A DNA stretch of 64,000 nucleotides, from the NCBI GenBank assembly GCA_021399445.1, contig JAJTUQ010000009.1, positions 513,501-577,500 on the forward strand, given 5' to 3'. Position numbers and translations under genes: made by a program. The stretch's first letter is position 1. Each line of letters starts with the position of its first letter. The notes beneath the pieces were generated by a model. The model was not told the origin of the DNA, searched no databases, and saw only the letters and a program-made list of their open reading frames with translations. Origin of the DNA: Xylogone sp. PMI_703 (lineage: Eukaryota; Ascomycota; Leotiomycetes). This document shows positions 1 to 64,000 of this stretch, one piece after another.

Positions 1-496
1 GTGTAACCGAAGGAGTGACTGGGGGAGTCGTGGAAACAGCGGTAGGCTGCGTTGACAGAGAAGCAGGTGGAGTAACTGAAGGAGTAGTAGTTGGCTGAGT
101 CGATTGAATACTCGTAGAGGGGGCGCTGGAAGAGGTGCTGGAAGAGGTGGAGGAAGTGGAAGGAGCTGTGCTTGTTACAATGCTCGTTGTCGGACTAGCA
201 GAGACGGAAGTCGCGAGAGTGGAAGAAGCCAAGGCGGATGTGGGCGTCCAGCAAGAGAGATATGAAGTTGTAGGAGTTTCTGTGCCGGTGTAAAGGGGGC
301 AGCCGGGGACATCCGTCTTGGGAGGAGCACGACCACCTCCACAGTCCAAAGGATCGCATACCTCGCCGGTATTGGGGTCGAACCAGTGGACAATGTTGTC
401 ATCGCAGCTGGTGAAGCTGTGAATGCCGCATACTGCATAGGCACCATTTGCCAGCATCAGCACTGGGATAGCGGATAAAATCATTGACTTGATCAT
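1..496 (-). CDS. Secreted Cys-rich protein with Ser/Thr-rich tail (3' part beyond window)
   Basis: The frame is open from the ATG at 496-494 to the window edge with no stop, so the C-terminus is missing. The start encodes a signal peptide (MIKSMILSAIPVLMLANGAYA), followed by a compact Cys-rich head of about 65 residues containing the motif DPLDCGGGRAPPKTDVPGC. After that comes a long Ser/Thr/Pro tail, typical of O-glycosylated linkers in fungal wall or secreted proteins. The CGGGRAPPKT motif is, from memory, typical of a family often named 'siderophore biosynthesis enzyme' in databases; I know of no biochemical basis for that name, so function is unassigned. Location is inferred to be extracellular or cell wall. 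A GPI signal cannot be judged because the end is outside the window. Confidence 0.75.
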   Translation of the reverse strand, partial: MIKSMILSAIPVLMLANGAYAVCGIHSFTSCDDNIVHWFDPNTGEVCDPLDCGGGRAPPKTDVPGCPLYTGTETPTTSYLSCWTPTSALASSTLATSVSASPTTSIVTSTAPSTSSTSSSTSSSAPSTSIQSTQPTTTPSVTPPASLSTQPTAVSTTPPVTPSVT

Positions 497-1317
497 TTTG
501 ACGGGGATTATTTGTTGATTAAGACGTATATTCTATAACGACGGATTTTAACGAATGTGAAGTCCTGGAAGAACTGTATCCTGTAACGACTGAGGATATA
601 ACGAGAGTAAAATCTAGTTGAGGCTTGGAAAGAGAGAAAAGAAAAGAAAAGATTTCTGCGACGCGACAATAGTTATATGCGCCGACCAACACTCACCGAT
701 GACACACGAAGAAATGCATACAAGATCTGTCTTGGCAATTGCGGCGTATATCCAGTTAGAGTACTGCCATTTCCACCAAATCAAAGGATGAAGACGAAAT
801 AGGAATAGCTGCCTCCGTAGTGTTCCCGGGAAAGGGGTTAAGATCTAAATATGGCGCGCAGCCGCAAAATAAAGTATGAGACTTGTCTGTTACAGGATGG
901 TTCGTTAATTCAAGAATCCGTAACCGAGATTGGCTTGTTGGATACCAACAAGCATCACGTAGGGTTATTACACCACCCCTGGAGTCGGTTCCGCGGTCTA
1001 GATTTGACTCTTGAAAGCAGCACTTGAATTATCACTGTTTTGCTTGTTTTCTTGCAGTCAGGGAATGAGGTTAAACCCAAGAAGTGAGTGAGCCTCTAAA
1101 ATTCCTGTATAGGAATCGTATACTGTACATAACGGAAATCAGTTAACGTAAGTATTTACAATATAAATTATAAATTAATTCCTTTGATATTTCTGAATTT
1201 GAGGATTTTAATATTAAATAAATATCATTCTACTATGCGACAATTACCTCTGGAATCGTCCTATCAACCTGTCTCAATCTTCCACTCTATAAAGGGGGAA
1301 ATATTTCAGTCCCTTAT
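497..1317. other. Intergenic, no gene seen
   Basis: No ORF with recognisable content. It holds a purine-rich run near 628-650, upstream of the gene at 1-496, and a strongly AT-rich patch at about 1140-1240. Confidence 0.5.
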
Positions 1318-1903
1318 GATAGATTGATACAGCTTCCGTATGCTTGTAACATCTGGGCAGCAATAATGACCCCTCCAATAGCTGACACTACACTAGCAAA
1401 GTAGGACAATACATGGGATCAATGAAAATGCCATAATCAAAGGGCCATTGCCAGGAATGCCGTCTGGAAAAATCTCGTTACATATTAGGAAGAGGACAGG
1501 AACAGCCATCCCCGTACTCAACCAAAGCAATATCCAGATACGCTGAGCGACTGTGCCTGAGTCGGAAGTAAAATGAAAAAAGACTAACATTTAGAGTAAG
1601 AAGAATAGCAGCTATACCGAAATTTAGGCAGTATCTGGCATGGTTGCCACAGTTAATATAATTAGATTTTGCGGTGAAGATTGGGTCTGACTCCATGGGC
1701 TCACTTTTTATTATGTACTTGGAAGTATTTTTGCCAGACGCAGTGCAGTTCTCCAATGGTGTACAGAAAGGAATATATAGTGTATGAGAGACACTTTCCG
1801 GGATTGGGTAACTTTGAGGAGTATCGATCGTATGTTGTGTAGACCTCCTATTTGGGATTGGTTGGAAGCCGGTAGCTAATACTAAAGACGTTAAGGTGAC
1901 CAT
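1318..1903 (-). pseudogene. Degenerate small membrane protein gene, unknown family
   Basis: From the ATG at 1903-1901 a 141-codon frame runs with a possible signal or anchor segment, N-glycosylation-type sites and a hydrophobic stretch near residue 95. Coding character then appears to shift twice into other frames: a hydrophobic stretch read at about 1393-1590, and another at 1320-1395 rich in Val, Ile, Ala and Gly. No clean GT-AG intron joins them. I read this as a frame-shifted relic of a small multi-pass membrane protein, but a real gene with an odd structure is possible. Family not recognised. Confidence 0.3.
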
Positions 1904-2109
1904 TGTTGAAGAGTTCTAGTCCGAATTTCGCAGACAGAACAAATTGATAACGAACACCACCAACCAGTACATCATCTGAGGTAACTCGGAAACTAATAGA
2001 AACTATAGTCTGGCCAAGTCAAGTGGACTGGTAATTTAGTTCGGCCAAGTCAGACGGACTAATTAAGCAGTCTGAGGCATTCAAACGGCCTGATAGCACT
2101 ACTCAGAGC

Positions 2110-3010
2110 ACTGGTCGAATACAAGAGCAATCTCCTCTAGACCTGTGACCACTTATCTCAGGAAATATAAACCAAACAATAACAAGAAGGATTGCATTCA
2201 GCATGCAGAACAGAATGTAGAACTCTCAGGAGATAGATTTCATAGCGATAGGATGGACGAACAGACTCACGATGAGACCTAGGTGCCAAACAAGATAGGT
2301 GGTCGTCGCCTTCGAGACCACGGAGCATATAAGGAATAATTTTAGTAGAGTAAGCATAGAAGAGTTGCGTAAATGCTATGTCACAGTGGAAATGGAAGAC
2401 AAATATCATTAGCACAACAGCAATGCTGATCCTATTGCTGTGAGTGGAAATAAATTGACTATTGAGAGCGGTCCAGGCCTCATACAATTTACCACTTGTC
2501 AGTTATTCATAGTTAAAGCCTTTTTGCCATGGCTAGGAAAGGGCGGTCGACCATGAGGGCACCAACGAGAACCGGGGCAGTGAAATTGAAATCTGCAGAC
2601 TTCTATTTATCAACGACTGATTGAGTGCATTGGTGATGCTAATGGTGTCTAGGGCTAGTGTGAGGTAATAAGTGACAACATCGTTGCCCACCCATTGAGA
2701 AAAGAAACCAAGAATTATGGCAATGTAAGTCCGCTGGCAATTTGTAGCTGTAGCAACAAGCTGTCGTACCTTGGATTGGTCGGACTCGCGCTCTAGATGG
2801 AGTGTGTTCTCGATTGACTGCTCATACTCGACAAGCGTAGAGGATTCATCGCCGTCTGTGTGGTATCGAGCGAGGATTAACAGGGCCTCTTCGATCTTCC
2901 CGTTAGCCATAAGCCATCTGGGAGATTCCGGAAGAAAGATACTGAAAACCAATTGAACCAGTGGAAACCCCGCTTGGAGGGTTAATGTGGAGAATGTAAA
3001 GCTCGTTTGA
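2110..3010 (-). pseudogene. Relic of an MFS sugar (lactose permease-like) transporter
   Basis: Reading the minus strand gives, in order, recognisable pieces of a fungal sugar porter: the LPESPRWLMANGK segment (about 2900), the central loop, a helix with GFFSQWVGNDVVTYYL (about 2680), then after a frame shift near 2590 a stretch ending in ALMVDR (about 2540). Next come AVVLMIFVFHF and a SYSTKIIPYMLR-like segment (about 2330-2430), and the last helices near 2160-2260, where an expected Trp codon reads TGA. The N-terminal helices upstream of 3010 are not found. At least one frameshift and one Trp-to-stop change make it non-functional; the TGG-to-TGA change is the G-to-A type expected from RIP. 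Confidence 0.75.
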
Positions 3011-4907
3011 GACTTAGTTATTTGGATTAGTAAGGCAGGAATGAGACAGATTTTGCACATTCTTATCGGATGTATTGCCAACATGGTAAGATGTTGGTAT
3101 GATTCCTTACACCTACAAATACTCTTTGTAGGCTGGGCAACGATAAAGCGATAAGGTGCTGATAGATAATCGTTAATGACCTTTAATATTAATTGATCAA
3201 TGATCAATGATAATTAATTATTCAATAATTCTCTGTGGCCTGTGTATGGATTGTATCCCTTTCTTTCTCCTCTCTAGAAAGATTGATTTACACCCTTGCC
3301 TTTTTATGCTCCTACACTTTTTTCCCTTTATCTCTCTTTATTCTTCTAGCTTAATCTGTACATCTTAACGTATATCAGGTCTATCCATGCACGTTGAAAC
3401 ATATCAAGTTTATCCTCAATCATCGTCTAATGCCAAGCTTATCCTCAATCTCCATTTAGTACCAGGCCTATCTCCAATCTTCGTTTAATGGCTTTGAACC
3501 TGGGTGCAAGCCTGCCCATATTAACTGATATTGAAGATAAAGCACCTGTTTATGAACACTTAAGGCTTGGGATACTTATCTATGGACAATTAAGGAATAT
3601 TAAAAGGTGAATGAAGAAATAGTCTACAGGTAATTTGAGCTCGAATACCTCCAACTTTTGTATTATGCCCAAAAAAACACTCGACGCAACAACAAGAATA
3701 CTGATACATGTTAAAAGATATTTAATAATAAATAATTCAGAGACATATGATACATTCTGAACGGGTATGCATATCGCACTCCGCCCAGCCAACAGTTTTG
3801 TATCTTCTCAACAGTAATGTCTCAAATTAGCCTTCGCGCAGAGTCACCTTACACAGAATCCAAGATGCCATCCTTCTACTAACCGCATACAAACTATGAT
3901 CCTCCTCTTATAGGCTACCTAGGCCAACTAGCAGAGTATTAAAGCTCAGGCCAAAGTTGCGGATGTTAAACACATATCTCCCTGTCACGGTCGGAATGGG
4001 TGTCCAAGAGTTGGTTGATGGATACAATACTTTCAGTACAAGAGACATGTTGGACTTCTATCACCTTTCAGTCATTCATCAGTACGGGATGACATGCCTC
4101 CAATTACACCTTGATATGGCGCCGAGAGATCGCCACTATGCATCGGAGAATATCCGTCCTAGGGCAATCTTGCCGTGCAGCCAAAAAGTAAACACTGCCC
4201 CGCTTCGCTTGCTTTACATCACTGATTACTTCTCCCCTCTTTTGAGGATGGATAACTTCCGGGACTCCGAGCTTCCGATTTCTCATCAACTTGGAGATTC
4301 ACAGAGAACGATTGTATCAAGAAGCTCATGTGTTTCTACGATGCTCTCGGAATGAACTTCCTTGCAGAAAACTAGTTACAATGTAACGTTTCTCGACACT
4401 TACCATTCCTCATCATAGAGAGTGGTAGGCATTCGTAAATATATTAAACATCAACTTTAGTAAATGAACAGCCTTGACCGCCAGAAATGTCATCAACTAT
4501 TGGCATGATGCTTATATTTCTTCATGCTCATCTCTCAATTAAGCCTATCAACGGCTGAGCCCGCGCCTCATGCTTGGCGACTATAATTGTCCCTGGTTTC
4601 ACACCTGCCACTTCTGGTAGTTGCGCCTCGACCCCGCTATAATAAAGCTTGAATGTACCAACCTACCCTACAGCTATTTTCTTAAATTTTCGAGTAAGAA
4701 GCAACTCACTGGCGTCTGATGAATTCTCCTACCACGCTCAATAATGAAGCTTTGAGACTGGCAAGTTTCTTTTGCAAGAATGTAATAATATGATATGACT
4801 CAACTTGTTCTGAGCCCTATTATCTTTACCAGTCTGGACATGTGGTGCTTCTGCTCTCGTTGACCATCTTTAATATCAATGTACCTGGGATTAATGTAAC
4901 CGTGTTA
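3011..4907. other. Gene-poor stretch
   Basis: Several ORFs of 60-132 codons occur on both strands (for example 3957-4355 plus), but none has a recognisable domain, signal peptide or splice partner. A pyrimidine-rich run lies at about 3255-3350. Confidence 0.4.
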
Positions 4908-5326
4908 TCCCCTCCGCTGGTAAAATGGCTCACTTTTTGCACGACAAAAATATTTCCGTTTTTGTAAACTATGTCTGTGCTACTTGCAAGGGAATGGTCA
5001 CATCTGAGTAGAGTATGGAAGACGTTCAGGAGATGACGTCAAGGCACTAAAATTCCGAATGCTAAAGATCGCCTATAATTACAGTAAGCTTCGGCGCATC
5101 AATGCCCTACAATGTGCTATAATTACAGGGCTTTTCAGGCTTTCAACCGCTAAAAGCAAAATTGTATTATGTAATTTTGAGGCACATGTACTCAAAGAGC
5201 CGTCACAAGATTATTTATCATGTCCACTCAATGTGACTACCCCCTTGTCAATAACACAGACATATTTTACAAAAACGGAAATATTTTTGTCGTGCAAAAA
5301 GTGAGCCATTTTACCAGCGGAGGGGA
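4908..5326. mobile_element. MITE with about 72-bp terminal inverted repeats, TA target duplication
   Basis: The left end (4908-4979) and the right end (5255-5326) are near-perfect inverted copies with one mismatch seen. The outer end reads TCCCCTCCGCTGG and each end is flanked by TA (4906-4907 and 5327-5328). Total length is 419 bp with no transposase. TA target sites and long TIRs fit a non-autonomous Tc1/mariner-Fot1/pogo type element (inference). The interior contains repeated CCCTGTAATTATAGC-like motifs that also occur in the element at 24178-24545. The short ORFs here are by-products of the repeat. Confidence 0.88.
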
Positions 5327-5552
5327 TAGCCTGGCTAGGGGTGCTTGCGTAATTCATATTTGCAATCTTCTCCACTTTCCCTTCTCTGTAAGACGATCAG
5401 AAGCTTAAGCCCCTTTCTGGAGTCACAATAGAGGGATGTCAACCTCGGCAGTATATTGTTTGAGGTGATTCTCTGGAAGTTTATCCTCTTTCTCTGATGT
5501 CGTTATCACCACGTGGACATCCTTCTCAGGGATATCAAGTCTTCTGAATAAG

Positions 5553-5560
5553 TATATAAA
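5553..5560 (+). promoter_or_regulatory. TATA box upstream of the HsbA-like gene
   Basis: TATATAAA lies 77 bp before the ATG at 5637, followed by a C/A-rich leader. The spacing is normal for a fungal TATA promoter. Confidence 0.5.
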
Positions 5561-5636
5561 CCCAGCAGGAACCTCCCTATCCTGCACACTTCCAACAACT
5601 TAAGGCATCTCATTAAGCATAATTTATACTCTGAAC

Positions 5637-6235
5637 TTGCTTCCCTACTTCAAAAAGCAACTCATCAGTACCGTCGTTCCTCTCCTTCTCTCTTCCTCTC
5701 TCACTCTAGCTCTTCCCGTTACCAAGCGCGATGCCAGCACTGTTCTCTCTGATATCTCGAGCATTAGCTCTGATGTCGCAACCTTGATTAGTGACGCCCT
5801 GTCTTATACTGGAAGTCTCTTCCAGTCTCTAAGTCTTGCCATCACCGTTGACAATCTTGAGTCTTCTATAAATACCGCTACTAGCGATACTACTTTGTCT
5901 TCAGCATTCACCGATGCTGAATCCGACGAGATCCTATCTGCTGTCACAACTCTCACTCCTAACATAATCACTCTTTTGAGCGATTTGGAAGCTAAGGTAG
6001 GAGAAGTAGGATTTCCCCCAAAATATTTATGTCTCATCAGGCGGTACAGGCATCCACTATCGCCTCGGCCGGTTACACCTCCACTGTAGAAAGTGCTCTT
6101 AAGACGCTGAATAGCGAGACCGATTCTTTGTTTGCAGCTCTCGAAGCCCAGGTTGACTCTGCTGATGCTACTTCTCTCAAAAGTCTCCAAGCTGAAATTG
6201 ATGCTGCTTTCGCTACTGCCGTTGCTGACTTCTAA
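5637..6235 (+). CDS. Hydrophobic surface-binding protein A (HsbA) family, secreted
   Basis: Exons 5637-5996 and 6041-6235; the 44-bp intron (GTAGGA...CAG) is phase 0. The product is 184 aa. Residues 1-25 form a signal peptide, followed by a Lys-Arg (KR) Kex2-type site at about 30-31. The rest is Ala/Ser/Thr/Leu-rich predicted helix without cysteines, ending in DAAFATAVADF. This matches PF12296: HsbA in Aspergillus coats hydrophobic polymer surfaces and helps recruit secreted esterases such as cutinase. Length agrees with the family (about 170-190 aa). The TATA box at 5553 supports the start. No neighbour suggests a cluster. Confidence 0.88.
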
Positions 6236-7267
6236 GCACTTAGACTTGAAAACTAAGAGATGGGGAAGATAGTTGGCTACTTTAAACATCTTGATTGTTT
6301 TTTCGTGCTGAAATTAGGCTCTTATTATGTTTTGATGAGAAAATGTATGTAGTATCGACAACGAAAATGCTGAAATATGATGCTACATTTAGATTCACTA
6401 TTCAAAACAATCTCTGGTTATGGTCTGACATCAATTCAAGGTACTTGTACTGTTGTGTGCGCCACACCAGGTCACTCCTATTTAACGTGACTATAGTATC
6501 GTTTGTTGAGTACTATTTCATACATTGATGATTCGGAATCAACGTTGATGGGGATCTAGATGCAGATTTTAGCAGGAATGAATCATGTTCTTTTTATAGT
6601 TTTTGGGAAGAGCGAAAAAAATGCGATCTTTTTGAACATTAAAAATATTCCTATATTCAAAGAGAGTAACGGTTACTAGATTAGTAAGTTCAGATAATTT
6701 CAACGCAAATTTCTGAGTGCTTATGGACTTCAAACTAGGCTTTGTATGGTCTTCGAAGTTCAAAAGATGGCATCATCCAGAGCCAAGATTTAACATCGCC
6801 AAACAAATTCCAATAGATGACTTTCGTACAAAAGGATATTTGGTAGTTCAAGTGCAACCACCAATAAAAAGCTATCTCTCTCTTTCTATGGAGGGCTTTA
6901 GGTCGAATTAGCATCATTTCGTGCCTGCTGGAAGTCAATTACACGTATTTCCCAGCCACAAATAGGCCTTGCGGGTAGCCAAGACAAATGACCACAGGAT
7001 CGCACAGGATCGGAGTAGAAGGATTCCCATTTTTAATTAATATTCGCGAGTTGTAGATCAAAGATTACGATTGGGTAACTACCAGCTGAATAGTACAAAT
7101 AGTCGTAGATATTATTATCCAGGAAGATCAGTTTAGAATCTTCTCTTTACTCATCTCAGCAAGGCTCATCTTATCCACGTAATCGGAAGGAGGCTAAACT
7201 ATTATCCCTTGTCCCAATTTTATCATGACCGATAGGATTTAATTTACTAGTCGATACTTATTGATCA
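6236..7267. other. Intergenic, no gene seen
   Basis: Short ORFs only (up to 77 codons), none with recognisable content. Confidence 0.4.
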
Positions 7268-7420
7268 ATGGCTACCGATAGCAAAACTCATCCTACCACT
7301 GACCCAGCTATTTACAATGAGTATGAGTCCAAATGGTCAGCCTTGCCCACCGATGAGGAGGGTTGGGTGACGCGTGCCCAAGAAGGAGCGACAATTCTTA
7401 TGGTCGATGCCAGTTGTATT
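7268..7420 (+). pseudogene. 5' stub of an acyl-CoA dehydrogenase-like (desulfurizing enzyme) gene
   Basis: From the ATG at 7268 about 50 codons match, from memory, the N-terminus of fungal flavoprotein monooxygenases annotated as thermophilic desulfurizing / acyl-CoA dehydrogenase-like enzymes (core WSALPTDEEGWVTRAQEGAT). Similarity stops abruptly near 7420 and the frame continues into AT-rich DNA until a stop at 7508. The remaining 350 or so residues, including the FAD-binding parts, are absent, so this is a truncated relic. Confidence 0.6.
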
Positions 7421-7746
7421 GTATGCCATATATATATGGCTTCCACACCTCTCTCTTGTAATCCTATTAAAATTACAATATTAAAAGAGAATTATATTAA
7501 AATAGTTTAATAGTAGTTTTTATGCAAATTATTAGAGTAAGGGTAAGAATAGATAAAAGGCTTAAACTAAATTAATACATAATTACTAATACAGAACTTA
7601 TCTTTAGATATAGCCGGTATATTTAATTATATATAAATAGTTTAAAATTTATACATATCAATTGATATTTAAAACATGATAATAATTATCATGGTAATCT
7701 CTTTTCATAGACTAGTTAGGTCATGAACCTATATTTTAACATAATC
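7421..7746. other. AT-rich spacer after the truncated gene
   Basis: Strongly AT-rich, with many A-to-T palindromic stretches and no gene. It begins where the gene stub at 7268-7420 breaks off, so it may mark an old insertion or RIP-eroded repeat. Confidence 0.4.
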
Positions 7747-10700
7747 TTATGAAGTATAAGCCGAAGGTAAGGATGCCTCATTCCAACAAGGTATAGCACA
7801 TCTGGAAAAGAGGATTAGTAATATATCAAAAAGATGACTTCTAAAAAGGATAACACTTACTGATCACCTAATAAATCTCCACCGGAACCGAATTGGTCTA
7901 ATACCTCGTTGTCACCACCATCACAAAGGCCATGCCATGAGTCACTATATCCAGTACTGCTGAAAACGTTTGCAGTTAGCCAGGTATAGATGTGAAGATT
8001 CCAGCATGGGCGGTAAAAGGTCAAAATTGGGTTGCAGAGACCCTGTGCAACACATTTTTTGGTATTATTGGCACCAGACCAAGCAACCTCATCAGTTGCG
8101 GTAAACTGGATACTGTATTGGCCAATTCCAGGATCGTTGAATTTTTGAATTGGAGGTGCAGTGGACGCGGGGTTGTTCCACGCACAATAGTTCCAGTCGT
8201 CATTATGTGTATTTGCAGACGTAGAATCGTTACCGGAATGCTCCGAGGGATACGTTTGCACAGTACAAGATCCCTGTACAATGTTATCAGAATTGAATTG
8301 ATTTTAGAACTAGGGTACATACACCTCCTTTTGTCGTAAATTTGAGCCGGCAGTTTTCGTCGTTGTCCTATTGAAGTTAAGAGAAGTCCTTCAGATGAAC
8401 AATAAGGAAGAGGAGAGACATACCCCCGGATTTTTTGGCCCAGAGGGGTTAAATGAAGTAGCAAGAGCATTAGCAATATCTGCTAAAACGACTGTAGCAG
8501 CTTGTCCAGATGCTATTTCGATAAATAGCCCAGCAGAAATCTCGATCAATTCAGCAGCTAAGATCTGACGACCAGCTATCCGGTCATCAGCGGAAGGAGG
8601 AGGGGTACAACTTTGAGGTGGTTTGGTATCCGGATCAAGATTAGGGTCGATATTGAACGACAAACAGTCAGTAGTTAGAGTGCCACCTTGCTTTTTAGTC
8701 TGAGTATCTGTATTACAATTATCAATGATATCGGTGAAATATTTCACACAATCGTCCTAAATGAGAAGGAATATATTAGTAACATAACCATAACCTATAA
8801 AATGAAGTTGCTTTATGAAATAATGAAGACTTGCCTCGGTTATGGTTCTTTGCGGGCAGTTATCGTTCTCTAAGCCCAGCGCGAGAGTCACGTCAACACC
8901 TCCATTATCATCATCATCCCAAGCGTATTTAATGATTTCTTGGCGTACTTCGCTACTATCAAACGAAGGGGCCACATCCGAGCAAAATTGTTTTGCAGCA
9001 TCAAGCAGCTTCGTCCGAGACGTTGTTTGGCCAGCGTTATAGCAATTAAGGTCGTCGGCAGGCTTAGTTCTTGTGCTCAAATTAGGATCGATGTTGAAAA
9101 ATAGACAATCAGTGGTTAGAGTCCCTCCTTGTTTTGCAGTTACAGTATTCGTATTACAGTCATCAATAATACTAGTAAACTGAGACACACAATCAGCCTA
9201 ATGGAGCAAATGTTAGTACTGTATTTGTTAAAGAAGTGACTGCGGAGATGTTAAACTTTACCTGAGACAGTGTAGACAGTGCGAGTGTAGGGCAACTGCT
9301 AGTAGCAGTAGCTATCTCCAGTGTCACATCAATAGCCCCTCCTAAACTATCTTCCCAATCCCACTGGACCACCACCGAATAATCGCGGGTATCTTGAAGT
9401 TGAGATGCCAGATCGGATGTGCAGATCTGCTGTATTGAATCCAGGAGCGCCTGTCGGTCCAGGACCTGGCCTTCGTTATAGCAATTAAGGTCGTCGGCAG
9501 GCTTAGTTCTTGTGCTCAAATTAGGATCGATGTTGAAAAATAGACAATCAGTGGTTAGAGTCCCTCCTTGCTTTGCAGTTACAGTATTCGTATTACAGTC
9601 ATCAATAATACTAGTAAACTGCGACACACAATCGGCCTAATAGAGCAAATGTTAATATTATGTTTACTAAAGAAATGACTGTAGAGATGTTAAACTTTAC
9701 CTGAGACAGTGTGGGTGTAGGGCAACTACTAGTAGCGGCAGCTATCTCCAGCGTCACATCAACGGCCCCTCCCAAACTGTCCTCCCAACCCCACTGGACT
9801 ACCATCGAATAATCGCGGTTGTCTTGAAAGTGGGATGCCAGATTGGGTGCGCAGATCTGCTGTATCGAATCCAGGAGCGTCTGTCGGTCCAAGACCTGGC
9901 CTTCGTTGTAGCAGTGAAGAACAGGGGCAGTTGGGGTCGGAGAGGAAGCTGGCTTAGTTGACGTTGGAGAACTTCCACCTCCCCCAGTGGGAGCAGACCC
10001 TCCACCACCACCGCTACCACCACCGCTACTGGGTAGATCTGTACAGAGATTCTGGTACGCAGTAATAGCACCACTTGCAGGGTCTACACCAATATAGTCG
10101 GCGCGGCCGTCTCCGTTCAGATCCGCAAACAAAACATTCGGACCAGAAGAGCCGATGCCCGATGCAACCTCATCGCCACCATCCATTTCAACCCAGTTCG
10201 CCGCGATGATGCCGACTTGGTTTCGATAGTAGACAGTGCCACCTGTTTGAGTGTGAACCCAGAGGTAGTCATCTCGCCCATCCCCATCAATATCTGCCAT
10301 GCGCACGGCAGAACGAGCGCCGCCGATGCCATTGGCGATACCAGAGCTTCCCGAAAGATCGACCCAGTTCGATGCTATCTGACCAACGGCATTTTTGTAG
10401 TACACAGGGATTGAGCCGTCATCATCCATCCAGAGGTAATCCTGACGCCCGTCACCACTGATATCCGCGAGAATAACGCCTTTGCTGGGTCCAAGCCCGC
10501 TAGCGATGGGATTTTTAATGCCTATATCGTCAAAGCTGACCCATGACCAACCGTAAGTTGGAACAGAGGAAGAAGCACCATTGTTTGCATAGCAAGTCAG
10601 GGCTCCAGTCTTCTTGTCGACCCCGCAATAGTCTGCCTTACCGTCATTATTGATATCGCCGAGTATAACTTGAGACCTTGGGAATCCAATGCCTCCAGCA

Positions 10701-12678
10701 ATAGGCTTGCCATTATTTGCCGGGACCCAGTCCCAGCCATTATTTGCAGCTGGATTTGCACCCCTGTTGAGATATACTGTTAATTCTCCTTGCGGGCCCA
10801 TGAAAATATAGTCATCTCTTCCGTCACCGTCCATATCAGCGAAACGAATACCGTCACCGATGACACTGGTATCAGCCGTGCCTTTGTTTAAGTACACCGT
10901 AATAGCACCAGTGTCAGCATCAACGACGATGTAGTCAGCCTTTCCGTCACCGTCCATATCTGCCATTCGAATATTGGCAGGCTTTGTAGATGTTCCCGAA
11001 GCAATATATTTCGCTGCCGGCGGCGAGCCACCCTGTGGTGCCCAATTCGGTTTACCCTCATTCGCACTGCGAATGTTCAAATAACCTGCCAGACCCCCGT
11101 CTTTGTCGACAATCAGATAGTCTGGGCGGCCATCGCCAGTAATGTCGGCAAGCAGAATGGTTACGTTCCCTTCTGCCGGCCCAGAGGCAGCAATGCCATA
11201 GGGAACCCAACTGATATCTTTAGCGGAGCTATATGTTCCAAAATTAAGCCAGACATTAAGACTACCCTCAGCTGTCTTCACGATATAGTCAGCACGGCCA
11301 TCACCGTTTATATCTGCAAAAATGAGATTCTTCTGGTTGGCGCCACCAGCTCCGGATGCAATAGGTGCATCTAGGGGTGTCCAAAGCCAATTTCCAGGCG
11401 AAGATGAATCCGGCCCGCCATTAATTAGTGCATTCACTTCACCGCTTTCACTAACATAAAGGTAATCTACCTTTCCATCGCCATCAATGTCAGCCATATG
11501 AACACCAATGCCAGGTGCACCCTTTCCTGCATATATTGGATCGAGGCCATTGGGTAAAGTGAAATTCGCCGTGTTCGATCCCATAACGTTAATAGCAGCT
11601 GTAAGGGCACCGTTCTTCGGGTTAATCCACAAATAGTCTGCTTTTCCATCCCCATCCAGGTCACCTAACTGAACACCAGTGCCGTTGCCAAGTCCGCTGG
11701 CTACTCTGCCGATGAAATCCCAGCTAGTAGCGTGGTACACATGATCACCATTTGTACCAATACCACTGGCAATCATATACCCGAGATCTTTTTCACCATA
11801 ACCTTGCCAGACAGGAAGGGATGGACAGGTAGCTCCTTTTCCTCCAGATCCAGGCGGAACGAACTCTGGTCCAACAGGGGCTTTAATCCAACCGTTTGAT
11901 ACCACTTTTTGGATTCCAGCCATCCAGACTTCAGCCATCATCTCATAACCAGCATCAGTTGGATGAAGCCCATCCTTTAAGTCATCTAATGTGAGACCTT
12001 CCATGCTAACCAATTCGACATGTTTGCCTTGGCTGGCCCGAGCTGACACGACATCAGGTATAGCAGCGTTATACGTTAATCTTCTGGAATTGGCAGCTGT
12101 ATCTTCGATAGGAGTGATCTGTGCCACCAGAACCGTAGCATCGGGGCAAGCGTCCAAGATCTCATCGATTAAGCTCCCCAGCCGATCTGGACAGTCTGAA
12201 ACGCAGTAGGGCTGACCAGTAGGCTGTCTCATGTCGTTTGTACCGGCGTGAACGAGGATAAGGTTTGGCCTATCGGGAAGAGACAGCTTGGCATATTCAG
12301 CTATCTCGTCAATTACCTTCCCATCATGCCCTTCATGCCATGATTCATTGAATGGCATAGTGTTTCCATTCTGCACTGAGCCAACAAATTGCAGGTGAGT
12401 TCCAGAAGCTAAGGTAAGAAGACGACTTCGGTAACCTCCATCATCTGAGCTCAAATAGCCATGTGTGATCGAGTCTCCGAGCGGTTGGATACGAAGTTCG
12501 ACGCCTGGTGAGAGATCCGTTCGTGCATCAAGATTGAGCTGTAATATATTAACTTTGTTTCTCCTGTAAGATAGGAAGAGATTACCTTGCTTTTTGCCCT
12601 TGGAATGGCAGTGGTACCAGAACTTAGCAACAAGATGGAAAAGCCAAGATTAAATGCTACGTTGCTTAGAGACTTCAT
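7747..12678 (-). CDS. Secreted SGNH/GDSL esterase - VCBS repeat - repeated Cys-module protein (about 1504 aa)
   Basis: Eight exons: 12678-12586, 12538-9701, 9636-9262, 9197-8835, 8756-8424, 8367-8323, 8273-7861, 7801-7747. Residues 1-24 form a signal peptide. An SGNH hydrolase domain follows (about 45-235) with GDSITHG (Ser54), HAGTNDM and DGLHPTDAG, as in CE3-type acetyl xylan esterases. Then come ten FG-GAP/VCBS units with ADIDGDGKADY-type calcium loops, a Gly/Ser/Pro-rich linker, and three copies of a module of about 120 aa starting CYNEGQ and ending TLTTDCLFFNIDP, each split by one phase-0 intron. A divergent Cys-rich tail ends it. Intron 4 (8757-8834) starts with GC; the last intron has a perfect GTAAGT and TACTAAT. 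The track's separate frames here are exons of one gene. Likely role: extracellular deacetylation of plant or fungal polysaccharide, with the repeats as substrate-binding parts (inference). Confidence 0.85.
8757..8834 (-). other. GC-AG intron
   Basis: This intron of the large esterase gene begins GCAAGT instead of GTAAGT and ends TTTAG. Both flanking exons stay in phase 0 and align with the same position in the sister modules, whose introns use GTAAAG. GC donors with an otherwise perfect consensus are a known minority class. Confidence 0.75.
9036..9215 (-). repeat. Intragenic direct repeat, copy B
   Basis: About 180 bp nearly identical (about 4-5 differences) to 9475-9654. It covers the second half of one repeated module and the start of the neighbouring intron. 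Confidence 0.85.
9475..9654 (-). repeat. Intragenic direct repeat, copy A
   Basis: Partner of 9036-9215. The adjoining parts (9262-9474 against 9701-9915) are also clearly similar but more diverged. Confidence 0.85.
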
Positions 12679-14547
12679 GTTGAAATCCTAAACAACGGTA
12701 TCAAGTGCCGTTGATTAGTCCCTAAATATTGTAAACAGCAATAACTTCAGCCATGAGATGTAAAAGTCATAGAAACAAGTTAATGAAATGCAGAATTGAG
12801 ACCAGAACAGGTATATATAGTCCGGAAATTTCTCATAAACCCATATATCAGAGCAAAAATCGGAATATCGGCCCTACTATGTACCTGAGTAATGCTACAT
12901 TCCTTTTCTAGACAGTGGCGTAACCGTGGTTTGATGTTAGAGAAGCACAGCGTGTGTTAGTACGAATTACATGGGCCTCGTGATGACTAGATGAAAAATG
13001 GGGCCCAGCTCGTACTGTAGGGGAACTAATGGAAGAAAGCATAGATATTTCAGAGCTGTTCTAATACGTATACAGGAGCTTGATGTTTTCTGAGAAATAG
13101 ACCAGGGATCGATAAAAGTAAAAATTTCATGATGCACAAACAGTATCAATTATCTATGAGTGTTTCGAATTGTACCATGAGGAGATGCAAGAAATGAGTC
13201 TACGTTTGATACAAATTAGAGCACCTAGATATACAGCTAGGAAACAAATTGGACTTAAAAAAAAGGCACTGTGATTATTAATTAGAGTCAGTTTCCTCCA
13301 GGTTTGGTTTCAATTGAAAAGTCATGCATATCTAACCTGCAGGATCACTTTCCGCAGAAAACCCCTTATGAGATAATGCATACTGTAGTCACCCTGTCTA
13401 CGCATGGGTAAAGTTCTAGCAGGGGTACTCCCTCCGCCTCCCCTGCTTCTATCTCAGACCAACAAAAAGCTTGTGTGCTGTTAAGCTACCCGAGAATTCT
13501 CGTCAGGAGAGGAGCATACTATCCTTACACGTATTTACTTCGCTTTGACGCTGACCCTTTGACAACAGTAATGATTTCGAGCCAATTACTCCTAGATCAA
13601 GTACTTTACGTACAATAGCATCTTATGGCCCTATACACAGCGGAGATAGATGGAGATGGATGGTTTAAGACGGCGTTATTTGTCTATCAGCAAGTCAGAC
13701 TATTGAATGCACGGAGTAAATTCGTGGTAACTCTTCTTTGTCTCGTGTTATGCTTAGTTTGGGAGTCTTTCCCAGTTGGAGCAGCGAATGGAACTACAGT
13801 AAGACTCTAGCTAGGAAAGGCCATAATGTTACGGCTGACTGAATCACCACTTGACATTACAGTTCCACTTATCCCCGTCGTTACCGCTGCGTAGAAAAGA
13901 CAGGAGTCCAAAGCGTTCTCGTGAGGTCCCCCTTTTATTAGGGTGCCACTTGACGCCGCGGTGAGTGAGCAGGAGAAATGGCCGACATTAATCATCGGCT
14001 GCTCGCTTACACCACTTGTCAGAACTGGTGGCGAGGGGTGGGTAACCCAGGTATGCGCCATCGAAAGCCATAAGCGCTTGTATGAATGGCCTCCGATAAC
14101 GCCATGCTAGCCCTTGGCTTTTTATCAGCTATTCATCTGCTACATTGTATACAATCCAGCCTGCACCGACTCAGAAGTACGTACAATGGCTTCGAAAGGT
14201 GCCTCCTACACATTCAATTATTTGATTGTCTCTAATCATAGCCACCGTTATCATGAAAAATGGCTTCAACTCTTGTTTTCTCCTTGTTACATCTGGGGCC
14301 GGTCTCGTCATGCCTGAGAATTGGCACTACGGTGTTGAAAGGGCTCAAGCATCACTCTGATATTAGAGCAGCGAGTCTTCAGCCTTGAGATCCTACATTG
14401 AACTCGTTACCGCTATAGACAAACAGTTTTGCCGTGATCAAATGCCAGAGTGAAATCCATCTATTGATCTACCAGCTATATCGGAATTCCTTGTATCCTT
14501 ACTCAAGTTTACTTCTAAAGCAGGTACTTACTCTAATCGCGCACTAT
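12679..14547. other. Intergenic, 1.9 kb, no gene seen
   Basis: A TATATATA motif at about 12812-12819 lies about 135 bp before the esterase start and may serve it. Two weak ORFs (13625-13810 plus, 13807-14061 minus) have no recognisable content. Confidence 0.4.
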
Positions 14548-16796
14548 TTAAAATACTGACGAAGGGACATAGACAACGTCATGATATAACTTCCCTGTCC
14601 TTCTATCTTTGCCACACACAGCAGCTAAGATCTGAAAATCGCTCTGGTATAAGTCACCCTTTTCAGCATATTCGCTATCAAGAATGGATACCATGAGTAA
14701 GTCCTGTTCGCTTTGTTTCTTCTTTAATATCATGTTGATAATACGTTTCATGATATTAAGCGGCATTCCATCTTCAACTGCCACCCCATACTCTTCCAAT
14801 CTTCGTATCCACTCTTCGATCCACGCTACTACCTCAAAGTGTGGGCACCATGCAGCGCAGAAACATAAGAGTGAGAGAATGCCTATGTTAAATGTGTTCT
14901 TGTAAATACAATCTGCTAAATCAAGACCGGCAGTAATTCTCAGAAGAAGTTTTTCCCAAGGATAATCTCTCCACGTGAACAGAGGGTTAAGTCGATTAGT
15001 GCTAGCTATTCGCTCAAAAATTCGTTGAGAGCTTAAAATTTGAGCTGTTGCATAATATGCATAATTCATGGCTGTTTCATGAGTATAGAACTTTAGAGGA
15101 TATATCTTCATTCCTAAACGTAACTCTTCAGACGTGTTAAAACTAGAATCGTCATCGGTGAAAGAATCAATTGGCAGCTCAGATATATCCAGTTTAGAGT
15201 GCCATTCATCTAATCTAGTACGTTGCTGTTTCAGAAAGTTCCAATACACTTCATCAATGGATATCAGCTTAGAGGTTGAGGAAGGTCGTATTTTTGGTAA
15301 AGAGTTTTGTTCAAGTAAACCTTGAAAAGCGGAATTTCTCTTCTCTTCTGTAGTAAGGTTACTCCCGCGGCATACACACCAGTCGAGAATAATGGTTCTA
15401 GCAGTAAGGAGGGAGTCGCATAACACCTTTAGCACTGTATCATAAGGTGTAACCGCGTGAAATACCAAGCAATCCAATCTATTATTCTCATCCGCGTTAT
15501 TTAGAGCCTTCTTTGACCCCACCCCACTAGAGAGTCGTCGATTCACAACGAGGGAGCGTAGACTCATCCAAGTGCTTAAAAGCTTCTGACCTGTCTGCGT
15601 AGAATTGAGCTCTTTGTGGAAGGTGGAAACCATGCGATCAATAAATTCCATATGCTTGACGACCCCGATTAAAGATCCTGAGTCCATTTCAAAGTAGTGG
15701 AACAGCAATGACGTTGCAAGTACATGGTGAAGGTCTCTCTGGTCTGATATCGATACATCCTTCATAAGCTCTCTTACGCCCCTTCCGTAATACTCCAAAC
15801 TCCGATATTTATGGCCATACTGTGGTATGTACTGAGTTTTTCGCTCATGATAGTTTGTATACACGACCGAAGACTCAACATGAGCGAGATATGATGCAGA
15901 GATGGCCAGAACTGCACTTCGAAAAGGTTGAAAGTCAGGCATTTTAGAAGTCAGATCACGAAACACCGGCGGTAGAATCGCTGTCACGTAGGTATACCAT
16001 TGTGTGAAATATAGGTCATCGAAAAATGAGCCATTGTTCATCTGTGCGGAGGAATGAAGTGGGTGAGCTGTGGACCATTTCCAAAGATTCCGTAAAGAGG
16101 CTCTCGCTTGGTGTTTTCTTCGACTAGTTGCGTTATTGCCGGCATTAGCCGAATCGATAAAACCGGTTGATCGACATGTGTAAGACCCCGCTGATGATGA
16201 ATCGCCATCTATATGAAGGCTTATCGGGCTAACTTCTCCACGAGAGGTGAAATTAACCTCGCCTGAAAATCCCAGGAAACTATCGTCGCCAAAGTTCATA
16301 TGATTTGACGTCCTGGCAATAGATGACTGATTGCCCTGTGCTGAGGATGGATTAATTGAATTGGCATGACCGAAATTTCCCGTCCGTAAAGTACATCTGG
16401 GATCTCTGGATAATCGACGCCTTGGTTTCTTCAGCGCTGCAAAGACCTCCAGCGATGGTGAATAATTCTCGGGCACGAGGGTCTCGGCCCAGTTTATGAT
16501 GTCGAAATTCTGAACTTTCTTCTGTACGGCCAACGCTGGCTCAGCAAATTTATAGCGCGGCAAGTAACCCTCACACTCGAGACCCAGCCGAACACAAGCC
16601 CTACATGCTGGCTCTCTCTCGTCGCACTACAACGGTGTGAAGAGTCAGTCAGCGGACGTTTGCTGTATTGCAGACGGTGGACAAAGGCAAGCGGATTGGT
16701 TCGTACCTTAACTCGGCGACGCCGGCAAGTTTGGCACCCAGTACGCGTGCGTGTAATGTTCGTCTTCTTCTGTCGTCGCGGAAGTGGTCGATCCAT
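14548..16796 (-). CDS. Zn2Cys6 transcription factor with fungal-specific regulator domain
   Basis: Exons 16796-16707 and 16626-14548; the 80-bp intron splits the zinc cluster (phase 0). The product is 722 aa. The N-terminal binuclear cluster reads CQTCRRRRVK + CDEREPACRACVRLGLEC, with the six Cys spaced C-X2-C-X6-C-X6-C-X2-C-X6-C. A basic stretch precedes it and a Ser/Asn-rich linker follows. From about residue 215 there is a helical region (HSSAQMNNGSFFDDLYFTQW onward) like the Fungal_trans_2 / acr-2 type regulatory domain. It is nuclear, binding DNA through CGG half sites (family knowledge). The target is unknown; no biosynthetic cluster adjoins it. A degraded copy of its last 350 bp lies at 37.2 kb. 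Confidence 0.9.
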
Positions 16797-18359
16797 TTGG
16801 GACCCCTGGGAATGTCGGGCGAATGGTGCAGATTGCTATATGGCGAAGAAATTGTTGCACAACCTCAAAGGAGGGAGGCGGGAGCGACGAGGAGGCGAAG
16901 AAGGGCGGGTGGGAATGGCCGTTGCGTTACGGCCAAGACGCGTCCGCAAATAAGGCAACCTCCAGTCTCGGCGGTGATGTCAAGACTCCTGCGATTGTGT
17001 CCAGGGTTGAATATGCAAGCAGGGATTACACCGATCCCGGCTTGATCCGAAGCTTAAGCTTACTGTGGAACCCTTACCGGCTAAGCGCATCGCCGAAAAG
17101 GAATAGAGGAGCGATGGCTGCATTAGAGCTGCGCCACCACCGCTACCTAGTGCGTGCTGACAACAAGTGAAACCTTACCGTATGATCTTATCAAACCTGA
17201 GGTGGGGCTAACTTGACCTGTAAATTATCCTATTGGGGGAATCAGAAGTAGTTACCCACTTTCGCTTGACTTTGTAGAGGTGTGATCAGCGAAGTATCAC
17301 TAAAACTAATAGATATTGGGTTTAGCCCGACCTTTGGATTGCATGAGATTATACGGCACTTCCGTTCTGTATCGTTGGATCCTTACCTTTACTTAAAACT
17401 CTATTTTTCAGGTCGCCCCGAGTGACGGGTAAGCGAATTGATCCCGGATCCGACGGTTCTGCCAAAGGCGAGCGAGCTAAGCTGAAACAGTTGGTACTAC
17501 TGTACTATAACGCACCCCCGTATTTACGTACAGCACCGCTATACTTTGTAGATAATGCCACCCGGGCTACCACGTACTGCATACAGCGACTGTCGGCAGG
17601 CTACAGAAGCAGTGAGGCTGCTCAGAGTCGACCACGTGGGACTTCAAACAACGATGACTATTCGCCATTGGCCGGTGTTGTACGGGTAGCAACGGACCCA
17701 GGTTCCAGCCGATATACGGACTAGGGCAGCTGGCCTGGGAAACAGGCCACACACAGCGTATGTACGGAGTACAGTAATTGCCCTGCCACCTGGAAATCCC
17801 TCTCGGATCTTCACTGGCCAGACTTCTAAGCACTTAGTAGGTTTATCACGGCTCGTTACAGTATACTCTGACCATGACAGATCAGTTATCCTATAATTTC
17901 TAGCTTCTCTATACCGCGAAGGAAGCCATTTCTATTAGAAGGATAGAAGGAGGGATAGAAGACTCTACGCTAACCTGGTAGAGTTTGCCGACCCAATGAT
18001 TTAACCTTTGACTAGTGCTGACGAGAAATGAACCCTGTATCGTTGAATTTTACCTCAATTCAGGTACCCCTGAGTTTAAGACTCTATGATGCTATTTCCG
18101 GTTTTGCGACGGCACTCCAATTTCACGCGTAATCCTAGCGTTGCACTGACACCTTAATGACCCCCCTGGATCCAGGACGCAGGTTCAGCTTACTGTAGGC
18201 TTTGTCAATAATAATATAAGCCATCCGACTTGTTGCTTTAGAATCCGATACTTTAGAAAAATGGTATCCTCCCATGTTAACATCATTTCAACACTTTAGA
18301 CCAGTACGTACATTACGTAAAAAATCTCCAGCCACTCTTTATATTGGTTTGTCTTTATC
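16797..18359. other. Intergenic, 1.5 kb
   Basis: Overlapping ORFs at 16660-17170 and 17422-17833 are GC-richer than the surroundings but carry no domain, and some overlap the regulator's first exon. The segment contains the dispersed repeat at 17090-17141. Confidence 0.4.
17090..17141. repeat. Dispersed repeat fragment (partner at 24922-24976)
   Basis: TCGCCGAAA, then GATGGCTGCATTAG and CGCCACCACC occur in the same order and spacing at both places, with scattered substitutions. The parent element was not identified. Confidence 0.55.
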
Positions 18360-19206
18360 ATGTCAGTAAGTGTTGGATAGATCTAGATTGAACAAACTTT
18401 AAAAGAGAAAGTTCCATATCGTGACTAATTATTGCCTTGTGGTGCCGCCAGGTCTTGAGAGAGGCACCACCAGCCTTTGAATATAGTGATGCTCCAGAAT
18501 TATGTCACCAATCACCAGCACTCACCAAAGCTTTAATCTCAGAACCATATTCTGAAATAACGGACCCCCCGAAAAAACCTGTTGACTCCGTTGACCCTTC
18601 CCTTATTGTCTTGCGACGAACAACGTTCTGGGTGATGCTAGTTGGCATAGTGGTGTTATTTGCCGCAACAATTGGGGGTTCCGTGGGCGCTGCGTTAGGG
18701 ACCAAGGCTCATGATAACAGCGACAAGAGCGTTACCACAATTCCTGCAAAGTTAGTTATTCTCTAAAGCCTATTATCAGCATAATCTTTCCAGTGGAAAA
18801 AAAAGCCAAACTGAAAATCCTGTACAACAGCGCTTGCAACTCTACCTCTCACAGCAACTCCACTTCTCTACTTACCCCAGTCCCTCAAACGAGTTGCCCG
18901 AACTCCGATAACACCATCTTCCACCCAACCGTCTACTCTGACACCTCTCAAGCCTTCCGGATAGAATGTGGCACAGACTATACTAACAGCCAAAATATCG
19001 TCCAAATTATGGTGTACACTCTAGAAGACTGTATTACCGCGTGTGCAACTTATAACTTCTGGAACTTGAATCGTAATTGCACATACGTGTCGTATCTGGC
19101 TACTAATGGGGATCCTGGAAATTGCTGGCTGGAGCATGGGAATCCAGGGCCAAAATTGGATTCAACGAACGGAACAAATACCACTTATGCCCTTTTACAA
19201 AAATAA
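18360..19206 (+). CDS. Single-pass membrane protein with PAN/apple-like extracellular domain (frame conflict)
   Basis: Model: a 6-nt first exon 18360-18365 (Met-Ser, then GTAAGT), intron to 18451 with branch-like GACTAATT, exon 2 18452-18750, intron 18751-18793, exon 3 18794-19206. Exon 2 gives VLREAPPAFEYSDAPEL, an acidic/Pro cytosolic part, then one transmembrane helix (FWVMLVGIVVLFAATIGGSV). Exon 3 codes a Cys-containing domain with FRIECGTDYTNSQN, TLEDCITACATYN and DPGNCWLE, typical of fungal PAN-like surface proteins. The splice that follows consensus puts exon 3 one base out of frame, and an A8 run at 18797-18804 lies exactly there. So either the assembly has one extra A, or the gene is freshly broken, or the intron is unusual. 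Ligand unknown. Confidence 0.6.
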
Positions 19207-21490
19207 AGGGTCCAAAATTTGAAGTTTCATTTCATACATAGCATGCGAGAAGAGAGGATGCCTTTAAGTCCTGAATATTATTCCAATTTTCAATTCCTCC
19301 CAAACTTGTCATATATATATATACCTCTTGTTGATTTATATACTTAAAATAGAACGAGGAAATAGGGACTTGTATCATGTTATTATATAAATAGAAGAAC
19401 ATAAAAGACATAAGCTAGCCATCGTGTATTGATTTTTAGAGATAGGGGATATTACGTAAAAGAAGAAAAACTATTTATGCGCTTCAGATTTACAGTACTA
19501 CCATAACTCATTGAATATATCCTTGTTGAGAGGGGGATGAGCCACTTTACAAATAGTATCAGAGGCTGATCACACACCACAGGACCACGTTCAGTCTCGA
19601 CATCCGAGAAGCCGGTTTATCAGAATTACTGGCTGAACTTTCAAAGAAGCTGCTACCAGAGGAGGCGGTGCTCTGGTAAAGTTTCAGTGCAGACCAGTAG
19701 GTAAACTTCCTACGTGACATGCGTGCTCAATAAAATTATACATAAGCATCGAAGGCTAGTCCGTGGGAACGAAAGTATTAGCTAAGGCAATTAGAGTTTT
19801 CTGCGTCATTGAGAGTGCCCCACGCTGCGTGGTTGTTTGCAGGAGCGACTAGAGGACGTGGCTGCTCTGACACATGGAAATGGACGTAATACGCTTCAAA
19901 TGATCACGCTCCTCTTGCTTTTGGGTCATACCGAAGATAAACTTGCGAATATCGCAAATGACTCAGAGTAAGCTATAGGGTCGCTTCTAAAGTTAAATTT
20001 GAAGTAAACTACTTTCTGCATTAAGTATTTTTGTCCGCAAATTAGGGGTCCTTGTCTCGAAGCACTAAGCGTTGTTGTACAACAAATCTGTATTCTTCAA
20101 ACTCTATTTAGGTAGTAAAATTATAGGGCCTTGTACATAAAGCCGAAATATTTACGCACAAGTTAGATCATTTAACAACGGGCCAGGAAAAAGAGAACCC
20201 ATATAGTATGATTGGGTTGCACCGCTGATCCGACCAAGTAGTTTGTGTATGGGCTAGGCCATTCACAAATCATCAAATTGGCGTATAGCCTAGGCGGTTG
20301 GCGAACGGGTGTATTGGGGGGAAAACTAGAAAATATAAATGGTATCATACTATTTGATACTCAATCTTCCTCTGCCAACGCCTAGACGCTAGTTCATCAG
20401 TGAGCCCTCATTAGCAGTCTACCATGCATTCCAATTTGAACTGCGAAGGGCGTTTGTAACTACTCTACAAGCAGACCTTGAAGCTCTAGAGTCGGCTGAT
20501 CGCAAAGTTTTATATGACACACTTCAGAAACTTGCAGCACGAATTTCATCTTGAAGTAATTACCGTGGTAATTCAGTGTCTAATCCACCTGTCTTGAAAA
20601 TACTCACAGGCAATGAGCTACCATAAAGTTGCGTTATACTAAAAGTCTTAAACTAATATAAACATAGCACATAGAGTCAAATACTAGTAGCAATGTAATT
20701 TTCGTATCGAAAGAAGATGGTCACTTAGTTATCTGCGAGGTCTTGATAAAATTCATTGATAATGTCTTTTCTGCCTCTTGTAGCAGAAGTAGTTACGATC
20801 ACTTTTCCTAATAATGGAGAGACCACGAATTATGAGGCTTTAAGGAAGAGATTTAATACCACAACGACGCAGAAGTCATTAGGTTATATCAATTAAATTA
20901 TGGATGAATCTCATATCCTCAAGAAACCCGTTTAGTATTGTTTGGTGCTGTAGGATGGAATAGTATAAAAAGACCATGCTACGGCAACTACTTTAAAAGA
21001 GTTTCACTTTGCAATGAAGCAACTAACAGATGATCTAAAAGGCTCTCACCCCGTTGAGTATAAATAGTAAGTGACAAGCGTTGCTCAAAAAGAAAAGATA
21101 GGAGATTATAATCATGAATTGCCAATATAGTCCCACGTCGAATTCTGTAAGGTACAGACCCTACAGTAGTGGTCTAGGCACATGTGCACTTCGTTGAGTC
21201 ACAGTATAATAAATCATGTAGATGTTGTAATAACTGCACCCCTTAGGTTCGGTTTCACCAGATACGAAAATATCAATCAAACCTTTCTGGTTATGCTTTT
21301 ACCACCTATAGCATCAGCTTTCATGTAATTGAGATAGCTAAGATAGCTTCACGAGTCTATACACGTGGCAAGTTGAAGTGGCTCAGCATCTTATGTTTTC
21401 ATGTTTAAGCTATAAGTTAATTTCTAGCTAAGTCGTTTAACTCCTTCTGTTTGATCCTCTAATCAACCATGGAGGTCTTTCGCATTAGTG
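19207..21490. other. Gene-poor 2.3-kb stretch
   Basis: No intact gene. One coding-like fragment at about 20411-20555 (plus) reads as about 45 residues of amphipathic helix ending in a stop, but has no start or flanking exon that I can find. Confidence 0.4.
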
Positions 21491-21960
21491 TTAGTAAGGA
21501 AAACTGTACACCTGGAATCCAAGTGGTGTTGTTCCAGTAATATCAAGAGCACCATTTGTGTTGGTCGTAAGATACTTTCCATTTTCCTTGACTAGAGTGT
21601 CTCCACGCCTGACGGACTAGTAGTGATGCCGAGCGAAGTGCGAGACTTGATCTAGCGACCATCAAGAGCACTGCTGCTCAGTAAGAAACTCCCAGAACAG
21701 GCGCCTCCAACAGTTGCGGTTCCGCCAGTTGCATTCACAATCCAGCGCTGGTGGATATCATCGTGTAAGCTAGTGGCTAGAGTCACAGTGAAGTCAGTTG
21801 CACCGTTGCCGGGGTTTGTGAGCGCGTATCCATTCATTTCGAATACCAGATATCGACCTTCGGTCAGATAGCCCCGAACGGCCAAGAAACTCTCTTCACT
21901 CATCGTAGATGTGTCAAGGGCCTCGTTAGTTGGTCCATATGTAATAGGTGAGCCGTCATG
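21491..21960 (-). pseudogene. C-terminal remnant of a fungal phospholipase C-type phosphoesterase
   Basis: Minus-strand reading gives ITYGPTNEALDTSTMSEE, YLVFEMNGYALTNPGN, HQRWIVNATGG and ALDGR, which match from memory the C-terminal part of fungal phosphatidylglycerol-specific phospholipase C / acid phosphatase family proteins (PF04185). An in-frame TAG follows DGR at 21652-21654, and the end (LVKENGKYLTTNTNG, stop at 21491) needs a further frame shift near 21598. The catalytic phosphoesterase core is absent. The gene is dead. Confidence 0.7.
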
Positions 21961-22498
21961 GCCGCGTAAAGCTTCGCAGATAGCCGGTAAAACTCTTCCT
22001 TTTACCGGTCTATCCCTATATACTGTACTGTACATCATCAAGACCAGCAGCGAATAGAGTCTCTGTACCATACAATTTATATGTGTAGAAGCCTGACCAA
22101 TGCGCTCTAACCTCTAACAGAGCCGCGTCTTCGTGTTACCTTTGAAGGAGGTATTATACCTATTGTTCTAAACCTGAGCTATGGTAGGAAAGCCTTTGCA
22201 TCACAGAAATAATCCTCTTTTACTATGGTAAGGGATTTATAATAGTTATCAAAGTTCAGTTTAAGATAAACATAAAGGGGGTTCTTAAATTCGCTGTTAA
22301 GCTAAAGTTTCTTTCAAGAGTGAGATAATATGGTTTGAGCACTCTGGCTGAGATGTTAGATTTACTATGACGATAAGTCTCTAACATACTTAAAAGATCT
22401 CCATAAGAGCTTATTGTTTGCATTAAGAATATGTATATTAGGATAAACACAAATTTCATCTTACAGTCCTCAAAAATAAAATCTCGATAGAGTAAAGG
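21961..22498. other. Intergenic
   Basis: Only a 67-codon ORF (22256-22459 minus) with a hydrophobic start and no other support. No promoter or repeat recognised. Confidence 0.35.
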
Positions 22499-23692
22499 CT
22501 ATATCAGAAGTGAAAATGATCTGATATATTCTCTGCCTTTGCATGCTACGATTAGAAGAGTCTCAAACAGCCCTAATTGCAAACCTCCACTCATACTCAG
22601 GCTTTTGCATTCTTCTGCAAATCTTGCATAAGGGACTTTACGTGGTAAAGTCAAATAGTTCTCAAGTGTTAAAGATGATACGATTTGATTGTCTTTTGAG
22701 ACAGAGAACGATTCCCAAAGGCAGTGAGAGGCCACAGAGACGTCCATAGTAGTTATCTTAGACTTGAAAGGAATATTGCTGTGTCGTAAGGCCCAAAATA
22801 TACCTCGTAAAAGGTATGACATTAAGAGTGTTCGATGAACTGTCTCTGTTAATATCCATTGAGACCAGGTCAGATTGGTCAAGCCAGTCATGTTAATGTC
22901 TTGTAGTTGAGATAAGAATTCAAGGTTCTGTGTCCACATGTCAAGATAAAAGTCTTGTTGTTCAGCGATATGACGTTGTTCAGCGTTCTCGTTAAATAAA
23001 CGTAAAATTTGATAGAGAATTAAAGCTTGAACAATAGCCAGATTTTCCGTTAATGTTACGGATAAATCAGACCATAGCTTCTGTTTTAATAACTCTTCAA
23101 CTTCAAAATTCATGTTTTGTAATTGGATATCTTTGTTATCTTCATTTATCATTGTGAACGCACAGCACGCGTTATAAGCATGTCGAATAGTTGTTGGCAT
23201 CTGATTGAGATATAAAGCGCGATGAATAAATCCACAATGACCTTCTTGAGCAAATATTCGTGGGAATTGCTTCAGGAGTTGAACACAAAACAAGAATTTA
23301 GGTCGTTCAGACGAATAAATCGAAGGTGCTGAATTAAGAAAAGTATCATGAAAGAGAGAAGTAGAATCATCACTTAGGTTGTTACTGTCGAAAGTGAGAG
23401 GGGATAACCGGTTAGGCTCTGCATCATGGAGTTGAAATTGTTGTTCAAAATTGTTGAGTATGATATTGCCGGATGTAATAATATTATCTTCTAACGTTGT
23501 ATTGATAATATTGAGCGTTGCACTGCTAGGGAAATCCTCCATAGTAACGTTTAACTGTTCTTCCAAAGGTGTGAGATCTATGTAGTGGCATTGTAAACCT
23601 CGTGCAGTACATCGATCACATTGAGCGAAGGTTGTATTACAGCGGCGTTTAGCCTGGCGGCACTCTCTGCACGCTGTTCTGCGGAGTGACAT
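22499..23692 (-). CDS. Zn2Cys6 transcription factor, short form
   Basis: Single-exon gene, 397 aa, ATG at 23692. The zinc cluster is at the extreme N-terminus: CRECRQAKRRC, then CDRCTARGLQC, spacing C-X2-C-X6-C-X6-C-X2-C-X6-C. An Asn/Leu/Ile-rich linker follows, then a helical region (about 125-397) typical of small ascomycete C6 regulators that keep only part of the middle homology region. Length is at the low end of the family. It is nuclear. There is no adjacent pathway gene, so its regulon is unknown. The sequence is AT-rich (many Asn, Ile) compared with the regulator at 14.5 kb, which may reflect its AT-rich surroundings. Confidence 0.87.
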   Translation of the reverse strand: MSLRRTACRECRQAKRRCNTTFAQCDRCTARGLQCHYIDLTPLEEQLNVTMEDFPSSATLNIINTTLEDNIITSGNIILNNFEQQFQLHDAEPNRLSPLTFDSNNLSDDSTSLFHDTFLNSAPSIYSSERPKFLFCVQLLKQFPRIFAQEGHCGFIHRALYLNQMPTTIRHAYNACCAFTMINEDNKDIQLQNMNFEVEELLKQKLWSDLSVTLTENLAIVQALILYQILRLFNENAEQRHIAEQQDFYLDMWTQNLEFLSQLQDINMTGLTNLTWSQWILTETVHRTLLMSYLLRGIFWALRHSNIPFKSKITTMDVSVASHCLWESFSVSKDNQIVSSLTLENYLTLPRKVPYARFAEECKSLSMSGGLQLGLFETLLIVACKGREYIRSFSLLI

Positions 23693-24177
23693 TTTGGGAA
23701 TCCTGGTTTGCGGTGATCACGAGAAGTGCAACACTTGAAGTGGGAAGTCTACATTCTTTAACTAGCGGGTGGGCTTCCCTGGAGGCTGATTGCTCGGATG
23801 AATTGTACTAATAGGACTAAATCTATAGTTAGCTCATTGACTTATTAACTACTTTTATAGAATGCTAACAACTTTATGTGCCATAGAGTTACTGTACGGA
23901 CGGAGGTAAGCTGTTAGGTTGGCGTACCTCGTAAATTTAACGCTGATATCATCAATAACCTGTGTAAGCCTCGAGCGAGTCAGGATACCTGTGGGGGGGC
24001 AAGATAGGGTTCCCAAAAAGCAGATCGTATTGATGAGTACTTCTCGAATCCCTTCAGCAGATCATAACAACGCTGATTTGATAGTTACTGATTGCTTGTT
24101 AGCTGTACGTAAGAGATCGATCTTATATTACATGGTATTTAAATGCGGTAATATATCTCCGTACGAAGCACCAGGAA
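23693..24177. other. Intergenic upstream of the short regulator
   Basis: No gene; one ORF (23919-24203 plus) has no recognisable content and runs into the MITE. Confidence 0.35.
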
Positions 24178-24545
24178 CAGTGTCTGACCCGGAAAATTGT
24201 TAAAAAGTGGGCCATGGATGCCTGAAAATATGACATGGGTTCAGGAATGCATAATTAAGACACGTCATTATTGACTGGCAGAAACACTACTGAAACTTTA
24301 GGCTTTCGTTAGCGATAGAAGCCTATAACTGCCCTGTAATTACAGCGATCTTCAGGCTATTGATCGCTGTAATGCGCTGTAAATATAGTGAGCTTTAGGG
24401 ATTGAGTTCACTAGAATGCCTATGATATTCAAACCTCATAGCATAACCGACAATGCCGCATCCAGATGACGGTAACTAGGGGAGCCCCTTGTTTTGCGCG
24501 AGGCACCAACTGGCCCACTTTTACATTTTTCCAGGTCAGACACTG
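24178..24545. mobile_element. MITE with CAGTGTCTGACC terminal repeats
   Basis: The left end (24178 onward) and inverted right end (to 24545) share CAGTGTCTGACC(C/T)GG, then an A-rich run and AAAGTGGGCCA, about 45 bp with some mismatches. There is no coding capacity. The right end is followed by TA. GTCTGACCCGG-type ends recall Fot1/pogo elements (family knowledge). The interior has CCCTGTAATTACAGC and related short palindromes shared with the 4908-5326 element. Confidence 0.78.
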
Positions 24546-24921
24546 TAAGTCCAAGTCCTCATAAGGCGTGGTCGGCAAAAGCCAGAATTAATGACTGGTT
24601 TCCTCCATCACTTTGAGCTGGAGAATGACACAGCCGACGCTCCAGGAATGATACGCTCATGCCCACCCGCTTAAACCACTCTCAACATACCATTACTTGC
24701 TTATAGACAGTGTTAATTCTATAGTCTGACATACGGATGTAATAATATCCTATTTCAAAAGGTAGTTTTTGTCCTCTTTCAGCTAAGTGCCGACAGAAGC
24801 TGGTCTTTTTTATCCATGATCAGATCGATGTTTCCGTGTTAATAAGAAATTAACATTAACTGCGTTCAGCTTTAAAAAAAGACAGGATAAAGATTAAGAA
24901 ATGAGCAGCTGTGGCCAGTAT

Positions 24922-24976
24922 TTCGCCGAAAGGGGAACGGGAGAACGATGGCTGCATTAGGACTACGCCACCACCT
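24922..24976. repeat. Dispersed repeat fragment (partner at 17090-17141)
   Basis: Same motif order as the partner (TCGCCGAAA ... GATGGCTGCATTAG ... CGCCACCACC). Confidence 0.55.
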
Positions 24977-25940
24977 CCATGTCCACTCAGCCTCGGGCAG
25001 GGGTTACGATTTGGGTGGCTTTGCAAGCTTACGGGAAGGATGGCATTAAAAGTCTCCGTCTGTACAGTTAGCAATCTCACGTAAGGCTACTAACTACCGT
25101 ATCAACTCAAATATTCTGCTCACGAGCTAAGCGGTGGGCCAACCCCCTGTTTTTAGTAATTGTCAGCAGCCACCAATACAACTCTATAGAAAGCCTCAAA
25201 TCGGCCTTATCCTATCTCTCTCTTATTTTGGAGGTTAGTCATTAAATTAATTATTTGTTTAGTTTTCTGGTTATTATATTATGTTTAAATTCTTTATTAG
25301 CCATAACAGATAAGTTAAAAAGACTCATATTAAATAGGGGAGATTGAGGTAACTATTCACAATTTATCAGTTTAAGCGTTCAGATCCGTGCTTCAGCTAA
25401 ACCGTATAGAGATTCAATCGGCAAAATCTTACCGAACTAATAAAAGATTAGGTTTAGCTCCTGAGCGAAATGCTCGAGTTAATACGGTACAGTAGTTTAA
25501 GCACTTAGCTGACGCCTCTTTTCGCCATGATAGCCGTTATATATGCAGGTACAGCAGTTAAGTATTTGTACAACATTAGTAGGGGGTCGGCCACTCTCTC
25601 CCATATGGGACGATAACCTTAGAATGCCGCGACAACGCTCTTTTGGGTATTCCATCGATTCCTTAAATCGGTCTTGGCAAGTGCATATAGCTACTGTAAA
25701 GTGCAAGTTTATTTAGCTCAAACCCTTTCTTGGCCCCCCCTTGAATTGGTAAATGGAGGCAAAATTATAACGGCAATGAGGATCAGAAATCTTTCGAATC
25801 TAGTACGTATGTACGCTCCGTACCAGAACTGGCTGCTACACCTAGGGTCATTTTGCCCCTCTTTACTGATCCAGGGGGAGATTGTACTGTACTGTAGTAC
25901 TGTAACATTGCTCGTATTCAATCCGAGGCTAAGTACGGAG

Positions 25941-26071
25941 GTACATTGCCGGACTGGAAATTGAAAGTGGAGCGTTCTCAGTATCCAATTAGAACTTAAG
26001 AGCCTAAGAATTGACAATTCTAACTGGCTACAGAGCAGGCTCCACTTTCAGTTTTCCAAATCCGGCAATGT
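25941..26071. repeat. Imperfect inverted repeat, about 35-bp arms
   Basis: ACATTGCCGGA...GAAAGTGGAG at 25942-25972 is mirrored by CTCCACTTTC...TCCGGCAATGT at 26040-26070, with about 65 bp between. It is either a small foldback element or a cruciform-forming sequence. Confidence 0.6.
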
Positions 26072-26349
26072 ATCCAGTTTGGTTTCAACCAAACCAATCA
26101 AAGCTATTAGATTTTGACTGCTTACCATGCTGGATACGGCCCATGGCGGAGCGTAAGAGCCACGAGAGCAAATTTATGTTCTCGGATTCAGTGTGTAACC
26201 CCTCTCAAGTTGTTAAGCATAACTATATATGTCTCCGCATCACATCAGCATGTGCCCAAACTATTTTGCGCAGCTTTTATTGCTTCATTTTGGCCGTTGT
26301 TGAGCGAGGGCAGACTTAATTAAATCCACTTGGCAGTTACCTTGTGAAC

Positions 26350-28267
26350 ATGGCAACATGTACTGTCATTCAAGCTGAGCGACACAGCTTTGGTATCGAA
26401 CTACAATCTTCCTCATCAAAAAACAATACTTCTGAACTCAAAGTCGCACCTACAGGTCCCGATAATGTCAGAGGCGATTGTCCCACCACCACAAGCTGTG
26501 GAGGCACTCCAGAGATGGAACTCACCACCGAGAAACAAATATCGTGTCTTCGCAGCATTCTGGTCTTTCCTAATTCTGGGGATGAATGATGGTTCATACG
26601 GTGTAAGTCCCACCTGCAAACTGAAGAACTGTTGACTCTGGGAGCTGATCAAAGATGGACAGGCCTTGATTCCCCATGTATGATTACACCTTCTTACATA
26701 ACCAAAATGCGAAAGCTCATAACTTTTAGCTTGAGACTTACTACAACCTGGACTACACCATCGTCTCCTTGATCTTTCTTTCACCATTTGCCGGCTACAC
26801 CCTCGCCTCGGCGATCAACAACCTCATGCACGTCAAGTTTGGTCAAAGAGGTGTGGCAACCGTGGCTCCATTATGCCATCTCGTCTCTTTTCTCATTTTC
26901 TCCTTTCATCCTCCATATCCTGTTCTTGTATGTTCTCTCTCTCCTCCATTTTTCCCTGTCTCCGGCCCCTTTACGCATTCGCTTTTTCTCGGAATTGCTC
27001 TTGTGTAAGAACAAGAATCCTAATAAGAAAATGGGATAGGTGGTAGTCTTTGTGTTCGTTGGCTTCGGCAACGGCCTAATCGATGCCGCCTGGTGCGCCT
27101 GGATAGGTAACATGGCGAATTCAAATGAGGTTTCAGGCATCTTGCAGGCGTGCTATTCGTTGGGTGCCACTGTCGCACCTCTAATCGCTACAGCCATGAT
27201 CTCGAAGGGCGGTCTGCAGTGGTATGCTTTTTACTACCTCATGGTACTGTGTTCTCAACCAAGTCATCCTATTTTCGTGGCAAAACAAGTGGTACTAACG
27301 ACGCCGTCAAAAAGATCGGGGCCGCAGCAATGGAACTCCTCACCTCAGCTTACACATTCTGGGACAAAACAGGAGCGGTATATCTGGTTGAGAATCCGCG
27401 CGACTCAAACGCTACAACAGGCCGTACTCGCGAAGCCCTAAAGAGCAAGATTACTTGGATTTTTGCGCTTTTCATCTTTGGATACGTTGGTGCTGAAGGT
27501 GAAGCTACGTTCAATTTCAATTCTCTTTCCCGTCGTATTTCTTGAAAGATAATCTTTCTAATGAGTGTGCACGGATAGTCTCTTTAGGCGGTTGGATAGT
27601 GGTATTCATGACCCGCGTCCACCATGCTACCTCCTTTGCCGGCGGAGCAACATCAACGGGCTTCTGGGGTGGGATGACTGTGGGTCGCCTCTGTCTCTCC
27701 TTCGTCACCGCACGCGTAGGGGAATTCAAATCTGTGCTCCTATATCTTGGTCTGGCCATTATTTTCGAGCTGATCTTCTGGCTTGTCCCAAATTTGATAG
27801 TGGGTGCTATTTCAGCGGCATTGCTGGGGCTATTCATGGGTACGTCAAATAACCTTCTCTTACTCCTCTCCTACCCTCCCAAGCATACTGGCTCCATATC
27901 TCCAACCTTTCACCTCTTTCAGATGGTAATCCGCACTTCATCTCCCTACCAGCTAACATTTATCTTAGGACCCATGTTCCCAACAACCATAGTCCTCATA
28001 ACAAAACTCCTGCCCCGCTCTCTTCACGTCGGCACCGTTGGCTTCGCAACTGCTTTTGGCGGCTCAGGAGGGGCTATTTTTCCTTTCATTGTGGGAGCCA
28101 TCGCCCAAGCCAAAGGCGTCAAAACCCTTTAACCTGTCATCCTCGCTATCCTTGCTGCTCTAGCAATTCTGTGGTTTACCTTACCTCGTGGAAGTCAAAA
28201 GGACCCCCAAGATTCCGATGGAGATGTTACTGCCGGAACTGGAAGCCCTGATAAAGTTAAGGTATAA
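26350..28267 (+). pseudogene. MFS transporter (fucose-permease / BSC6-like), broken near both ends
   Basis: Exons read as 26350-26602, 26663-26677 (15-bp micro-exon), 26730-26927, 27040-27243, 27315-27498, 27579-27839, 27969-28267. All introns have GT-AG ends and several have CTAAT/CTAAC branch points. Family segments: EALQRWNSP, FLILGMNDGSYG, FLSPFAGYTLASAINN, VGFGNGLIDAAWCAWIGNM, SKITWIFALFIFGYVGAE, GGSGGAIFPF. Two defects: the N-terminal tail (from ATG 26350) and the body are in different frames around 26464, though an internal ATG at 26465 could start the body; and a TAA at 28130-28132 replaces a conserved Gln, removing the last helix. The product would be a plasma-membrane H+/sugar-type transporter; with the last helix lost it is probably non-functional. 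Confidence 0.78.
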
Positions 28268-28980
28268 TGTTAATATAGATCGAATAAGGGGAGTGGGAGC
28301 GAGTATAGTGTCAGACCCGGGTTGCAGTTGAACGGAGGTAATATGTTCCTCAACGGGGGGTAAAAAGTGTGGCGTTCAGCAAAACGTCGGCGAGGATCGG
28401 TGAAACTTTTGCACAAGCTCAGGAAGGATAAATAGGGTTAATCTGTTATGTTCGGCATATGCTCGCTCTATAGGCATTGAGGCCCTGTACACTCTATACT
28501 GTGGGCTTTGTAGGCTCTGTTGGCTCTGTAAGCTTTGTGGGCTTTTAACATATGTTTAGCATATGCTGAGCATATATTAGACGCAGGCCGTCGCTGCCAC
28601 GTAGCAATCTCTCTCGCGGTTACCAGTCTACAACAAGCATCCCACTACCGAGCGTTGTCTCTTCCGGCCACATCTGGTTTGCCATCGGCGCCAGCTTTAG
28701 TTCTTTACTGTCCAGAATGCTAACGGCATTACGTCTCTCATTGAGCCATCCTTTACCCGTCAGACTCCAATGCCGTCGTCAAGTGGGGATTCGCAGAGTT
28801 AAGATCTGAGCTCAGTATCACTAAGCACATGAAACACGATTAGGATCCCACTCGTAATTGCCAATTAGATCGTGACCTTTAAAGTAATCATGATTTGCTG
28901 GGCGTGTTTCCTGAATCCTTTAACGTGCTATTATGGATCCAACAGGCAAAAGACAAAGGCTTACAAAGGCACCTGAGAAA
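28268..28980. other. Intergenic with a solo transposon-like end
   Basis: TAGTGTCAGACCCGGG at 28306-28321 resembles the terminal repeat of the 24178 MITE, but no matching inverted partner was found nearby. A run of imperfect GGCTCTGT/GGCTTTGT units lies at 28500-28545. Confidence 0.45.
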
Positions 28981-29025
28981 GCATACCAGTCTATTGTAAC
29001 AATTTTTCAACTGAACCCTAAAGAG

Positions 29026-29690
29026 CTAAAGGAGCAGGATTTGATCAATACACTGATCTAGAGTTTCGACAAGATTATCTTGTAGCATAAACTTGTCAAC
29101 TGAATCGTCAATTCTAACCAGTCCTTCTTGATCACTAACAATAAAGACCTTCGAGACCTCTTTAACTATTTCAACCTGTCCGCCGAAATTACATAAGCTA
29201 ACACCAATAACGTGACTGTACGTGTAATTGCTTGCGGCGATGCCGCTTGGACAGAATATGGTAACCATTGCCCCACGCCATACTTGCCAGGACTTCTTTA
29301 GCCTTGGTTGTATCGGCAAATGATTTGAGGAAGCTGCAAAAGTTTTCCAGCTCAGCCCAGTCTTGCTCTCAAACTATAAACTATTACTGTTTGCTGTCAA
29401 CATAATATCGAACATACGTGAATTAAGCTTAAGGCCCTTTTCCTTTGAGAAATAGTAATCAATTTGATCCGCGAGCTCAATAGAACGCTGAGAGAAATTT
29501 AAGTAATCTCTACCGTGAAGTTTCACTCACGCCAATTAAAGATATGCATAAAGTTGGTCAGCTTCTCCAGCTTGTCCACTGAAAAGGAAGTACTTGTCGT
29601 AACTATAGAGGCTCAGGAATAGCACAGCCCCACCAAAATCGTGAATTGCAGCATAATCAATGTAGACAGTGGACGAGAATAAAAACCCAT
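29026..29690 (-). pseudogene. Degenerate gene of unknown family
   Basis: Minus-strand coding-like text can be followed through several frames: HDFGGAVLFLSLYSYDKYF (about 29640), a segment DQIDYYFSKEKGLKLNSRMF (about 29440), EVLASMAWGNG (about 29280), and EVSKVFIVSDQEGLVRIDD (about 29130). These are separated by stops at about 29547 and 29375 and by frame shifts. The pieces look like one protein of about 220 residues. I do not recognise a named family. Confidence 0.45.
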
Positions 29691-29984
29691 ACTAAGTCTA
29701 TGTTAAAGACTAGACCCCCAGGAAAACAGTCCAGGAAATGTTTGACTATTATAAACTTTAAAAAAAAATTAAAATAAATATATTCTATCGCTTAAAATCC
29801 GTTATAAATAAGTAAGTTTCAAAATCCGAAATAATCTTAAATACTATATTTGGATAATTATATGGTTTGACATACAAATTACAAAGATTAGTAGCGTATT
29901 ATCTCAAATATATAGTACTAGAAATACACTAACATAGATTTTTACTTTATACTGTATGTAACATCAGCACTAAAGGTTAATATC

Positions 29985-30215
29985 CGTGAGCAGAACTTAA
30001 ACTAGGAAATACCCATATTAGTACATTTCCGGTAAATTTGAGATCATACAGTATAAACGAACACTAACGGAGACATCTTTCTTACTAACTTTAGCTCGCT
30101 TAAACTATGAAGCTTATTATACTTTCCGCTGTACCCCCTTGCCGGTACTACTCCCGCTGTTGCCACTCCAGTGCCACTCTTGTCCACTTCAGTGATAATA
30201 CAACTCTACAATTCC
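29985..30215. repeat. Dispersed repeat, order B-A (partner at 36598-36802)
   Basis: Block B (ATTTCCGGTAAATTTGAG and its left flank) comes first, then block A, ending GTGCCACTCTTGTCCACTTC and GATAATACAACTCT. In the partner the same blocks come in the order A-B. Differences between copies are mostly C/T and G/A. Confidence 0.7.
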
Positions 30216-30631
30216 ACGGAATAAACGGAGACAAAGCATGTGGCACAGGCTGACCTCAGCGAGGGTATGCAGGAGCTGTAGTCGGACTGCAAGTGGATAA
30301 GCATAAGCTTTTGATGATTAAATGACGCTAGGTTTTAATTTTAATATTGTTTTAACTATTGAGACGGCCGGCACCAGTAAGGTTCTACCGGTAGGATTCA
30401 AGGTGGTTTGTAACAGGCAGTATCACAACGACATTGTAGATTTCGGACTCGTATGGATTCCGAGAAGCCGTCTGGTACGCCCATACCCTCTGAGTTTCAG
30501 TGAAGCATGCGATCCGGCACTTAAGTCTGACCCCTTGTCAAAGGTCGCCTTAGGCGTGGCACGTCAGCGCTCGGCGTCAGCCTCCTCCATCGTATTGTAA
30601 GATATGCACTACTTTCATTCAGGCCCTATTG

Positions 30632-30816
30632 CCGCATATTCTCATGAAATCGGATTAGGAGCCAAGCCCCCTATATTACGCTCTATGGAACATTTACGAG
30701 TAATTAACCTTCCTAGTGTTGGCAAAGCGCACTGTCTCGAGTTACATTCGCACTGGTTAGCGTTACATTCGCTCTCTAGCTCCTAATCCGATTTCATGAG
30801 AATACACAGTATGCGG
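30632..30816. repeat. Small foldback element
   Basis: The left arm (30632-30662) and right arm (30779-30816) are inverted copies of CCGCATA...TTCTCATGAAATCGGATTAGGAGC, with a 7-bp insertion in the right arm. The enclosed 115 bp has no coding potential. It looks like a short MITE; the target duplication is unclear. Confidence 0.7.
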
Positions 30817-30893
30817 TAAACCACTGCCCCACATCTGTGCACTATTACTTGAAGAGGAACTTATCCAAACCAAACTATCAATTTTGTTCAAAG

Positions 30894-32179
30894 ATGGCCA
30901 CCATCCCAAAGCAACATAAGGCTGCGATATACGCCGATCCGGGAAAGCTCCTAACGAAGATCGAAAAGCTGGACACTCCAGAGCCCGGGACCGGAGAGGT
31001 CTTGGTGAACATGTAGGCATTTAGACCTCCCTTTCTGTGCGATTTCCGCACTTATACGTTTGTAAATTATAGTACCCATTCTGGCGTGTGCCATAGCGAC
31101 CTCGAGGTTATGATAAACAGCTGGGCCGCCCTGCCATACCCAACCCAAAGTGGGCAGGTAGGCGGACATGAAGGGATCGGTTTGATTGCCAAGCTTGGTC
31201 CTGGGGTTGAGGCGTCAGGATTGAAGGTTGGCGACCGCGTTGGTGTGAAATGGGTCAGTGGGATTTGTGAGTATAATGATGCCACTCCAATGCGACATTA
31301 ACCTTTCTGCAGTCTAAATGGAGGTTATTTGGCGGATTGCTAATATTACCACAGGCGGAGTATGTCCAGCTTGCTTAGAAGGTGCAGATGGTCTTTGCTT
31401 CAATGTAAAAATTTCCGGTTACTACACACCTGGCACCTTTCAAGAATATGTCCTTAGTCCCGCCAACTATGTGACTCCAATTCCCGAGAGTCTTGATTCA
31501 GTGGAAGCAGCACTACTTCTATGCGCAGGTGTAACAAGCTATGCGGCTCTGCGACGAAGCTAAGCTAGAAGTGGACAATGGGTTGTGATCTCGGGTGCCG
31601 GTGGTGGACTAGGTCACATAGCGGTTCAATTGGCCGAGGCCATGGGATTGCGTATCATCGGAATCGACTATGGGTCTAAGGAAGCGTTTGTCAAAGGGTG
31701 CGGCGCCGAAGTCTTCCTAGATATCACAAAGCATGATGATAAGAATATGGTAGAGGAAGTTAAGAAAGCTGCCGGTGGCCTGGGAGCCTCCGCAGTTCTC
31801 GTCTGCACAGCCAGCAACAAAGCTTATGCTCAAGCCATAGACTTCCTACGATTTGGGGGAACACTCGTTTGTGTGGGTGTTCCAGCAGGAAAGCTGGAGC
31901 CCATTGCTTCGGCATTCCCAGCAAGCATCGTATTCAAACAGCTTAACATTGCCGGAACAGCTGTTGGAAACAGACAAGATGCTGCTGAGGTTCTTGACTT
32001 TGCAGCTCGCGGCGTCATCAAGGTCCATACCAGAGTCGAGTCTTTAGAAAAATTGGATGAGGTGAGTCTGAGCAATAAACTTCGAAAATATGTTGTGCAA
32101 CCTAACGCCTTTGGTTACATAGGTATTCCGGGAGATGTCTACTGGCAAGTTGGTGGGGAGAGTTGTGATTGCTCTGTAG
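30894..32179 (+). pseudogene. Zinc alcohol dehydrogenase (ADH1-like) with one internal stop
   Basis: Exons 30894-31012, 31073-31266, 31355-32061, 32123-32179 give 358 codons, the normal length for yeast-type ADH. Visible features: catalytic zinc ligands in GVCHSD and GGHEG, the four-Cys structural zinc loop CGVCPACLEGADGLC, the Rossmann motif GAGGGLGH, and the end STGKLVGRVVIAL. All three introns have GT-AG ends and branch points. The only defect is a TAA at 31561-31563, between YAALRRS and ARSGQW, where relatives carry a residue such as Lys or Gln. Without read-through the protein loses the whole NAD-binding domain. It would interconvert primary alcohols and aldehydes in the cytosol. Recent gene death is the simplest reading. 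Confidence 0.87.
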
Positions 32180-34006
32180 CATACATAAATGATAAAGGTT
32201 AGCGCCTATATTGTAGATGTTTCCTAGATGCAAATTAGTAGCGTTAGCCAATATATAATATATGTATGAACAGATATTTAGTCACGTCAAGCATCGGGCG
32301 ATTGATCAATGATGCATCAGGACCTCTAATGATGTGAGAGTCCTTCAGTCACTAAGTCGACCTCACCGGGTTTTAATACGAACCTTTTGATGTCTTCTAG
32401 GCTTCTCGGATATCACTATTAGATACCTCTTGACTTGTAATAATAATTCTGTATCAAAGATAGTGAAATTGACCAATAAATGTTCATCAGTTCTGAGTAA
32501 ACACGGTTTCCCAGCATACGAAGAGCTAAAAGGAGTCAGAATGTAAGGATAGTAGTTAGACTAGCCGACGGTCTTGTCTAGTCTAGACTATAATCTTTTT
32601 CACAGTCTGTGACTAATATCACACCGTATAGTCTGAGAAATAAAAAAAACATTTGCTATGATATGTCCGGCTCCATATTTTCTTTCGTAGAAAATCCCCT
32701 AGCCACTCTCCTGTAGCCACTTCGATTCCATGGGGGACGACGATAAACATCAAGTTGCAGTATTGCCATGCCGACCGGATTTCCTTGTTCATGAACAGAT
32801 GGCGCAAATTTCGGACTGACTCTCGCGGAGTGTTTCCCGCGAATGTAAGCGTGTGCCAACGGTAATTTTTAGAGTGGTTTGAGCCGGCGTCCATGTGCGC
32901 GTATCATTGTCTAGCCGAGAGAGGGAAGGCCGTGGGGCTGTTCTACAGTAATAATGCAGTCGTCGTTCTCCTGATCCTCTTTCGGACGGACGCTGGCTCC
33001 AGCCACTCGTCCGGGGTCGTTCTACTATTCCTCTTCCAGCTGGATTATGGCTCCAGCTGCTCGTTCTCGTTCTCACTCTCTATCTTGTCGTTCCCGGAAC
33101 GAGCAAAATGTCGTGAGCTCCTCGCTCTCGACCTCGGAGCGGCTTCCCACCAGCCTCAACTTAAATCTCAAAGCCGCAAAACGACCGCATACGCCGTGCA
33201 AAACAGGCACCGGTACGGTAGGATGTGGGGCTTACAGGCTTCGCGACAAACGTGTGTTTTGCGAGCTGATTGAAGGAGAGACTCGTTACCATCATACGTA
33301 AGAGACCAGCTTATGTTGAGTTGGAAACCGGGTGGGAGCGCTTGTATTGGCAGCGTTTAATAACCTACGGTATTATAACCTAAACCCTTTTGCTCCCCCA
33401 TACAAAATTCTACTCGCTGCTTGAACTAGCTCAACCCAGTTTTTGTTACTGTATTAATTTCGCTATAAATATAAAGATTCATTTATATTATTCAAAGGCG
33501 CATTTCGTACTTTCTCAGAGCTGTAATTATTCTAACGCTTTTTAAAGCATTGTGAGAATAAAGCTCAAGGCGAACATGTACAACACAATTTCCTAGTTTG
33601 GTTAGCTGGATTCGCTTCCGTATTGGGGAGGAAAGTGCCGGTGCTGATCTTACTGTATGTGGTTTACAGCAGAGACTGCCACTACAGTACTGTACGTACA
33701 GGCGCTCCGGTCGAGATTTTCCTGGTCCGTGTACGTACACGAGTAATTACTTCCACCTCCACACAACGAACCAATTTTCAATTTTGTCGCTGCGGCCCGT
33801 GAGGATTTCATCTTCTCCCCATTGAAACATGGCTATGGCGGGTGCGAGACCAGTAGACAGCAATCGATAACGGAGAGCGGTATAGTATTGTGCGCCGTTT
33901 GGGAAATATGGCAAAGAGCCCCTGTCGAACCTTGGATTGCTCTCTGCGAAACAGTCTTGAAGCAATCACCGAATTCAGATTCACTTTGGAAGCAGAGAGG
34001 AACAAT
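32180..34006. other. Intergenic, 1.8 kb
   Basis: No intact gene. At 33170-33280 (plus) a reading frame with CGAYRLRDKRVFC weakly resembles a Zn2Cys6 cluster but lacks key Cys. Repeated CTAGTCTAGAC-like short palindromes lie at 32560-32590. Confidence 0.35.
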
Positions 34007-36431
34007 ATGTCGACTCTTGCCGCGGACGCCGATAGCAAGAGCATCCAGCAGAGCCGGCCTCGCGACGATGTCAAACCTGTGGATGGAAGCTCGTCTGCCA
34101 CCCACCCAATCGACATGGACGCTACCACTGGCGATGCAGGACAAGTCACAGGCCTTGCCACTCTTACTGCTATGGAGAGCACGTGGAGTGTTCGCAGTCT
34201 GATCGTTGCCTGGGTTAGTGCATTCTTGATGAGCTGTGCTGTGAGCTTCGACACGCAGACAGTGTATTCATTTCAGCCCTATGCTACTAGCAGTTTTGGA
34301 GCTGCCCCTCTTTTGGGGACCATCCAAACTGTACAGAGCGTGATCTCCTCTGGTATGCCTTTCCCCCATTATCAATCCTCCTCGTCGTACAACTAACATA
34401 GTTGTCAGTTATGCAACAGCCTCTTGCAAGACTTGCTGATGTTTACGGGTACGTTTACGCAATGCTACCCCAATTACTACCTCTTCACACAGACAGCACA
34501 AACAACCTAACATAGAATTCCAACTTAGCCGCTTCGAGCTTTTCGCTGCCTGTGTGCTCATTGTAACTGTCGGGGAGATCTTGCTCGCATCGTCCAAAAC
34601 CCTAAGCACGTATGCTGGGGCTCAAGTTTTCTTCATTGTTGGCACTCTTGGTAAGACCCGCTTGTGATGAGAATTGGTGAAAGATATACATACTCAGGTA
34701 TTGTTCCTCGTATTAGGATTGCAATTGATGCTACAACTACTCGCTGGGGGTTAGTTTAAACATGCTCAAGTTCTTTTGGAAGTAGAGTGACGTGCTAAGA
34801 GACATCGACGTCTAGACTCAAGCGACCTCCGAAATCGTGCTATTATGAACACCGTTCCATTTCTTCCTGGAATCATAACTTGTTGGGTGCGATCCCATAC
34901 ATCCACATATTTTGTTCGTAAATGCTTACATGTCTTCAGACGGCAAGTTACGTTACGTCGGCTGTCCTTGCGGATGCCTCGTGGAGATGGGGATATGGAA
35001 TATTTGCTATTTTGGTAATCGTAACTGTTTAGACTCCTGCCAGATACTCACTCTAATGGTCACACTTTTAGTTCCCCGCCGTTTCTATACCTCTATTATC
35101 TACACTATTCTACAACCAGCGAAAAGCTTTGAGGGCCAAAGGCGCAGTCGCTCCCAAAAACCATTTCCTGGTATTTCGCCAGCTAGATCCCATCGGATCA
35201 ATACTCTTTGGTGCTGGCTTAACTCTGATCCTCATACCAATAACCCTTGCTGTTTCGAGTACGAATACATGGAAAAGTGCACATATCATTGCTATGATAG
35301 TGGTTGGTGCTGTGTGTTTGGTCGCCTTTGTTGCGTGGGAAATTTTGGGGGCAAAGTGGCCCATCGTCTCAATCAATTTGATGAACAATGGTACAGTTAT
35401 GTTCGGAATAGCGAGTAAGTTATAATTCCCAAGAGATTAAATTCCATAGATGGCTAACGACACTTCTCTTCTTCGCTGTTTTTAGCCTCTCTTATGGATT
35501 ACGCTGCGTTGAATAGCTATTCTGGATACTTCTTCAGCTACCTCGTCGTCGCTTGTGGTCAGAGTGTCAAAGCTTCCACAAACGTTACTATCGTTCTGTC
35601 CTTCACTGCAGTATTTGGACAACTTGGGGCTGCAATTCTAGTCAAATACATCGGGTGGTATAAGTGGATAACGGCATCCGGGATCGCCCTCAAAGTTCTC
35701 GGAATTGGATTGATGTTCAGGTATCGGGATGCTCATGATAACCTGGGACGACTCGTCGTTGCTCAGGTCATTATCGGAGCTGGCGATGGGATTATGAATA
35801 CAGTCCAGGTTGGAATGCAAGCTGCCATCAGTCAGTCAGGTAGGTTTACTCTTATCAGCGAGTAATCCTCGAGGCCATTCAGCTGATGATGATCCCTGTC
35901 TTGTAGCAATGGCTTCAGTAACGGCGCTGCTTATTACCGGATGCGGAGTTGGAGCTGCGATTGGAGGAGCAATAGCCGGTGGTATCTGGACAAGTTAGAC
36001 CGCCCCCGTCACATTTAAATCACCTCTATGCCAGATCGACGCTAACACATTCTACTTTTATAGATCTCCTCCCTCAAAGACTCAGAATCAACCTTCCTGC
36101 AAGCGCACAAGGACAATGGGCGGATATTGAAAGTTCTATTGTAGTTGCTCTTAACTACGCATGGGGTACTCCAGAGCGGGATGCTATAAATAAATCATAT
36201 GACGATGTGATGCGCATTCTTTTGACTGTCTCTGTCGCACTTGAGTCCGTTTCGCTGCTATGCTCTCTGATGCTGAAAGATTTCAGCTTGAAGACCGTAG
36301 ATGAGACGAGAGAGTATGGAGGGATGGTCATTGGGAAAACGGGGATAGCGAACAACTTAAAACGCCGACTCTGTAAAGACGCTACTGCTGAGAATAGCTG
36401 CAAGGGGGATGCAGAAGAGCTGCCAATATAA
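34007..36431 (+). CDS. Siderophore-iron MFS transporter
   Basis: Ten exons: 34007-34352, 34409-34448, 34529-34650, 34717-34749, 34816-34886, 34940-35014, 35072-35414, 35486-35839, 35907-35993, 36064-36431. All junctions are GT-AG and the phases agree, giving 612 aa with no stop. An N-terminal cytosolic tail of about 65 residues precedes about 14 predicted helices; motifs include QQPLARLADVYGRFELF, AGDSSDLRNRA, ASWRWGYGIFA, GLTLILIPITLA and WGTPERDAI near the last loop. Length, helix number and motifs fit the SIT family (MirB/Sit1/ArnA type, TC 2.A.1.16), which imports ferric siderophores at the plasma membrane. Such genes are usually iron-repressed through GATA (SreA) sites; I did not verify one. 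There is no NRPS or monooxygenase nearby, so it probably takes up foreign or distally made siderophores. Confidence 0.9.
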
Positions 36432-37225
36432 GAGCTACCAGCAGAGTCTAATCTGGTAGCTGAGTGGCAAGGAGGGTTTTTCTCATAGTCGAGCTCGAGT
36501 AACGTAATTCTCGGTCCACCGGAAAGAAACAAGACGCATTATACATTTCTCTCATCCGCCTAAAAGTCTCAACCAGCTATATAAACAAATTAAAACTAGC
36601 CGAGACGTCTTTCTTACTGGTTTTGGCTCATTTAAGTTATAAGCTTATACGTATCCGCTGTACCCTCCTTTACCCATTCCAGTGCCACTCTTGTCCACTG
36701 CGGTCCCACTCTTGTCCACTTCAGTTGATAATACAACTCTCGGTAGTAATTTGTACCGAAAACCTGCTTAGTGCATTTCCGGTAAATTTGAGCTCATACA
36801 GTGCTTTTACATTTATATTAAGGATAAATAGATATTTAACTCGTTAAAGTTAAAGTTTACTAATATTAGTCGTTTTCTCTCTTTACTTATATAGGTTAAG
36901 TACTATAAACTGGATAATATTATCAGAAAATTCAAACTGTATAAATAGTAACCTTTGTCCTTTAGAATAAGTATACTTTCTTATGAAAGTCTTTAAAAAG
37001 TACTTTACTTTACTAAACCTAAAAATCAACTCAAAATGCAGTTATATCTAACGATTATACCTCTTGTCCTTATTAATCTTATAACAGTAATGGCCAAAAC
37101 TTCTTATCACTCGTCTCCTTTTACTAAGCGATCTGGTATTTCATTTCTAACTTATTTCTCCATAGAGTGCGGTCTTAAAGGGCTGCAACAACAGCTATAG
37201 GATTGCTGAACTGTCATTAAACCAA
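36432..37225. other. Spacer with dispersed repeat and AT-rich patch
   Basis: It contains the repeat copy at 36598-36802, then a strongly AT-rich segment to about 37050. No gene seen. Confidence 0.4.
36598..36802. repeat. Dispersed repeat, order A-B (partner at 29985-30215)
   Basis: Block A (GACGTCTTTCTTACTGG through GATAATACAACTCT) is followed by block B (GCATTTCCGGTAAATTTGAG and CTCATACAGTG). Within A, GTCC(C)ACTCTTGTCCACT is itself doubled. Confidence 0.7.
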
Positions 37226-37570
37226 GGTTACTTCTAAAGCAGGGACTTGTTTTAATGGTGCATCATTTAAAATTCTGACGAAGGAACATAGACAACGTCA
37301 TGATACAACTTCCCTGTCCTTCTATTTTTACTACATACAGCAGCTAAGATCTGAAAATCGCTCTAATATAAATCACACTTCTCAGCACATTCGCTATCAA
37401 GAATGGATGCCATAAGTAAGCCCTGTTCGCTTTGTTTCCTCTTCAATACTTTATTGATAATACGTTTTATGATATTAAGCAGCATTCCGTCTTCAACTGC
37501 CACTCTATACTCTTCAAATCTTCGTATCCACTTTTCATTCCACACTACTACCTTTAAGTGTAAGCACTAT
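37226..37570 (-). pseudogene. Degraded duplicate of the 3' end of the 14.5-kb Zn2Cys6 regulator
   Basis: The sequence matches 14506-14855 almost base for base over about 345 bp, including the stop region and the 3' flank. An ORF of 60 codons (37363-37545) keeps WIRRFEEYRVAVEDGM and SILDSECAEK. The rest of the regulator is absent. Most differences are transitions, many of the C-to-T/G-to-A type on this copy, as RIP would leave. It is non-coding in effect. Confidence 0.85.
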
Positions 37571-38176
37571 ATAGCGCAAAAACATCGTAAAGCTGCTCCG
37601 TTGATTAAAACAGCATTCTTTTAAGATTTGTACACATGAAATCGACCTTTATATTTTACAAAATCGAGTACTTATACTAATAACGAGGCTAAAAACTATA
37701 AGATGATACCGCATTGTGATGTTATTGTTCAGAGAGAGTTACTTAAAGCCTTTTCTCACGTGGCCTCTTTTAGATCTTTGTTCTGGTAACATTCCAGAAG
37801 TTACGTGAGCAAAATAACTACCACTGAGTATCTGGGACAACATACTTAGTAACCTCGTGATTAAACTTACTTCTTAAGCATATATATTTCTCTAGCACTC
37901 CTCAGCCTTTTTCTATTTCGCTCAGTTCGTATAGTAAATTCACATTAAAACTCAGTTTACCAATATCATCTTTTATATTGGTTCCACCGCAAGTTGGCCT
38001 TACGCTGGAATTTACAACAGTACTCCCTCTTACTGCTAGATTACGATAGGGGCGACTGTTACTCTAAAATAACGACTGACAATCAATTGAGTATTAACCG
38101 TATACATTCTGCATATGTGTATTTCCTTTCACCTGTGCGCCCACAGCCTCTTGCACCCAACAAAAGTACATTCGAA
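37571..38176. other. Intergenic
   Basis: AT-rich and without a gene. The similarity to the 14.5-kb gene ends sharply near 37570. Confidence 0.35.
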
Positions 38177-39091
38177 TTATTCCGATGACATTGGTGAATT
38201 CCAGTCTCTAAAAAGGCTCACTAGCTGTCCAGAATGACTATGTTCAGCTTTCATATAGGTCGAATTTGCACCAAATGACCAAACAATAATACACATGTCT
38301 TCATCATCATAAGACGTAGATACTTCCAGAAATTTCTTGATTCTGTCGTTATATGTCGGATGTTTATTAGGCGAAAGACGAGAGGCATAAAAGGCAACGC
38401 GGGAAATGATTCCAGTGTGAAAGTCCATTGTGACGGAGAAAGTCCCACCGGTAAAAGGAAAATACTCTTTCACCTCCTTGAAGAGGTTGTCCGAGATGGG
38501 ATCCGCTCTCGCAAGCTGAAGATATTCATTGATTTCGTCCCTTGTAAGTGATTCATGAGTGAAGAAATATAAATTCACAGACTCTTTTTCGATATCAACT
38601 GCTGTATGCCGTACACTGGTCAGGTGTAAGCTTTCGAATACAGGTTGGTGTTGTCTAATGACATTTGGAACTCCATTCACGTTAAGTACCTGGTCGAGAG
38701 GTCGGATGCCGCCGAGGTAGATCCAGAACTTGACTAGTCCCTTATTTGAATCAAAATCGCAAAATTGGTGAGATTCATTGCCATACAGACCGCCCCACGA
38801 TTCAGCAAGGTTGCCCAAAGGATTATCATGACTAATGAATTCAGATTTGCGAGCGATATCAACTTGATCTATGCTTTCGCGTTCATAAAAGCGATAGTTT
38901 AATTCCCCGTTAGGCTTATCCGTCGTCTTCCAAAGAACACTTCCTCTCTCGAAGCTCTTTTGAAAAGTGCTTAAGACTTTCCGAGTTACCTGCTCCGAGT
39001 AAGGAACTTCGAGAGCTGCACAGGCATTCTGAAGGTCCTCGAGGAAGCGTTCCTCTGAAAAGAGGTATAGTGGCCTCATTGAACCCATCAT
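38177..39091 (-). CDS. Aromatic prenyltransferase, ABBA type (PTase_Orf2 / NphB-CloQ family)
   Basis: Intronless, 304 aa, ATG at 39091 (a second Met follows at once). The sequence has features I associate with PF11468: LYLFSEERFLEDLQNACAAL at the start, FISHDNPLG, SVRHTAVDIEKESVNLYFF in a central beta strand, FTGGTFSVTMDFHTG and YMKAEHSHSGQL at the end. Length agrees with fungal members (PtfAt, PtfBf, PtfSs, about 300 aa). These soluble enzymes attach dimethylallyl or longer prenyl groups to phenolic aromatics such as dihydroxynaphthalenes, without the DDxxD motif. Neighbours are a broken EthD gene and an alpha/beta hydrolase, with no PKS or NRPS in the window, so any pathway is incomplete here. 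The real substrate is unknown. Confidence 0.85.
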   Translation of the reverse strand: MMGSMRPLYLFSEERFLEDLQNACAALEVPYSEQVTRKVLSTFQKSFERGSVLWKTTDKPNGELNYRFYERESIDQVDIARKSEFISHDNPLGNLAESWGGLYGNESHQFCDFDSNKGLVKFWIYLGGIRPLDQVLNVNGVPNVIRQHQPVFESLHLTSVRHTAVDIEKESVNLYFFTHESLTRDEINEYLQLARADPISDNLFKEVKEYFPFTGGTFSVTMDFHTGIISRVAFYASRLSPNKHPTYNDRIKKFLEVSTSYDDEDMCIIVWSFGANSTYMKAEHSHSGQLVSLFRDWNSPMSSE

Positions 39092-40772
39092 CTATTTCAC
39101 AATTTATACTGTTTTGAGAGTTTTGAAAAGCTTCGTAGAGGAATGAAAAATAAAGGTAGTTTCAAAATTGCTATTCAAACGAGGAAGATTTCCAAACAAG
39201 AACCTGTAGTCCTTATATAAACCAATGGTATTTATCTCATTGCAAGGATTTACAAGAGGTGTCCATACTGAAAGAGGTAAGCTTACTACAGCTTTGAGTA
39301 TTATTGGTGAAAAATGCATAAAAAGTTGGCCACCACAGTAACCGGTGATCTAAGTTAGTGAGTCAATGATTAGTGCTAGAGTAAGTTAGATTCTGCAGCC
39401 TATATTGGACCGACTTTGGCCATCTTCAATGCCTGTATTTATAATATCGTTCATAGTTACTTGTTATGGTACTTGGCGATGTAACATAACCATAACCGAC
39501 TCGTCTCATACACACACACCAATATCGATTCTTCTCTTTATGTCCTTTCCCATACACTTCTTTCTCTCGGATATCCGATCTGTTCTGGGTGTTAGTATTA
39601 TAGCCGGTGTACGGTGCTAGATAATCTTTTCTTCCAATATTATAATATTACATTATGAACATTGTGGATCCGTGCTTAAGTCATTTGTTATTTTACATAT
39701 CAGTACAGAACAGTTGACTGAATTTGATGTAAGTTTTAGTCCTATTGGCCCACCTGTTGGGGCCGTGTACAGCGTTGAAAACCAACTGTGTGCGATTTTT
39801 CGTACCTGTGTAGCAAGTAGCGAGTGCAGCTTGCAACTATGCAATTAGAACCTTAGATATCCAACCTGACATCTCACTGTTCTCCGAATTTCTACCAGTC
39901 AATACTGCTCTTATAACTTTTCTAACCCCCTTCAAATATTGTAACGTTGCTTTTTCATCGGGGGTTTTAAAACAGGTCAAAGCATAGAGCAGAGAAGTGA
40001 GGTCAATTGATTCTGAGGGATTATTAGACATAGATTTTGCTACGGTATTAGATTTGCGGAATTTGCGGCAAACCCCGCCGTGTGGAGTTACGCGCTTTGG
40101 TCCGCCTGTGAGAGGCCAATTGACAACAGTTCCGATCTCCCCGACTCGTGTCAGCTTCGTACACTAGACCTTGCAGAGTTCGGAACCAGTCATTCGACTA
40201 GAAGAACCACGTATTCGGGACAGGGTTCGGAACTTACATCAGCATCTTCTTTGCTGGAAATCGCACCTTCCCGATATGACAGCTATTGCAAAAGATTACA
40301 GACATCTGCGTTCACTCCATTCTTATAGGTCCTTGAATGAGTGCATTCTCCAGTCAAGCACTCACAAGCCAGGTAATCGAGGCAATAGGCCGGAAGATGG
40401 ATCCAAGGTTACGGGGAGTTAAAGTCTTTATCCGGCACATTCGCGAGTTTTCACAGGAAGGGAAATCTCGAAGCTATGTAGGTTTCAAAACAAAAATAAT
40501 GCCCAGTCCGCGGATATAGGTGGATATTAAGTTTAAAATCCGTTAATTAGATACGGTTTAGCTACTAATTCCATAACGTACTATCGCCTTAGATACTCGC
40601 TCAGAGTATTCATAAAGTGCAAATATTTAAGGTATGGATAACACTTCTGCTGGGCAACAACTTGTGTCTCCGGGTAGTGCCAGAAATATAAACCCAGTCT
40701 AACTTATCTTATAACCTAAAACAAATTTCCGGCCCAACAAGTCTTCGAGCCCTCATATTTCCTACCACAAAG
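39092..40772. other. Intergenic, 1.7 kb
   Basis: ORFs of 60-83 codons on both strands (for example 39837-40031 minus, 40080-40519 plus) have no recognisable content. No repeat matched elsewhere in the window. Confidence 0.35.
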
Positions 40773-41203
40773 ATGTATACAACGCTTGCGTTCCTCGTCA
40801 AGAAGCAGAACCTCACCATGGGCGAATTCATCTCATATTATGAGTAAAAACACGTGCCGCTTATAGACCGGGTAATCGGACCTGAAAATCAGCCACTGGC
40901 TTATCGTAGACGGTATATTCACCGTGAGGATCCTGGCCATGCCATTATTAAGGCACAGGTGGATGTTAATGGCCAACCCTTCAAACCTGTCTCAAGCGAT
41001 AACCAAGAACATTCCGCCGAAGATCCAGCGAGCGTGGACTTCGATGCTGTTACCGAGGTTATTTTCGAAAACCAGGCCGCGGGACAAAGGTGGTTGGAAG
41101 CATTGGCCCGTAATGCGATTTAGTGAAGGGAGATGAAGAGAAGTTCTTGTGGATCGAGAGAAGGAGGGTTGTTACTGTTAGTGGGCCTTCGACTTCTGGA
41201 TAA
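40773..41203 (+). pseudogene. EthD-domain protein gene with stop and frameshift
   Basis: From ATG 40773 the frame reads TLAFLVKKQNLTMGEFISYY, then a TAA at 40845-40847 inside the conserved YYExKHVPLI motif, then RRRYIHREDPG and FDAVTEVIFEN. The expected C-terminus (GDEEKFLWIERRRVVTV, stop at 41201-41203) lies in another frame, so an indel occurred near 41115-41130. The EthD domain (PF07110) is a dimeric ferredoxin-like fold of about 100-130 aa, found in ring-forming or ring-modifying steps of fungal polyketide clusters and in ether degradation. Two lesions make the gene dead. Confidence 0.75.
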
Positions 41204-41470
41204 TCAGTGGAAATACGGAATTACGGTATACATCTCTTTTTATACTAATAAATCAAAATACTCTGCCTCTTCTCCCGCCTGTTCTCATGTATAGGCAAGT
41301 TTATTGTAACGAACTGTGTCTTTTCACTGGAGCCTGTCGTGGCTTTAGAGTAGGTTTATTAGTAAGAACTATGAGGGATCAAATTAAGTAATACAATGTT
41401 ATTGTATAAACTATAGACGATATCAAGCTCAAAACTTTCAGAAACTTCAATCTAATGCTACCTAGCTAAG

Positions 41471-42455
41471 CTATAAATGCTTCTTTAGAGACTGAATTTG
41501 GACTTTGATATTCTCTACAAAAGAATCGCCTCGGTATGGGCCAAAGTGGCCACATTTCTTCAAGACGTGAAGTTGCTTAGGCTCACGAGCTTTTTCAAAG
41601 GCCTTGAGCTGGTGGGATGTAAGAACGCTGACATCATTTTCGCCTATTACCATTAGAAAGGGTGTTGGTGCAATGCGATGAATGTACTGTATAGGCTCGA
41701 ATCGGAGCATTCTCAAAAGGGTCATAGTAGTAATTTTGTTTTCCCAGTTACCTCCTTGGGTGTGACTGTCTTGAAAGTATCGAAATGCCACTTCGTCCGA
41801 AAGGATAACTTTTGCTGTACCTGCTTGTGCTTCTTCGAGACTAGAGGAAACAAGACGAGTGAGTGGGTATTCTTCTCCAGCGCAAATGCGTGTGCGGTCC
41901 TGGAGAACCCCGGGAAGAAAATCCATATGCGTTTCTAATTGTAGCTCTCCCGAGACAAATGGTGCTTGGATGATTATAGCTTTGATGCGATGGTCGATTG
42001 CTGCGGCTGTCACAGCTACTCCCCCAGAGTAGCTGGATCCCCAGTAGGCGATGCGCTCAGGGTCAACTTCTGGAAGAGAGGCAGCGTAATTGAAGGCATC
42101 AAGATAATCATCTTGTGCTTTGACGGGATCAGAATCGAATCTCTGCCCACCGCTTTCTCCAAAGCCTCGACTATCGTATAAGAGTGCGTGGAAGCCTGCT
42201 TCTTGAAAGGCGATAGCAAACCTGTCGACAAAGTGCTCCTTAAGCGCTGTAAGCTGTTTCCAACACAAGGTCAGCACAATTGTCCGTGTTGATTTCAAGA
42301 CTAATGTCATCAGATTTCTATTGTGACTCAGAGGAACATACACCGGGACTCATGATGACGCACGGCGCCTTCCCTTCGCTAGCAGGGAAAAACCATCCCT
42401 TAAGGATGATCCCATCAGTCGTGGGCAATGTGACATTTCTACGATGGGGCAACAT
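41471..42455 (-). CDS. Alpha/beta hydrolase (dienelactone hydrolase / polyketide-transferase af380-like)
   Basis: Exons 42455-42342 and 42253-41471, one 88-bp intron in phase 0 (GGT/GTATGT...ACAG/CTT). The product is 298 aa; an upstream ATG at 42536 would add 27 residues, but RRNVTLPTTDGIILKGWFFP is where the family normally begins. Features: the oxyanion-side strand CVIMSPG joined to LTALKEHFVDRFA, the nucleophile elbow YWGSSYSGG, the acid strand MVIGENDVSVL and the His motif CGHFGPYRG. Members hydrolyse or transfer acyl groups in fungal secondary metabolism, or act on xenobiotic esters. It is predicted cytosolic, with no signal peptide. It is near the prenyltransferase and EthD relic, so it may be a leftover of the same pathway. 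Confidence 0.82.
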
Positions 42456-42536
42456 TATAATTTCCTTATGATGAGATAGATTCAAGTTCGAGCTACTGGA
42501 AGTGTTGATTTCTGTAGAAAACGAGAACACGCTCAT

Positions 42537-43530
42537 CAGGGTCCCAGTTTACCATTTATACATTCGACGTCGAAGCAGAGAGGTCCATGTTGACCAACTA
42601 AACTGGAGCAAGTAAGGCAAGTAATTAACAAAAACAGTCATCTCCGGCCAACAGTATTCCGTTTAGGCTTCTTCATGCTCCCATCTTCGGAGTTATCGCA
42701 GCCTTAATACGTGTTGTCTCTATCTCGGCGGAGTTAAAGGTATTGATCGCCTATATATTTTCTATTGAACTCACATCGGTAATTGTTTTCGGTAGTTCGG
42801 TTTTGTATCAACAGTAAGTCTCAACGCGGGATCCGCTTTATAGGGTCCTTTGCTAGAAACTACTGTAAAGGCAATCTTCCTTACGCAGTGACACAATGAA
42901 GTTAAAGTCGGAAGTAACCAGCGAATCACAACTCTCATAGGCTCGTCTTACCCAGTTGGCAGTTTTTATACATCAGTGATCGTGCACCAACCATATGGAA
43001 ACTTCATCAAAAAGCGGTCACTGGAAAGTGATGCAAGGGAAGTTTATGCCAAAGTATCTGATATGGGACCCCGAAAAATACAATGAGCTGACATGGATTC
43101 AAAATGTATTTTTTGACTTTGTACGTCTCTTTCTCAAGCTACAGTCTCTAAAGTGTACCATCGTTTAACCGAACGTATGGCTGCGTCTCACATTGTAGCA
43201 GCATGAGCTGACCTTAAATACAGCTAGAAATATTTAGAAACTTTCTGTTGAGCAACTAGTGATAGAATGTATGTATAAGATTACTTTATTATTATGCATT
43301 CTAATCTATGAGGGGCATCTAAAGATTAAAAAATAATGTTTCTGAGCGAGTATTGTTCTGGTCAACTGTATAACATAAGTCAAACAAAATCCAAATAGCA
43401 CCGTAATCATGAATCACCGCGGATATACTTGTTGTGAGATGCTCCATACTCCTATCTTGGGATCCTTGAGAAATCACATAAACTAACCAGAACTCTTCAT
43501 TTGACATTTCATCCAGTGTCTCACTGGGAT
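42537..43530. other. Intergenic, 1 kb
   Basis: A short plus-strand ORF at 42993-43168 (about 58 codons) and a minus-strand ORF at 43319-43507 (62 codons) have no recognised content. The second lies just after the end of the next gene and might be a 3' UTR. Confidence 0.35.
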
Positions 43531-46136
43531 TTATGGAGATGGTGTCACGGAGTAAGGCGGAGGTGGTTCGTCGGGCATTGTTGATATTCGATTGCGACTA
43601 GAGCCTAGTCCGCGAGTGGAGAAGCGCGCACTAGGAAACCCCCCGTGGCATGCACGACATCGATCTCTCTCAGCGTAAACCAAACCAGACCCGTTGCAAG
43701 TCCTGCATTTCCAGACCATGGTGCGATGATTGTTGCGGCTACTGCTTCTGCTACTACTCTCGCTTGGAACTATCCCAACACCTCGACAATCGTGGCAGTT
43801 TCTTCCCGTGCCTCGTCGTCCTCCACGCCCGTTACAGGTGAGGCAAAAGACATCACCCGAATCATCAGCCACAGCCGAACTATTTTCCTCGAAATACTAA
43901 GCAAACCAATCAGTCTGAAAATCATACAAATGGTTTAACAGGGGGTTCTCACCTGTTGCCGTCTAAATCCAGCACCGCGGGAAGAAGGTCGCTGTTCTCC
44001 TCGCCGGGTCGATGACGGCAATTCCCCTTGCGATCCGGCAGAGCCAATCTTTCGATGCGGGCTCTGCTGCTCTTCTTGATGCTCAACCAAAGCAGCGCTT
44101 AAATAGTTAACAATGTCCTGGTATGCTGACATATGAGGACGGATCCTATCAAGTATCGTTTCTGACACGCCTGCCTCAAACGCAGCCTGAAGGATCTTTA
44201 CCCCCTTGATACCGGTCCATTTACCGCGCTGGCCTTTGAGATATAGCGCCTGTAATCCGATAGTCCTTATCACTGTTAGTGCTGAGGGACTGGGTCGATG
44301 TTTTTCAATAGTATCTCCTGCACGCCTTCGTACAGGTCCACTTTCAACATCAAATTCGGTGTCGGTTTCAGTCTCTCCGGACGCTTGTTGTGGCGGCGGT
44401 AAGAGATACAACTTTCGTACATCATAGTCCTCCAGCATTCGAGTAATGGTCCGGTTTCCTCGCTCGGCAGCGAGGTCCAGCAGTTCTCGATACTCCTTTG
44501 TTAACCAGGCGCCCTTTTCTAACAGCATTTTGGCAAGGTCGGCGTCACCGAAGTCGACGGCTTGGTATAGAGCTGAGATATATTTCCCTCCATGGGCTAA
44601 AACATCAGCTCTAGCCTTGATTAAGCTTTGGGCACATTCTTCATGTCCTTGGGATATTGCTGCGATCAGAGCAGTGTGATATTCCCCTCCGGTAGCATTT
44701 ACGTTTGCGCCATGTCGAATGAGGAAGTCCACATTTTCTGTCTGGCCAAGAAATGCGGCAGCTGCCAATACGGAGCCGTATCGGGTACAGGGAGCGTTGA
44801 CATCGTGGCCATTTTCAACCAGCTCCAAGAGTTTGTCTTTATCATTCTGCAGTACTGCACTGCAAAGCGAATCGCCAGAAAGGACCAGTGTCATTCCCAT
44901 CGTGGAAGCAAGTCGCGCCTCCTCTTCCATCCAGAAAGAGCCCGGCGTAGTCCCTGATAGTTTGGTAAAAGTGTCACTTCTCACGAATTTATTGATATCC
45001 CATGGCTCAACAACCTTCGTAGGAATAATTACCGGGCTGTATGTGACGGCGTCGATAGTCATGACCTCTCCACCTCGTACCGAGATGTCGACCTTGATGG
45101 AAAGTCGAGTGAAAACTTCCCAGTTATCACGGGATCCGCGGAATCTAGAGCTGCGATCTCCATATAAATCTTCTAACTCCCCTCCTGACAAGAAATGATC
45201 GCAGCATTTTAGCGCTTCTTCTGACAGACCGAAGATTACGAATCCTTGCACTGTACTTTCACTGTCTCCTTTATAAATCCCTGCATTTTTTAAGCCATGA
45301 GGTTTAAAGCGATTGTATCCTCTCAACCTCGCCGGTGTCATTTGCTCCGCTGCGTGCTGAAGAGAAAAGTTGATCCTCGACCATTCACTAGCATCAGTCT
45401 TCAACCGGCGTTGATGTCTTTCAGAATAAATCCCTTCGGTGTTGGTAAATTGCTCGGCCCTGGCTCTGAGGATGCTTGGAAACATCAACGATCCATAAAC
45501 GAACAGTGGTGGAGGCACTAGAGCCGAAAGCCTAGTCGACGGAGTCACCATCTCGATCTCTCGTCGGGTAAACCGATTTGTCGATGCAAGGAAATAAGAG
45601 GGAACCATGCTTGACCTTGGTATTCTCAGGCCTTCACTGGTTGGGCCTTTCTCTCCATCTTCTTGCGACCCAATACCTATCGAGAGGTTCGGTTCATCTA
45701 GAGGTTCTGGGTTGATGAAATCGTAGTTGGGGTTGTTTTCTTGGGTTTCTCTAAAGGGCATCGTTGGTTCTGGTCGTCTGCTATCAGGCAACATACTGAA
45801 TCGAACATGGCGCCCTGCATCCTCAGTACTCGCCATATCTTTAGCTTTCCCTTCTGATGCAGAATTTGATGTCTCCAGAATTGAAGTCGCTGATGTTTTG
45901 GAACTGCTTAATATTTCTTTTCCTGAAGCCCCCATTAATACAAAATCCACCCTGGTTTTGTTATCTTTTTGGGTCTGGACTCTTGTGGCTGAAGTAACAG
46001 ACGGCATCATTCGACTCCAGCCGAAATCATGCACTAGGTGCGTGGATCGATAATGCTCTTCAAGCTCCTCTCGGCCGTTGAATCTTGAGTCGATACTTGA
46101 AGTTGTGGTGGCGCATCCCGGCCATTGGCAACTCAA
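43531..46136 (-). CDS. Fusion protein: C2H2-like finger, GGCT/AIG2-like domain, ankyrin repeats, DnaJ-type zinc motifs
   Basis: Exons 46136-43953 and 43896-43531 (56-bp intron, GTGAGA...TTAG, phase 0); 849 aa. Order: a zinc-finger-like start with CQWPGC...HYRSTH (1-33); a long Ser/Thr-rich linker; a gamma-glutamyl-cyclotransferase/AIG2-like fold from about 208 with FVYGSLM and MTPARLRGYNR; about four ankyrin repeats (420-560; DVNAPCTRYGSVLAAAAFLG, GANVNATGGEYHTALIAAI); a basic disordered part; and a C-terminal exon with CLTCNGRGG, CHDCRGVG, CRTCNGSG and CRACHGG. No transmembrane segment was seen. Ankyrins suggest protein binding and the CxxCxGxG pairs suggest zinc. It sits immediately downstream of the kinase gene on the same strand (35 bp from its stop at 46171), hinting at shared control. 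Function unknown. Confidence 0.85.
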
Positions 46137-46170
46137 TCTCGAAGTGTCAAGGCTAACTCGTCAGCAGGTT

Positions 46171-48073
46171 TCATATATAATGATAGATGTTTGCGCACCC
46201 TTTTAGAAACCTATCCACCGGTGATCTTGACATCTCACGTTCTGCTAAGTTAGAACCGAGCGAAGTTACAATTTGGTCTCCATCTCCGTTTGATTCACTT
46301 TCGAAGGGGCCAATTACTTCCGCAGAACTTAGGTTGTAAACGATTGTGACTGTACCCTCATAATCTTCGACCGTGGGTGGATGCCAATTTGACTTAACTA
46401 CCGGCAGATCTACTTCCTTGCAATCTACTGGGAAGACTTCTAACACTGAGTCTGCATCGTTCTCTTCGAGAATTGGACCCGCAAGGGCAGTAAGAGACTT
46501 GTCAGGAGAGTCAATGAAGGGTAACGGCTGAAAAGACTGCTGAGGCACATCGCTTTCCAGAAAATACTCCCTTGCCGACTCATTGTTCGTCATTCTCAGA
46601 GTGCCATTCTCGCTATCACAGCAGTGACCGCAGTAGGGAACATCCCCTTGAAAATCCAGGATTTCTGAGACAACCTGCGCCGCCGTTGGTCGATGGTTTG
46701 GCTGTTCTTGGCACATGTCCCTGCTTAAATACAACGGCTGCATATCATCGACAGAGTTTGACGAATTCTTTAACTCCTCCAACCACATGTCTGCTGCCTC
46801 ACTGTTACCCCGTACGTACGGGCCGCGAGTACCGTGAGTCTCGAAATAGCTCCGCATCTCATCCACCGTCCGATTATTTAGTGTGGTGCCCATCTCCAGG
46901 AAGACGCATCCTAATGACCACAGATCGCTTGCTTGGTTTCGAGCCTACGCACAAGTTAGCTAATGTATAGTTGGAAGTTCCCTCCGCCCTGAATATTTTC
47001 GGAGGAGAGGAGGGGGGAAACATCAAGAATGCCTCGCCAAGGTCAAGCCAAACACTTACAGCGCAGCCAGCCACTTCAGGGGCACAATACCTCTTCGTAA
47101 ACCCAATAGATGTCCCGCTAGAAGTACTTCTTGTGTCATTACTCCAATTATGAGAAGTGCCAAAATCGGTGAGTAAAACAGCCCTGTTCTTGACTAGGAT
47201 ATTTGCAGGTTTGATATCCTTGTGCCGGATTTGTTTTTGATGGAGATAATCCACAGCCGTAGCAAGGCACCCAAAGAATCTCCGAAGGCAAGTCTGACGA
47301 TCTATCTGGTCGATATCTTCGGCTCTCAAGAAGTAGTCCAAGTTACAATCTGCTACTGGCTTCATAATTAATCCAACCCAGTTCTGATCAGTGTAGGAGC
47401 TAATCAGCTTGACCAGGTGCCTGTGGGAAAGGGTCTTGAGTGCTTTGAGCTCGTTCTCGAAACTCTTGATAGCCTCGCGATCTCGTTTGAAGGACCTGCC
47501 CCGAGGTATCCTCTTACGAGCAAAGTGATCGATGCTCAACCGGCCTACAACATGGTCTACCTGTCCAAAGCTGCCTCTACCGAGCTCTTTGACGGTAATG
47601 AAATAGTCATCTGCATTTCCCTCGACATTCTGATGCGGCTCACCTTCTTTCTCGAGGTGCTCTGCATGTGCTGTAAGGACAAAGTTCTGCAAGTCCAGAA
47701 ACTGCCTGCGAGCCTTGTCACCCTTGACAGCCTTGGGCAAATTGGCGGCTGTGTAAGGCAGAGCAATGTCGGAGTATCCCAGTTGGACGAACTCATCAAC
47801 CGCCTCGTAACAGCCTATCATATGAAGAATAATAAAAGTGCGAGGTCTGAGGCTCCATTCATGCTTGCCATACATGGCACACCAATCGGAAACGCGGACA
47901 AACTCACTGTCTCGAAGACGCTTTGGTGCCTGTTGGCCATCGCATATAAGAGGGGGCGCGATCTTATTAAGCCCCTTGATGAACTCTGATGTGTTCAGGA
48001 CCTTTTCGATTTTACTGGCAATAGCTCCCAAGACACGCTGTGAGGCACCTGCGGGGGCAGTTGCAACGGCCAT
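46171..48073 (-). CDS. Serine/threonine protein kinase, catalytically complete
   Basis: Exons 48073-47060 and 46944-46171, intron of 115 bp in phase 0; 595 aa. A helical N-terminal region of about 155 residues without a known domain precedes the kinase. Key motifs: glycine loop GRGSFGQV (about 165-172), Lys in HFARKRIP (about 187), catalytic loop RHKDIKPANIL (Asp about 285), TDFGTS (303-306), CAPEVA, and DLWSLGC in the second exon. The C-terminal part of about 140 residues is acidic and probably disordered. Start: an in-frame alternative uses ATG 48184-48182 followed directly by a GTAATT intron to 48116, adding MDPSDLGQVATGLLN; I cannot decide. It is divergent from the HeLo-pseudokinase gene, sharing a promoter region of about 0.7 kb, and is likely its signalling partner (inference). 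Confidence 0.87.
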
Positions 48074-48801
48074 ATTGAGCAAGCCAGTCGCAACTTGACC
48101 GAGATCAGATGGATCCTTCAGAAATGGTAAGCCGATATCACGACTACAACGATGTACGGTGTATTATCCGTGTTCAATTACCATTGTACTGTTTTCACAT
48201 CCCAGTTGGCCCCCTAACTAACCCTAAAGACGGCAAATATTGCTAACAGGATTGATACTATGCCTGGTAACTGGCGTATCAAGAGTGAAGACCGAGGTTG
48301 AGGGGCCTTCACACTTGGAGAACTCGCGAACTATATGCCGCATACTTAGCATAATGCTTCAGCTCTTGGCTCTTGGCTCTATTCTTTGCTTCTTATCGTG
48401 ACCAGTCACACAGCCCGGCGATCGGAGGCGAGCTGAACGCCCTTCACATTGTACCTGGTAAGATGCGGCTCTGCAGGTTCCCCCTCCCCCACTCAATGGT
48501 TAAGGCTTGCACAATGCGCAGAGCACAGTCAACTATTGGCAATCATCCCAGCACCGCCTCCACTAACTATACCCAATGCTCCGCCCCGCTACCAATAGTT
48601 CAATTACTTCCGCGCAATTGGTAATCATGCTTAAATCCAAATCGATCCTTGGGCTTGCTGCGCTCCTTCGCCTCGGGCCGTGAGATCGTCTGCCCTTGTC
48701 ATCAAGTACCCTTACTGCTTTCGTCTATGATGATAATATAACATCGAGTCTCAAACACAGGAGGCTCCTCTGAAGTATCATAATAGTCCTCCTTTCCAGC
48801 C
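48074..48801. promoter_or_regulatory. Shared divergent promoter region
   Basis: About 0.7 kb between two genes transcribed away from each other (kinase on minus, HeLo-pseudokinase on plus). It is pyrimidine-rich near 48370-48400 and has no supported ORF. No TATA box stands out. Confidence 0.5.
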
Positions 48802-50716
48802 ATGGATCCAATTACCGCGGCTGGAATCGCTCTGAGCATCACCTCCCTAGCACTGCAGGTCTTTGCGGGGTGTGTGCGAGGTATGTTCCTTGAGATATCT
48901 ACTTCAACTCTTTACCCGGCAACATATTAACAATAAGTCACAACAAGGGTACCAAATATTTGTTGAATCAGCGGATATGCCACAGAACTTCGAGCACCTT
49001 CGTACACGCTTAAAAATCGAGCAAGCACGACTGCTTAACTGGGGAGAGAACATCGGCCTTGTGGAGGAGCTGCTGGAGCATCCGAGTCAAACGCTGCGAC
49101 TGAATCAGAACCTGATCCTCGACATTCTGCTGCAGGTCCAAACTGCATTTAAAGCGTGTATCAAGATTGAGTCAAAGTTTGGCGAAATCACAGGCCAAAC
49201 AAAGACGACCTCCACAGCTTCATCGTCATCCAAGCCAAAACAGAGGAGGTCATTTCTACACAGGACACTAGCTGTGCTGGAGAACCCTGCTCGAATTTCA
49301 GCATCGCTACAGTGGGCGATGGTCAAGAGCGATGAGTTCGAAGGCCTAGTTGCCAGATTGATCGGCTACAATGATGCAGTGTGGTCGCTTCTCGACAGGC
49401 ACCATATGCAAGACCTCCGGGTTATGCAGCAGCAATCGAATCTGATCATGCTGCAGCTGGCAGAACAGGTGAGCGAGCTGCGCCAGATTACGGCAGCTAT
49501 GGCTATTCGACCTGCTGGGATGGAGGCTCCATTCAAGCACAGCTTTTCACGGACTTCGACTATCGTCGAGGAAGAAGATCAAACACAGGATTTAACACTC
49601 TCAGCACTTGCTACTTTCAAGGAACAGCACCTCTCTATAGAGGCATCTAATTTATCTTTTAGTGAAGGATTGATCTCACTGAGTGAATTGCCCTCATCAT
49701 TGGACAAATCTGATTCGTCTGCACTCTTCGAGTTCGGCAGTAGCATGGCATGGTTGGAATGGAGAGAGCCAGTGGAGGACGATCTCACGGAAGACCTCCT
49801 TATTAAGATGGATCAACGCGTCTGGAAGCTCGCGAAGCTGCTCAGTCAGCCCACTAAGCCCAAGCAGTTCCGGGCCCCGCGCTGCCTGGGGTACGTCTGT
49901 GATATGGAGGAGGAATACGAACCGCGGTACGGATTTGTCTATGAAGTCCCAGCTCAGGAGAAATTGGATGGTTCATCCAAGCAGCAACAACAAATGCATA
50001 ACTTGCGTGAAATGTTTCTAACAATGCTATGTCCATCACTGACGAGGAGAATGAGACTCGCCTTGATGATATCCGAATCGCTATTCTACCTGCACGCTGT
50101 GAATTGGCTGCACAAGGGCCTCCGTAGTAAGAGCATCCTCTTCTTCACGGACGCCACCCCGAACCCTCAGACAGACTTCTCGTCACCCATTGTTTCAGGA
50201 TTCGACTTCTCGCGGCCCGACCTCCCTGACGAGGTCTCTGTCCGACATCCATCCAACATTTTCGACGACCTATACCGACCCCCTGAGCGTCTCGAAGATC
50301 CTTACGGAGCTGGCACGCCGAGGGCGCAAAAGTCTAATGACGTATACAGTCTGGGGATCATATTGCTAGAGATTGCCTTCTGGCAGCCGATTGAGATGGT
50401 TATGGGAATTTCAATGGAGGGTAAGAACGTGCGGAGCTTGGTCCGCAAGATCCGGGAGAGGATTCTTGACCGGAGAGATGATGGTGTGGCTGGGAAGCAG
50501 AGCATCTTGGCTGAGCTGGAGGGCCGGGCGGGCGATGTATATGCTGAAGTAGTCAGAAGATGTGTGCAGGGAGGAGAAGCGATTGGGGTTATGACTACTA
50601 ACGCTGATGTTGATGCTGATGACCCTGAGATGGAGATGAAGACAAAGTCTGAGGTGAAGATGCAGCAGGTTTTCTTTGAGGAGATTCTAGCTAAGTTACA
50701 AGTGCTGGTCACTTAG
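48802..50716 (+). CDS. HeLo-domain pseudokinase (MLKL-like architecture), putative cell-death effector
   Basis: Exons 48802-48880 and 48948-50716 (67-bp intron, TATTAAC branch-like site, phase 1); 615 aa. The N-terminal MDPITAAGIALSITSLALQV and the region to about 215, with LRTRLKIEQARLLNWGE, match the HeLo domain (PF14479) of HET-S/HELLP-type proteins, a helix bundle whose first helix inserts in membranes. A linker follows, then a kinase fold (about 320-600). The expected catalytic His-Arg-Asp is HKG (about 415-417), DFG is DFS (446-448), and no glycine loop or invariant Lys is evident. The later lobe is well kept (DDLYRPPERL, NDVYSLGIILLEIA). This is therefore a pseudokinase. HeLo plus pseudokinase is the same plan as MLKL. 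Role: membrane-damaging effector under kinase control, possibly in heterokaryon incompatibility (inference). Confidence 0.87.
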
Positions 50717-51287
50717 TGTTTAATTACTTAAAAGTAAACTTGGCTCAGTCAATGCATAGAATGACGGCACAAATCTAGACTTTTTGTTGATTCCTTTCAT
50801 TACGTGAAAGTCACATGTAAGTATGCTAGACCTAATCGGGCGGGAGCCGTAAGCTCTTACATCTCCCAGCTCTATACGTAGGAATGGAATCAACTCTCAT
50901 ATAACACAATTGGTATACCGGAACTACATGCTACGTCGTACTACGCGTTACGGGAGTAAACCGGCACTTTCAAAAGTACGACGGAGTGTGAAGATGAAAG
51001 CTGGGGGCGCGATATAGCGGTGAAGGAGCGTTCCTACCTATGCAGAGTTCTTTTGCACCATCCAATGACAGGTCGCCATTTTATCATGGGGGTCGACATC
51101 TCAAGCCTCACAACATGAGTATATTAAACTCTCCCCGTCAGCCAGATTGACGATTCTTTGGATTTTGACCTTAATAACTCCTCAGGCATTACTTCATTGC
51201 TCTATTTTATTATTCTGCTGACATAGGTTTCTGTAGATTCACTTCTCCTCGACAAGGCTGCCCTCTTTTGACCAGCCAGGCCGAAAA
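50717..51287. other. Intergenic
   Basis: No gene seen; it ends at the Clr5 start. Confidence 0.35.
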
Positions 51288-52799
51288 ATGGAATTGGCAG
51301 TCGTTATCTCAACCCCAAATCGCCCCGCGGCTCCTAAGAACAGAGAACATAGCGCTGCTGAATGGGAATGCATGCGGGAGATAATCAAGTAGCTGTATCT
51401 CGATGATAAACAGCCGCTGCCCAGGGTCATGGCCATCTTACGAGTCCAATATGGCTTCAACGCGACGTGAGTATAAATTTTGAGTAGTCGCTATTGTCGG
51501 TAAAAATTATATTCACTGATCGCTATTAGAGCCCGGATGTACAAGCAAAGATTGAAGGCTTGGGGGTTCAGGAAGAACTGCAATATGCAGGATGTGCAAA
51601 GACTTGCTCGTTATAGGCTTAAGAGGAAGGCTATGAACGAGACGAGTATGACAGAAGATATGGTGCTGGAAGGGATTGCTGATCAACAAAAAATACTGAC
51701 ATACGTGAAGCGGAAGTGCTGGCGTTCAGAATCCTCACGAACCCCTCTGCTGCGATATTTGGGTGGTCCCCGGGACCTTGAGGGCACAGAAATCATGCTC
51801 GCGAATATTTCCAACTATATAATCGGTTCTTTCGAGAATGGGAGCTTGGCTGCGGAAGATGGATGGATCAATAATAATGGAGACTCTGATATCGGGCCCA
51901 TGGAGCAGCTGCACAGATGCCTGAGCGTGTATATATCGATGCTGAGAAATTCAGACTCTTGTCGCGCTGGACCTTTGCTCCTGGAGGCATTTGCTCTGGT
52001 GAAACCGGCTGTTTGCAAGGCAGAACCGGAGACTTTGGCCGTGCTATTTTCAACTGTGCTTACATTCCGTGAAGAGATACCGGAGGTTGTCCGATATCTC
52101 CTCCAGCACTTTTCCCAGTGGGCCACCTTCCTTTTGCCCCAACACCACCCCCTTACACAGACATTGAAACAGCTTGCCTTGCTTGAGGATTCTATTGCGG
52201 AGATTGCAATCATCCAAGCTTGGAGAAATCTTTTGGATCAAGTCGAACGCTTTGTAGGACCGACAAATCTTGATCAGATCATTTCACGAGGAAATTTCAC
52301 GCTTATCACCGATCCGGCCAACCAAGATGTCTGGCTAGCTCTAATTAAACGGCTCAATTCCCATCCCTTAGCACGTTCGAAAGACATGTATGACTTTCTT
52401 AGGATTGTGTCCATGATTATCAAGTACAAGTGGAACAGTGGCATTTTAGATGAAATATTCGAAAGTGAAACCCTAACTTGTATCTCTCTTACAAGCCAAT
52501 ACCTAGGCATGTATCATAATGTGTGGATAGAAGAAACGAAGGCCGACTGCTTGCTATTACTAGCGCAACTTTACTACTCGGATGGCCGAGCTAAACTTGC
52601 GGAGCAGTGTCAAAGGCAGTACATTGAGGCGCTGGCCTGGACATACGGCAGAAATGACCCAGAAGTTGTTAAAGCACTTTTAACTTTGGAGCGTTGGTTG
52701 ATAGAATGGGATAACATGGCTGAACTAACCTTGGTTCGGTCAAGAATACAAAAGGCCGTGGATGAACTTGCTACACAGAACGTATTTCTGGATGCATAA
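51288..52799 (+). pseudogene. Clr5-domain protein gene with in-frame TAG in the Clr5 domain
   Basis: Exons 51288-51466 and 51530-52799 (63-bp intron, GTGAGT...TTAG); about 482 codons. The first exon and start of the second encode a Clr5 domain (PF14420): EWECMREIIK-stop-LYLDDKQPLPRV, then QYGFNAT/ARMYKQRLKAWGFRKN. The TAG at 51390-51392 sits where relatives usually have Gln or Arg, so CAG-to-TAG is likely. The remaining 423 codons are open and helical, with no recognised domain. An internal ATG at 51537 could start a protein lacking most of the Clr5 domain. Clr5 proteins are often found in fungal incompatibility-like loci next to kinases or NLRs. The gene is either newly dead or read through. 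Confidence 0.8.
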
Positions 52800-53104
52800 C
52801 GCCATTTCGTCTTCTTCTCATGGCCTTTCGCTGGCTATACAACCAGAGCTAAGCGCAATGCAGGACAAGTATTTCTGGGAGATCTTGTCCTGTTTGTCGA
52901 ACTCTTGATATAGTGGAATACATTCGAGTCTATAGCTTGAGCATGTACATAACTCCTCAACAATGACTAGTGATGTTACTCATAGATTTAGTCACTTATT
53001 TCTGGAGAAGACCAGTCTTTATTATCACTGGAACATCTTTCGAAGCAGCCAACCAATCTAAGCTCATGAAACCAACAAGCTGGCTCTTTCTATTCATGGC
53101 GCAG

Positions 53105-53135
<31 letters not shown>

Positions 53136-53739
53136 GAAACACAAACTAGAAATGGATCTCCCTCTCTTATGCTCAAGTGACCCGACCTGACGCGACCAGG
53201 GCTGCGAGTACGTGAATGATTATTGCGCAGGTGTCAGCGACCTCTGATCAGCTGTCACTAAAAGTGGCGTAGCGAAATCGGGCAGCTGGTCCCCCGGATT
53301 CCTCTAGTTTGCAGCCTCTTGCTCAGGGTTAGGGGTTTGTAAATATGGGGATCCTTCATTCTTTTGCATCTCTCTTCCTTATATGCACTTAATTATTCCA
53401 ATAACATATGATATAAACTTGCTGTAGAAGAGAAGAAGAACAACAAGAGGAAATCAATCGGCGGTGTTCCTGCCAAAAACGCAGGCACGAGACCCTCCCG
53501 CAAGTGGCGGGCGCGGAGCGAATCACAAATTGCGGGGCTGGAGAGAAAATCTCAGGGTCCAATTTTCTCTCTGCTTATTAACCATAACAGTAGATTTGAA
53601 TCCTTATTCCTTTTTCGACTTCAACTACATAGATTATTTGCATGAGTATATATTCCCTCTCATAGACTTCCCTCTCGCATGTACAAGTCTCGGCGCACAC
53701 TCATCACCTCAGTTCTCAGCACCAAATCCCACTCTCAAG
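52800..53739. other. Intergenic with microsatellite; promoter of the EamA gene
   Basis: Apart from the AC repeat, no feature. The frame open upstream from 53464 is in phase with the EamA gene but lacks family similarity, so I treat it as leader. Confidence 0.4.
53105..53132. repeat. (AC)14 microsatellite
   Basis: Uninterrupted AC dinucleotides over 28 bp. Confidence 0.95.
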
Positions 53740-54977
53740 ATGACTCTCAATCACAGCGGCGGTGACGATGGCGATGCAGTGGATCATGGGCAGCAGCAGA
53801 CGATAGAGGCACCATCGGCAATCGAGGAGTTGCAACCACCATCAGAGAGTGTATGGAGAAATATATGGCTGAACAACAAGGGCGCCTTCTTGATCCTGCT
53901 CTCCGAGATAGCTGGCTCGTCCATGGACGCTACCGTGCGGTTTCTGCAGCAGGGCGGACATGGCATGCATCCCTTCCAGATCATCTTCGCGCGCATGGGC
54001 ATGACGCTCATCCTGAGCTCCATCTACATGTGGTGGACCAAGGTGCCTGATTTCCCGCTTGGGAACCCGGCTGTGAGAGGGTGGCTCGTCTTGAGGGCTC
54101 TGTTTGGATTCTTTGGGCTGTTTTGCTTGTATTGTAAGTATATACAGCATTACTCTTCAAGTGCCTTGCAGGACTTACACATATTTCAGACTCAGTGCAT
54201 TATCTCCCGCTCGCAGAGGCTACAGTATTCAGGTTCCTGGTCCCCATCGTCACGGCATGGGCCTGCTCCGTCTTCCTTGGCTTGCCATTCACTCGAAAAG
54301 AGCTTTTCGCCGGCGTAGTAGCCCTCATAGGTGTAGTCATCATTGCTCACCCAACCAGTATCTTCGGCGAAGTCGACGACGAGATCCATCCTACCAAGGC
54401 CGGCCGCGTCGACGACGTATCTCCTGCCCAGCGCCTCCTCGCCATCGCCGTCTCAATTCTAGGCGTCTTCGGAGCATCCGGTGCATACACCATGATCAGA
54501 GTAATCGGCAACAGAGCTCATGCCCTGATTTCCGTGAACTACTTCGCCGCATTGGGGACGTTTGGTTCTGCAGCAGCGCTTCTCGTGATCCCTGGCATCG
54601 GATTCACCAAGCCCCAGACCCATCGCGAGTGGATTCTCCTCTTCCTTCTTGGCGTTTTGGGATTTATTCTCCAGTTCCTTTTGACCGCAGGCTTGCAGTT
54701 AGACAAGAGCAGCAAGGCAACTAGTATGCTATATACCCAGGTAATATTTGCATTAGGCTTTGATTGGGCTATTTGGGGCGTTCTTCCTCATAGATGGAGT
54801 ATTTTCGGTGGATTTATTGTTATTGCGAGTACGTTGTGGTCGGCGTTGCAGAAACCTATCAAGGAGGCGCCTGAAAGGAAGAAGTTGGCTGAGGTGGATG
54901 AGGAGAGTGCGCTTCTTGGAGCGAGAGAGGGTGAGGCGGAAGCGGCGACGCAGAGGAGAGCGAGTATTAGTGCTTGA
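53740..54977 (+). CDS. EamA/DMT-superfamily transporter (SLC35G1-like)
   Basis: Exons 53740-54133 and 54190-54977 (56-bp intron, GTAAGT...TTCAG, phase 1); 393 aa. About ten hydrophobic helices in two EamA halves (PF00892): first half with NNKGAFLILLSEIAGSSMDA and RALFGFFGLFCLYYS; then HYLPLAEATVFRFLVPI, the classic loop between halves; second half with GAYTMIRVIGNRAHALISVN and DKSSKATSMLYTQVIFAL. Length and motifs match fungal membrane proteins related to human SLC35G1 (acyl-malonyl condensing enzyme-like annotation in databases). Substrate unknown; the location is Golgi, plasma or another internal membrane. It is convergent with the hexose transporter 426 bp away. Confidence 0.9.
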
Positions 54978-55403
54978 GATGGGTATATGCCTTGGTGAAT
55001 ATGAGAGGATAAGGGTATTTGCTTAGAGTGGGAATGGTTCTTGCATTACTGGTTTTAGACGATGGGGATCTCAGACGCTAAATTTGCATATATATTTGGA
55101 GTTATGCTTTTATTGGTATCGTTTTGGAGGGAATTTGGGTTTATGTGATAGAGATTACTTCGTCAGTATAGGCACAGTTTCTATTAGGTGCACTAGGATA
55201 CAGTGCTACAATGGGCATTAACGATCTGAAATGAATTGATTTCACTACGAGAATTCATTATAATTATGTCTGAATATTCACTCCATATAAAGGCAAACTA
55301 TTCGCATCTTCTGAAATCCACATTAGCCTCCACAGGGTATCACCGAATCTACGCTACCTAAGGATATCCAACGGGTCGCTGATGGCAGAAGCTCCTGGAA
55401 CAT
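54978..55403. other. Convergent 3' intergenic region
   Basis: T/A-rich 3' flanks of two convergent genes. No further feature. Confidence 0.4.
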
Positions 55404-57265
55404 CTAAGCCACAACATCATGCTCAGGCGCCTCGTGAGTCTTCTCCTGCACTCCCTCACCCTTACCAATAACACCAGGTACTGCAGTCCCTTGTTGGATC
55501 TCCCTGAAGGTCTTCGTCGGCTTCCAGCCTACACTCTGGGACGCAACCCTCACCTCATCATAAAGCTCATCAATCTGCTCCAGGGTCAATCCCTTGGTCT
55601 CATAGATCATGAACCACACAAATGTAATACACAAGAAGCAGCATCCAAACCAGATAAAGAAGATTTTACTCTGCAGATTCGCGTTTCCAGGTCCCCAGTT
55701 TACGAGGTAGGGAGTGGCGTAGGCGATGGCCCAGTTGAGCAGCCAGTTGGTGGCGGTGGTCATGGAGAGAGATTTGGCGCGGACTTTGAGCGGGAAGATC
55801 TCGCCGGTTACAACCCAAGCTAAAGGTCCCCAGGTGGAGGCGAAGAAGAAGATGTAGATGCAGACGAATGCGATGGAGGCCTTCTGTGCGGCGACGTTCT
55901 TGGCGAAGACGGTGCCGTCGTCGCGTTGGCCGGTTGTTGTGGTACCAAGGACGGCGACGAGGAGCTGGGAGACTGTCATGCCGATTGCTGTATTCAGTGT
56001 GTTAGCACATTCACGATGTATATCGGGAGTCCAAGGCGAGAAGTGGGAAACTTACCTCCCCAGAACAGAAGTGGGCGTCGTCCCCATTTGTCAATAGCGT
56101 AAAGGCCGGGGATAGTTGTTGCTGTGTTTACGGAACTTGTAATCATTTGGATGACAAATGCGTTTGTGATTCCGGAATTTTTGAAGTACTGGGTACCGTA
56201 GTAGAAGATAAAGTTGATACCTGTCAATTGCTGGAGAGCTTGCAGGAGACAACCTGTCAGGAGCCTCTTTCGGATGCCGCTCTTGAAGCACTCAACATAT
56301 GTAGATTTGCCGAGTGTAAGCTCGTACTCGTGGTTAGCTACGATTTCACTGAGTTCCTCGCGGATGGCTTCATGATCAGGAGGTAGACGACGCAGTCTAG
56401 ATAGAGAAAGGGCTGCCTTCTCGGGATTACCTGAGCGAATTAGATATCGGGGCGTTTCTGGGAGAAGGAGCATTCCACTGATCAGGATGAGAGCCCAGGC
56501 AAATTGAACTGCAATAGGGATACGATAGGAACCAGTATCATTGCGATTATGGGTCGCATTGTCTAGCACGGCAGCGAGCAGAAGGCCGATTGTGATGGCA
56601 AGCTGGTAGCTACCAACAATGACACCACGAATCCACTTGGGTGCTGTCTCGGATTGATAGAGCGGAACTAGAAACGTCTTTTAGAATATGCCATTCATAT
56701 GACGATTGAGAGAGAATCATACTCAATGCAGACACAAGACCGACACCAAAGCCAGCGAAGAACCGACCTGCGACAAACAACGGCAATGTAGTCGCAGCAG
56801 TTTGCAAGATGACGCCAAAGATAAAGACTATAGAAGACACAATCAAGGACCAGCGTCTCCCGATCCAGTCTGCGATAGGTGCAGCAGCAAGAGCGCCGAA
56901 AAATGTTCCGGCAGACAGAATCGATACAACCTCGGATTGCTGGCTGGAGGTGATGTTCAAGTGGCCAGTCCCGTCACGATGGCCAGTGGAGAACTCATTT
57001 TGCCAGTAGCTGGAGAGGTGTGTTAGGATTCTTAGTAATTATGACTAGTAGATTTAAAGGACGGACCTCATAGCAAGAATACCGCTGATGGTTCCAGTAT
57101 CATATCCAAAGAGCACGCCTCCAAAGGCGACAAACAAACCAATAACGATCTAGTAATTGTCAGCATGAGCCTTTTCGCGCAGTACATTTCCTCTAGCGGT
57201 TGTTCACTTACAGCAGGCCATGACCGCCCCGGCACATCAGCGGGCTTCTTCAAAGCGAGCTGCAT
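55404..57265 (-). CDS. MFS hexose transporter (HXT/general sugar porter)
   Basis: Five exons: 57265-57212, 57149-57067, 57009-56723, 56667-56056, 55987-55404; all phases agree; 539 aa. It begins MQLALKKPADVPGRSWPA and then IVIGLFVAFGGVLFGYDTGT. Sugar-porter motifs: ADWIGRRW (loop 2-3), LVSALSIPLYQSE-type PLYQSETAPKWIRG, LPETPRYLI, the QQLTGINFIFYYGTQ sugar-binding helix, IDKWGRRPLL, and the C-terminal VTGEIFPLKVRAK and YETKGLTLEQIDEL. Twelve helices are predicted. The family includes fungal glucose/monosaccharide H+ symporters at the plasma membrane. The intron at 57010-57066 begins with the weak donor GTCCGT, but phase and family reading support it. The gene appears intact, unlike the sugar porter relic at 2.1-3.0 kb. 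Confidence 0.92.
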
Positions 57266-60200
57266 GATGGCGGCACTGATGCTCTCCCGCGATATCCAGT
57301 TCACAAGCTGTTCAAGGTAAATATCGACTTTTGCAGGACACAAAAGTTTGCAAATACGAAAACTCCAGGCAGACAAGGAGAGAGCTCATTTATAAAAAGA
57401 AAACAGTTTGGAACCTAGTCCAGGGTGATCCTTCCCTCAAAGCTCGCCATTGGTACCAGCGATGAAATCGTGGTAAGAGCTTTGCTCTCACCGGGGGTTT
57501 CTCCCTGGCCCAGACGCGCCCTTGCCTTCCCCAGGTCGATCTCAACGAGGAAGCGATCACCATAATTTGAGTTTCATAAGTTCCGGTGATTGGCAGGAGT
57601 TGCATTGCGATGATCTCCGAGAGGAGGATTGGAGCCAGGCTCACCATGCTACCCCATCACCACCTCTGCCACCAACAAAACAAACCCGAGAAACCCAAAT
57701 TCGCACCTTCCAACAAGAGAACATTGACTGATGGACGTACCGACGCGGTGAGGTCAACAGCGGCGAAGACAGCGATCCAGCCATTGAGGGGGAGTAACAA
57801 CTGGCCTCCCTGCTAGAGAGCCCCGGTGAGTTGGATCAGCAGTCGGAACCAAGCATCCAATGGCCAACTCCTTCCCCGCACTGTCATCTCGTGATGCTCA
57901 GCGCCCGAAGGATGCCAGGTGAAAGCTGGGGGTTGAGGCCAATCGTGCCCGGGCTTGGATACGATCGTTGATGCGCACTGGCTTCTTGCTGAGTGTTCTG
58001 CCTCCCAGCTTTCGGGCCTATTTTCTGTTTCGCATTCTCAGATGACGGTGGCATGGAATCATTTGGGACTCGACGCACACGGTTTGTTGTCGGTACCGAG
58101 CGCTGGATGGGCTGATCAGGGCGTTGAGACTGAGCAACACGGGCGAACGCCAAAAGCTTCTTATTATTAACGGAGCGATTAAACGCCGATGGTACTGCCA
58201 CGCCGTTGAACTATCACGGAGAATTTGGATTAGCTCATCAGTTCGTGGAGAGTTTGTTGACCTCCTCCCTAGCTTGGAATCTATAAGTTGCGTGTTAAGC
58301 ACATAACGTTAAGTTAACTAATCGTTATTCGTTCGTACGTAAGAGGTTCTTGGCAAATCGTTCGGCTACGAAGAGCAAGGCATGAAACTGACACTCAACC
58401 TACAGCGATGGTTTAAAGTCTTTGGAAATAGCTACAAGTTCTATGTTTGATGATATCCTGGATATACTACGTTCGAAGAAGCATTCGCACAACTTTAAAT
58501 TGTAGATCTCAAGACCCACTACTGTGGGTACTTCATTAACCTTAATTCTCACCAAGACGCTGGTATCTAAGGGTCCATCCGGAGACTCCGGAGAGTCAAC
58601 TCGTATGATTGATTAGACCGGCCAATTATCTGTCCTAGGCCACGTGCGAAGGTAGAGTAGCATTGAAAGTGGAGCTCTTCCCATTACTCTACTACTTATA
58701 ATGGGTTATATAAAAAACGCTGATAGAGAACTTTAAATCTGATCCTTCTAGACATCTCAAAATCTGTCGTAGGAAAGTCAAATATCAGAAACCAAATTTC
58801 CGTATATCACATCTATTAAGCAGTAGAGACTTTTAATTCCAGGGCTGATAAGCGTGACGGCGAATTTGCTAAAGGGTGTAGGGCGAGCTCCGAATTCAGC
58901 TAGCAAAACTTCTTATATCATTTCTGTAAAGCTATATGAGGTCAATGGATGTTTAGTACCACGATGGGAGGCCTTTAGGATTTGTGGTTTTGCTTTAAGA
59001 GAGGCGCCTCTTTCGTAATCTACTATCTATTCTGACACTACTAACGGAATCACTACTTCAAGACGTTTTATGCTTCTAATACATGCCCATCCCTTAGTAG
59101 CGATTTTCCTTTTGATACCTGATCTTTTGCAGATTACTTCCTAGAATTTCGACGTAAAGAGCTTATTGTCACAAACTACCTGAATTCTACCAGTAGAACC
59201 CTACCGGTGCTGGCCGCCTCAACAGTTAAAATAGTAAAAGTATCTTGATCTTAAAATAAAGATAATAAATACTTTTTTTTAGTATATTATTAAGATATAA
59301 TTTATCCTTTATAGGTTTATATCCGGCTAAGAATCAATATATCATAATTAAATATTATTAACCTTACTCTGTATAATAATCTGATAAGCTAATTAATATA
59401 GATTACAGAAAAGTTCATTTTAGGTAAATGAATTTATTTACTGTAATTGCATTGTAGGATAGTTAATTCATTCATTCTTTGACTTTAGCACATTGAGATT
59501 GATGTTCCGACACCGGTCTTTCTGGCCATCTTGTTTACTAGTTGACTGATATTAATGGCTAAATCAATAAAACTTTGAAGCTTAATAACCCAGACAAGAT
59601 ATCCAAATACTACATACTTTTCAATGTTGATCTTAGCCAGGAATCTTATTACAGTCTAAATTTCTATGAATATTGTCCGTTCACTCGCTATGGAGATCTC
59701 ATACGTGCTACATTTTGCGGTAAATTTCAGTGTACGGGTGGACCGGGTGTACAGGTAGACAGGGAATTACGTTAAGCGGGAGAGTTTAAGCGGAAGTGGG
59801 AAAAGCTTAAAACGAGAGCATTTTCACTCCAAACCCATCTTTTTCAACCAAGAATTTCACCACAGATTTATATAAAGCTTATAGATTTAAAATCAAATAT
59901 ATAGTGATTAAAATGAGTTTATTAATTATATTTCATTTTGACCAATTTATCCCGCTGGCTCTTGAGATCCTGATGGTGCAAATTTTTGAAGTTGGCTAGA
60001 TTGATTTAACCAAATCCATGGGTCAATTTGGTTTAGGCCTAAATCAATTCAATGATTCCTCATCATTGCCGATCTCCGTGGGTGGTCGGAAAGACAGGGA
60101 ATTACGTTAAAATGAATGCTGGATGTCTTGCGAGGTTACAGACACCGATCGTATGGTTAGCATATATAATTGAGTTGAACGACTGAGTCGACTACTAGGT

Positions 60201-60554
60201 GAGGCACCATAGGCAAATATATGGCGTTCAAATTACCCCTAATGCCCTATTCACATCTCTTGTCAACGTGATCAACGTCTCCTGATGCGGTACCCCTGTT
60301 ACAGGTGCAATGCACCCGCAACTCGGGAAGGTAGGTTATCAACGCGTGTAGCCTTAACGCGCAACGGGATGAATACAATAAAAGCAGTGGCGGGGGTGTT
60401 CACAGAATTGTATATATCCGGCCTAAATAGAGACATTGACCTCTAGAACTATGACTTCCAAATAAAATTACTGCAGCCGGTAAATGTCGGGTTATTTTGC
60501 ATCTACGAGTTTATGCTGTCATCCCTCACAATCCTTTGATATTTCCGGACTGTG
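57266..60554. other. 3.3-kb gene-free stretch, AT-rich in its second half
   Basis: ORFs at 57390-57816 and 57884-58306 overlap on both strands without recognisable content. From about 59220 to 59460 and again near 59870-59940 the sequence is very AT-rich. The phrase CAGGGAATTACGTTAA occurs twice (about 59760-59775 and 60097-60111), each close after GGTGG/GGTCGG, perhaps marking another eroded repeat. Confidence 0.4.
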
Positions 60555-61772
60555 TTAACCCCAGAGAAGTACAGCTTTCACAGCCTTGCCCTGTTTGACG
60601 TCTGTGAACGCCGTTTCATATTGACTGATGGGATAATATGTTACAATCTCATGCAGCGGAAAGTGGCCCTTTGAATGCTGGTCAATGAGATAGGGTATTA
60701 TCTGGTCATAAGATTAGCTAGGGTAGTCTCGCGGAAAATATCAAGCCACGTACTTGCTGAGGGACAGCGTCGCCCTCACAGCAGCCAATATATTGACGTC
60801 CCCTAATTAGGTGGTTGTGTATATCCACTCCAACACGTTTTCCTGGAGATGGTGCACCCACCGTGGCGGCCTTTCCAAGAGTTCCAAGACACTCGATAGC
60901 CCTCTCAACCACTTGAGGTACTCCAGCGCAATCTACAGAATAATCGGCACCGTTGGAGCCGCAGATTTTCTGGATTTGAGAAACAATGTCCTCGTCAGAG
61001 CCTCGGATGACGTGGGTTGCGCCAAGCTTCATTGCTAGCTCTAACCGCTGGGGTTGTAGATCAATAGCAATTATGACCCTGGCTTTTCTTATCTTGGCAG
61101 CCATAACTGCACTCATACCCACGGCGCCAACACCGAATACCACCACTGTTTTACCAGGCTGCACGTCCAGTGTGTTCAATATAACCCCCGCGCCAGTCTG
61201 GATGCCACAACCAAGAGGACAAAAGAGATCCAGTGGCGTATTTGCTGGAACCTTGACAACAGAAGCACTGCTCACAATGGCACGTTTGGCAAATGAGCTC
61301 TGGCCAAAAAAGCTCCCGCGTAGCTCGGAACCCTGTTTACGGGAGAGTGTCAGACTTCCATCCTTGCGTCTCTGTCCAAAGTTGCGTTGGCTAAACTCTT
61401 GGCAGTACGCGGGATGCAAACTCGTACATTGCAAACAAGATCTGCAAGAGTCAAAGCTGAGCAATACTTTGTCTTGTGTCTTGATATTTTCCACATTTCT
61501 TCCCACGTCTAAAACAATACCGGCACCTTCCGTACTGGATAAGTATTCAAAATTCCCAAAGCAGCGGGGAATTACATACCTTCATGACCGAATACGCTGG
61601 GGAAATCAGCGGGTAAAGTTCCGTTCATGCACGAGAGGTCTGTGTGGCAGATACCTGTAGCATAGATTTCTACAAGCACTTCATCAGAACGTAAAGAATC
61701 TAAAGTGATCTCTTCCAATCTTGGTAGGGTATTGACCGCAGCCGATACAAGAGCTTGTGTTGCGATTGACAT
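60555..61772 (-). CDS. Zinc-dependent alcohol dehydrogenase (aryl/benzyl-alcohol DH-like)
   Basis: Exons 61772-61580, 61526-60754, 60701-60555, introns of 53 and 52 bp, the latter with an AGCTAATC branch; 370 aa, no defects. Catalytic zinc ligands are in ATGICHTD and FGHEG; the structural zinc loop is CRSCLQCTSLHPAYC; the NAD(P) Rossmann motif is GVGAVG with D in IAIDLQPQRLELA; PLGCGIQTGAGVILN precedes it. The loop SFFGQSSFAKRAIV is typical of the class III / aryl-alcohol branch of the MDR superfamily rather than of the ADH1 type at 30.9 kb. It oxidises primary alcohols, probably aromatic or allylic, to aldehydes in the cytosol. No cluster partner is evident. Confidence 0.92.
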
Positions 61773-63245
61773 ATTGGGAAGCGGATGTGCGTGGTGATAT
61801 AGAAAGGCGAATAGTTTTAATTCTAATCAAAACATGAAGCCACTATCATGACAGGAATCCTCTGCTTTTAAAGGTCTAGAGCTAGGCATTCTTTCTGTGT
61901 GACATGCTCTTCGGGGCAGAACTCCTAAACCGAATGAAGCAAGAAGATGGAATCTGTTACCAAAAGGACAAAGAAAAATTCGATGACTTGTGCTAGGAGA
62001 TCCTCAGAACCTGTGGCTCTTTCTACCCCGTTCCCAACCATCGCCGCCTCACATTTCCTTGGCATGGAGCACTTTTACTTGTCACACAGCTACCGTTCAC
62101 ACCATCGAGCGCCGAATGTGGATAGGTTCCACATGTTCCGACCCCAAGCACTATGGTATCTTCGGCAAGGTCCCTGGCCCCACGCTTCGAGCGGGCAGAT
62201 GCAACCATAATTTCTGCTGATCTTCCAATGTCATTTCTTGCATCGTTCTCACCGCAGTTGATTCCATGGTATTAGCTCTACGTGGCTCTTGACTGTATAG
62301 CTTGGCAATTGACAGCGAATGTCTCTTGGAAAGAAAATGAAATACATTTTCCTAAGAACCATTTCCCAGCACATACCGATATCAAATCCAGGATATTTAC
62401 AAGATTAACGATAAACCAGTAGAAGCATCTGTTATAATACACATTAATGAATTCTTGTTAAATTACACAATCATTATTACGAGTCATTAATGTGTATCCA
62501 CTTGATATATGATATTTTGTTTGAGCATCATTCATTCATTGAGCTGGGGCTGCAGAACCGATTAGTATAGAGAGCTTGATCCACATAGTTAGGCATTGGC
62601 AGCATTTCGTGCCTGTCTCGGACAAGCACCTTTTCCTACCTTTGTCTTGGGAGCTGTTCCTGGCTCACTTCCGTCTCGAGCGTGACCCCCAAGGCGTGCT
62701 CGATCTCTGAGTGCCTTTCATACTAGCGCCATTGCCGGGGGGATAATGGGTTTCCGGTAAATTTGCCACAGAGAAGCAGCTGACGAGTTTTCGGACTTAC
62801 CGGACCGCGAATTACGGTAGGAGCGAAACTAGGACAATACCAGGGCTCCTATCCATCTTTAGTATATGCATCCGATTTTGGTTAAACAATATCAATAAGC
62901 TTGTATTTAATGCTTCTACATACACCAATTATAGCTCTTGGAGAAATAGAGCTCTCCACAGTGCTTGTCATATGGCTTTGCTGTTCACTAGTCTACCAAA
63001 TCAATAATTCTCTGTAATATTATTTCATCCCTGAGACTCTTCAAACAAACCCGATAAATCCCTGAGACCATAGGTCATTCAGCAACGGAGACACCGGTGA
63101 CCTTGGTACTATTCCAACAAAAATAATTGAATTTGGCGGAGGAACTCACGAAACCTGCTCCGCTAGACCATGATTGAATTGATAGTTTTGGACTTTTTGT
63201 ATCTAAAAACGTGATTTTGACCCAAACACAGTATTTTATTTAATT
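61773..63245. other. Intergenic, 1.5 kb
   Basis: No gene recognised. ORFs at 61947-62220 lack content. An imperfect inverted motif around ATTAATGTGTAT / ATACACATTAATGA lies at about 62438-62498. Confidence 0.4.
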
Positions 63246-63723
63246 TCAAATATCTTGGGGATCATAAGCGACGACTTCAATCTCCACATTCATACCATCT
63301 TCTCCTAATTGTGTCACCCCCACACAGGTCCAAATAGGCCGATGATTCGGCATATACTTTTTGAAGTTGCGAACCGTGGCATCCATCACTTCGTTGGTTA
63401 GAGGCATATGATATGAGTTGATACGATATACTTGCTCCCGGCCTTTACCGCTAGCATTTTTCAGATTCAGTCCAACAGTAGCAAACGCCTGGTCAATTTG
63501 AGCATTTATTTCCTTATAAACTTCTCCTGTTTCAGGATTCCAGCCGCCTGGACACCATGCCACTCGTTGGCCAACGAATCAGAATAATGATAATAACGAA
63601 GGTGGCCATACCTTGTCCTGCACATTCGATACGATCACCAACACGAACTACTTGGCTATACCAAGACTGTTCGGCATTTCTTTGCCCAACACCTTCATAG
63701 TTATAGTAGGCGAGGTGAGACAT
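63246..63723 (-). CDS. RidA/YjgF/YER057c/UK114 family protein
   Basis: Exons 63723-63612 and 63547-63246 (64-bp intron, GTATGG...CCAG, phase 1); 137 aa, ATG at 63723. Signature pieces: YSQVVRVGDRIECAGQG/GWNPETGE at the splice junction, INAQIDQAFATVGLNLKNAS, YRINSYHMPL, and HRPIWTCVGVTQLGEDGMNVEIEVVAY, which holds the conserved Glu of the active cleft. Bacterial and yeast members deaminate reactive 2-aminoacrylate-type enamines as trimers; some fungal paralogues serve in secondary metabolism. Length and fold match. It is cytosolic or mitochondrial with no clear targeting peptide. Confidence 0.9.
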
Positions 63724-64000
63724 TATGATAAAGGTTGGGTGCTATACAGTGATATTTCATATTCAGCGCGGAAAAGGAAGAGGGCTGCATCTCCCGCCCT
63801 TGCCAGCGGATTTTACAACACTCATTGCCTGCACAGCTTTGTACCCCGCGATTCGAACTGTTCGAAGCCACGCCACTCCAGTGCTAAATCATTTGTCGCT
63901 GACCTCTCTAATCACTGTGTTAAAAGATTGGAAATCAACTTGCAGATTTCGGGTTAACCGGTTCAGCAATGACTAACATTACTAGTAATTACTGAAAATT
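63724..64000. other. Upstream flank of the RidA gene
   Basis: No gene supported; small ORFs only. Confidence 0.35.

Follow-up and report, generated by a model that had tools for sequence, protein, structure and literature searches.

In fungi, the closest described systems are the het-S/nwd2, hellp/pnt1 and hellf/fnt1 clusters, in which neighbouring genes encode the executioner, a HeLo or HeLo-like protein, and the protein that controls it (PMC12881547, PMC7885112; accessible portions). The fungal HeLo controllers described in the accessible text of published work are NLRs, which work via amyloids or are fused to the HeLo domain. Fungal HeLo domains are linked to the animal cell-death protein MLKL, and published text already mentions HeLo/HELL–kinase and –pseudokinase proteins, an architecture that recurs here; it names neither a partner kinase nor a gene pair. 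In animals, the MLKL–RIPK3 pair consists of a helical bundle joined to a pseudokinase with degenerate HRD and DFG motifs, together with a separate active kinase. Plant MLKLs and wheat Pm13 are likewise described as carrying an N-terminal MLKL-type domain and a kinase-like domain (PMC10951266), a likeness by description alone.

Here we describe two head-to-head genes in a 64,000-nucleotide stretch of DNA (the window) from Xylogone sp. PMI_703. One encodes a HeLo–pseudokinase, likely a membrane-attacking protein with the architecture of MLKL; the other encodes a large kinase scaffold. We put at about 0.48, just under one half, the probability that the pair is a conserved two-gene regulated-cell-death module in which the kinase scaffold, replacing an NLR, gates the MLKL-like executioner. 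As in the fungal clusters above, the putative controller and executioner are neighbours; unlike in those clusters, the controller would be a kinase scaffold rather than an NLR, and a pseudokinase takes the place of the amyloid tail. A literature search returned no account of this pair, and nothing on DUF7580 or ‘fungal MLKL’.

The HeLo–pseudokinase and its comparison with MLKL

The spliced plus-strand gene (Table 1) encodes a 615 aa protein identical to the public protein P0001 of Xylogone sp. PMI_703 (Leotiomycetes). A protein database search returned 604 homologues; 120 of these form the listed HeLo–pseudokinases used below, and 100 of the 120 were aligned (alignment A1). An N-terminal HeLo domain, proposed in the earlier note, is borne out by a Pfam match far above its cut-off, by a match between the profile of the 100 homologues and the HET-s HeLo structure 2wvo (E = 3e-9), and by an AF2 model (pLDDT 84.7, pTM 0.86) that is helical over residues 3–211. 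Exon 1 and the early part of exon 2 encode the first helix of the domain. Among the listed proteins that start with MDP, the N-terminal 19 residues form the most hydrophobic stretch in 22 of 24, the Xylogone protein included.

Table 1. Features of the divergent gene pair; positions are those of the window
Feature	Position	Strand	Detail
Partner kinase gene	43531..48154	-	exon A about 48154-47060, exon B 46944-46199, exon C 46152-43953, exon D 43896-43531
C-terminal PPPPY of kinase protein	43552..43566	-	read in translation
DnaJ-type CXXCXGXG zinc domain	43642..43845	-	PF00684, 35.1 bits, cut-off 32.7
Intron before last exon, 56 nt	43897..43952	-	read in sequence, frame verified
Ankyrin repeats	44502..44864	-	Ank_2, 8.3e-15
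GGACT-like domain	45177..45506	-	PF06094, 21.6 bits, just below cut-off 22.8
Intron, 46 nt	46153..46198	-	GTGCGC...CTGAC...TTAG; contains the stop earlier taken as gene end
Intron within kinase domain, 115 nt	46945..47059	-	read in sequence
Region between divergent genes	48155..48801	.	may contain a short first kinase exon
HeLo–pseudokinase gene	48802..50716	+	exon 1 48802-48880, intron 48881-48947, exon 2 48948-50716
Pfam HeLo match in exon 2	48948..49486	+	PF14479, 3.1e-25, 89.6 bits, cut-off 23.2
E297 (beta3, VAIK-Lys position) and R317 (alphaC)	49757..49819	+	placed by alignment and AF2 strands
DUF7580 / pseudokinase C-lobe	50033..50701	+	41.4 bits, cut-off 27
HKG replacing HRD	50111..50119	+	aligned homologues
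GFD replacing DFG	50198..50206	+	aligned with MLKL GFE
Ser457, pseudo-activation loop	50237..50239	+	T 94, S 6 among 100 aligned homologues

The remainder of the protein has a kinase fold that lacks the catalytic aspartates, with a Pfam Pkinase (PF00069) match below threshold. At the HRD position, His and Lys are found in all 100 aligned homologues and the third residue is Gly in 94, Ser in four and Asp in two; at the DFG position, the first residue is Gly in all 100 (G444 in the Xylogone protein), followed by Phe in 98 and Asp or Glu in 96. The HRD aspartate is thus gone in 98/100 and the DFG aspartate in 100/100. The earlier note had rightly read HKG for HRD and an incomplete catalytic site, but its DFS for DFG was out of register, and the true reading is GFD. 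Position 297 is Glu in 100/100 and position 317 Arg in 99/100; judging by the alignment and the model, these appear to form a charge-swapped pair. D491 in the F helix and Y469 are invariant (100/100). Such invariance might point to a retained ability to transfer phosphate, or some other group, through an unusual chemistry, but the VAIK Lys, the HRD Asp and the DFG Asp have each given way to another residue, and we consider this reading highly improbable.

A helical bundle followed by a pseudokinase with a GFE-type DFG is the MLKL arrangement, and several comparisons strengthen the earlier MLKL-like reading. Against kinases, the profile of the 100 homologues matched MLKL best (4.8e-9) with IRAK4 practically tied (1.7e-8), a tie that does not establish pseudokinase orthology. 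Two model helices (residues 201–211 and 231–259) lie between the bundle and the kinase fold and may or may not correspond to the two-helix brace of MLKL. MLKL itself has HRN and GFE motifs and retains the VAIK lysine as VTIK (PMC12463104, accessible portions), and it is here that the fungal proteins differ, with Glu at the lysine position in every aligned homologue. Fold searches with the model gave CDK9 and CDK12 as the best Foldseek rows and MerTK and BRAF as the best VIA-align rows, so fold alone singles out no kinase group; MLKL was absent among the matches listed, which cover mostly residues 262–615 and do not argue against it.

The partner kinase scaffold

The minus-strand gene is longer than it first appeared. 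Its end had been placed at 46171, but the reading continues in frame through the 46-nt intron into the next ORF, and the 56-nt intron leads to the last exon, ending at about 43,531. The protein would be 1441 aa long counted from an ATG at 48073, and homology extends to at least 48154. Its parts run in the order helical N-terminal part, active kinase, C2H2-like, GGACT-like, ankyrin and DnaJ-type zinc, and the homologues P0128 and P0132 each unite the same parts, in identical order, in one protein. PF06094, the GGACT-like family, is also precomputed on some partner homologues (e.g. P0124, P0126, P0138). In a model of the homologue P0142 (pLDDT 80.6, pTM 0.55), helical, kinase, alpha/beta and ankyrin parts can be recognized.

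The Pkinase match (112.7 bits) agrees with the active kinase read earlier; the glycine loop, the Lys (in FARK), HKD, DFG and APE are all legible in the translation. Sixteen kinase-bearing relatives (15 from the 70-member partner family defined below, plus P0167) retain HxDxK in 15 cases and DFG in all 16. Within the Xylogone genome, the paralogue nearest to the kinase is a fusion with a HET domain.

A RIPK3-like identity, as the earlier note proposed, finds no support in the features of this kinase. Its best PDB matches (PDK1, PKA, CDK2, NEK7 and ASK1) score almost alike, the best 60 of 1826 matches include no RIPK, and the domain belongs to a protein scaffold some 1.4 thousand aa long. Two simple RHIM patterns are absent from both proteins of the pair, from the 120 listed HeLo proteins and from the 70 partner proteins; a looser pattern, G.Q.G, likewise absent from the pair, occurs in 18/120 HeLo and 4/70 partner proteins. 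The locus resembles MLKL–RIPK3 in its bundle, its degenerate pseudokinase (GFE/GFD) and its separate active kinase, but differs in a partner that is not visibly RIPK-like and in Glu for the VAIK Lys. A RIPK4 protein is a weak match of the partner (P0178, 3.8e-11). RIPK4 and ANKK1 combine a kinase with ankyrin repeats within one protein, as the partner does; unlike them, the partner also carries the C2H2-like, GGACT-like and DnaJ-type zinc parts.

Recurrence of the gene pair

The pair was found in other fungi; restriction to this genome, with unrelated expression, would have counted against the proposal of the earlier note. We counted as partner family P0121–P0165 and P0241–P0265 (70 proteins), leaving out P0166–P0168, which had entered a first tally (11/48), and P0169–P0240, which are other kinases or ankyrin proteins judging by names and coverage. 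Sixteen of the 70 sit on contigs exactly equal in length to one bearing a listed HeLo–pseudokinase (n = 120), as against a mean of 0.17 and a maximum of 1 in a shift control; 12 of these contigs are of 63,081 bases or less. Among these 16 partner proteins, three records (P0128, P0132, P0144) contain the kinase domain, and the other 13 are shorter and lack it. Locus tags are adjacent in Cladophialophora chaetospira (011955/011956) and Elasticomyces elasticus (001741/001742), and near each other in Endocarpon pusillum (000282/000285). Named hosts add two further classes, the adjacent tags coming from one eurotiomycete and one dothideomycete.

Linkage is retained at about 36% identity across three classes, and the distance matrices of both families correlate (r = 0.90 over 17 pairs including that of the window; 0/10,000 permutations as high), although part of this correlation would come from the shared descent of the hosts alone. 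With 604 homologues and a recurring pairing, the observation exceeds chance. By contig equality and tags, the pair resembles fungal death-effector clusters, in which controller and executioner genes are adjacent across species; divergent orientation was read in the window. Because orientation and flanking genes are known from the window only, the pair might be neutral or accidental microsynteny, but equal-length contigs far exceed the shift control and the adjacent tags come from two classes, which makes this very unlikely.

Matches among the named hosts count against the module by being few. The host is named for 13 partner-family proteins, three of which matched a listed HeLo–pseudokinase; it is also named for 13 of the listed HeLo–pseudokinases, the window's own excluded, and three of these matched a partner. 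Both lists are partial. The ten named partner hosts without a match among the listed HeLo hits are Chaetothyriales sp. CBS 134916, Cyphellophora, Flavoplaca, Saxophila, Clonostachys, Boeremia, Aplosporella, Cryoendolithus, Alternaria and Microdochium. Xylogone's own kinase is itself absent by name from the partner lists, so absence from them says little.

Proposed control of the putative executioner, and the unpaired relatives

The occurrence of the pair in several distant fungi suggests that the kinase controls the HeLo–pseudokinase, although joint action, its direction, phosphorylation, membrane insertion and death are all inferred. In the module we favour, the executioner would be the HeLo–pseudokinase, whose C-terminal pseudokinase would restrain the N-terminal bundle with its hydrophobic first helix. 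The kinase scaffold encoded next to it would act as sensor and switch and free the bundle. The simplest route would be phosphorylation of the pseudokinase, perhaps at activation-loop position 457, where Ser or Thr is conserved.

Alternatively, the partner might control the HeLo–pseudokinase by a route other than phosphorylation. It would then be a scaffold or guard whose ankyrin or helical parts keep the HeLo–pseudokinase inactive and which releases it on being disturbed, while its kinase activity would act on the partner's own behalf. Non-kinase parts make up most of the partner, every invariant column of the partner alignment (58 rows, most without a kinase domain) falls after the kinase domain, and position 457, being conserved in unpaired paralogues too, need not be the partner's target. 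A mere scaffold would, however, have no need of the catalytic motifs, which almost every kinase-bearing relative examined retains, and we regard this account as unlikely.

For one clade of 52 HeLo–pseudokinases (support 98), two of them on contigs of more than 2 Mb, no partner was detected (0/52), so the executioner may occur without this partner. The Xylogone genome also holds three unpaired paralogues (L031–L033). Such relatives must be activated otherwise, and the paired HeLo–pseudokinase might be as well, the two genes sharing a process or an expression programme without direct interaction; set against linkage at about 36% identity, in three classes and with correlated divergence, this seems quite unlikely.

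Returning to the kinase-gated module, a broader claim can be made only tentatively: that a necroptosis-like relay from kinase to pseudokinase is complete in filamentous fungi, with an MLKL-type executioner and a co-inherited non-RIPK kinase scaffold, without an NLR or amyloid step, over at least three Ascomycota classes. If so, the conserved kinase partner would be the missing phosphorylation-type branch of HeLo control in fungi, and it would become testable whether control of the MLKL type goes back to an ancient origin or evolved on two occasions.

The three unpaired paralogues have E297, R317, HK[G/S], GF[D/E] and Thr or Ser at position 457 (3/3), so none of these motifs marks the pairing. 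Relatives were absent from viral contigs in one scan, and a tblastn search of seven 9.9-kb stretches of the Xylogone genome (six at HeLo places, one at a kinase paralogue) gave no further pair of this family. A kinase ORF lies about 2.6 kb from L031 and aligns to a partner homologue over 104 columns only.

Recurrence of the gene pair

The pair of kinase and HeLo–pseudokinase genes recurs beyond Xylogone, as read from equal contig sizes and locus tags. When the contigs of the 120 HeLo–pseudokinases listed were compared by size with those of 70 partner-family proteins, 16 matched to the base, versus a mean of 0.17 and a maximum of 1 in a control with sizes shifted by 1 to 60 bases in either direction. 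The earlier note proposed to seek the divergent pair in other ascomycetes; linkage of the two genes is found there. Twelve of the 16 shared contigs are at most 63,081 bases long (three of these 8.0–8.6 kb), and in three of the four longer ones the locus tags of the two genes are 1–3 apart. Named hosts of the pair are Cladophialophora and Endocarpon (Eurotiomycetes) and Elasticomyces (Dothideomycetes), in addition to Xylogone (Leotiomycetes). Distances in the two families correlate (r = 0.90, 17 pairs; 0 of 10,000 permutations as high), and common descent of the hosts contributes part of this value. Neutral synteny of the two genes seems very improbable.

Among the matches listed, with Xylogone's own pair left out, 3 of 13 named partner hosts and 3 of 13 named HeLo–pseudokinase hosts were matched. 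In a quick tree built from the 120 HeLo–pseudokinases, the linked proteins are spread over several clades. For a clade of 52, supported at 98 and including two proteins on contigs longer than 2 Mb, no linked partner was detected among the matches listed. These proteins may have another partner, or the kinase may have been lost. Named hosts in this clade include Lasallia, Mycoblastus and Exophiala.

Pseudokinase motifs and likeness to MLKL

We aligned 100 HeLo–pseudokinase homologues (of the 120 listed, out of 604 found). The HRD site reads HK followed by G (94), S (4) or D (2), in agreement with the HKG of the earlier note; the DFS that it placed at the DFG position is out of register, the aligned homologues having G in 100, F in 98 and D/E in 96. 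Glu297 at the VAIK lysine position (100/100) and Arg317 in the alphaC helix (99/100) look like a putative charge-swapped pair, and an unusual catalysis by the pseudokinase is scarcely credible. Every aligned homologue has Thr or Ser at position 457 of the pseudo-activation loop (Ser in the window). In 22 of the 24 listed proteins starting with MDP, no 19-residue stretch is more hydrophobic than the N-terminal helix. Three unpaired paralogues in Xylogone's own genome carry the same motifs, position 457 included, so these are a property of the wider HeLo–DUF7580 family and not of pairing.

Against the PDB, the homologue profile matches the HET-s HeLo domain best (3e-9), followed by MLKL (4.8e-9) and IRAK4 (1.7e-8), the latter two practically tied. 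MLKL carries HRN and GFE at the HRD and DFG sites, according to the profile alignment and to passages of PMC12463104; in that alignment its GFE stands where the homologues have G, F and D/E.

Passages of PMC12881547, PMC10197012, PMC9815663, PMC5485727 and PMC7885112 jointly tie HeLo and HELL domains to MLKL, place fungal executioner genes next to NLR controller genes, and describe some proteins that combine a HELL domain with a kinase or pseudokinase domain. We found no description of a kinase and HeLo–pseudokinase gene pair in these passages, in those of PMC4835503 and PMC12258605, or in literature searches that covered few subscription papers.

The partner kinase and a possible switch

The stop at which the earlier note ended the kinase gene is false, as the codon sits within an intron. 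Removal of three introns gives 1441 aa counted from the ATG at 48073; homology extends to at least 48154, and a short first exon is therefore absent from this model. The last exon encodes a DnaJ-type zinc domain (above cut-off). Two database proteins, P0128 (covering 99% of the query at 39% identity) and P0132, are full-length homologues with their parts in the same order. The C-terminal PPPPY is possibly a WW-domain ligand. Among 16 relatives that bear the kinase, 7 have PPPY or PPPPY within their final 60 residues.

The best PDB matches of the kinase are PDK1, PKA, CDK2, NEK7 and ASK1, with nearly tied scores, and no RIPK is among the best 60 of 1826. Simple RHIM patterns are absent from the window proteins, the 120 listed HeLo proteins and the 70 proteins of the partner family. 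The looser pattern G.Q.G is present in 18 of the HeLo set and 4 of the partner set, and in neither window protein.

We conjecture, with a probability of slightly under one half, that the kinase scaffold would act as sensor or switch and the HeLo–pseudokinase as executioner, the former acting on the latter most simply through phosphorylation. Of the 16 partner records that are linked, only 3 contain a kinase domain. Control by the scaffold without phosphorylation is rather unlikely, and co-regulation of the two genes with nothing further between them unlikely.

Other loci in the window and genome

Features located in the window
Feature	Position	Strand	Remark
Kinase intron	47059-46945	-	removed to give frame
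Kinase intron	46198-46153	-	removed to give frame
Kinase intron	43952-43897	-	removed to give frame
PPPPY near kinase C-terminus	43552-43566	-	possible WW-domain ligand
Aromatic prenyltransferase, Orf2 type	38177-39091	-	PF11468, 7.7e-80
GDSL lipase and FG-GAP repeats	9611-12649	-	single open frame
431-aa open frame adjoining the pair	51504-52799	+	no Pfam match at E 0.001

Four of 17 DUF7580 places in Xylogone's own genome adjoin a HeLo place, and most DUF7580 pseudokinases found there seem to be without a HeLo domain. Tblastn detected no HeLo–pseudokinase relatives in the 9.9 kb fetched around the nearest kinase paralogue (L034:2992-7275, at about 8,718,000 of C1; 36% identity), a 1428-aa open frame in which a kinase is fused to a HET domain (named from heterokaryon incompatibility).
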